From positions 1 to 33,956 of IMG/VR virus record IMGVR_UViG_3300030117_004569: a DNA stretch of 33,956 nucleotides. The stretch is one strand, 5' to 3'. Shown here piece after piece: positions 1 through 33,956 of the stretch. The DNA comes from a virus. How positions within the stretch are numbered: the stretch's first letter is position 1; each line of letters begins with the position of its first letter. The position numbers and the translations under genes were made by a program. A model generated the notes under the pieces. It was not told where the DNA came from and searched no databases. It worked only from the letters and a program-made list of their open reading frames with translations.

Positions 1-179
1 GCAGTTCGCCGGCAAGATACCTATGGTTCGCTTCCATGAGACTGAGCTGCGCTGTGATCTGCCTAATGGTGCAAGGATACAGCTGCTAGGTGCTGAAAAT
101 CCAGATTCACTCCGTGGAATCTACCTTGATATGGCCGTTCTTGATGAGATGGCTGACATGCCGGAGAGCTTGTTCCCTG
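1..179. repeat. Left copy of terminal overlap (circular junction)
   Basis: Bases 1-179 match 33778-33956 over their whole length with 14 mismatches and no gaps, about 92 percent identity. The first 60 and last 52 bases are identical; all mismatches lie between 64 and 127 and every one is synonymous in the terminase frame. The overlap joins the two halves of terL in frame, so the window is best read as a circular or terminally redundant genome whose ends come from two slightly different strains. Confidence 0.9.
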
Positions 180-1054
180 AGATCATCAGGCCGGCGCTGA
201 GTGACCGTAAGGGCAAGGCGCTGTTCATTGGTACACCCAAGGGCCACAACGCCTTCTATGAGCTTTATACGGCGGCTGAGAGCCAGGACGATTGGTACAC
301 TGCGATCCACAAGGCCAGTGAGACCGGCATATTGGATGCAGAAGAGCTGGATGCTGCCAGGTCCATGATGTCAGCTGACCAGTACCAGCAGGAATTTGAG
401 TGCTCCTGGGTGGCTAATGTGCCAGGTGCTGTTTTCGGCAAAGAGCTGCAGCAGATCCAGGAAATGGGGCGCATCAGCAGTGTGCCATATGACCCGGCAT
501 ACCGGGTTGATACGTGGTGGGATCTTGGCATAGGCGATAGCACGGCGATCTGGTTTACCCAAAGCGTTGGCCGCGCTGTGCATGTGATCGACTTTTACGA
601 GAACAGGGGCGAGGGCTTGCCCCATTACGCTGCTGTTCTGCAGCAAAAAGAATATTTGTATGGGAGCCATAACGCGCCGCATGACATTGAGGTCAGAGAG
701 CTGGGCTCAGGCAAGAGCCGGCGCGAGGTATCCTGGGATCTAGGGATAAATTTTAGGGTGGTTCCAAAGCTGCCTGTCGAGGATGGGCTCCATGCTGCAC
801 AGATGCTTATACCACGCTGCTGGTTTGATGCAGAACGCACGAAACCGGGGCTCGAAGCCTTACGACACTACCATCGTGCCTACAATGAAAGACTTAGAAG
901 TTTTCGTAATACCCCTGTTCACGATTGGTCGAGCCATGCTGCAGATGCTTTTCGTTATTTGGCGGTTGGTATCAAGGACGCCAGGGCAACCGATAGACCA
1001 CCGCAAGCATTTGCGGATTCGCACTATAACCCACTTGGATATGTAGGAGCTTAA
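2..1054 (+). CDS. terL: Terminase large subunit, C-terminal part (continues from window end)
   Basis: This is the ATPase-nuclease motor that packages DNA into the prohead through the portal. The reading frame is open at the left edge and continues the gene that starts at 33548; joined across the terminal overlap the protein is 427 residues. The Walker B site AVLDEMAD (D125, E126 of the joined protein) is followed by a coupling-motif-like segment, FIGTPKGHNAFYELY. The C-terminal half carries the RNase H-fold nuclease, with an acidic strand in DTWWDLGIGDS and a late SHAADAFRY motif typical of phage terminases. The internal ATG at 23 is not the true start, because the upstream codons match the right-end copy. 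The gene is followed two bases later by a proline-rich gene and then the portal. Confidence 0.93.
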   Translation, partial: QFAGKIPMVRFHETELRCDLPNGARIQLLGAENPDSLRGIYLDMAVLDEMADMPESLFPEIIRPALSDRKGKALFIGTPKGHNAFYELYTAAESQDDWYTAIHKASETGILDAEELDAARSMMSADQYQQEFECSWVANVPGAVFGKELQQIQEMGRISSVPYDPAYRVDTWWDLGIGDSTAIWFTQSVGRAVHVIDFYENRGEGLPHYAAVLQQKEYLYGSHNAPHDIEVRELGSGKSRREVSWDLGINFRVVPKLPVEDGLHAAQMLIPRCWFDAERTKPGLEALRHYHRAYNERLRSFRNTPVHDWSSHAADAFRYLAVGIKDARATDRPPQAFADSHYNPLGYVGA

Positions 1055-1056
1055 CC

Positions 1057-1287
1057 ATGTCTGGATTGTTCGGGGGCAGCAAATCGCCAGCCCCGCCGCC
1101 ACCTCCACCACCGCCACCGGCAAAAGCCATACCGGCCTCAGCTGTTGCAGCTGATACGGATGCAAAGATAAAAGACCCTAAAAAGGTCAACAAGAAAAAG
1201 ACCCAGGTGACTGGCCCTCAAGGCGTCCTTAATGAGGATAGCGTTGAGTATAAGTCGCTTCTGGGCGGCGCAAAGAAGATGAAGTGA
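1057..1287 (+). CDS. Short polyproline, lysine-rich protein of unknown function
   Basis: This 76-residue protein starts MSGLFGG, runs straight into nine consecutive prolines (about residues 13-21), and ends in a lysine-rich tail (KVNKKKTQV, later GGAKKMK). It has no membrane segment or known catalytic motif and is probably largely disordered. An upstream GGAGC gives a fair ribosome binding site for the ATG two bases after the terL stop. The stop overlaps the start of the next gene (GTGA). Small polyproline proteins beside the portal occur in marine podoviruses, but I know of no established role. Its place between terL and portal suggests a head-assembly or packaging accessory; that is inference. 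Confidence 0.75.
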   Translation: MSGLFGGSKSPAPPPPPPPPPAKAIPASAVAADTDAKIKDPKKVNKKKTQVTGPQGVLNEDSVEYKSLLGGAKKMK

Positions 1288-2249
1288 CAATGGGGGGTGG
1301 CGGTCCATCAGATGGGGGCGATAGCCCCGCTCCAGACCCAATAGACAATACAGAACCGCCCGGAGTTCCAACAACACCGCCGCCATCACCACCGCCGGCT
1401 CCACCTCCCTCAGCGCCGGAGCCTGAGCCTGACAGACCGTCTGATAATCCAGGGACAAGGCCGCCGGACCAGATAGGCCCACAACCAGATCCTGATCCGA
1501 TTGATCCTATTGACATCGATTTCCCGGATACATTCCCGGATGACGATATTGATGACGATGATGATGACGATGATCCGGGCTTTACATTGCCGCCTGGCAC
1601 AACACCAGATATGCCATATGACGGCTATGTGCCGGACATAGAAGAGCCAGAGCGTCCAATAGCAGAGCCGGTTCAGCCAGATATTCCTGTCGATATACCG
1701 CCAGTAATACCCGATAACACACCGCCGATAGAAGCAAGGCCGCCGGTAGATGATCCAGTCGCAAATATGCCTTACGAGGGTTATGTGCCGGACATAGAAG
1801 AGCCGGAGCGACCCTTGCCAGAGCCGGTGCAGCCGGAAATGCCGGATGATTCTATAGCCGACACCACACCGCCAAGCGATTTTCCCTATGGCGGTTATCA
1901 GCCAGATATAGAAGAGCCAAAAAGGCCTGGTGCGCCCGGCTTTGACCCTGAGGCTGGGCCGACAATACCGGCTGATCCTGGCCCAGATCCGACCACACCG
2001 CCTGTTTATAACCCGCCAGCTGATGACCCACCGGCAACAACACCGCCGGCAACAGGACCATCTCAGCCATCAGGGCCGGAAGATACCAGCGGCGATGGCG
2101 ATCCTAACGATGTTGTCAGGGGCGAGGAAGCTGGGCCACAGCGGCGCAAACGTCCAGGCCGGGCCGGTGAGAGCAGATCTATTTTGGGATCACAGACCTA
2201 TGCCGGCAAAGGCAAAAATGTGCAGAAAAAATCACTGACAGGACAATAA
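1284..2249 (+). CDS. Proline/aspartate-rich disordered repeat protein
   Basis: This 321-residue acidic protein of low complexity lies between terL and portal. Residues 1-75 are Pro/Ser/Asp-rich, followed by an aspartate run near 1545-1575. Three copies of a motif of the form PYxGYxPDIEEPERP begin near 1611, 1768 and 1884; the first two continue into a matching PVQP segment. The C-terminus turns basic (RRKRPGRAGE, then KGKNVQKKSL). No domain is recognised and the protein should be intrinsically disordered. The GTG at 1284 overlaps the preceding stop; the ATG at 1290 is an equally good start. The stop directly abuts the portal ATG. The acidic body and basic tail could suit a head-assembly or DNA-mimic role, but this is speculation. 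Very biased codons explain the long antisense frames seen here. Confidence 0.78.
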   Translation: MTMGGGGPSDGGDSPAPDPIDNTEPPGVPTTPPPSPPPAPPPSAPEPEPDRPSDNPGTRPPDQIGPQPDPDPIDPIDIDFPDTFPDDDIDDDDDDDDPGFTLPPGTTPDMPYDGYVPDIEEPERPIAEPVQPDIPVDIPPVIPDNTPPIEARPPVDDPVANMPYEGYVPDIEEPERPLPEPVQPEMPDDSIADTTPPSDFPYGGYQPDIEEPKRPGAPGFDPEAGPTIPADPGPDPTTPPVYNPPADDPPATTPPATGPSQPSGPEDTSGDGDPNDVVRGEEAGPQRRKRPGRAGESRSILGSQTYAGKGKNVQKKSLTGQ

Positions 2250-3863
2250 ATGGCAACAGTCGATGAACAAGCAGTAATCCTGCTAAAAAGGTTTTCCAGC
2301 CTGCAATCGCAAAGGCAGACCTGGGAGAGCCACTGGCAGGAAATTGCTGACTTTGTCGTGCCGCGTAAAGCTGACGTGACAAAGAAAAGATCACCGGGCG
2401 ACAAGCGTACCGAGCTTGTGTTTGACAGCACAGCCATTCATGCAGCTGAGCTGCTGAGCGCCAGCTTGCACGGCATGTTGACCAATATGTCCACGAAATG
2501 GTTCAGCCTGCGCTATCTGGACCCTGATCTAGAGGGCAATGATGAGGCCAAGGAATATCTGCTGTCTGTGGAAGAGACCATGTATACAGCGTTCGCCCGG
2601 TCTAATTTTGCTGAGCAGATTCATGAGCTCTATCACGATCTAATTACATTTGGGACAGGCGTGATCTTTGTCGAGGATGATGATGAGTTCGATGTCAGGT
2701 TCTCAACGCGACATATAGCAGAATGTTATATATCAGAAGATGAAACAGGCCGTGTCGATACGGTGTTTCGCAAGTTCCAGATGCCGGCCAGGGCCGTGGT
2801 CAATGAGTTCGGCATCGACAACTTATCACAAAAAATACAAAAGACAGACACCGAGAATCCCTATGAGCTGGTGACCCTGATCCATGCGGTGTTCCCACGC
2901 CAGGATCGGGATATCACCAAGCTCACCAGCGAAAACAAGGCCTTTGCATCGATATATCTAGACCCGGAAGCCAAAACAGCATTGCGCGAAAAGGGCTTTG
3001 ATAGTTTTCCGTATATGGCGCCAAGGTTCCTCAAGGCCAGTTTTGAGATTGGATATGGCAGATCACCAGCCATGACCGCCCTACCAGACATCAAAATGAT
3101 CAACAAGATGTCTGAGGTAACCATCCGGGCAGCGCAAAAACAGGTCGATCCTCCCTTGCTCGTACCTGATGATGGGTTCATCCTTCCCATCCGCACTGTT
3201 CCGGGTGGACTCAATTTCTACCGCTCAGGCACCAGGGACCGCCTGGAGCCGCTCAATATAGGCGCAAACAACCCGCTGGGCCTGCAAATGGAAGAGCAGC
3301 GCCGCAAAGCCATACAATCAGCCTTCTTTGTCGATCAGCTCATCCTAAGCCAGGGGCCGCAAATGACGGCAACCGAGGTGGTGCAAAGGACAGAAGAGAA
3401 GATGCGCCTGCTTGGCCCTGTGCTTGGCAGGCTCCAGGCCGAGCTGCTGCAGCCATTAATCAACCGGGTGTTCTCTATATTGACCGAGCGCAAGGTTTTC
3501 CGGCCAGCACCTGAGTTCATGCGCGATACAACAATAGATATTGAATATGTAAGCCCACTAGCCAAAGCGCAGCGCCAGGGTGACATCCAATCTGCCATGC
3601 GCCTGCTGGAGCTTATGCAGCCAATGGTACAGCTAGATCCTAGCATCCTGGACAACATTGATGCTGACGGGTTTGTGAAGCACTTGGTCAAGGTTCTCTC
3701 GGTGCCGGCAACGGCAGTCAGGGGCCAGGATGAGATTGCCAGGATACGCCAGACCAGGGCAGCTGAACAGCAGCAGCAGATGGAGATGCAGCAGGCCATG
3801 CAAGCGGCTCAGGCAGCCGGTGAGGGCGCTCCGTTCATCCGCGCAGTCAGTGACCAGCAATGA
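2250..3863 (+). CDS. Portal protein (T7 gp8-like head-to-tail connector)
   Basis: The 537-residue portal forms the dodecameric ring at the capsid vertex through which TerL pumps DNA and to which the tail is built. The length equals T7 gp8 (536 residues). The N-terminal segment (RQTWESHWQEIADFVVPRK, then DSTAIHAAELLSASLHGMLT) and the WFSLR motif are typical of the podoviral head-tail connector family. The middle contains the expected PxxMTATEVVQRTEEK region (about residues 372-388), and the C-terminus is a glutamine-rich helix (about 495-520). The start directly follows the previous stop, and the stop overlaps the next ATG (ATGA). The assignment is secure. Confidence 0.95.
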   Translation: MATVDEQAVILLKRFSSLQSQRQTWESHWQEIADFVVPRKADVTKKRSPGDKRTELVFDSTAIHAAELLSASLHGMLTNMSTKWFSLRYLDPDLEGNDEAKEYLLSVEETMYTAFARSNFAEQIHELYHDLITFGTGVIFVEDDDEFDVRFSTRHIAECYISEDETGRVDTVFRKFQMPARAVVNEFGIDNLSQKIQKTDTENPYELVTLIHAVFPRQDRDITKLTSENKAFASIYLDPEAKTALREKGFDSFPYMAPRFLKASFEIGYGRSPAMTALPDIKMINKMSEVTIRAAQKQVDPPLLVPDDGFILPIRTVPGGLNFYRSGTRDRLEPLNIGANNPLGLQMEEQRRKAIQSAFFVDQLILSQGPQMTATEVVQRTEEKMRLLGPVLGRLQAELLQPLINRVFSILTERKVFRPAPEFMRDTTIDIEYVSPLAKAQRQGDIQSAMRLLELMQPMVQLDPSILDNIDADGFVKHLVKVLSVPATAVRGQDEIARIRQTRAAEQQQQMEMQQAMQAAQAAGEGAPFIRAVSDQQ

Positions 3864-4084
3864 CGCCAGAGGACACTATAGCGCTCTACAAGCAAGTGTT
3901 CACGTCAGATCAAGGCGAGCAACTATTAGAGGATCTGGGCGTGAGATTTTGTGAAAATAGTTCAACCTTTTCACCAGATCCATACGAGACAGCTTACCGC
4001 GAAGGGCAGCGCACGGTGGTGCTTTTTATCAAATCAATGCTGCGAGATCGTAAACAGATAGAGGATATGATTGACAATGAGTGA
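3860..4084 (+). CDS. Bbp19-like small structural-cassette protein
   Basis: This 74-residue protein overlaps the portal stop by ATGA. The pattern YKQVFTSDQGEQLLEDLGVRF, then FxPDPYETAYREGQRTVVLFI, resembles the small Bbp19-type family found between portal and scaffold in BPP-1-like podoviruses. Its biochemical role is not established. It ends in a charged helix (RDRKQIEDMIDNE) and its stop overlaps the scaffold start. The position and sequence pattern make it a genuine gene and support a BPP-1/Bcep22-like structural module; the family match is from memory of the pattern. Confidence 0.8.
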   Translation: MTPEDTIALYKQVFTSDQGEQLLEDLGVRFCENSSTFSPDPYETAYREGQRTVVLFIKSMLRDRKQIEDMIDNE

Positions 4085-4946
4085 AGAACAGGTAGCGGAG
4101 GTCTCAGCTGAGGTAGCCCCGTCTGTGTCAGAGGACTGGCGCTCAGCAATTCCTGAAGACATCAGGGACCATAAATCACTTTCAACAATAAAGGATGTAG
4201 GCGGCCTGGCTAAGGGCTTTGTCCACGCGCAGTCGATGATTGGCGCGGATAAGATAGCCATACCGGGCAAATTTGCGACAGAGGATGACTGGAACCCGGT
4301 CTGGGATAAATTAGGCCGGCCAGAAAGCGCAGAGGGTTACGAGCTCACAAACGAGCCAGGCGAAGGCATAGAGGCCAATGAAGAGATGCTTGGCTGGTTC
4401 AAGGGCGTGGCCCACAAGACCGGCCTGACGCCTGGGCAGGCGCAAAATCTTCTTAACGAATATAATGCCTATGCAGCCGAGGTTGGCCTGGATGAAGCGC
4501 CAGCGCCAGAATTTAGCCAGGAACAAGTCGTAACCCAGCTAAAAAAGGAATATGGCGCCGCCTTTGAGGACAAGGCAAGCGCTGCAGCTGGTGTTGTTAC
4601 ACAGTTTGCACCAGATGAAACTATGGTGACTGCCTACGCTGAGAACGGCGAATCATACCAGCATAGCTCGCTATCAGAGCTTGTGTTGGCTGATGGCAGC
4701 ACGGTGGGAGACCACCCTGATTTCATCAGGACAATGGTTAATATAAGCGATTTTATTGCATCGAAAATCGGTGAGGACAGCCTGGAGGGCATCAAGTCTA
4801 GCGGATCATTGACGCCATCCGAGGCACAGGGACAGATAGACCAGCTCATGGCTCCAAAAGGCCCGTACTGGGACCAGCGGCACCCACAGCATGACTGGAC
4901 TGTCCAGGAGGTTTTTAGATTAAGGGAGCTCTCCCTTGCCGAATGA
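4077..4946 (+). CDS. Capsid scaffolding/assembly protein
   Basis: A 289-residue acidic protein (291 if the TTG at 4071 is used) directly upstream of the capsid gene, the usual place and size of a podoviral scaffold (T7 gp9 is 307). It shows the marine podovirus scaffold pattern WRSAIPEDIRDHKSLSTIKDVGGLAKGFVHAQSMIG near residues 15-50, then KFATEDDWNPVWDKLGRPESAEGYEL. This is followed by helical, Ala/Glu-rich sequence and a C-terminal segment with QIDQLMAPKGPYWDQRHPQHD. Such proteins assemble the prohead and leave before DNA packaging. The ATG at 4077 overlaps the preceding stop and fits better than the upstream TTG. Confidence 0.88.
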   Translation: MSEEQVAEVSAEVAPSVSEDWRSAIPEDIRDHKSLSTIKDVGGLAKGFVHAQSMIGADKIAIPGKFATEDDWNPVWDKLGRPESAEGYELTNEPGEGIEANEEMLGWFKGVAHKTGLTPGQAQNLLNEYNAYAAEVGLDEAPAPEFSQEQVVTQLKKEYGAAFEDKASAAAGVVTQFAPDETMVTAYAENGESYQHSSLSELVLADGSTVGDHPDFIRTMVNISDFIASKIGEDSLEGIKSSGSLTPSEAQGQIDQLMAPKGPYWDQRHPQHDWTVQEVFRLRELSLAE

Positions 4947-5124
4947 TGATGCCATGCTGCGCCTGGAGGTGCTGCGGATGACCCTGGAGACAGGATCAGC
5001 TGCGATTATAGCCAATCCTTTAGAGCAAGCAGAAAAGAATTTACAATGGGTCATACTGCCAGTTGATAAGCCTCAGGCCCAGCTGGCAAAGCCCCAGAGT
5101 AAGAAACCCGGACAAGCTGCATAG
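4936..5124 (+). CDS. Small protein between scaffold and capsid genes
   Basis: This 62-residue protein overlaps the end of the scaffold gene. The likely start is the TTG at 4936, which has AGGGAG seven bases upstream; the ATG at 4954 is an alternative giving 56 residues. It has an amphipathic N-terminal helix (DDAMLRLEVLRMTLE) and a lysine/proline-rich tail (KPQSKKPGQAA). No domain is recognised. Short genes in this slot occur in other podoviral head cassettes; no role is known. Confidence 0.65.
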   Translation: MPNDDAMLRLEVLRMTLETGSAAIIANPLEQAEKNLQWVILPVDKPQAQLAKPQSKKPGQAA

Positions 5125-5216
5125 CCCCGGTCAGCGCAACTGTAACTGCAAAACCTTTCGTCCAACACACTGTTGGGTAGCGATTTTTTGTAAACGCTTA
5201 GTGAAAGGAGGGTGCT
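5125..5216 (+). promoter_or_regulatory. Leader of the major capsid gene with hairpin and strong RBS
   Basis: This 92-base gap contains a small perfect hairpin (CCAACA, loop CAC, TGTTGG; 5162-5176), a T-run at 5183-5188 and a strong ribosome binding site AAAGGAGGG (5204-5212) five bases before the capsid ATG. The unusually strong site fits high capsid expression. The T-run is seven bases away from the hairpin, so it is at best a weak terminator or attenuator. No convincing -35/-10 pair was seen. Confidence 0.45.
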
Positions 5217-6080
5217 ATGAGCACTCAAATCACAACCGCGTTTTCCCAGCAGTTTAGCACTAATGTACAGCTGCTTTCTCAGCAGACCGGCTCCATCCTA
5301 CGGGGCGGTGTGTCTGAGGAATCAGTGACTGGCGAGAAAGCCTTTTTCGACCAGGTCGGTGCAGCTGCAGCGGTAAAACGCACGTCACGCCATCAGGATA
5401 CCCCGATGGTTGATACCCCACATAGCCGCCGGATGGTGACTATGGATGCCTACGAGTGGGCTGATCTAATTGATGATGCCGATAAAGTTCAAATGCTTAT
5501 TGACCCTACAAGCACCTATGCCCGTGCGGCAGCGGCTGCTATGGGCCGGGCGATGGACGATGCCATCATTGCGGCAGCCACAGGAACGTCACTGACCGGC
5601 AAAGCTGGAGCGTCAAGCACAACAATGCTTGCTGCTAACCAGATAGCCAATGGCTCAGCTGATATGAGCGTGGCAAAACTGATTGAGGCCAAGAAGATCC
5701 TTGACCTTGGTTCAGTTGATCCATCAATACCCAGGCATATTGCCCTGGGGCCAGACCAAATTGAGGCGTTGTTGAACACCACCTCTGTCACAAGCTCTGA
5801 CTTTAATACAGTCAAAGCCTTGGTGCAGGGTGAAATCAACACATTCATGGGCTTCCAGTTCCATGTGACCACTCGCCTTGCCAAATCTGGCAACATTCGC
5901 ACCTGCTTTGCCTGGGCCGAAGACGGCCTCAAACTGGCGGTGGGTAAAGACGTAACCAGTCGTATCGATGAAAGATCTGACAAATCCTATTCTACCCAGG
6001 TTTACTATTGCGCCCAGTTCGGCGCGACCCGGATGGAAGAGGAAAAGGTCGTTCAAATCGATTGCGATGAGAGCGCATAG
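5217..6080 (+). CDS. Major capsid protein
   Basis: A 287-residue protein in the capsid position, with the strongest ribosome binding site in the window. The N-terminal region (QQFSTNVQLLSQQTGSILRG, then GEKAFFDQVG) and the central MVDTPHSRRMVTMDAYEWADLIDDADK (about residues 62-89) fit the phage capsid family with HK97 fold found in marine and BPP-1-like podoviruses. The segment DPTSTYARAAAAAMGRAMDDAIIAA forms the long helix. The C-terminal part (TCFAWAEDGLKLAVGKDVTSRIDERSDKSYSTQVYYCAQFGATRM) matches the usual late beta strands. It is shorter than T7 gp10A (345), lacking any added surface domain. Hundreds of copies build the icosahedral head. Confidence 0.92.
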   Translation: MSTQITTAFSQQFSTNVQLLSQQTGSILRGGVSEESVTGEKAFFDQVGAAAAVKRTSRHQDTPMVDTPHSRRMVTMDAYEWADLIDDADKVQMLIDPTSTYARAAAAAMGRAMDDAIIAAATGTSLTGKAGASSTTMLAANQIANGSADMSVAKLIEAKKILDLGSVDPSIPRHIALGPDQIEALLNTTSVTSSDFNTVKALVQGEINTFMGFQFHVTTRLAKSGNIRTCFAWAEDGLKLAVGKDVTSRIDERSDKSYSTQVYYCAQFGATRMEEEKVVQIDCDESA

Positions 6081-6091
6081 GGGGGCTTGTT

Positions 6092-6571
6092 ATGACAACT
6101 AAAAACTCAGATCTGGTTGCTAACTTTGAAGCCAGCCCACAGGTGTTTAACAATGCGGCACTGCTTGGCGGTGAGCTCCGCGTTGCTCAAGGCACCATTG
6201 AGCTTGTTGCTGGTGATAGCACTGACAATGACATTGTCATGCTGGCGCCAATACCAAGCCATGCAACGATCCCGCAGCTGTTTATCGGCACCGATACATT
6301 CGGCGGGTCATGCACTTTCAACGTAGGTTTGTATCTGCCTGACGGGACTGTCAAAGACGAAGATGTCTTTGCATCCTCAGTGGCCGATGCAGCTGCAATG
6401 GCTGATGTACGCTTTGAGGCGGCAGACATAAACACTGCCGGCCAGAGAGTGTATGAGCTTGCTGGTGATTCGACTGATCCCGGTGATTACTACTATGTTG
6501 CGGTGACTTTCAACGCAACTGGTGGCACTGCCGGCACCATGTCGTTCAACATCGTTTACGTTGTAAACTAA
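6092..6571 (+). CDS. Capsid-adjacent beta-rich protein, possible head decoration
   Basis: This 159-residue protein follows the capsid gene by 11 bases with a G-rich ribosome binding site. It is predicted beta-rich (alternating hydrophobics in GELRVAQGTIELVAGD, TFNVGLYLPDG, and YYYVAVTFNATGGTAGTMSFNIVYV) with many Gly, Thr and Asp. No domain is named. Being cotranscribed with the capsid gene and ended by a terminator, it could be a decoration or stabilising protein; this is inferred from position only. The last codons contain a palindrome, GTTTAC-gtt-GTAAAC (6554-6568). Confidence 0.8.
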   Translation: MTTKNSDLVANFEASPQVFNNAALLGGELRVAQGTIELVAGDSTDNDIVMLAPIPSHATIPQLFIGTDTFGGSCTFNVGLYLPDGTVKDEDVFASSVADAAAMADVRFEAADINTAGQRVYELAGDSTDPGDYYYVAVTFNATGGTAGTMSFNIVYVVN

Positions 6572-6579
6572 CCGAGATA

Positions 6580-6611
6580 GGCCAGCTCAGAGATGGGCTG
6601 GCCGTTTCTTT
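6580..6611 (+). terminator. Intrinsic terminator after the capsid operon
   Basis: GGCCAGC (6580-6586) pairs perfectly with GCTGGCC (6597-6603) across a ten-base loop and is followed by GTTTCTTT. The hairpin lies eight bases after the stop of the capsid-adjacent gene and would limit read-through into the tail genes, a common arrangement after a highly expressed capsid gene. Confidence 0.78.
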
Positions 6612-6622
6612 GAGGGAAACTC

Positions 6623-7213
6623 ATGGCATCTGTTGTTGATATCTGTAACAGCGCACTGAACCAGATCGGGGCAGCAAACATCACTGCTCTGACCGAGGAC
6701 AGCAAGGCGGCGCGTGTCCTAAACCAGCGCTATGAATTTGTCCGGGACATGGTGTTCAGAGCCCACCCTTGGAACAGCCTGATCACACGCAAAAAACTAG
6801 CAGCTGACAGCGATGCCCCAGCCTTTGAGTTCGCATACGCATTTACATTGCCGACAGATCCGTTTTGCTTGCGCGTCCTACATCTTGATTTTCACGATAT
6901 AATCTACCGGGTTGAGGGCCGAAAGATCCTAACAGACGAGGCTGTTGTAAACCTGGTATATGTGGGGCGAATCACTGACCCACAGCAATATGACACGCTG
7001 CTGACAGAGACCATAGCCACAGCGCTGGCAGCTGACGTGAGCTACAACATTGTCGGCTCATCCACGCTAACACAGACGCTGAACCAGCTTTATAACACCA
7101 AGCTATCAGAGGCGCGCTTTGTCGATGCAACAGAAGGCACTCCGGCCAGCGTCACAAGCGTTGCAGCTGCCGGCTCGCTTGAGGCTGATACCTTTATCAG
7201 ATCCAGATATTAA
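6623..7213 (+). CDS. Tail tubular protein A (T7 gp11-like)
   Basis: This 196-residue protein has the same length as T7 gp11. The N-terminus, VVDICNSALNQIGAANITALTEDSKAARVLNQRYEFVRDMVFRAHPWN, is the signature of this adaptor family. Twelve copies form the ring that joins portal to nozzle in podoviral tails. The AGGG before the ATG and the position just after a terminator imply that expression depends on read-through or a local promoter. The stop overlaps the next ATG (TAATG), coupling it to tail tubular protein B. Confidence 0.93.
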   Translation: MASVVDICNSALNQIGAANITALTEDSKAARVLNQRYEFVRDMVFRAHPWNSLITRKKLAADSDAPAFEFAYAFTLPTDPFCLRVLHLDFHDIIYRVEGRKILTDEAVVNLVYVGRITDPQQYDTLLTETIATALAADVSYNIVGSSTLTQTLNQLYNTKLSEARFVDATEGTPASVTSVAAAGSLEADTFIRSRY

Positions 7214-10011
7214 TGACAAAAGCCAGCCCAGCCCTCAATAACTTTACAGCCGGTGAGCTCTCGCCGCGCCTGGATGGCCGCACCGACATTGTCAAATATT
7301 TCCAGGGCAGCAGGAAACTAGAAAATTTCACGGTGCATCCTCATGGCGGTGCTTCACGGCGGCCAGGCACTATCTTTGTGCGCGCTGTCAAAACAGCATC
7401 TGCAAAAACCAGGCTGATACCTTTTGAGTTCAATGTCGAACAGACTTACGCCCTGGAGTTTGGCAATGAGTATTTTCGCATCCATAAGGATGGCGGCACA
7501 GTTGTGTCCAGTGGTAGCCCGGTGGAGGTCACGACAGTCTATACAACGGCGCAGCTGCCAGATCTAAAATATGTGCAGTCAGCTGACGTGATGTACATCG
7601 TACATCCCAGCCATCCCGTCTATAAGATTACCCGCACCAGCGACACTGCCTGGACATTTACCCAGGTAGATTTTCGCCGGGGTCCAATGCAGGATGACAA
7701 CATTACAGACACAACGCTTTTGGCGAATGGCAGGACAGGCAGCGTAACAGTCACAGCCTCAGCTAGTTTGTTTGTTTCAACGGATGTTGGCCGGATAATC
7801 AGGCTTCATGATGGCTTTGCCAAAATCACTGCCTTTACCTCAGCCACTGTGGTCACAGCAACTGTGCAGGAAAATGTCGAGCGCAGAAGTGAGTTGATGC
7901 CATCAATGACAGCCACCACACTGGCATTTCACGAAGGCGACCCATCAGCCACTGGCCTGGAGCATAATGACCGCATCACAGATACCGCTGGTAATTTTGT
8001 AAAAGAAGGCTTTAAGAAAGGCATGAAGGTCACGACCACCGGGGCCGGCACTAGCGGGAACAATCAGGCCGCTATTTTGCTTGTCCAGGTCACCGAGGAC
8101 ACAATGCTTTTTGCCCCATCTGTTGATGTAACAGATGAGAGCGCAGGCCAAAGCATTACCATAGCGGGTGACCTAGAGGCTGACACAGATTTTGCCTTGG
8201 GCGCTTTTTCGGTCACAACAGGTTTTCCGGCAGCTGTCGCGTTTTATGAGGAACGGCTGACCTTTGCCAATACAACGGCGCAGCCCCAAACAATATTCTT
8301 TAGTGTAGCCGGTGACTTTGAGGATTTTGCTGATGGCATCGATGCAGACGATGCGCTGATCTATACCATTGGATCTAACCAGGTCAACGTGATCCGCTAC
8401 CTATCATCAAGTAGGGCGCTTATTGTCGGCACGTCTGGCGGTGAGTTTGCAGTTACAGCATCAGGCGGCCCAGAGCCGCTCAGCCCGACCAACGCACAAA
8501 TCAAGCGCCAGGCCTCATATGGCTCTGCCAACATCCAGCCGGTGCAAGTCGGTAACGTCACGCTCTTTGTGCAGCGCGCCAAGCGTAAGATCCGCGAGCT
8601 GGTCTACAATTTTGATACGGATTCATATCAGGCGCCTGATCTAACGATACTGGCAGAACACATAACAGATAGCGGCATTGTTGAGATAGCGCACCAGCAA
8701 GAGCCAGATAATGTGGTCTGGCTGGTTCTAGATGATGGCCGACTGGTCGGCATGACATACCGGCGCGAAGAGAATGTAATTGCTTTTCACAAGCACCTTT
8801 TTGGCGGCAAATCAGATACCGGCAAAACAATCACTGTGCAAAGCATTAGCTTTACGGCTAACAGCACCACGGTAAACACAAGCAATAATCGCATCACGCT
8901 GTCTAGCCACGGCCTGACAACCGGCGATCCAATTTACTATAACGCCAGCAGCAATTCGATTACTGGCCTTGATAATGAGAGCGTCTATTTTGTTATAAGT
9001 GTGGATAGCAATACCATCAGCCTGGCATCCAGCGCAGCAAATGCCTCTGCCGGCACGGCAATCACGCTGTACTCTGCGCCAAGCAGTGACACCACACAGC
9101 AGTTTTTCCAGGGCGTCAATATCGCTAACTCTAATATCTACTCGGCATCACATGGCCTCAAAACAGGCGATCTCATCTTTTATGAAACACCTGGCACGGC
9201 TATCGGTGGCCTGGCAGAAAACACCAGATATTTTGTGCAAAAGATCTCTGACAATGAGTTTCGGGTTGCAAGCTCGCTAGATTTTACCAATGACATTGTC
9301 GCGCTAACATCTGCGCCAGCCACTGAGCAAACCGATAAAATCCTGACCCATGCCAAGGTTGAGAGTATCGCCACGGTGCCGGGCGATCTAGACGAGGATG
9401 ACATCTATGTCATCGTGCAGCGCTACATAAATGGCAGCACTGTGCGCCATGTCGAGTATTTTTCTAACTATGATTTTGGCTCGGATGTAAATGATGCCTA
9501 TTTTGTTGATTGCGGCCTGACCTACTCCGGCGCAGCTGCCACAACAATCAGCGGTCTGACGCACCTAGAGGGCGAGACAGTCAGCATCCTGGCAGATGGC
9601 GCCACGCACCCAGACAAAACGGTGAGCTCTGGCTCCATAACGCTAGAGCGCGCAGCTGAGGTCGCTCATATAGGCCTTAACTACACCTCAACGATGGAAA
9701 CCATGCGCCTAGAGGCCGGCGATACTGAAGGCACCGCCCAGGGCCGTATAAAGCGCGTACACGGCGTCACCATGCGTTTGTATAGGTCGGTTGGGGCAAA
9801 GATAGGAAGCAGCGAGAATGAGCTTGATATCGTGCCTTTCAGATCCAGTGCAAACGTCATGGATACTGCAACGCCATTATTCACAGGCGATAAAGAAATA
9901 GAGTTTAGGGGAGGGTATGAGACCGAGGCCAGCATTGTTGTCCAGCAAGACCAGCCCCTGCCACTTACCATCTTGGCGCTATATCCGCGCCTAACCACAT
10001 TTGAGAGCTAA
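7213..10011 (+). CDS. Tail tubular protein B (T7 gp12-like nozzle) with inserted tandem domains
   Basis: A 932-residue nozzle protein that extends the tail tube. The N-terminus (ALNNFTAGELSPRLDGRTDIVKYFQGSRKLENFTVHPHGGASRRPGT) is diagnostic of the gp12-like family. The central TGFPAAVAFYEERLTFANT and the IGSNQVNVIRYLSSSRALIVGTSGGEFAV blade are also typical. It is about 140 residues longer than T7 gp12 (794). The extra length includes two similar beta domains, about residues 544-620 and 635-715, each with an SHGLxTGDxIxY start, an IxGL turn and a YFV strand. The C-terminal part (GRIKRVHGVTMRLYRSVGAKIG) resumes the normal family sequence. The ATG overlaps the upstream stop and the stop overlaps the following start. 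Confidence 0.93.
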   Translation: MTKASPALNNFTAGELSPRLDGRTDIVKYFQGSRKLENFTVHPHGGASRRPGTIFVRAVKTASAKTRLIPFEFNVEQTYALEFGNEYFRIHKDGGTVVSSGSPVEVTTVYTTAQLPDLKYVQSADVMYIVHPSHPVYKITRTSDTAWTFTQVDFRRGPMQDDNITDTTLLANGRTGSVTVTASASLFVSTDVGRIIRLHDGFAKITAFTSATVVTATVQENVERRSELMPSMTATTLAFHEGDPSATGLEHNDRITDTAGNFVKEGFKKGMKVTTTGAGTSGNNQAAILLVQVTEDTMLFAPSVDVTDESAGQSITIAGDLEADTDFALGAFSVTTGFPAAVAFYEERLTFANTTAQPQTIFFSVAGDFEDFADGIDADDALIYTIGSNQVNVIRYLSSSRALIVGTSGGEFAVTASGGPEPLSPTNAQIKRQASYGSANIQPVQVGNVTLFVQRAKRKIRELVYNFDTDSYQAPDLTILAEHITDSGIVEIAHQQEPDNVVWLVLDDGRLVGMTYRREENVIAFHKHLFGGKSDTGKTITVQSISFTANSTTVNTSNNRITLSSHGLTTGDPIYYNASSNSITGLDNESVYFVISVDSNTISLASSAANASAGTAITLYSAPSSDTTQQFFQGVNIANSNIYSASHGLKTGDLIFYETPGTAIGGLAENTRYFVQKISDNEFRVASSLDFTNDIVALTSAPATEQTDKILTHAKVESIATVPGDLDEDDIYVIVQRYINGSTVRHVEYFSNYDFGSDVNDAYFVDCGLTYSGAAATTISGLTHLEGETVSILADGATHPDKTVSSGSITLERAAEVAHIGLNYTSTMETMRLEAGDTEGTAQGRIKRVHGVTMRLYRSVGAKIGSSENELDIVPFRSSANVMDTATPLFTGDKEIEFRGGYETEASIVVQQDQPLPLTILALYPRLTTFES

Positions 10012-10451
10012 TGAACATTGTCCCATATTTAACTGATCACGTTGATCACATTATTAAAGAGCGCACCAATGACCAAAACCCAGAGGATTATAAGCGCTAT
10101 TTTGGCTTTGGCAGCGGCCTGGATCAGCCCGGCATGGCTTATACAGCCTTTGATAACGGCCACGTTATCTGTTCTGCCGGCATCAAAAAACTATGGCTGG
10201 GTGTTGGCGAGGCCTGGATTGTTAGCAGCTGGCGCATCAGAGAAAAGCCGATCGGCGTGATCAAAGCCATACGCGCCAGGTTCGATGACATTATTGAAAC
10301 CAATGAGCTGCACCGCGTCCAGGCCGCTGTAAGGGCCGACTGGGACGAGGCAGTCAGATTTGCCGAATATTTAGATTTCAAAAACGAGGGCCTGATGCGC
10401 GGCTATGGCGTTGATGGTCGTGATTATTATCGTTATGCAAAGGTGAAATAA
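10011..10451 (+). CDS. T7 gp13-like protein with acetyltransferase-like fold
   Basis: A 146-residue protein (T7 gp13 is 138) placed exactly where gp13 lies, after the nozzle gene. The pattern is that of the phage GNAT-like family: a hydrophobic strand GHVICSAGIKKLWLGVGEAWIVSS, a charged helix after it, then RVQAAVRADWDEAVRFAEYLDFKNEGLMRGYGVDGRDYYRYAKV, the usual end of the acetyltransferase fold. In T7 the protein helps assembly of the internal core and is not clearly an enzyme. The gene overlaps both neighbours by TAATG. Confidence 0.8.
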   Translation: MNIVPYLTDHVDHIIKERTNDQNPEDYKRYFGFGSGLDQPGMAYTAFDNGHVICSAGIKKLWLGVGEAWIVSSWRIREKPIGVIKAIRARFDDIIETNELHRVQAAVRADWDEAVRFAEYLDFKNEGLMRGYGVDGRDYYRYAKVK

Positions 10452-10933
10452 TGGCTAAAGGTTTGATGCTCGCCAGCGCCGCAATGAGTGCTGTTGGCGC
10501 AATGCAACAAGGCAGAGCCCAGGCACGGGCTTATAACTACAACGCGCAGATAAATGAGCGAAACGCGCTTGTGGCCGAGCAAGAGGGCGAGCAGCTCATC
10601 CTGGAGAATGAGGACGCAATTGTCAGGTTCAAGAGGGACTTTGCAAAGCTCCAGGCGGCAACGCAGCAAGCACAAAGATATAATGGCTGGATAGCAAGTG
10701 GCGGCACCCCGCTAAAAGTGGCCCTGGCTAATGCAGCTGAGGCAGATGAGGAGATTGCGGTTCGGCGTTACAACGCAAAAGTTGGCAAGCAGCAAAAAGA
10801 AGAGAGCGCGCTGCAACAAAGGATGCAAGCCAACCTCAATAATCTTTATGCCTCTGCTGCTAGGAAATCATCCTTTATTAGCGCAGGCTCCAGCTTGCTG
10901 AGCGGCTTTGGCCAGGCAAAGGCGCTAGGCTGA
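10451..10933 (+). CDS. Internal virion protein (T7 gp14-like)
   Basis: A 160-residue Ala/Gln-rich helical protein in the gp14 position (T7 gp14 is 196). The beginning MLASAAMSAVGAMQQGRAQARAYNYNAQINERNALVAEQEGEQL and the later FAKLQAATQQAQRYNGWIASGGTPLKVA match the internal virion protein B type. The C-terminal SSFISAGSSLLSGFGQAKALG is a weakly hydrophobic, Gly-rich segment of the kind that inserts in the outer membrane after ejection in T7. It is coupled to the next gene by TGATG. Confidence 0.82.
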   Translation: MAKGLMLASAAMSAVGAMQQGRAQARAYNYNAQINERNALVAEQEGEQLILENEDAIVRFKRDFAKLQAATQQAQRYNGWIASGGTPLKVALANAAEADEEIAVRRYNAKVGKQQKEESALQQRMQANLNNLYASAARKSSFISAGSSLLSGFGQAKALG

Positions 10934-12702
10934 TGAGAGTTCCTACATACAGCCAGCAGACGCAACGCACAGCAGCTGTTGGCGCTCAGCCAATGACTGT
11001 CCAGGCAAACCCAAATGCTTTGGCTGCGCCAGGCAGGGCTTTGGCCCAGCTGGGTGACACGGCCTTTAGAATCAGTGCATCATTTTATGAAGCAGAAAAG
11101 AAGGCAGAACGAGCCGGTCAGGTTGCCGGGCGGGTGGCGCAGGCAACTAAGGCAATCCAGGATTTTGTTTTAGACCCCGACAATCAAAACAGAGTTTTTG
11201 AGACCAACGGCGAGGCGTCTAGTTTTTTTGATACCAGCATGGCGCCAATCCGCATGATGGCTATGGAGGGGGTTACAGATCCACGGGTAAAAAGCCAGAT
11301 AGCGACCCAGTTCTCTACTATTTACGAGAGCAGCCGCCTGGGTTTTATGAAAATAGCCCGAACCAATTTGATTGACCGCAACATAGCAAAACTTTATGCG
11401 ACAGCAGACGGTTTGAAGGAAAGGGCAGCTATTGGCAGCCCCAGCGATGTCAACGCTGCAAACATAGCTTTGTTTGAAAACTACAACGACACTGGTCTGG
11501 GCCTTTATGATCACATGGCCCAGCTGGGCCTTATCGATGAGCAAACAGCGTTAAAAAACAGAAAATCTGCCGGCAGTGATATTGCTGAGACGCAAGTCAA
11601 TTCTGAACTCAACTCAGCTGTCCTGTCTGGTGACGCCGGCCAAGCTGATGAAGTCATCCTAAAGCTGCTTGATTCCAAGGAATATAAAGGCCTGGACGCT
11701 GAAACGCGCACCAGCCTGACAGCAAAAGCAACATCAATATCAGACAAATTATTTAGGCGCGCTGTAACTGAAGCGGAAAAGAAAGAAACGTCTGACGCTA
11801 AAAAACTTAAAAAGAAACAGGAAAAAACTGAACGTGGCTTTTTTGCCAGGTTCCGGGCCGGCAGTATGGAGAACGCCACAGATGCTCAGATCCAAGCCAT
11901 GCCGACAGAGGTCGATATCAGTGAGGCACTGTCACAAGGAGACATCCGGGAGCCGGCAGCAGACGCCTTGATTAAGCTGGTGCGCGGCGGTGATGCGCCT
12001 GTCGATGACGCGCAGTTTGTAACGAATATTCGGCAACAAATTTTAGCAGCAGAAACAGAAGCTGAGATCAATGAGCTCGTTGACACGGCCGCAGCCGCGC
12101 TGGGTCCGAATGGAAAGATTACGCAAGGCTCGCTTGAGAAGGTCATATCACTTGCAGAATCAACCAAGGCAAAAACCCCTGAGGTCGAAGAAATCAAAAT
12201 GTATGAAAAAGTCTTAAACAAGCTCTTACAGCAAGATGCAGGCCTTACAGCAAGTTTTGACTTTAGCGAGACAGTCAGGCGCACAGACGCATTAGATCAT
12301 TACTTACAGCTGACCAGTGACCCTGACATGCGCCTGTCGGGCAAAGAAGCATATAATCAAGTAAAAGAAATGTTTATTCGGTCCCTCGACCAGAAGCTCG
12401 CTTTTCTTGCGCCAGCGACTTTGGTGCGTGAGGCAGTCGGTAAACCGGCCAGCCAATGGCTGCCGGAGGACATTGCAAAGGCTCAGTTAGCGGTAACAAA
12501 CAGTAACCTTAACGAGATTCAAAAAGCCTTAGAGTTTGAAACCATTGGCGAGATTCAATCGATAGCAAGAGCAAACGCTCAAGCAGTCATAGAAGCAGAT
12601 AACGCAGCAGCAGCTGCAGAGAACCAAGATGGTCCCGGATTACTTGATCGACTTGGTGCGTGGCTAAAAGGCGATGATGACAACACTATAAGGACACGCT
12701 AG
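10933..12702 (+). CDS. Internal virion/ejection protein (T7 gp15-like position)
   Basis: A 589-residue helical protein in the slot of T7 gp15 (747 residues). Its N-terminus (RVPTYSQQTQRTAAVGAQPMTVQANPNALAAPGRALAQLGDTAF) is the type found at the start of podoviral ejection proteins. It then has a coiled, Ala/Glu-rich body with the segment DGLKERAAIGSPSDVNAANIALFENYNDTGLGLYDHMAQLGLI around residues 155-200, and a KKLKKKQEKTERGFFARFRAG stretch near 295. The C-terminus is again helical. No catalytic motif was found. It should enter the cell with the genome and line the periplasmic channel; the role is by position and family resemblance. Confidence 0.8.
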   Translation: MRVPTYSQQTQRTAAVGAQPMTVQANPNALAAPGRALAQLGDTAFRISASFYEAEKKAERAGQVAGRVAQATKAIQDFVLDPDNQNRVFETNGEASSFFDTSMAPIRMMAMEGVTDPRVKSQIATQFSTIYESSRLGFMKIARTNLIDRNIAKLYATADGLKERAAIGSPSDVNAANIALFENYNDTGLGLYDHMAQLGLIDEQTALKNRKSAGSDIAETQVNSELNSAVLSGDAGQADEVILKLLDSKEYKGLDAETRTSLTAKATSISDKLFRRAVTEAEKKETSDAKKLKKKQEKTERGFFARFRAGSMENATDAQIQAMPTEVDISEALSQGDIREPAADALIKLVRGGDAPVDDAQFVTNIRQQILAAETEAEINELVDTAAAALGPNGKITQGSLEKVISLAESTKAKTPEVEEIKMYEKVLNKLLQQDAGLTASFDFSETVRRTDALDHYLQLTSDPDMRLSGKEAYNQVKEMFIRSLDQKLAFLAPATLVREAVGKPASQWLPEDIAKAQLAVTNSNLNEIQKALEFETIGEIQSIARANAQAVIEADNAAAAAENQDGPGLLDRLGAWLKGDDDNTIRTR

Positions 12703-15368
12703 TGGATTTTCTAACCTCATTTGCGAACAGCCGGCTAGATGCCAGAATGGCAAATGGCAGATATGCCAAGGCTATCCAGGACGCATCAGAAATTGAGCTG
12801 GATGTTGACTACATCCTTAAAAAAGATGTCATGCCGACCAACACAGCTGAAGAGCTTGATGAGAGCGAGCTGATAGATATGAGTTCGCCCACTGGCTCCA
12901 ACTGGGCTGCCGCCAGTCAGCGCATTTATGAGACCTTTCGGGGCGACAGAGATCTGAAAGGCCGGAACATGGCACGAGGCGCGCGCGAGCCGCAGACGCC
13001 AGAAGAATATGCACAATGGGGCATAGAGTTCATTGGTCAGATGAATCACAATTTCTCAAGCATGGCCGTCAACACAGTTAAGCTGAACGGTCAGGACGAC
13101 ATGACCAAGCTGGCAATGCACCATCTGTTCCAGGATTATGAGCGCTTGCCCGGCATGAGCTGGAACGGGACCAAGCGGTTTTTCAAAGGTATAGCTACAG
13201 ATCCAACGACATATATAGGGCTAGGCACTTTAGGTTTCGGGACATTGGGCGTTGCCGGCGCCAAGCAAATGAGCAAGCAAGGTTTCTCGCGTTTGTTGCG
13301 TGGATCTCTTAATCCCAAAATGTTGGCCGCTTATGAGGGAGCTGGCTACACCGGGGCTTTCGACCTAATGCGGCAAAATGTTGACGTGCAAGCCAAAATC
13401 CAAGATGAGCTGGACTTTGGTCAAGCTGGTTTTTCTACGGCTCTTGGCGGTGTGGCTGGACGCGCGTTAGCTGAGGGCGTTGACCAGGTGGTCAAAAACG
13501 CACCGGCCATAGCAGGAGCTGTGCGCGAGGGCATCGATCAGCTGGGCCAGGCAGCTGATGCCAGGACTTTGCAAAGAGCCCAGGAGACCAGCGTCCAGCT
13601 CAATACTGGCGTTGATCCAATGCAGGCAATAGATGCTGCCTTGTCTGGGGCTGGCAGAGTAGTGCGCGATCAAAATGACCGTGCTGTTGATGCTGCCAAA
13701 AACGTAGATGAGGCAAGGGCGGCCCTAGAGGCGTCACCAAATGACCCGGTACTGAAGCAACAATATTTGGATTTGCGGCGAGCGCGTGATGCTGAACTGT
13801 CTCAAATGTCCCCGACCGAGCAGCTCAAATTGGATGTTAGTTACAGGATGCAACATCAACCTCGCGGCCCACAGGACGGCGGTGGTAGGCTTGATGACAT
13901 CACGGCTGGCGGCGAGTTGTTCCCTGATGACGTTTATTCAGCAAATGGCTTGCGTTTTTACGGCAACCCTAATGACTCATTCGACCGGCAGTCTCATGCG
14001 GCCATTTTAGCGGCGCGTGGCAATCCAGAAGCTGAAATTACGATTTATCGTGGAGTGCCGACAGACGTTAATCAGATAAATGCTGGGGATTGGGTGACGT
14101 TAAGCCCTGATTATGCGGCAATGCACGCAGCTAGTGGATATGGCCCAAATGGGGATCAGGCTGGCAAGGTCATATCGCAAAGGGTCAAAGTCAAAGACGT
14201 ATTTTCAGACGGCAATGACCTAAATGAATTTGGGTATTTCCCTGCTGATTTAGCTGAACTTGGCGTCAAAAAGATTGTGCCGCCGACAGAAACGGAGCCA
14301 GGCATAATAGCGTTTCATGGTTCTGGCGCAGATTTTGATGAGTTCCGGCTGGAGATGATTGGCACTGGCGAGGGCGCACAGGCATATGGCTATGGGCTGT
14401 ATTTCACTGATAGTGAGGATATAGCCAAGTTCTACCGTGATTCTATTGGCAGAGGGCGGTCTAGCATAGTCTATGACGGCAGCAGCGTGAAAAACGCCAG
14501 AGAGGTTGACGGCCTTACAGACCGTGAAATGGTTTTGGATAATATAGCAACTGAAATGGCCTTTTTTGACCAAAAGCCAGCAAATGTCATTGAGAAGAAA
14601 ATAAAGTCACTAAAAGCAAGAATTGACGACCCTGTTGAGATTTCGCCATATGCAGATGATGCGGAAGCACAAGAGCTTGCTGATTTGATAAGGCAGTCTG
14701 CCCAGCGTGATTTGGAGATTTACGAGAGCCTTGACCCCGACAAGTTTACTCGCGGCAAAATGTACAAGGTCGCGCTGTCTCCCAAGCCTGATGAATTGCT
14801 GGATTATGATCTGCCATTTGCAGAGCAGTCAAAGGACATACAAGAAAAACTGCTTCAGGCTGGGTATGAGGTTGACCCTAGAACGTCTGGCTCTGGGGGC
14901 ATGATCCTAGAAGCAATCATGTCAAATGTTGGCCGTGAGGGCGCACATTTAGAACTTGGTGGGAAAAGGAGCGATGCGAGGCAAGTTGCGTCACAGCGTT
15001 TGGCTAATGCTGGCATCCCAGGCATCAAATATTTCAGCGGCAATTCTCGCACCACTGCTGGCGGTAAACTAATTGATGTGTCGCAAGGTGATGACGGTTT
15101 CCGCGCAAAGGTGGCTGTTGAAAACAGGAGTATTGGCGGCAAGGGTCGGGTCATTACAACCAGTCCACCCTATAAAACAGAGCAAGAGGCTTTAGATTGG
15201 GCTGAAGAAGCCACAAAAAGAGCAGAGCGCAACTATGTCATCTTTGACGATAAAGCTGTCAAAATCCTTGAGAAATACGGCATTGCTGGCCCTGTGGCTG
15301 TTACAACAGTCGGCGTAAAATCGTCACAAGACAATGATGACACCGTAGCCAACGCTTCAGAATTATAG
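12702..15368 (+). CDS. Large ejection protein with two ADP-ribosyltransferase-like domains
   Basis: An 888-residue protein starting at a GTG that overlaps the upstream TAG. The N-terminal 400 residues are helical with a weakly hydrophobic Gly-rich segment near 171-189, like podoviral internal core proteins. From about 440 there is an R-S-E-type ADP-ribosyltransferase pattern: IYRGVP (R450), WVTLSPDYA (T466-S468) and DLNEFGY (E509). Directly after it comes a second, different fold resembling the ART-PolyVal domain of polyvalent proteins: AFHGSG (H539), a GTGEGAQAYGYGLYF block near 552-566, AGIPGIKYF, and the hallmark NYVIFDDKAVKIL near the end. It lies upstream of a terminator and of a second large core protein. 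The family resemblances are strong; enzyme activity is inference. Ejected ADP-ribosyltransferases have precedent in T4 Alt. Confidence 0.82.
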   Translation: MDFLTSFANSRLDARMANGRYAKAIQDASEIELDVDYILKKDVMPTNTAEELDESELIDMSSPTGSNWAAASQRIYETFRGDRDLKGRNMARGAREPQTPEEYAQWGIEFIGQMNHNFSSMAVNTVKLNGQDDMTKLAMHHLFQDYERLPGMSWNGTKRFFKGIATDPTTYIGLGTLGFGTLGVAGAKQMSKQGFSRLLRGSLNPKMLAAYEGAGYTGAFDLMRQNVDVQAKIQDELDFGQAGFSTALGGVAGRALAEGVDQVVKNAPAIAGAVREGIDQLGQAADARTLQRAQETSVQLNTGVDPMQAIDAALSGAGRVVRDQNDRAVDAAKNVDEARAALEASPNDPVLKQQYLDLRRARDAELSQMSPTEQLKLDVSYRMQHQPRGPQDGGGRLDDITAGGELFPDDVYSANGLRFYGNPNDSFDRQSHAAILAARGNPEAEITIYRGVPTDVNQINAGDWVTLSPDYAAMHAASGYGPNGDQAGKVISQRVKVKDVFSDGNDLNEFGYFPADLAELGVKKIVPPTETEPGIIAFHGSGADFDEFRLEMIGTGEGAQAYGYGLYFTDSEDIAKFYRDSIGRGRSSIVYDGSSVKNAREVDGLTDREMVLDNIATEMAFFDQKPANVIEKKIKSLKARIDDPVEISPYADDAEAQELADLIRQSAQRDLEIYESLDPDKFTRGKMYKVALSPKPDELLDYDLPFAEQSKDIQEKLLQAGYEVDPRTSGSGGMILEAIMSNVGREGAHLELGGKRSDARQVASQRLANAGIPGIKYFSGNSRTTAGGKLIDVSQGDDGFRAKVAVENRSIGGKGRVITTSPPYKTEQEALDWAEEATKRAERNYVIFDDKAVKILEKYGIAGPVAVTTVGVKSSQDNDDTVANASEL

Positions 15369-15386
15369 TACCTTGTTATAAAGTAG

Positions 15387-15409
15387 GGGCGCTGTGAGGC
15401 GCCCTTTTT
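15387..15409 (+). terminator. Intrinsic terminator between the two large ejection genes
   Basis: A perfect six-pair stem, GGGCGC with GCGCCC across a TGTGAG loop, is followed immediately by five T residues (15405-15409). It sits 18 bases after the stop of the 888-residue gene and 12 bases before the next ATG, so the last ejection gene and the fibre may be expressed at a lower level or from read-through. Confidence 0.88.
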
Positions 15410-15421
15410 GCTGGGAAAATC

Positions 15422-18271
15422 ATGGCACTTACAGATCCTAAGACACCTGAGGGCATGGCCTTGCAGGGCGATTTACTGCGCCCGTTAGAGGGCAACGAAA
15501 TGCAGCCCGTCCAGACTGCTGGGCTATTTGACGCGCTTGGCAAGGCAGTAGGTGGCCCGGTCCTCAACAAAGCTCAACAGCGCCTGCGCGAGCTGCAGAC
15601 ACAGCCACAGCCGGCAGCCCCTGAGATTGCTACAGATGCAGTGCCGGTTGATCCTGTTTATGAGGCACAGCTTAAAGCAATGACCGCGCCGTATGAGCGA
15701 GGCCCGTCACCACAATTCGGCAAATCTGATGAAGAGCTAATTGGAGATTTTACCAGCGATCAGCCGGTCCAAGTTGGTGAGGATGGTTTGCTTACTGACT
15801 TTCGCGCGGTAGGAGCTGCAGGGGATGAAAAGATCCCAAACGAGGGCCGTGTGCTGGCGTCCATAGAGGCCATCAGCAAAACCTACAGCAGCGAGATTAC
15901 TGATGCCACGCGCGGCGAAATGGAACAAACGGCGACCCGTGATCTTGCAAATCTTTTAGGCACCAGCCCAAAAAATCTAACTCGCAATATTTTAGCTAGG
16001 GAAAAGGGCGGCGTCATTACGTCAGAGCTGGGCCTGGCAGAAACCATGCTAGCAGCCAGGGATTTGCTTGTAAGGGAAATTAAGAACTTAGATGAGCTGG
16101 CGCTAAAAGCAGAGACAGGAACAGATGAAGATGCCCTGATGTTTCGCGCGCAGCTAGAATTAGTAGGCCAGCTGCAAACACAGATAAAAGGCTCACAAAC
16201 AGAAATTGCAAGAGCTTTAGCGCAGTTTAGGATTCCCGCACAATCAGGCCAAGAGCCAATAATGCGCGCCGCAATGATGACATCAGTACTGGATGAGTAT
16301 GGTGGTTCTGGCGACATACGGAACATTGCCAAAATGTACAATCAGGCAGGATCAGCGCCTGGCAGGGCTGGGTTTGCTCGGAAGGTAAGCAAACTTAGAG
16401 GCAAAGAAATTGCTGATGCTGCCTATGAGGCATGGATTAATATCCTTTTAAGTAACCCGGTTACGCATATGAAAAACATTGTTGGCGCGTTTTTGACCAC
16501 AGGCGCTCATGTGCCGGAAATGTATGGCGCTGCTATGGTTGGTGGCATGAGGCGCGCTATGGGCGGCCAGGGCGGCGCTACAGCGTCAGATGCCCACGCA
16601 GCTATGTTTGCCTCTATGATGGCGCTGAGAGAAGCCTGGGGAGCTGCAAGTCGGGGCTTTTTGACCGGCGAGAGAGTAATTCCAGGCACCAAGATAGAAG
16701 GCGGTTTAGGACGCCGCCCAGGCAATGCATTTTCTGGTGAAGCGTTTGGTGCTCAGGGTCCATTAGGCACCACTATAGATGGGCTAGGCCACCTCTCAAC
16801 CCTTGGACGAGTGCCAACCCGTGCGCTGGAATTTGAGGATGCTTTTTTCAAAGTGGTTGCACAACGCATGTCCCTTTATGAGCAAGCTATGCGGTCAGGC
16901 CGGCAGAAGGGTTTTACCGGCGATGATCTGGCTGAGCATATTGCTCAGTATGTCTACAACCCACCGCCTAACGCTGCAAAGCAGGCAGACGCCCACGCTA
17001 AATATGTGACGCTACAAAGTGAGCTGGACGAGGTTGGCAGAAACATTGGCGGCCTGCGGAAAATACCTGGCATGAGGTATTTCCTGCCATTCTTTAAAAC
17101 GCCTTATAATGCTTTTAAATACGCCATGTTAGACCGCACAATAGTAGGCATAGGCTATGGCGAAAGCAGCAGGGCAATAAAAAGAGCAAATGCACCAGGC
17201 GCGTCTATGGCTGACAAAGCTGCTGGAGATCTGGCAATCGCCAGGATTTCTATGGGCTCAATGACTGCGGCCATGATATTTGGCTTTGCTGTAAACGGAG
17301 AAATTACCGGCAAGGGTCCAGCTGATAGAGGTCTGCGCGCATCGATGATGCGTAGTGGGTGGAAGCCCTACTCTGTGAAGATTGGCGATACATATTACAG
17401 CTATCAAACAGCAGAGCCTTTCTCGACAATCATTGGCATGGCCGCTGATGCAGCTGAGGCAATGTATTATGGGGGCATGACTGCTGACAAAAGTGAGGAT
17501 GTTTATGCGGCGATCGCAGCTGTCATTGGCAACCAGCTTACCAACAAGACATTTATGCAGGGCTTCAGCAACTTAATCAAAACACTAAATGACCCGGTTC
17601 GTTATGGTGAATCAACGGCAGATAATTTTATAAGATCTTTGACGCCTCGGATAGCGGCCAGTGCTGAGCGTATTTTAGATCCAACTGTAAGAGCAACGCA
17701 GGACAAGATAGATTTGTTTAGAGCTCAGATACCTGGTTTGAGTTCTTCTTTGCCAGCCCGGCGCAATTTTTGGGGCCAAACAATCTACACTAGCGAAGCA
17801 GCTGGCCCCGATATCATCAGCCCAATTTACAAAGGCCAGTTCGGGCCAAACCAGCTGGACCCAGACCCCGCTCGCGCTAAACAGGCCTTTGAGCTCGACC
17901 AGGAGTTCAAGGCTATTAAGTGGGGGCCGACAGATCACCCAAGCAATTTTGATGACATGATTGAGTTCGGGCCAATGATGAAAGCCCGGTTTCACGACTA
18001 TGCCGGCATGAGAGCCCTGCAAACAATTACCCAGACTGTGGGGATGCCGGAATATCAAAAGTTCCGCAATGCCTTTGTAAACAACGGAGACAAGCTTGCC
18101 CGTGATCAGGCCATCTTGATGCTGCGTAGCGCCACGCTATCAGCTAGGGAAATGGCAAAAGCTGACTTGATGTCCGACAAAGAATTTGGCCCTGAGCTGA
18201 TGGAGCTTATTGGAAGAGCAAACGACAAAAGATCCAAGCAGGCAGATAACATTATGGAAGTATTGAGATGA
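15422..18271 (+). CDS. Large polyvalent-type internal virion protein (T7 gp16-like position)
   Basis: A 949-residue protein between the other ejection proteins and the tail fibre. Together with the upstream 888-residue gene it fills the place of T7 gp16 (1318). Residues about 140-285 (ASIEAISKTYSSEITDATRGEMEQTATRDLANLLG, then AARDLLVREIKNLDELALKAETG) and the following INILLSNPVTHMKNIVGAF (about 338-356) are typical of helical regions in phage large polyvalent proteins. KIPGMRYFLPFFKTPYNAFKYAM (about 547-569) and a single hydrophobic stretch near 606-628 (ISMGSMTAAMIFGFAV) suggest membrane association. No lytic transglycosylase motif was seen. The ATG follows the terminator; the stop overlaps the fibre ATG by ATGA. 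Confidence 0.8.
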   Translation: MALTDPKTPEGMALQGDLLRPLEGNEMQPVQTAGLFDALGKAVGGPVLNKAQQRLRELQTQPQPAAPEIATDAVPVDPVYEAQLKAMTAPYERGPSPQFGKSDEELIGDFTSDQPVQVGEDGLLTDFRAVGAAGDEKIPNEGRVLASIEAISKTYSSEITDATRGEMEQTATRDLANLLGTSPKNLTRNILAREKGGVITSELGLAETMLAARDLLVREIKNLDELALKAETGTDEDALMFRAQLELVGQLQTQIKGSQTEIARALAQFRIPAQSGQEPIMRAAMMTSVLDEYGGSGDIRNIAKMYNQAGSAPGRAGFARKVSKLRGKEIADAAYEAWINILLSNPVTHMKNIVGAFLTTGAHVPEMYGAAMVGGMRRAMGGQGGATASDAHAAMFASMMALREAWGAASRGFLTGERVIPGTKIEGGLGRRPGNAFSGEAFGAQGPLGTTIDGLGHLSTLGRVPTRALEFEDAFFKVVAQRMSLYEQAMRSGRQKGFTGDDLAEHIAQYVYNPPPNAAKQADAHAKYVTLQSELDEVGRNIGGLRKIPGMRYFLPFFKTPYNAFKYAMLDRTIVGIGYGESSRAIKRANAPGASMADKAAGDLAIARISMGSMTAAMIFGFAVNGEITGKGPADRGLRASMMRSGWKPYSVKIGDTYYSYQTAEPFSTIIGMAADAAEAMYYGGMTADKSEDVYAAIAAVIGNQLTNKTFMQGFSNLIKTLNDPVRYGESTADNFIRSLTPRIAASAERILDPTVRATQDKIDLFRAQIPGLSSSLPARRNFWGQTIYTSEAAGPDIISPIYKGQFGPNQLDPDPARAKQAFELDQEFKAIKWGPTDHPSNFDDMIEFGPMMKARFHDYAGMRALQTITQTVGMPEYQKFRNAFVNNGDKLARDQAILMLRSATLSAREMAKADLMSDKEFGPELMELIGRANDKRSKQADNIMEVLR

Positions 18272-21200
18272 CAGTATCAAGCACCGCAAATAAAGTTAGC
18301 TATTCCGGCAACGGGTCTTTGGACACCTTTGCCTATACCTTCAAGATATTTGCCGACAGTGATTTGAAGGTCTTTATCAGGACTAGCGCCGGCACAGAGA
18401 CGCTAAAAACAATCAGCACACACTACACGGTAACCAATGCCGGGGTGGCCACTGGCGGCAATGTTGTTTTCACGTCAGGGAATATACCGGCGACCGGCGA
18501 GACTGTTGTTATCCAGCGTGAGCTTACGCTGACACAAGGCACCGACTACGTTGAGAATGACCCGTTCCCGGCGCAGAGCCATGAGGATGCGCTTGACCGG
18601 CTAACCTTTGTCAGCCAGCAGATGCAGGAAGAGTTGGACAGATCTATCAAAGCATCTGTGACAAACACCATTACTAACTCTGAGTTTACAGTGTCAGCCA
18701 CAGACCGGGCCAACAAGGTCTTTGCTTTTGATGCATCTGGGAATCTATCTGTCACCCAGGAGCTCGGCACCAACAGAGGTGATTGGGCGGCATCTACGTC
18801 CTACAATCAGCGCGATATTGTCAAAGACACAAGCACAGGCAATATCTTTTTTGTAAATGAGGCACACACATCTAGCGGTTCTCAGCCTCTTACGACAAAC
18901 GCAAATAGTTCTAAGTATGACTTGCTTATTGAGAGCTTGTTTTCTGGCGTCACCGCAGGAACAGTATCAGCAAGCAAGGGCGTTCTAGTTGACAGCAACA
19001 AGGACATCACAGGCTTCCGCAATGTAACGCTGTCAGGGGATCTCACGCTTGGTTCTGGTGCAGTTATCAGCGAGGCAGAACTAGAGGCTATTGATGGCGT
19101 CACAGCAGGAACAGTGGCGGCATCAAAGGCTGTAGTGGTGGATAGCAACAAAGATGCTGCCAGCTTCCGCAACATCACACTCACTGGCGAGTTAGACGCT
19201 GGGTCGTTAGACGTTAGCGGTGACGCTGACATTGATGGCACACTTGAGGCTGATGCACTGTCAATCAATGGCACTGCTGTCACAGCGACTGGCGCGGAGC
19301 TTAACTATAGCGACACAGGCGCTGCCGTTGGCACGGTGGTGGCCTCTAAAGTAGTCACGGCTGACGCAAATAAGGACGTTGCCAGCTTCCGTAATATCAC
19401 GCTAACAGGCGAACTTGATGCCGGTAGCCTTGATGTGTCTGGCGATGCAGATATTGATGGCACACTTGAGGCCGATGCCATGACGCTGAACGGCACAGCT
19501 ATCACAGCTACAGCCACGCTGGACACAGGCATCTCAAACAACAATGTGCCTAAGTTTACCAGCGGTGTTGCAGACAATGACTTTCTGCGTGTCGATGGCA
19601 CAGCCATTGAGGGGCGTTCCGCTTCAGAGGTATTGTCTGACATAGCAGCAGCACCAGCGGCCGGAGACTCTAACATTGTTACAACAGGCGCACTCAACAG
19701 CGGTAGCATCACAAGCGGGTTTGGTAGCATTGACAACGGCTCTAGCGCAATCACCACCACAGGCGTAATTACTGGCGGCACGTTAGAGGCTACTGCCGAC
19801 ACCTCTGCTGGTGACAACGCAGCGATTGGCTTTACTAGTGCAGAGGGTCTAATCCTGACAGGACAGGGTAGCACCAGTGATATTACTTTTAAAAATGATG
19901 CTGACACTACTGTTTTCAGCATCCCTACTGGTACGGACGATATCTTGTTTCCAGACAATGCCAAAGCTATGTTTGGTGCCTCCTCAGATTTACAGATAAG
20001 TCATAATGGCAGTAATAGTGTCATTGAGGATTTAGGAGAGGGAAACCTAAAAATAAAGTCAAACGGTTCAGGCATTAATTTTCAAAAGGGCGATGCTGCA
20101 TTGTTAGCGACTATGGTGACAGATGGTGCAGTTACACTGTATCACAATAATTCAGCCAAACTCGCCACCACCGCTGACGGCGTGGACATCACAGGCGACA
20201 CAGCTATTACAGGACATGCTTCTATTGGGGTTGACGCAATCAACTCCGCGAGGGCATTGACTGTAGCTGGTGCAACGGATGGCTCAAGTAGTTCTATACT
20301 TGTTTGCTACAACTCCAGCCTCGCATCAAAACTTGCTGTAAGAGATGATGGATTTGTTGATATTGATGGTAATATGCAGATTACCACTGCTGGAAATGAC
20401 GTACAGCTTACACTCAAGTCCACAGACGCAGATGCAAACAACGGCCCAATCTTAGATTTGGTTCGTGATTCTGGTAGTCCTGCTAACGATGATGAGATTG
20501 GTTTTATAAGATTTAAGTTTGATGATGATGCTGGCGAAGTAAATACCGCAGCGCAAATCGGATGTTTATTACGAGATGCAGCTAATGGTTCTGAAGATGG
20601 TCAAATAGATATTACTACTCTTATGAATGGCTCCTCTCGTTCACGTTTAAGAATGAACGAAGTAGAAACTGTTTTTAACCAAGATTCTCAAAGTGTAGAC
20701 TTCCGTATTGAATCTGACGCTCAACAGGGTGCTTTCTTTTTAGAAGGTTCAACTGGCAACATTGGCATTGGCCATCAAAATCCTACTCTTGACTCCTCTA
20801 TTGCTGGTACGTCTGTTCCCAGCGGTTCTAAATATTTTCATATTAATGACGCAGAAGCAGCAGTGGTCAAACTTACTGACCCCGCTGATGGCGCTAATCG
20901 TGGCGCACAGTTTGCCATCATTAACACTACAGCTTTTCTTAACAACTGTGAAAGTGGCGGCTTAATACTTGGGTCTGGTAACACAGGCGTAATGACGATA
21001 TCAGGCAGTCAAGATACTGCATTTTTCCGTAATGGTGGTGTGGTTGTAACTGTTAACAGAGGCACAGATGACGGTACTTTAGTAAACTTTCAACAAGCAA
21101 GTACCTCAGAAGGAAATATTTCAGTATCTGGAAACACTGTTTCTTACAATGCTTTTAGTGGTTCTCACTGGTCACGACTAGCAGACAACTCCAAACCTAC

Positions 21201-21726
21201 AATACTGCGTGGCACTGTTATAGAAACTATTGACCAAATGTGTACGTGGTATCAGGCAGAGTACACATACAATGGTGAGGACAAAAGTGAGTCAATAGCG
21301 TTACCAGCAGGTAAGTCTGTTGGGGACACTTTTACATACGAAACAACCACACTTGACCCGAATGAAAAAATTACTGTCACTGCAAAAATTGTAGAAGCTA
21401 CTGATGTAAAACACTCTATGTGTAAGATATCAGATACCGCTGATAGCAAGAAGGTTTATGGTGTATTCCTTGATTGGGATAACGATGAGGTTGATGAAGT
21501 TAACGATATGTACGTTTGTGCAGTTGGTACGAACCTAGTTCGTGTCCACAAGGACGTTACAGTAGAAGCAGGTGATTTGCTGTCGTCAAACGGTGACGGC
21601 ACCGCAAAGGTACAGGACGATGACATCATTCGTAGCAAGACCATTGGTAAAGTTACAGCGGCTGTAAAACAAGAAACATACAGCGATGGCAGCTACACGG
21701 TTCCCTGTGCATTATACTGTGGTTAG
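18268..21726 (+). CDS. Tail fibre with T7-type N-terminal anchor and repeat modules
   Basis: A 1152-residue receptor-binding fibre, twice the length of T7 gp17 (553). Residues 1-135 form the T7-type tail-attachment domain (SSTANKVSYSGNGSLDTFAYTFKIFADSDLKVFIR, ending PFPAQSHEDALDRLTFVSQQMQEELDRSI). Around 180-225 is a WAASTSYNQRDIVKDTSTGNIFFV carbohydrate-binding-like segment. From about 227 to 420 three related beta modules occur, the last two sharing 33 identical residues. The C-terminal 160 residues (ADSKKVYGVFLDWDNDEVDEVNDMYVCAVGTNLV) resemble the shaft-tip domain often seen in marine phage fibres. No S74 self-cleaving chaperone was recognised. Base composition becomes visibly more AT-rich after about 20300. 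Confidence 0.92.
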   Translation: MTVSSTANKVSYSGNGSLDTFAYTFKIFADSDLKVFIRTSAGTETLKTISTHYTVTNAGVATGGNVVFTSGNIPATGETVVIQRELTLTQGTDYVENDPFPAQSHEDALDRLTFVSQQMQEELDRSIKASVTNTITNSEFTVSATDRANKVFAFDASGNLSVTQELGTNRGDWAASTSYNQRDIVKDTSTGNIFFVNEAHTSSGSQPLTTNANSSKYDLLIESLFSGVTAGTVSASKGVLVDSNKDITGFRNVTLSGDLTLGSGAVISEAELEAIDGVTAGTVAASKAVVVDSNKDAASFRNITLTGELDAGSLDVSGDADIDGTLEADALSINGTAVTATGAELNYSDTGAAVGTVVASKVVTADANKDVASFRNITLTGELDAGSLDVSGDADIDGTLEADAMTLNGTAITATATLDTGISNNNVPKFTSGVADNDFLRVDGTAIEGRSASEVLSDIAAAPAAGDSNIVTTGALNSGSITSGFGSIDNGSSAITTTGVITGGTLEATADTSAGDNAAIGFTSAEGLILTGQGSTSDITFKNDADTTVFSIPTGTDDILFPDNAKAMFGASSDLQISHNGSNSVIEDLGEGNLKIKSNGSGINFQKGDAALLATMVTDGAVTLYHNNSAKLATTADGVDITGDTAITGHASIGVDAINSARALTVAGATDGSSSSILVCYNSSLASKLAVRDDGFVDIDGNMQITTAGNDVQLTLKSTDADANNGPILDLVRDSGSPANDDEIGFIRFKFDDDAGEVNTAAQIGCLLRDAANGSEDGQIDITTLMNGSSRSRLRMNEVETVFNQDSQSVDFRIESDAQQGAFFLEGSTGNIGIGHQNPTLDSSIAGTSVPSGSKYFHINDAEAAVVKLTDPADGANRGAQFAIINTTAFLNNCESGGLILGSGNTGVMTISGSQDTAFFRNGGVVVTVNRGTDDGTLVNFQQASTSEGNISVSGNTVSYNAFSGSHWSRLADNSKPTILRGTVIETIDQMCTWYQAEYTYNGEDKSESIALPAGKSVGDTFTYETTTLDPNEKITVTAKIVEATDVKHSMCKISDTADSKKVYGVFLDWDNDEVDEVNDMYVCAVGTNLVRVHKDVTVEAGDLLSSNGDGTAKVQDDDIIRSKTIGKVTAAVKQETYSDGSYTVPCALYCG
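19159..19479 (+). repeat. Recoded tandem module inside the tail fibre
   Basis: Two 99-base segments, 19159-19257 and 19381-19479 (222 bases apart), encode the same 33 residues running from ASFRNITLTGEL to GTLEADA. They differ at 27 nucleotide positions, all synonymous, including whole codon-family switches (TCG to AGC, AGC to TCT, TTA to CTT twice). A third, more diverged module lies just upstream, near 18947-19060. Confidence 0.9.
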
Positions 21727-21729
21727 ATA

Positions 21730-21948
21730 ATGGACCTTGTTCACATAATAGATGGCTTGATTGGCGTCCTCGTTATGGCTGGCGGCTGGTTTCTTGGTTC
21801 ACAAGCGCGAGAGGTAAAGCGTCTGGATATACTCATCAACAGAACACGCGAGGACTTTGTGTCCAGGGGCGAGTTGCGTAACGATTTGCAAAGAATAACT
21901 GATAGTCTACAACGCCTAGAGGACAGACTGGAGCGCCTCAGCTCATAG
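21730..21948 (+). CDS. Small membrane-anchored coiled-coil protein
   Basis: A 72-residue protein starting three bases after the fibre stop. Residues 3-25 (LVHIIDGLIGVLVMAGGWFLGS) form one membrane segment; the rest is a charged helix (LRNDLQRITDSLQRLEDRLERLSS) with heptad-like leucines. This architecture, an N-terminal anchor followed by a coiled coil, resembles pinholin- or spanin-like accessory proteins in lysis regions, but no specific family is recognised. The position at the start of the lysis cluster supports an envelope role. Confidence 0.75.
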   Translation: MDLVHIIDGLIGVLVMAGGWFLGSQAREVKRLDILINRTREDFVSRGELRNDLQRITDSLQRLEDRLERLSS

Positions 21949-21955
21949 GTGAACC

Positions 21956-22180
21956 ATGCTCACTGTTTTCGTCCTAACCGTCTATATGGGGCTGGGCGAT
22001 GACAAGCGACTTATCCACGACAAAATGCTTTTTCGCAGCCTGGTAGACTGCCAGTGGTATGCCGCGCGTGTGGTCAAAACCTACGGGAACTATGAGTTCT
22101 ACCGCGCCGGCACTGACAAGATCACTGCCTATTGTTTGCCCCTAGAAATCCCTGATGACACCGACCAAAGGCTCTATTGA
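21956..22180 (+). CDS. Small protein with hydrophobic N-terminus, lysis cluster
   Basis: This 74-residue protein begins MLTVFVLTVYMGLGDD, a short hydrophobic leader. The conserved-looking region LFRSLVDCQWYAARVVKTYGNYEFY follows, then ITAYCLPLEIP. Two cysteines (in DCQW and AYCLP) could form a disulfide if the protein is exported. Similar short proteins occur near lysis genes of marine podoviruses; no function is established. The gene is preceded by AGGTGAACC, and its stop overlaps the next start. Confidence 0.65.
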   Translation: MLTVFVLTVYMGLGDDKRLIHDKMLFRSLVDCQWYAARVVKTYGNYEFYRAGTDKITAYCLPLEIPDDTDQRLY

Positions 22181-22641
22181 TGATCGATCCTATAAGTGCA
22201 TTTGCTGCGGTCAGTGCGGCCAGCAGCGCGATATCTGGCGCCATCAAAGCTGGGCGGGATCTGTCATCACTTAGTGGGCCAATCGCTAAATATGCCAAGG
22301 CAGAAGCCGAATTAAATTTTGGTGCCACACGAAAGAAAAACAGCATCTTCAGTAAAATGACGGGAGCCGAACAAGCTGGCATCGATGAGTTTTTTCGTAA
22401 AGAGCAGCTAGATGAGCTTAGAAAAGAGTTAAGGTCGATATTCATGCTGTACGGAAAGCCTGGGCAATGGGAGCGATTGCAAGCTGAAATAGCTAGGCAA
22501 CGTGCATTGCAGAAAGCAGAGCTTGAACACCAAGCAAAAGTTCGAGACGCCATAATTCTGTGGGTTGGTGTGTCTCTGGTTCTAGGTATTGGCGGTGCTG
22601 CTATTTTCTATTTCATAATGTTCTTAAAGGATCTGCAATGA
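22180..22641 (+). CDS. Protein with C-terminal membrane segment
   Basis: A 153-residue protein from the ATG at 22180 (a TTG three bases upstream is also open). The N-terminus is Ala/Ser-rich (IDPISAFAAVSAASSAISGAIKAG), the middle a charged helical region (FFRKEQLDELRKELRSIFMLYGKPGQWERLQAEIARQRALQKAELEHQ), and residues about 127-148 (IILWVGVSLVLGIGGAAIFYFI) form a clear membrane helix near the C-terminus. The pattern resembles small phage proteins described near holins in marine phages. Tail-anchored topology in the inner membrane is predicted; the role is unknown. The stop overlaps the next ATG by ATGA. Confidence 0.75.
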   Translation: MIDPISAFAAVSAASSAISGAIKAGRDLSSLSGPIAKYAKAEAELNFGATRKKNSIFSKMTGAEQAGIDEFFRKEQLDELRKELRSIFMLYGKPGQWERLQAEIARQRALQKAELEHQAKVRDAIILWVGVSLVLGIGGAAIFYFIMFLKDLQ

Positions 22642-22847
22642 CCGTGGAGTATATAGCAAAGCGGATGCTTGAGCTTAAAATTTTGCCCAGGTTTATGATG
22701 CTTGTGATGACAGGCGTTTATATCCGCTGCATTGAATGGGCGTTATCTCAGCCAGATTTATCAACACAGCAGAGCGCTCTAATTTCGACCGTCACAGCAG
22801 CAGTCACCGGCAGCCTGGCGGTCTGGCTTAATTCAGAGAAACACTAA
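22638..22847 (+). CDS. Small membrane protein, holin-like
   Basis: A 69-residue protein whose ATG overlaps the upstream stop, preceded by AAAGGATCTGC as ribosome binding site. It has two likely membrane segments: about residues 18-36 (RFMMLVMTGVYIRCIEWAL) and 47-64 (ALISTVTAAVTGSLAVWL), with a short charged tail. Size and two-helix topology fit a class II holin or a holin partner. The following gene is also a holin candidate, so one of the two may be an antiholin. The stop overlaps the next ATG. Confidence 0.72.
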   Translation: MTVEYIAKRMLELKILPRFMMLVMTGVYIRCIEWALSQPDLSTQQSALISTVTAAVTGSLAVWLNSEKH

Positions 22848-23248
22848 TGCTGCAGCTATTGATAGGGCCAATCGCAGATCTGGCTGGCGGCTGGCTAAAG
22901 TCAAAGGCGGCAACCAAAGCGGCTGAGACTGAGGCTAAGGTCGCGATGAAAAAAGCTGAGGCCAGAGTTTACGAAACAGAAGCAACAAGCCAGACGCTTA
23001 TGGAACAGCGCCTGACTGATCACATGGGCGACAGCATCAAAGATGAAATTTGGACAATTTGGTTTGTGCTTGTACTGACTGGTTGCTTCCTTCCTTGGAC
23101 CCAGGAGTATGTAAAAAACGGGTTTGTGTTTCTCGACCAACACACTCCTGATTGGTTTCACCACATGCTCTACATCGTGATCGGCAGCTCTTTTGGCTAT
23201 CGGTTTGGCAAGCAGGGCTTGCAGCTAATAAACAGGAAAAAGAAATGA
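22847..23248 (+). CDS. Holin (3TM, gene-transfer-release type)
   Basis: A 133-residue protein with an N-terminal amphipathic Ala/Lys/Glu helix (AATKAAETEAKVAMKKAEARVYE), then DHMGDSIKDEIWTIWFVLVLTGCFLPWTQEYV and a second membrane stretch HHMLYIVIGSSFGYRFGKQGLQL. The IKDE-W-T-W-FVL pattern and the late SSFGxRFG motif match the family of holins with three membrane segments named for gene-transfer release. It should make the inner-membrane lesion that lets the adjacent endolysin reach peptidoglycan. The stop overlaps the endolysin ATG (ATGA). Confidence 0.85.
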   Translation: MLQLLIGPIADLAGGWLKSKAATKAAETEAKVAMKKAEARVYETEATSQTLMEQRLTDHMGDSIKDEIWTIWFVLVLTGCFLPWTQEYVKNGFVFLDQHTPDWFHHMLYIVIGSSFGYRFGKQGLQLINRKKK

Positions 23249-23703
23249 GGCTATCCGCTAATTTTACCCTGGACGAGCTGTGTAAAAGTCAGACAGCTGA
23301 GAGAAAGGGCATACCAAATCTGCCCAACACAGATGAGATAGAAGCACTAGAGCTGCTGTGCGAGCACATACTGCAGCCCATCAGAAATAAGTTTGGGCCT
23401 TTCATGGTTTCATCTGGATTCCGCAGCCCGGAGCTGTGTGTTGCGATCGGCTCAAAAATCACGTCACAGCATTGCTGCACAGATGGCAAATGTGCGGCAG
23501 CTGATTTTGAGATTCCCGGCACTGATAATTTTGCTTTGAGTGAGTGGATACGCGACCACCTAGATTTTGATCAACTTATTTTAGAGTTCTATCGCGGCGG
23601 CAATACCGGCTGGATACACTGCAGCTGGGCGCCAGATCCACGCAAAGAGCTCCTCACCTACGACAAAAAAAATGGATATAGGAAAGGTTTGATCCATGCC
23701 TGA
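23245..23703 (+). CDS. Endolysin, peptidase M15 family
   Basis: A 152-residue zinc peptidase cutting the peptide stems of peptidoglycan. The true start is the ATG at 23245, overlapping the holin stop; the longer frame upstream is coincidental. The N-terminus NFTLDELCKSQTAERKGIPNLPN is typical of M15 phage enzymes. The fold signature SSGFRSPELCVAIGS is followed by the zinc ligands H76 (SQHCCTDG), D87 (AADFE) and H125 (WIHCSW). No signal peptide is present, so release depends on the holin. The stop lies inside the start of the next small gene. Confidence 0.93.
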   Translation: MRLSANFTLDELCKSQTAERKGIPNLPNTDEIEALELLCEHILQPIRNKFGPFMVSSGFRSPELCVAIGSKITSQHCCTDGKCAAADFEIPGTDNFALSEWIRDHLDFDQLILEFYRGGNTGWIHCSWAPDPRKELLTYDKKNGYRKGLIHA

Positions 23704-23854
23704 AAGACTAGAGAAAAGCCTCATGGCCCAGGCCGCTAAGAAGGGGCTGAAGGGCAAGAAGCGTGATGCCTATGTGTATGGCACCATGACAAAGGTAGCC
23801 GGCCCCAAGAACTCTAAAAAGGCCGCTATGACCGGGTCCATCAGGCGTGGCTAA
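23696..23854 (+). CDS. Short basic protein (52 aa)
   Basis: A 52-residue protein overlapping the end of the endolysin gene, with AAAGG as ribosome binding site before the ATG at 23696. The sequence (LMAQAAKKGLKGKKRDAYVYGTMTKV, ending TGSIRRG) is lysine-rich and resembles small proteins with a K-G-L-K/S-G-K-K-x-A-Y-V-Y-G-T-M pattern common in marine podoviruses and myoviruses. No function is established. The end overlaps the next gene's GTG start by eight bases. Confidence 0.75.
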   Translation: MPERLEKSLMAQAAKKGLKGKKRDAYVYGTMTKVAGPKNSKKAAMTGSIRRG

Positions 23855-24116
23855 GACGCCTGCATGGCAGCGGTCAGCTGGGCAAAGTGAATCAGGTGGC
23901 CTCAACGAGGCTGGCAGAAGATCAGCTCGCCGGCAGGGCATGAACTTGCAGGCTCCCGTAAGTGCAAAGCAAGCAAAGAAATCACCGAAATCAGCTGCCA
24001 GGCGTAAGAGTTTTTGCGCGCGTATGTCTGGCATGAAATCAAAGCTGACATCTGCAAAGACAGCGCGCGATCCAAACAGCCGTATCAACAAAGCTCTGAG
24101 AAAGTGGGATTGTTAG
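23847..24116 (+). CDS. DUF6321-like small basic protein
   Basis: An 89-residue basic protein with a GTG start at 23847. The pattern PAWQRSAGQSESGGLNEAGRRSARRQGMNLQAPV, then ARRKSFCARMSGMKSKLT and ending TARDPNSRINKALRKWDC, is the DUF6321-type protein widespread in marine cyanophages and relatives. It combines an Arg/Lys-rich surface with two Cys (one in KSFCARM, one C-terminal). No biochemical role is known; virion- or DNA-associated functions are guesses. It sits between two other tiny basic proteins, forming a conserved trio. Confidence 0.85.
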   Translation: MAKTPAWQRSAGQSESGGLNEAGRRSARRQGMNLQAPVSAKQAKKSPKSAARRKSFCARMSGMKSKLTSAKTARDPNSRINKALRKWDC

Positions 24117-24118
24117 CC

Positions 24119-24259
24119 ATGAAACCTGGTCTATATGCCAACATCAATCGGCGCCGCGCCGCCGGCACCAGTCGCTCAAAAGATAAAAGCACAATTAGCA
24201 AAGCTGCCTACGCAAACATGAAGGCAGGCTTTCCAAAGAAGAAAAAGAAAAAAGCCTAG
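24119..24259 (+). CDS. Short lysine-rich protein (46 aa)
   Basis: A 46-residue protein starting two bases after the preceding stop: MKPGLYANINRRRAAG, then SRSKDKSTISKAAYANMKAGF and a run of six lysines. This is the small 'LYANI..KR..AAG' protein that often accompanies DUF6321-type genes in marine phages. No function is known. The strongly basic composition suggests nucleic-acid or membrane-surface binding. It is the last gene of the late rightward cluster before the attP region. Confidence 0.75.
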   Translation: MKPGLYANINRRRAAGTSRSKDKSTISKAAYANMKAGFPKKKKKKA

Positions 24260-24330
24260 CCGGGTCACAAACTTTTTGTGACCCAAATAAAAATTGATTC
24301 ACAGCTGGGTCACAAACGGGTCACGTGCCT

Positions 24331-24360
24331 GACGTAACTGGGCGTAACCAGGCGTAACTC
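24331..24360. repeat. Three 10-base-spaced GCGTAAC repeats
   Basis: Three consecutive decamers, gacgtaactg, ggcgtaacca and ggcgtaactc, share the core CGTAAC and are spaced exactly one helical turn apart. They lie between the left arm repeats and the core. Such phased repeats fit cooperative binding of an excisionase; the minus-strand HTH gene at 26576 is the obvious candidate partner. Confidence 0.65.
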
Positions 24361-24430
24361 AAACATTACGTATTGCTTTATGTGGCTTCATGTGGCACGT
24401 ATGGACTTGTAATGCATCAATGTTTTGACA

Positions 24431-24455
24431 GGTTCGAGTCCCGTCACTCCCGCCA
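24431..24455 (+). other. tRNA 3'-end segment, probable att core
   Basis: The segment GGTTCGAGTCCCGTC, then ACTCCCGCCA, has the anatomy of a tRNA 3' end: T-stem and T-loop TTCGAGT (24433-24439), T-stem CCCGT, seven acceptor bases CACTCCC, discriminator G and CCA ending at 24455. The upstream bases do not complete a tRNA. Integrases often use such a segment so that the host tRNA is restored after integration. The T-arm and G discriminator look most like tRNA-Asp, but the isotype is uncertain. Confidence 0.75.
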
Positions 24456-24589
24456 CGCAAGCCATTGTTTTCATTACGAAAGCGATGGTTTTTTTGCGTT
24501 TGGGTCACAAATGGGTCACAAAGCATTTTTAAAAAAAATGAAATTTTACCAAAGTGGGTGCGGGATTTTTCCCTTTCCCGGTCTTGATC

Positions 24590-24629
24590 TTTACGTTAAC
24601 CGTCAATATATATGTTGTGTAAGGTAAAG
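24590..24629 (+). promoter_or_regulatory. Candidate promoter/operator of the integrase operon
   Basis: TTTACGT (24590-24596) and the nearby inverted GTAAAG (24624-24629) flank TTAACCGTCAATATATA and TGTTGTGTAAGGT. A -35-like TTAACC and an extended -10-like TAAGGT with 18-base spacing are possible. AAGGGAG (24631-24637) is the ribosome binding site of the next gene. The TTTACGT and ACCGTCAAT words recur in the immunity region, hinting at control by the same repressor. Confidence 0.5.
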
Positions 24630-24645
24630 AAAGGGAGACAAAACA

Positions 24646-24912
24646 ATGGACACCATCAAGATAGGCAAGGTCTTTTATGATGATCACTGTGAACGTGATT
24701 TGATTGCGCCAACAATCATTCGTCAGACCAAGGCTCACTATTTCATCGATGGCACAGACAACGAGGCTCTGCGTGAGCTGCTGAGTGATGCAGATTATTA
24801 CAAGGAACACTCTGGGTTTGAGCCTGAGCTTTTCGGCCTGTGCCGCTCGGCGGTCGCAACACACGCAGCCATCAGCAAGCACCTAGAAAGCATTGGTGCA
24901 GCAGCGGCCTAA
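24646..24912 (+). CDS. Small protein upstream of integrase, unknown function
   Basis: An 88-residue protein with a strong AAGGGAG site nine bases before the ATG. It starts MDTIKIGKVFYDDHCERDLIAPTIIRQTKAHYFIDG, predicted beta-rich, and ends in helices (NEALRELLSDADYYKEH, then ATHAAISKHLESIGAAAA). No family is recognised. It is the first gene of the int transcript and ends 26 bases before the integrase start, so it may be a regulator or accessory factor of integration; this is only positional inference. Confidence 0.75.
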   Translation: MDTIKIGKVFYDDHCERDLIAPTIIRQTKAHYFIDGTDNEALRELLSDADYYKEHSGFEPELFGLCRSAVATHAAISKHLESIGAAAA

Positions 24913-24938
24913 CGGCACCGTTTTCAAGGGAGGCAATC

Positions 24939-26057
24939 ATGGAAATAGATGTAAGCCAATATTCCTCACGTGCTAAGGAAGGCAAGTCCTCATGGTGCGT
25001 TGACACTCGTTCTCTGGTAAACAATGGCAAGCAGGAATTTTTCAAAACCAAGGCCGAGGCCAAGGCCTATGCTAAGCACGTTGCAGCCGAGATCAACCCG
25101 GCCAGCTCGCAGGCCTGGGACTGGACGTTTAAGCAGCTGTGCGACAGCTACCTTGCTCACGTACAACAAGAGTTTGACGATGGCGAGATCAAGCGCTCTA
25201 ACATGCTGGAGAAAAAACGCCACGCTAGATGCTTTGTCAAACTGACCCTAGATAACCACAAGCTCACTAGCTACAAGGTGCGTGATCTTACCGCCGGCCA
25301 GATCAAGTTGCAGCTGATGAACCAGCTGAAGAAAAACCGCACAATCAAGACAGTCAAAAACATCATGGGCAATGTACGCCTGATGTTTGATTACGCGATT
25401 GATTCTGGCTGTCGCAACAGCAACCCGGCTCTCGGCGTCAAGGCCAAGGGTTCCAAGGGCGCCGGTAAAGGCTTGGCAGTCAAACCTAACGAAAGCATGA
25501 TCGACAATGTCATAGCGCATATGACGCCTGTGTGGCAGCTGCGCGCTGAGTTTGCAGCGACCACTGGCCTGCGCCAGGGCGAACAGCGCGCTCTCTTGTG
25601 GGCTGACCTTGTTGACCATGACTTTAAAAAGGTTGATGTCAATAAAGCAGTCGAACACCGGGCTGGCGTTGGCGATACAAAGACGCCGGCTGGTAAGCGT
25701 AAGGTGCCGCTGTCGCCAGACGTAGCCAAGAAAATGAAAGAGCTGTGGATGGCCGAGGGCCGGCCTATGAAGGGCCTGGTGTTCCCGTCACGCACGGGGC
25801 ATGTGCTATCAGACAGTAGGTTCCTGCCGGCCATACACGCTGCCTGCGATGCAGCTGGTGTTGCGCGCATCAGGTGGCACGATCTGCGCCACTACTATGC
25901 CTCTAAGCTCTTGCAGGCCTTCCCTGGCGACTGGTGGACTGTCACCAACCTGATGGGCCATGAGAGCATCAAGACAACCACAGAGATATATGGGCATTGG
26001 CTTGACGATGACGCACGTGACGCCGAGGTCGCTGATAAAATATCGGAGATCTTTTAA
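24939..26057 (+). CDS. int: Tyrosine recombinase (phage integrase)
   Basis: A 372-residue integrase catalysing site-specific insertion and excision between attP and the host tRNA site. The ATG at 24939 has AAGGGAGG upstream; the longer frame starting at 24840 overlaps the preceding gene and is not likely used. The N-terminus shows an arm-binding-like domain (SSWCVDTRSLVNNGKQEFFKTKAEAKAYAKHV), followed by a core-binding SAM-like domain. The catalytic residues are R212 (TTGLRQGEQRA), H314 and R317 (WHDLRHYYASKLL), H341 (LMGHESIKTT) and Y351 (EIYGHW). The candidate attP lies immediately upstream. The stop abuts the next start (TAATGG). Confidence 0.96.
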   Translation: MEIDVSQYSSRAKEGKSSWCVDTRSLVNNGKQEFFKTKAEAKAYAKHVAAEINPASSQAWDWTFKQLCDSYLAHVQQEFDDGEIKRSNMLEKKRHARCFVKLTLDNHKLTSYKVRDLTAGQIKLQLMNQLKKNRTIKTVKNIMGNVRLMFDYAIDSGCRNSNPALGVKAKGSKGAGKGLAVKPNESMIDNVIAHMTPVWQLRAEFAATTGLRQGEQRALLWADLVDHDFKKVDVNKAVEHRAGVGDTKTPAGKRKVPLSPDVAKKMKELWMAEGRPMKGLVFPSRTGHVLSDSRFLPAIHAACDAAGVARIRWHDLRHYYASKLLQAFPGDWWTVTNLMGHESIKTTTEIYGHWLDDDARDAEVADKISEIF

Positions 26058-26470
26058 TGGAAACGCGCCTCATAGAAAAGTACCGTGTCGGGGGTGATAT
26101 CAAAACCCTCGGCGCGCACGAAACCAGGTGGCAGTTTGGCAACCATGAGATCCGCGTAAGGGTGCGGCGCGGCAACTGGCAGTATTACATGAACGCCAAT
26201 TCCAGAATATCTGGCTGGAATGGGCGCAGCTTGGCAGACTTTCCAGAATGGCTGGATGTTCGCTGTCCTACCATGACAGAAGAGCAGCTCCCTGCAGTAG
26301 AAGAGTGGATGCGCCAAGAGCTCGCAGACGATAACGATACCAGAACTTTTGAGGTTTCTAACAAAAGCTATTTACCGCGCAGAAAAGAGTTTGTCGGCCA
26401 ACCGTCTAGGCACTGGCTGCCTGAGTGCGATAGAGGAAAACCAAATAGAGTGCAAAGCTGGACAGAATAA
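26057..26470 (+). CDS. Hypothetical protein downstream of integrase
   Basis: A 137-residue protein coupled to the integrase stop. It has a beta-rich start (IEKYRVGGDIKTLGAHETRWQFGNHEIRVRVRRGNWQYYM), then an acidic helical middle with WLDVRCPTMTEEQLPAVEEWMRQEL, and a basic end (SYLPRRKEFVGQPSRHW). I recognise no family. The acidic and tryptophan-rich composition and its place as the last gene of the int transcript say little about function. A long hairpin follows six bases after the stop. Confidence 0.7.
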   Translation: METRLIEKYRVGGDIKTLGAHETRWQFGNHEIRVRVRRGNWQYYMNANSRISGWNGRSLADFPEWLDVRCPTMTEEQLPAVEEWMRQELADDNDTRTFEVSNKSYLPRRKEFVGQPSRHWLPECDRGKPNRVQSWTE

Positions 26471-26475
26471 TGAGC

Positions 26476-26527
26476 GGGGGAGCAAAAGCAGGCCATTTCT
26501 TGACAAGGCCGTCTTACTTGCTCCCCC
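26476..26527. terminator. Long hairpin between convergent int and xis operons
   Basis: GGGGGAGCAA (26476-26485) pairs perfectly with TTGCTCCCCC (26518-26527), enclosing 32 bases that include a GGCC...GGCC pair (26491-26494 and 26507-26510) able to form an inner stem. It sits between the rightward integrase operon and the leftward early operon. It lacks a T-run on either side, so it may be a structural terminator or RNA element rather than a classic intrinsic terminator. Confidence 0.6.
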
Positions 26528-26575
26528 TATGGTGCGCTGTCGCTGATACAGAAACTACACGCGCCAATCTAAAAA

Positions 26576-26773
26576 TTAATCGTCATTAAAGATCGCCGGG
26601 CCAAACTCGGACTGCAGCGTGTCACGTTTTAGATACCAGCTGCGCCCGATATGAACGACAGGCAGATCCATTGCCTTGACCAGGCGGCGCGTTCTTTGCT
26701 GACTTGCCTTTTGGTCATCACCCCAGAGCACACGGCTGGCCTCAGCAACGGTATATAAATATTTACCATCCAT
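26576..26773 (-). CDS. Excisionase-like HTH protein
   Basis: A 65-residue DNA-binding protein: MDGKYLYTVAEASRVLWGDDQKASQQRTRRLVKAMDLPVVHIGRSWYLKRDTLQ. This is the winged-helix arrangement of the MerR/excisionase-type HTH_17 family, with YTVAEASRVLW as first helix pair and HIGRSWYLKRDTL as wing. It is the last gene of the leftward early operon and converges on the integrase operon. By family and place it is likely the directionality factor that promotes excision, possibly binding the 10-base-spaced repeats in attP. Its start overlaps the previous gene by 11 bases. Confidence 0.8.
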   Translation of the reverse strand: MDGKYLYTVAEASRVLWGDDQKASQQRTRRLVKAMDLPVVHIGRSWYLKRDTLQSEFGPAIFNDD

Positions 26774-27116
26774 TACCGCCTACCTCTTGCCGCTGTTCTT
26801 GCTGCTGTTCCTTGCGCTTATTGACATAGACTTTACCGGTCATAATCTTTGGCAGATTCTTGAGCTCTGTTTCACCAGGCATTTGTTTCTGGAACACAAA
26901 GCCAATCTCAACGCCGGCCTCGGCCATTTGTGCGTGAAAGTCATCACAGATCTTTTGTTGCGAATCTGTCATGCGCTCATATCTGCCGGCATCGTCATCC
27001 CAATTTGTTTTGAATTGGATAAACATAGACGCCCGGTATTCGACCTTTTGACCAGCTGCATCCTCGGCGATCATGTTCTGCCGCAGCTTGATACTATTGT
27101 TTGAAAAATGAGCCAT
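26763..27116 (-). CDS. Small protein of the recombination operon
   Basis: A 117-residue protein. The ATG at 27116 has GGAG five bases upstream and is preferred to the ATG one codon earlier. The N-terminal MAHFSNNSIKLRQNMIAEDAAGQKVEYRASMFIQFKTNW region is beta-like, the middle acidic and helical, and the C-terminus ends in a glutamine/glutamate-rich basic tail (KVYVNKRKEQQQEQRQEVGG). It lies between the putative annealing protein and the excisionase, all overlapping. It could be a single-strand DNA-binding or annealing-accessory protein; no motif proves this. Confidence 0.7.
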   Translation of the reverse strand: MAHFSNNSIKLRQNMIAEDAAGQKVEYRASMFIQFKTNWDDDAGRYERMTDSQQKICDDFHAQMAEAGVEIGFVFQKQMPGETELKNLPKIMTGKVYVNKRKEQQQEQRQEVGGNGW

Positions 27117-27787
27117 CATCTCTCTCCATTGTTTAGTTTGTCATATTTGGCTGAGTAGTAATCTCTGAGCTCAGCAGTGAGCTCGCGGCTAAATTCTTTT
27201 AGATCATCACGTTTTTTGCGGGTGCGATTTGCCCAGCCTGTGCAGGCGCCAATGCTATCGGCCTCATCTATCAAGCCTTTTTGCTTTGTCACCCATTGCG
27301 CCCACATATCCTCTTGATCAAACGGGATCTCATCAGATGGCGGCGGCGTTGCTGTTTCTTTTTTTGGTGCGCCCGACATATTGTCCGGCCTTGATTCTTC
27401 GAAGGCCGCAGCCTCATCCTCTGAATAGACAAACCCGGCAACACCAATGAGCTTGAGAATCACGCGGTCTTTAGCGCGCTTTTCTGCCATTGCGTAAGGA
27501 TAGCTTTGTTTATGGCTCCCACGATCGATGTTTATAGGCATGGCCTCACCGATAGACCACTCTGACTTGTCCTTTAGCCGTCCAGTAACAATCAAAACGC
27601 AGCAGCGCGACACGGGGTCACTCTCAACGATTTGCGGCGCATCAAAGGTAATGCCCTGATGAGCTGCGACTTGCTCTAGCGCTTTATGCAAAGCCACCGG
27701 GGTATCGTGGCAGTCCCAGGTGGCCTGTTCCTTTGTAAGCCCTATCTCTTTGAAAATATCAATCAGGGCTTCTGGCAGCTCACTCAT
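27116..27787 (-). CDS. Putative single-strand annealing protein (Rad52/Sak-like?)
   Basis: A 223-residue protein; the ATG at 27787 overlaps the upstream stop and the 21-residue extension to 27850 is rejected. The central pattern (CCVLIVTGRLKDKSEWSIGEAMPIN, then a Tyr-Pro-Tyr-Ala-Met-Ala-Glu-Lys-Arg-Ala-Lys-Asp-Arg motif and VILKLIG) recurs in phage early operons next to exonucleases. It recalls the Sak/Rad52 core in which a lysine-rich helix follows a beta sheet. The acidic, proline-rich C-terminal third is followed by a basic helical end. A phage annealing protein fits the adjacent exonuclease; that assignment is inference. Confidence 0.72.
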   Translation of the reverse strand: MSELPEALIDIFKEIGLTKEQATWDCHDTPVALHKALEQVAAHQGITFDAPQIVESDPVSRCCVLIVTGRLKDKSEWSIGEAMPINIDRGSHKQSYPYAMAEKRAKDRVILKLIGVAGFVYSEDEAAAFEESRPDNMSGAPKKETATPPPSDEIPFDQEDMWAQWVTKQKGLIDEADSIGACTGWANRTRKKRDDLKEFSRELTAELRDYYSAKYDKLNNGER

Positions 27788-28130
27788 AGATGCCCTCCAG
27801 CAGCTCGCGGCCAGCTGGGGTGATTTCCCACACAATCTCTTGCCGGCCACGATAATTGGTGGCGCGCCTGCCGCTATCGACAGCTAGGCCCATGCGGCAT
27901 AGCTCGGTGATCCTCGGCTTGACGCTATATTCATACGCCCTCACACTGCGAACAACCTGAGTACTGCTTAGGCCAGACGGGGCTGCGGCGAGGCTTTGCA
28001 GGGCTGATAGCCGTAGTCCCGTTACTTTGACTGCGATAAACTCAGCGGCCTGCCGCTCAGTGTCTTTGGCGTTTTTATGCACGTTGGGGCCAGGATCACC
28101 GGGCCAGTCTAAAAGATCTGCTTGCATCAT
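27780..28130 (-). CDS. Winged-helix regulator-like protein
   Basis: A 116-residue protein from the ATG at 28130, which has GGAAG five bases upstream; the ATG at 28142 would overlap the preceding microprotein. The sequence runs QADLLDWPGDPGPNVHKNAKDTERQAAEFIAVKVTGLRLSALQSLAAAP, then a winged-helix core SSTQVVRSVRAYEYSVKPRITELCRMGLAVDSGRRATNYRGRQEIVWEITPAGRELL. Such DNA-binding proteins with an 'AA-E-I' dimer helix and a late RITEL(C/A)RxG are common in phage early regions. It could regulate the recombination operon or help replication; no precise target is known. Confidence 0.75.
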   Translation of the reverse strand: MMQADLLDWPGDPGPNVHKNAKDTERQAAEFIAVKVTGLRLSALQSLAAAPSGLSSTQVVRSVRAYEYSVKPRITELCRMGLAVDSGRRATNYRGRQEIVWEITPAGRELLEGIYE

Positions 28131-28132
28131 TT

Positions 28133-28249
28133 TCACTTCCATAGTGTTGGATCAGGGAAAACTAAGACGAGCATGGCGCACACCATCCCCATCATGAGTA
28201 CGAAAAGTATTGTGGCGAAAATCTCGCGTATCCATTCCCACATTGTCAT
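28133..28249 (-). CDS. 38-residue single-pass membrane microprotein
   Basis: A short frame that fills the space between the exonuclease and the HTH gene: MTMWEWIREIFATILFVLMM, then GMVCAMLVLVFPDPTLWK. Residues 8-31 form one strong membrane helix with a tryptophan-rich start. The ATG overlaps the exonuclease stop (ATGA), with GGGGG about seven bases upstream, and the stop ends two bases before the next start. Perfect packing in the operon, a good ribosome binding site and a clean hydrophobic profile argue that it is expressed. No family is recognised; an early membrane protein could act in superinfection exclusion or inhibit a host envelope target. Confidence 0.68.
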   Translation of the reverse strand: MTMWEWIREIFATILFVLMMGMVCAMLVLVFPDPTLWK

Positions 28250-29193
28250 ATCAACCCCCATGTCCTTTTGGCTTCATCCAGATATGCCGGCGATTCGTTC
28301 CAGCACAGCAGGGACCAGTCTGGTGAGACCATGCCCAACAGCTCGTCCTTAGTGCTGGCTGCCCTGAGGATGTTTTCGGTTGTTTTGTGATAGTGCTGAA
28401 TGTCTTGGACGACATCAGCGAGGAAATCGTCACGCAGCTCAGGCGCGTTATCCGGCGTGAACAGCACATAGTCAGTTGTGCTGGCATACAAGATAAAGGG
28501 TGGCTGGCGACCATTCAGAGCCCAGAACCCGGCAGCCTGGTAGACAGAGTTCATCTCCCACATGCCGGATAGTTTCTGAGGCGCTGAAACGCTACTCCAC
28601 CCAGATTTTGTCTTGGCAGGCTTTGACCATTTTGTCTTGAGGTCTCCGCGCCGCACATAATCAGGGCGAGTGTTATGAGGTAATGCATTGCCGGGCAGCG
28701 TATCCATCAGGGCAATCTCGCCCAGGATGCGGTTCTCCCGTGCCATAGCTTCCCGCAGGCCGGCTATTGCATTGTCTATGACTAGCGGCAGCTCTTCTAG
28801 ATATTTGCTTTTCTTGATCTCATCAGTGCCATTGTCCCAGCTGATAGGCCTATAGGCCTTCAGCTTATCTATAGCTGCCTGCTTGGCCTCTTCTACTGAG
28901 GTGGTCTTGCCTTCCTTGTCAGGCACCAGGACCATGTCAGTGGCCAGCTGCGTTGCAACGCCGGAAGCCATGTTAGCTGAGCCAATATTAAAATGCAGCG
29001 TGTCGAGGATCTCACGCGCTCTAGCGCGATCAGCCGGGTCTGCCTGAGGTGATTTGAGAATTTGGAAAGCCCAGTCAACCAATACTCTGACGTGGGTTTT
29101 CTCGTAAATCGCCTTTGCGCGATCTTTGGATTTCGGGTTTGAGTGCCAGAAATAGTGATGCCTGGCAGACCATTCGGGTGTTTCGTGTAGCAT
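28246..29193 (-). CDS. PD-(D/E)XK exonuclease (RecB/Cas4-like)
   Basis: A 315-residue nuclease heading the recombination operon. The probable active site is E159 (LGEIALMD), D178 in PDYV, then D184 and K186 in GDLKTKW, the usual D...(D/E)xK arrangement for phage exonucleases. The sequence starts HETPEWSARHHYFWHSNPKSKDRAKAIYEKTHVRVLVDWAF and closes with helical C-terminal sequence. It presumably degrades one strand of DNA ends so that the annealing protein downstream can recombine or circularise the genome. GAGAGG lies six bases before the ATG, and the promoter-operator with a TTTACGT palindrome lies just upstream. Confidence 0.86.
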   Translation of the reverse strand: MLHETPEWSARHHYFWHSNPKSKDRAKAIYEKTHVRVLVDWAFQILKSPQADPADRARAREILDTLHFNIGSANMASGVATQLATDMVLVPDKEGKTTSVEEAKQAAIDKLKAYRPISWDNGTDEIKKSKYLEELPLVIDNAIAGLREAMARENRILGEIALMDTLPGNALPHNTRPDYVRRGDLKTKWSKPAKTKSGWSSVSAPQKLSGMWEMNSVYQAAGFWALNGRQPPFILYASTTDYVLFTPDNAPELRDDFLADVVQDIQHYHKTTENILRAASTKDELLGMVSPDWSLLCWNESPAYLDEAKRTWGLI

Positions 29194-29228
29194 GATAAGC
29201 CTCTCAGTTACGAGAGAAGCTATATCAA

Positions 29229-29245
29229 TTTACGTAATACGTAAA
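29229..29245. promoter_or_regulatory. Perfect TTTACGT palindrome upstream of the exonuclease operon
   Basis: TTTACGT-AAT-ACGTAAA is a perfect seven-base inverted repeat with a three-base centre, 36 bases upstream of the exonuclease ATG and 13 bases from the end of the repressor gene. Read leftwards it overlaps a possible -35 (TTTACG) followed by TATAGC. It is a good candidate operator for the HTH repressor, giving control of the early operon. Confidence 0.7.
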
Positions 29246-29257
29246 CCCTGTTTCTTA

Positions 29258-30034
29258 TTATGCCGAATTATTTATTTTTAAAAGCGTATCTGTTTCCATA
29301 TCAGCCCAGACAACGCCATGAAATTCTGGCTGCTCGATCATTACAATTCCTGGCGATGCCCATTTAATTTTTAGGTTTGTGTAATTTCCAAAATAATGCG
29401 ACTCCATTGCATAAGTATTGCGGCCTGACTGGTAAAGGATGCCATACAGCAGTTCATTATTCTCAGTCATGGCACAGCAATATTTGCCGAGCGCCCTTGA
29501 ATCAACTGCGCTGGTAACAACTGGGTTTCTTGGCATCAGGCTTATCATGCCGTGCATCCAAGAACAGGCGTGGTCTTCGAGCCCTTCTAAATCCCAGTAG
29601 ACTGCCATCATATCGTCAGCAAAATAGTCGTGCATATAAACGGCTTTGTTGGCGTATTTTTGGGAACGACCAGTGGTCCACATATGTGAAAGAATCAAAG
29701 GTGGGTTTTTGCCGGCATCAGCGCCAAGCATGATGGATTCGTGATCGTTACAATATTTTGTGGAGTCATCTGCCCAGGCATTTACAACTGCTAAAACCGG
29801 GATTGGCGGGTTGGCAAAAAATATCTCCATTGTTTTGCATTTGAGGATTTTTGCATAATCCTCAGCATCAGACAGGCTGATAGCTATATCCCCAGATTTA
29901 TGGCGTGACAATGTGCCGGGCTGGACGCCCTTGAGCTCGGCGACCATCTGGTTTTTGAGGCCAGACCTGACCACCATTTTATGTAAGTTATTAGGTGCCA
30001 CCGGAATATCCGCGCTAGTTTTACTAGTAACCAT
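29258..30034 (-). CDS. CI-like repressor with atypical C-terminal domain
   Basis: A 258-residue protein. The ATG at 30034 has AAAGAGG five bases upstream, so the longer frame to 30145 is unlikely. Residues about 20-75 (MVVRSGLKNQMVAELKGVQPGTLSRHKSGDIAISLSDAEDYAKILKC) form an XRE-type helix-turn-helix. The rest (VNAWADDSTKYCNDHESIMLGADAG, then YANKAVYMHDYFADDMMAVYWDLEGLEDH, ending WASPGIVMIEQPEFHGVVWADM) has beta character but no Gly-Asp-Ser-Met or catalytic lysine of S24/LexA peptidases. It is transcribed leftwards, divergent from a Cro-like gene, as an immunity repressor should be. Confidence 0.8.
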   Translation of the reverse strand: MVTSKTSADIPVAPNNLHKMVVRSGLKNQMVAELKGVQPGTLSRHKSGDIAISLSDAEDYAKILKCKTMEIFFANPPIPVLAVVNAWADDSTKYCNDHESIMLGADAGKNPPLILSHMWTTGRSQKYANKAVYMHDYFADDMMAVYWDLEGLEDHACSWMHGMISLMPRNPVVTSAVDSRALGKYCCAMTENNELLYGILYQSGRNTYAMESHYFGNYTNLKIKWASPGIVMIEQPEFHGVVWADMETDTLLKINNSA

Positions 30035-30143
30035 TGTCGCCTCTTTGTCGTTTACCGTCAATCTGCTTTCACAGTTAAATTGCTTTACGGCTTGTGTCAA
30101 GTGCATTACAGTCTGTTGAATATCAGTTATGCGGATTGTGTAC
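30035..30143. promoter_or_regulatory. Divergent repressor/Cro control region
   Basis: This 109-base gap separates the leftward repressor and rightward Cro-like gene. It contains TTTACCGTCAAT (30051-30062), TTTACGG (30084-30090), CTTG-tgt-CAAG (30091-30101) and ATTACAG (30105-30111). Related words, TTTACGTTAACCGTCAAT, stand upstream of the integrase operon. It should contain both lysogenic and lytic early promoters and their operators, although exact promoter boxes could not be fixed by eye. Confidence 0.65.
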
Positions 30144-30356
30144 ATGCTATTGAACGACTATAGGCTTAAAAAGGGCTGGCACTATACGGATTTAGCCCGT
30201 CTGGTTGGTGTAAAACACGCCACGATAGTGCGGCGTTGGTGCTTGCCGCATGGTGACAAGGACCGGCTAATCCCTCGCGCCGACAACATGGATAAAATCA
30301 TCGTGCTGACCAATGGCGAGGTCATGCCGAATGATTTCTATATGCGCCGTGACTGA
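30144..30356 (+). CDS. Cro-like helix-turn-helix protein
   Basis: A 70-residue protein: LLNDYRLKKGWHYTDLARLVGVKHATIVRRWCLP is a compact helix-turn-helix with VGVKHATIVRRW as recognition helix, followed by HGDKDRLIPRADNMDKIIVLTNGEVMPNDFY. The latter segment is the usual dimerising tail of small phage regulators. The ATG at 30144 is preferred to the one at 30129 because of a GGA eight bases upstream. It diverges from the repressor gene and begins the rightward early operon, so a Cro-type switch function is inferred. Confidence 0.82.
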   Translation: MLLNDYRLKKGWHYTDLARLVGVKHATIVRRWCLPHGDKDRLIPRADNMDKIIVLTNGEVMPNDFYMRRD

Positions 30357-30720
30357 GGATGAGCTGCAAATCCAAGTAGCCAGCTGGTTGCCTTTCGCGT
30401 TGCCGCCCGGCTGTGTCTTTCATCACAGCCCCAACGAAGGCACCCGGCACGTTGCCTTCAAAACAAAAATCAAGCGTATGGGTACTAAGTTTGGCTGGCC
30501 TGACCTGGAAATCTTTGTCCCAGCTGATCAGTCCAAGACTGGTCTCAGCTCGGCAATATTTATTGAGCTAAAACGCATCAAGGGTGGCCGGCTCAACGAC
30601 AATCAAAAGACGATGCGTGACGCTCTGCTTGATGCTGGAGCGCATTGGGGCATGGCCCGGTCCCTTGATGAGGTCCATGAGATCCTGGCGCCCCTGGTCA
30701 AGCTGAGGGCAGGGCCATGA
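30349..30720 (+). CDS. VRR-NUC nuclease
   Basis: A 123-residue PD-(D/E)XK nuclease of the phage VRR-NUC type. The likely start is the GTG at 30349, overlapping the previous stop; an ATG at 30331 is also open. The sequence FHHSPNEGTRHVAFKTKIKRMGTKFGWPDLEIF gives the family motif with D52, then IFIELKRIKGGRLNDNQ with E73 and K75, and the final HWGMARSLDEVHEIL. It may act as a junction resolvase or structure-specific nuclease for recombination or DNA packaging. The family is clear; the substrate is not. Confidence 0.88.
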   Translation: MTEDELQIQVASWLPFALPPGCVFHHSPNEGTRHVAFKTKIKRMGTKFGWPDLEIFVPADQSKTGLSSAIFIELKRIKGGRLNDNQKTMRDALLDAGAHWGMARSLDEVHEILAPLVKLRAGP

Positions 30721-31094
30721 TGCGTATCTGCGATTTTAAAAACCATTACACACGCTGCAAAAAAGGCTGGGTTTACATGCCTGATGGCATGGGCTGCGTC
30801 CAGTCTGAGCTGTGTCCGAAATGCGATGGAGAGGGACAAACACCCATGAAGGATGAAGAGCAAGACGAGCTGCTGAAATCACGCAAGCCACATGGCTACC
30901 AGTATTATCAGACATTCGCTGTGACGCTGCATGTGACATACGCCAAGAGTTACACAATACGCGCAATGAACGATGAACACGCTATGGACATAGCCGCGCG
31001 CCGGATTGCGAAGCGTCACAAGCACACTGACAACAAGGGCTTAGGGTTTGTAAAAGCTGTTCCCCTGGATGCCAAGCTTTTGGGCAAAGACTAA
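30717..31094 (+). CDS. Zinc-finger-like protein with CxxCxGxG motif
   Basis: A 125-residue protein overlapping the nuclease stop by ATGA. The N-terminus has CDFKNHYTRCKKGWVYMPDGMGCVQSELCPKCDGEG, in which CPKCDGEG resembles a DnaJ-type zinc motif and further cysteines could complete a metal site. The C-terminal half (QTFAVTLHVTYAKSYTIRAMNDEHAMDIAARRIAKRH) has a beta-alpha pattern. No family is assigned. It may be a nucleic-acid-binding regulator of the early operon; this is inference. Confidence 0.75.
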   Translation: MMRICDFKNHYTRCKKGWVYMPDGMGCVQSELCPKCDGEGQTPMKDEEQDELLKSRKPHGYQYYQTFAVTLHVTYAKSYTIRAMNDEHAMDIAARRIAKRHKHTDNKGLGFVKAVPLDAKLLGKD

Positions 31095-31610
31095 ATGACC
31101 AGGCAGAAAGATGACTGGTATCCAACCCCTCACACAGCAATCAAGAGCCTGCTGGATGTCGAGGTGTTTGACCCTGTCATATGGGAGCCGGCAGCTGGTG
31201 ACGGGGCTATATCCAAGGTGTTGGAGCTGGCCTGCTATGAGGTCATCAGCCAGGATCTGAATGATTATGGGTATTGCGCTTCCGGCCTGGACTTTTTGAT
31301 GGCGACAGAGCGTGAGGCTGATTGCCTGGTGACAAACCCGCCATATAAGCTCGCTCAGCAGTTCATCGAACATGCCATAGGGCTTGGCGTCAAGAAACAT
31401 GCCTGGCTGCTGCGGTTGAGCTTCCTAGAGGGGCGTGGGCGGTTCCTGGAGCTGTTTGATAATTACCCGCCATCACGAATCCATGTGTTTTCCAAGCGCC
31501 TGACGATCTGGAGGGGCGGCGAGGCGCCAGCTGGCACCGGCACGACTGCTTATGCCTGGTTTGTGTGGAACAGCAACTACAACGGCGTCCCGCAGCTGGG
31601 CTGGATATGA
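31095..31610 (+). CDS. Orphan DNA adenine N6-methyltransferase
   Basis: A 171-residue S-adenosylmethionine-dependent methyltransferase. It starts QKDDWYPTPHTAIKSLL, then the cofactor-binding EPAAGDGAI (residues 31-39) and catalytic NPPY (81-84), typical of adenine N6 enzymes. LPxAAGDG-type phage enzymes of this size are common. No restriction endonuclease lies nearby, so it is a solitary enzyme, probably protecting phage DNA from host restriction or changing promoter or packaging signals. The stop overlaps the next ATG by ATGA. Confidence 0.92.
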   Translation: MTRQKDDWYPTPHTAIKSLLDVEVFDPVIWEPAAGDGAISKVLELACYEVISQDLNDYGYCASGLDFLMATEREADCLVTNPPYKLAQQFIEHAIGLGVKKHAWLLRLSFLEGRGRFLELFDNYPPSRIHVFSKRLTIWRGGEAPAGTGTTAYAWFVWNSNYNGVPQLGWI

Positions 31611-31810
31611 AGAAAAAAAGATCGATGCCAGCACCAAGACAAACAGAGCCAGAGCCATGCGTTGTTTGTGGCGCCATGCACCAGATGCACATGGGAACCT
31701 GGATCATCACAGCCAACAAGGATCTGCTTTGTGCAAATGATCGGTGTTGGCGCATTGCAGTAGAAAGGGAAAGAGATGGGAAAGCGACACAAGATGTCAT
31801 GGACAGATGA
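31607..31810 (+). CDS. Small Cys/His-rich zinc-ribbon-like protein
   Basis: A 67-residue protein starting at the ATGA overlap at 31607. It has a basic start (MKKKRSMPAPRQ), then CVVCGAMHQMHMGTWIITANKDLLCANDRC: two Cys-x2-Cys/Cys-x3-Cys pairs plus histidines able to bind zinc. The compact ribbon resembles small phage zinc proteins found near methyltransferases and HNH-type genes, but no HNH motif is complete here. It overlaps the following gene by 35 bases. Confidence 0.72.
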   Translation: MKKKRSMPAPRQTEPEPCVVCGAMHQMHMGTWIITANKDLLCANDRCWRIAVERERDGKATQDVMDR

Positions 31811-31955
31811 GCGGCGACAAGCTCAGTCAGAGCGGCTCAAGAAAGCCTGGGCTGACAAAAAGGCCAGGAAAGATCTGCAGGCCTGGCACGATATTGGCGG
31901 CAAGACAGATCCCTGGTGGAAGCCTATTTTTGATTTATTCCGTAAAGGGGCTTGA
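31776..31955 (+). CDS. Short basic protein (59 aa)
   Basis: A 59-residue protein, MGKRHKMSWTDERRQAQSER, then LKKAWADKKARKDLQAWHD and a tryptophan-rich end (KTDPWWKPIFDLF). GAAAGGGAAAGAG precedes the ATG at 31776, a strong ribosome binding site inside the preceding gene. The S-x-E-R-x-K-x-A-W pattern resembles a NUMOD3-like DNA-binding helix found beside homing endonucleases, though no endonuclease is present. It ends six bases before the next gene. The good ribosome site and operon packing support it as real. Confidence 0.7.
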   Translation: MGKRHKMSWTDERRQAQSERLKKAWADKKARKDLQAWHDIGGKTDPWWKPIFDLFRKGA

Positions 31956-31961
31956 CAGAAA

Positions 31962-32300
31962 ATGGAAAGTAAAAATAAAATCGGCGCAGCCGCGCTAGAT
32001 TCTAAGCTACCCAGAGCTCAGCAAACAAAGCTCAGCGACAACCCAATAATAAATAACTTACTAAAAAGCACTGCCAAGCAAACAAGCTATGCTTATAGCT
32101 CAGCTATAGCCAGAGCTAAGCTATCGCCGCTTGATGAGCTTCAGCGCAGGGTTTTTAAGAGGCTGAGGCCCATGTATGGCTCTGATCGTTACATGGAATT
32201 GCAGAACCAGGTCAGCGCATTAGCGCCGCTGGAACGCCAAGACTGGCTCAATGACATGCAGGACAAGCTCAATGCAGTTAAGCAGGCTAACAATAGCTGA
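31962..32300 (+). CDS. Hypothetical helical early protein
   Basis: A 112-residue protein seven bases after the preceding stop. It is mostly helical and basic, with AQQTKLSDNPIINNLLKSTAKQ in the first third, then SPLDELQRRVFKRLRPMYGSDRYMELQNQVSALAPLERQDWLNDMQDKLNAV. No family is recognised. It precedes and overlaps by 29 bases a DUF6362-like gene and may work with it. Confidence 0.68.
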   Translation: MESKNKIGAAALDSKLPRAQQTKLSDNPIINNLLKSTAKQTSYAYSSAIARAKLSPLDELQRRVFKRLRPMYGSDRYMELQNQVSALAPLERQDWLNDMQDKLNAVKQANNS

Positions 32301-32670
32301 GCTTGACGAGCTCTTCATGGAAGCAGCTGAGACAGAACGCAAGCTACCAGCTGCAATGCGTAAACAGAAAATGTCCGGGTGGCCTGACTATCCCAGGGAC
32401 TATTCAGCCTATGGCTATAATGCTTTTGAGGTGCCAATGCTCAAGGCAACACCCGATCAGGTTAGCCGTTACGATGCAGCATTGAACCTGGTGCTTACCA
32501 AGCTAGATGAAGAGGACAGGCGCCTGGTGTGGGCTGTGGCAGCCTCAGCTGCGTACCGGCAGCGAGGGCCACGCTGGACAAAGCTGGCGGTCATACTGGG
32601 CTTGAATGACCCCAGGATCGTCAAGCAAAGATACAAAGATGCGCTAATACGATTATACTATATGCTTTAA
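32272..32670 (+). CDS. DUF6362-like helix-turn-helix protein
   Basis: A 132-residue protein; the ATG at 32272 is preferred, the frame to 32251 being a coincidental extension. The family pattern is EAAETERKLPAAMRKQKMSGWPDYPRDYSAYGY, followed by LDEEDRRLVWAVAASAAYRQRGPRWTKLAVILGLNDPRIVKQRYKDALIRL, ending in a sigma-like helix-turn-helix. Proteins of this type lie just before terminase genes in many alphaproteobacterial prophages and may activate late transcription. That role is inferred from place and HTH; the family match is by pattern. Confidence 0.82.
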   Translation: MQLSRLTIAELDELFMEAAETERKLPAAMRKQKMSGWPDYPRDYSAYGYNAFEVPMLKATPDQVSRYDAALNLVLTKLDEEDRRLVWAVAASAAYRQRGPRWTKLAVILGLNDPRIVKQRYKDALIRLYYML

Positions 32671-32881
32671 ACGTAAAGACTATTGACGCGAATGTACCAA
32701 ATCTGGTACTGCAAAAGATAGCATCGACTATATGTCGCTGTTAAATGAACTGCGGTTCATTCGCTGCATGGTTGGACCCTCTATTGTAAAGGGACTGACG
32801 CATTGTTTCCTTCCTTACGGAACCTTACTGGCTGTCTGTTGTTTACCCGAGCAACAGGCAGCTGGGCTTTTATGGATGGCA
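32671..32881. promoter_or_regulatory. Leader region upstream of terS with promoter, operator and hairpin
   Basis: This 211-base stretch precedes the terminase genes. It contains ACGTAAA (32671-32677), a -35-like TTGACG (32683-32688) and, overlapping the expected -10, a perfect palindrome GTACCA-AATC-TGGTAC (32694-32709). Later, a ten-pair hairpin with one G-T pair, CTGTCTGTTG with CAACAGGCAG (32832-32861), is followed by CTGGGCTTTT. This is likely the late promoter with an operator and a possible attenuator. An open frame fused to terS crosses it, but lacks a ribosome site at 32732. Confidence 0.6.
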
Positions 32882-33295
32882 ATGGCTAAGAGACGCATCA
32901 CCAAAGCTCAGATGACGATTATCTGTGAGCGTATTGCTGACGGAATCAGTCTAACCAGGATCTGCAACGAGGACAGCGAGCTGCCATCGTGGCGTACAGT
33001 GCTGCGCCATGTTCAAGAGGATGAGGATGCTTACACAAGCTATAGGACTGCTAGGTCATTGCAGTGTGAGGTCATGCGTGACCAGATCATTGACCTGGTC
33101 GAGGCACCGCTGCCAAGCGATCCTAAGCTCGCAATGGCTGAGGTACAGCGTAGAAGGTTAGAGGCAGATCACAAGGATAAGCACATAAGGCAGATGCAGC
33201 CACTGGGGCTACGAGACAAGGCTGAGGACAGCAAGCAGACGAGCGGTACGATCACGCTGAGCTGGGGCAATGCTGACGTGCAGGCTAGTGGTTGA
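32882..33295 (+). CDS. terS: Terminase small subunit (Sf6-type)
   Basis: A 137-residue protein from the ATG at 32882; ATG 32876 is also in frame, and the 48-residue upstream extension is rejected. The pattern ITKAQMTIICERIADGISLTRICNEDSELPSWRTVLRHVQEDEDAYTSYRTAR is the N-terminal DNA-binding helix-turn-helix of Sf6-like small terminases. It is followed by a helix and the conserved KLAMAEVQRRRLEADHKDKHIRQMQPLGLRDK oligomerisation part. It recognises the packaging site and delivers DNA to TerL. The Sf6-type is used by headful-packaging phages, consistent with a circular map. Confidence 0.88.
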   Translation: MAKRRITKAQMTIICERIADGISLTRICNEDSELPSWRTVLRHVQEDEDAYTSYRTARSLQCEVMRDQIIDLVEAPLPSDPKLAMAEVQRRRLEADHKDKHIRQMQPLGLRDKAEDSKQTSGTITLSWGNADVQASG

Positions 33296-33547
33296 GTGGT
33301 GCAGTGCTGTCATCCAGTGGCAGGGCTCGCGCGCACGAGGCATATGTCAACCTGATTTTAGTTAACAAAGCTGACCTTGTGACCGAGCTGTGACCCGGCG
33401 CTCTGTGATGCCCGGCTAGCCTACAAGTGGGTGCGGGATACATACCCGTTTGCAATGTCTCGATTTCCTGGCGACCACCCCCGGCCCCCCAAAAGACCGG
33501 GCGCTGTGTCTATAACGTATATAAACCCTGACAAGAGCCTGTCTCTA
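33296..33547. other. Non-coding gap between terS and terL, possible packaging site
   Basis: A 252-base gap without a credible gene, unusual because terS and terL normally abut. It holds inverted words TTGTGACC (33377-33384) and CTGTGACCC (33388-33396) that resemble the attP arm repeat, and a C-rich block with a five-pair stem CCCGG/CCGGG (33480-33501). A 15-base segment (33425-33439) also occurs at 24552-24566. It may be a pac or cos site. The terL ATG has only a weak ribosome site (AAGAG). Confidence 0.45.
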
Positions 33548-33956
33548 ATGAACATCGAAATCCCCTATTCCCCAAGGCCGCTGCAGGCTCAGATCCACTC
33601 TGAGCTGTCTGAGAAGCGCTGGGGCGTAGTCGTGCTACACCGCCGAGCTGGCAAGACAGTCATGGCGATTAATCACTTGCTAAGGGAAGCTGTGCTTAAC
33701 CAGCATACCAACCCTCGCTGTGCTTACATAGCGCCCACCTATCGGCAGGCTAAGGCCGTTGCCTGGGACTACCTCAAGCAGTTCGCCGGCAAGATACCTA
33801 TGGTTCGCTTCCATGAGACTGAGCTGCGCTGTGATCTGCCCAATGGTGCAAGGATTCAGCTGCTGGGTGCTGAGAATCCTGACAGCCTGCGTGGAATATA
33901 TTTGGATATGGCCGTTCTTGATGAGATGGCTGACATGCCGGAGAGCTTGTTCCCTG
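33548..33956 (+). CDS. terL: Terminase large subunit, N-terminal part (continues at window start)
   Basis: The first 136 residues of the packaging ATPase, open at the right edge. It shows MNIEIPYSPRPLQAQIHSELSEKRWGVVVL, then the Walker A motif HRRAGKT (residues 31-37), CAYIAPTYRQAKAVAWDYLK with the adenine-binding-type strand, and Walker B AVLDEMAD (D125, E126). Bases 33778-33956 repeat the window's first 179 bases and the same protein, so the gene continues at position 2; the joined product is 427 residues. Confidence 0.93.
   Translation, partial: MNIEIPYSPRPLQAQIHSELSEKRWGVVVLHRRAGKTVMAINHLLREAVLNQHTNPRCAYIAPTYRQAKAVAWDYLKQFAGKIPMVRFHETELRCDLPNGARIQLLGAENPDSLRGIYLDMAVLDEMADMPESLFP
33778..33956. 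repeat. Right copy of terminal overlap (circular junction)
   Basis: Same 179-base segment as bases 1-179, with 14 synonymous mismatches clustered in the middle. The two copies are exactly at the ends of the window, which is expected of a circular or terminally redundant genome closed through a strain variant. Confidence 0.9.

Follow-up and report, generated by a model that had tools for sequence, protein, structure and literature searches.

The stretch between positions 24260 and 24645 of the viral DNA analysed here (the window, an IMG/VR virus record of 33,956 bases with a G+C content of 51%) is, with high probability, the attP of a temperate HTVC010P-like podovirus. The overall explanation which we consider well founded is that the arm words of this attP are read by the N-terminal domain of the neighbouring integrase, that three residues of the domain would account for the specificity, and that residues and words have switched together among relatives. 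An attP in which arms accompany a tRNA core belongs to a known class of sites and is ordinary in itself. The comparison across the family, on the other hand, provides a concrete and falsifiable rule for arm-site choice by tyrosine integrases, a matter which, in the literature found, has so far been addressed by lambda structures and a few mycobacteriophages.

The affiliation of the virus is based on its portal and capsid proteins, whose homology to the corresponding proteins of HTVC010P-type pelagiphages extends over most of their length, the feature used to assign a podovirus to this type. Among the best matches, the portal is 57-62% identical with about 91% covered, and the capsid 61-67% identical with 98-100% covered. 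The window virus differs from these pelagiphages in its higher G+C content and in the possession of an integrase and an attP. A comparison of the window from position 10000 to its end with the phage collection returned no near DNA match. The sections of Mizuno et al. 2013 (PMC3861242) drawn on here concern phages from Mediterranean fosmids, which are likewise marine and in which an integrase and an exact partial tRNA serve as host evidence, and they contain no description of arm sites; their group G18, linked to Alphaproteobacteria of SAR116 type, is similar to the window phage in genome size and lower to similar in G+C content. The IMG/VR record is classed as a virus record and carries no completeness value. 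At the two ends of the window (1-179 and 33778-33956), about 180 bases of the terminase gene are repeated with several mismatches, which would fit the joining of two variants of a genome, either concatemeric or read as a circle. Further along, a repressor-like gene (29258-30145, minus strand) and a gene for a small HTH protein (30129-30356, plus strand) are divergently arranged, have weak HTH matches and probably constitute the lysogeny switch.

The attP elements occupy the interval which separates a small basic ORF from the tyrosine integrase module, 0.5 kb upstream of the integrase gene (Table 1). GGGTCAC lies at 24262, 24307, 24318, 24502 and 24513 on the plus strand and, inverted, at 24278, which places four copies to the left of the core (one of them inverted) and two to the right. 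The pairs 24307/24318 and 24502/24513 are each spaced by 11 bp, and the inverted copies at 24262 and 24275 pair with each other as a perfect hairpin of 10 bp. With both strands counted, six of the ten copies in the window fall inside these 386 bases. Dinucleotide shuffles of the region contained any 7-mer at least six times in only 21-22 of 2000 cases, and three exact 6-mers at a period of 10 in none of 2000; the CGTAAC words (24333, 24343 and 24353) are the sole such triple in the 34-kb window. These elements had been listed in an earlier note made from the letters alone, and they are real: all coordinates proved exact and both kinds of repeat exceed the shuffled expectation. That note overlooked the stem-loop which directly follows the core (-19.6 kcal/mol, z -5.65) and which has counterparts of different sequence at the equivalent position in the related groups B and C. 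Such a structure would replace the tRNA terminator cut off by integration.

Table 1. Elements of the putative attP and of the adjacent integrase gene, in window coordinates.
Feature	Position	Strand	Remark
Arm site 1	24262..24271	+	GGGTCACAAA
Arm site 2, inverted copy	24275..24284	-	pairs with arm site 1 as a 10-bp hairpin
Arm site 3	24307..24316	+	GGGTCACAAA
Arm site 4	24318..24324	+	GGGTCAC, 11 bp from site 3
Three CGTAAC words, 10-bp period	24333..24358	+	possible Xis-type site
attP core	24431..24455	+	last 25 nt of tRNA-Asp(GTC) including CCA
Stem-loop, then T run	24459..24491	+	after integration, probably replaces the terminator of the host tRNA
Arm site 5, right arm	24502..24511	+	GGGTCACAAA
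Arm site 6, right arm	24513..24522	+	11 bp from site 5
88-aa ORF between attP and int	24646..24912	+	without PHROG or Pfam match
Tyrosine integrase, 372 aa	24939..26057	+	phrog_1, PF00589 (E 1.4e-18)
Integrase residue 16 codon (Lys)	24984..24986	+	associated with arm-word base N2
Integrase residue 25 codon (Ser)	25011..25013	+	associated with arm-word base N8
Integrase residue 32 codon (Gln)	25032..25034	+	associated with arm-word bases N5N6

Upstream of the integrase gene, the stretch CTTGATCTTTACGTTAACCGTCAATATATA (24585-24615) occurs once in the window, has the counterparts TTGACGGAAACCGTCACTATAT in groups B and C, and by its sequence resembles a promoter of int overlapped by a palindromic operator. 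The integrase of the relatives L085 and L086 lies much nearer to the core, and the 88-aa ORF therefore seems to be missing there.

The core is identical at 25 of 25 nucleotides to tRNA-Asp(GTC) genes. As the earlier note had described, it is a tRNA 3' segment without the remaining tRNA. Its copy is unique in the window and ARAGORN finds no complete tRNA there; the bacterial tRNA with this 3' end, which had been expected, was found to be tRNA-Asp(GTC). The 25-mer lies inside a complete tRNA in seven viral contigs and in seven bacterial genomes, and ARAGORN identifies this tRNA as tRNA-Asp in all cases. The exact core is present in 82 viral contig stretches, most of which have an integrase about 1.5 kb or less downstream, and these integrases belong to several families, down to remote similarity. 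A different element, in a bacterial genome, was also found flanked by the 25-mer within tRNA-Asp (G489:C1:886500-930000, L332-L334); it is 39.4 kb long, has a G+C content of 35% and podovirus-like genes, and encodes an integrase of a type unrelated to that of the window. Given the several integrase families and this element, the core is a much-used attB. The earlier note had called for a search for prophages flanked by the core. This other podovirus-like element is the one core-flanked copy that came to light; for the window phage and its close relatives, the core-bearing viral contigs yielded neither attL/attR nor a hybrid junction. Integration of the window phage is predicted to leave a junction consisting of the tRNA-Asp 5' part, the core and then CGCAAGCCATTG. 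Two further genomes (G437:C47 and G501:C30) have two core copies 113-117 bases apart, apparently tandem tRNA-Asp genes, so that some genomes may offer two neighbouring attB sites.

The core had also been thought to reveal the host lineage. It does not, because several bacterial lineages carry it: among 398 Pseudomonadota genomes sampled, 7 contained the 25-mer, with a local G+C content of 33-71%, and in one order it was present in 41 of 131 genomes; naming a host on this basis was rejected. Searches with the integrase gave only distant matches in named genomes (25-35% identity), no relative at E 1e-40 in 131 genomes of the order of genome G066, and a best value of 1e-39 in 249 genomes of the order of G247, where matches lay mostly beyond the N-domain.

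In the AlphaFold model of the integrase (mean pLDDT 85.7), the N-domain has strands at residues 5-7, 19-22 and 32-35 and a helix at 38-52, and Foldseek matches the model to 1z1b, 1z1g and 5j0n, among the lambda Int and Tn1549 Int structures. On the predicted fold, the first 52 residues are the three strands and helix of arm-binding domains, in an architecture of lambda-Int type. The catalytic residues R212, K248, H314, R317, H341 and Y351 are invariant in A5. Searches with the N-domain against PDB sequences returned no integrase, nor was any integrase among the matches listed for the N-domain consensus against phage and plasmid records. The combination of a core equal to a tRNA 3' end and an integrase with an arm-type N-domain points to the attP of a temperate phage aimed at the 3' end of tRNA-Asp.

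The phased CGTAAC triple, lying between left arm and core, had been read as a set of excisionase (Xis) sites controlling excision together with the arms. Its helical phasing, its placement and its conservation in four group A sequences agree with such a role; against it, these four sequences are near-identical, the triple is absent from groups B and C despite a shared core and related integrases, and no Xis-like protein was recognised among those tested with PHROG and Pfam. The phased triple is a firm observation, and its identity as Xis sites a tentative reading which we regard as rather doubtful. From the complete recombination site proposed in the earlier note, the tRNA-Asp core, the nearby integrase and the arm-like repeats tracking the N-domain are retained, and host identification and Xis sites are not.

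Arm-type repeats flank the core on both sides and their words covary with the integrase N-domain. The arm copies of a given attP, the inverted one among them, mostly carry a single word, which differs between relatives: the words GGGTCACA, GGGTGCCA, GTGTGCCA, GTGTGCCT, GGGTGCCT and GGGTGCCG were observed, as were CAGTGCCA, CAGTGCCT, CGGTCACT, CGGTGCCA, GCATCACA and GCATGCCA. The word differs even between integrases which are up to 99% identical in their catalytic part, and both arms change as a set, with the core and the inter-arm spacer conserved. Since they track the N-domain across relatives, the GGGTCAC repeats behave as integrase arm sites, and they are considered putative arm-type sites bound by this domain. 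Homogeneous words differing between close relatives also occur in other families with the tRNA-Asp core and other N-domains, such as L007, L034 and L042 (GGTGCCAAA, TGGGGCT and TGGGGAC) and the L013/L012/L053/L041 group (TTGGGTACG, TGGGGAGTAA, TGGGGAAGAT and TTGGATAC); the L016/L064 group, again with other N-domains, has CAGTCCAGTT and TGTTATAG.

Over about 45 integrases, the identity of the word, written N1N2N3-T-N5N6-C-N8, goes with that of three N-domain residues. Residue 16 corresponds to N2 (K or R with G, H with T, W with C, L or Q with A), residue 32 to N5N6 (Q with CA, R with GC) and residue 25 to N8 (Y with T, a small residue with A, F with G); K16, S25 and Q32 of the window integrase fit GGG-T-CA-C-A. 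A training set supplied both the word alignment and the rule, whose first version, fixed before the later scans, assigned residue 16 to N1-3, 25 to N8 and 32 to N5N6. Residue 16 was narrowed to N2 after later cases, and the two fresh cases since then, L377 and L378, both fit. An extension of the code to the L007/L034/L042, L013, L016 and L064 groups was attempted and no simple rule was seen.

In a comparison against 30 candidate words, the predicted one ranked first, alone or jointly, in all 31 informative training attPs, and first in four of six later ones. In the pooled set the right 8-mer was the unique best in 34 of 37 scorable attPs; over 5000 shuffled assignments this number averaged 4.9 and never exceeded 14. 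The later finds comprise seven exact, four partial and four failed predictions, some of these cases having N-domains close to training ones. Exact fits include L201 and L302, which have short upstream sequence, and L377, from the third scan; L198, L284, L307 and L378 fit at N2, N5N6 and N8 and deviate at N1, N3 or T4. The rule fails for L224 and L263, whose N-domains are distant, for L275, whose repeats are poor, and for L282, which combines K16 with mixed, mostly CAG words. The catalytic part of L282 is 99% identical to that of L286 (L16, CAG), and on this analysis L282 looks like a transitional site, as has been proposed for phage Adephagia.

It could be argued that the site is an ordinary attP and that common descent or the swapping of cassettes has produced the association between residues and words as a side effect, with other N-domain residues doing the reading. 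Arms and the part of int encoding the N-domain lie within about 0.7 kb and could travel as a block, and L002 and L005 differ by a patch of eight N-domain residues, as after a segment exchange. Such an origin is nevertheless unlikely. On a tree of catalytic columns, the same pairings of residue and base arise repeatedly in separate changes, at least 16 for N2, 12 for N5N6 and 10 for N8; the tree was built quickly and has some long branches, so that these counts are approximate. Residues 16 and 32 stand far ahead of every other integrase column, with a pair-phi of 0.92 for N2 (next 0.44) and 1.00 for N6 (next 0.40), respectively; for N8, residue 25 leads all columns in mutual information (0.70, next 0.36), but is only third by pair-phi. 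In phylogenetically independent pairs, the expected change was found in five of five for N6 and residue 32, seven of seven for N8 and residue 25, and about eight of nine for N2 and residue 16, with none in the opposite direction. Block transfer also fits poorly with the conservation of core and inter-arm spacer while both arms change.

Four pairs (L004/L075, L004/L065, L002/L005 and L124/L128) are, as far as sequence comparison goes, near-natural experiments. The N-domain core (residues 8-36) of L004 and L075 differs only by I27V, R32Q and S33R, and their words differ only by GC to CA. L002 and L005 share 99% identity in their catalytic part, and R16W and Y25T accompany a change of word from CGGTCACT to GCATCACA. 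That the GGGTCAC words are instead repressor operators or pieces of a transcription terminator is very improbable: sites 1 and 2 do form a strong hairpin directly after the stop codon of the upstream ORF, but the words flank the core on both sides at 11-bp spacing, change as a set following the integrase N-domain, and have no second cluster among the scattered remaining copies in the window.

In the preferred reading, recombination by the integrase would take place between the 25-bp core and a bacterial tRNA-Asp gene whose 3' end is identical to it; the tRNA would be restored by the core, and the hairpin behind the core would supply a terminator. The six GGGTCAC words would be bound by the three-stranded N-terminal domain, as their covariation suggests, with specificity arising mainly from predicted contacts of residue 16 with N2, residue 25 with N8 and residue 32 with N5N6. 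Relatives with nearly identical catalytic domains appear to have changed these residues and their arm words together while keeping the chromosomal target. The gain would probably be mutual non-interference, with each integrase leaving untouched the sites of other phages that use a common attB. We lean slightly towards the broader proposal that the arm words of this marine subfamily follow a near-modular three-residue code and that selection among phages sharing the tRNA-Asp attB drives rapid, concerted switching of the arms and so maintains private integrase-attP pairs.

If the rule is true, one to three substitutions could alter arm specificity with an unchanged catalytic domain, orthogonal integrase-attP pairs could be obtained for laboratory genetics, attP sites could be predicted from integrase sequences in metagenomes, and insight would be gained into the independence of phages which share one insertion site. 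The word preference of the window N-domain and of its K16H, K16W, S25Y and Q32R forms would then differ among GGGTCACAAA, GTGTCACAAA, GCATCACAAA, GGGTCACTAA and GGGTGCCAAA.

Among known systems, phage lambda has an integrase with an N-terminal arm-binding domain of matching fold, and its arm words CAGTCACTAT and CAGTCAAAAT fit the template NNN-T-CA. Lambda has a non-tRNA target site and makes use of IHF, Xis and Fis, and its N-domain residues align too poorly with the window family for the code to be tested. In the open-licence literature searched, the only precedent for an arm-site code was found in the K1 mycobacteriophages, and no multi-position arm rule over some 45 integrases was found. 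The K1 phages CrimD, Anaya and Adephagia have a tmRNA-derived 3' core, paired arm sites on both sides and a stem-loop or terminator between core and right arm; they share one attB with different arm words, for which integrase residues 17 and 19 were proposed as candidates and Adephagia as a transitional phage (Pope et al. 2011, PMC3203893). An extension of the code to their integrases was abandoned, as the N-domain is too different for confident alignment. The K1 attP thus resembles that of the window in its tRNA-like core, two-sided arms, stem-loop and divergent words at one attB, and differs in its integrase N-domain and arm word, its four arm sites, the few phages concerned and the candidate status of the residues (PMC3203893), whereas the window family offers a three-position rule across about 45 integrases with repeated switches.
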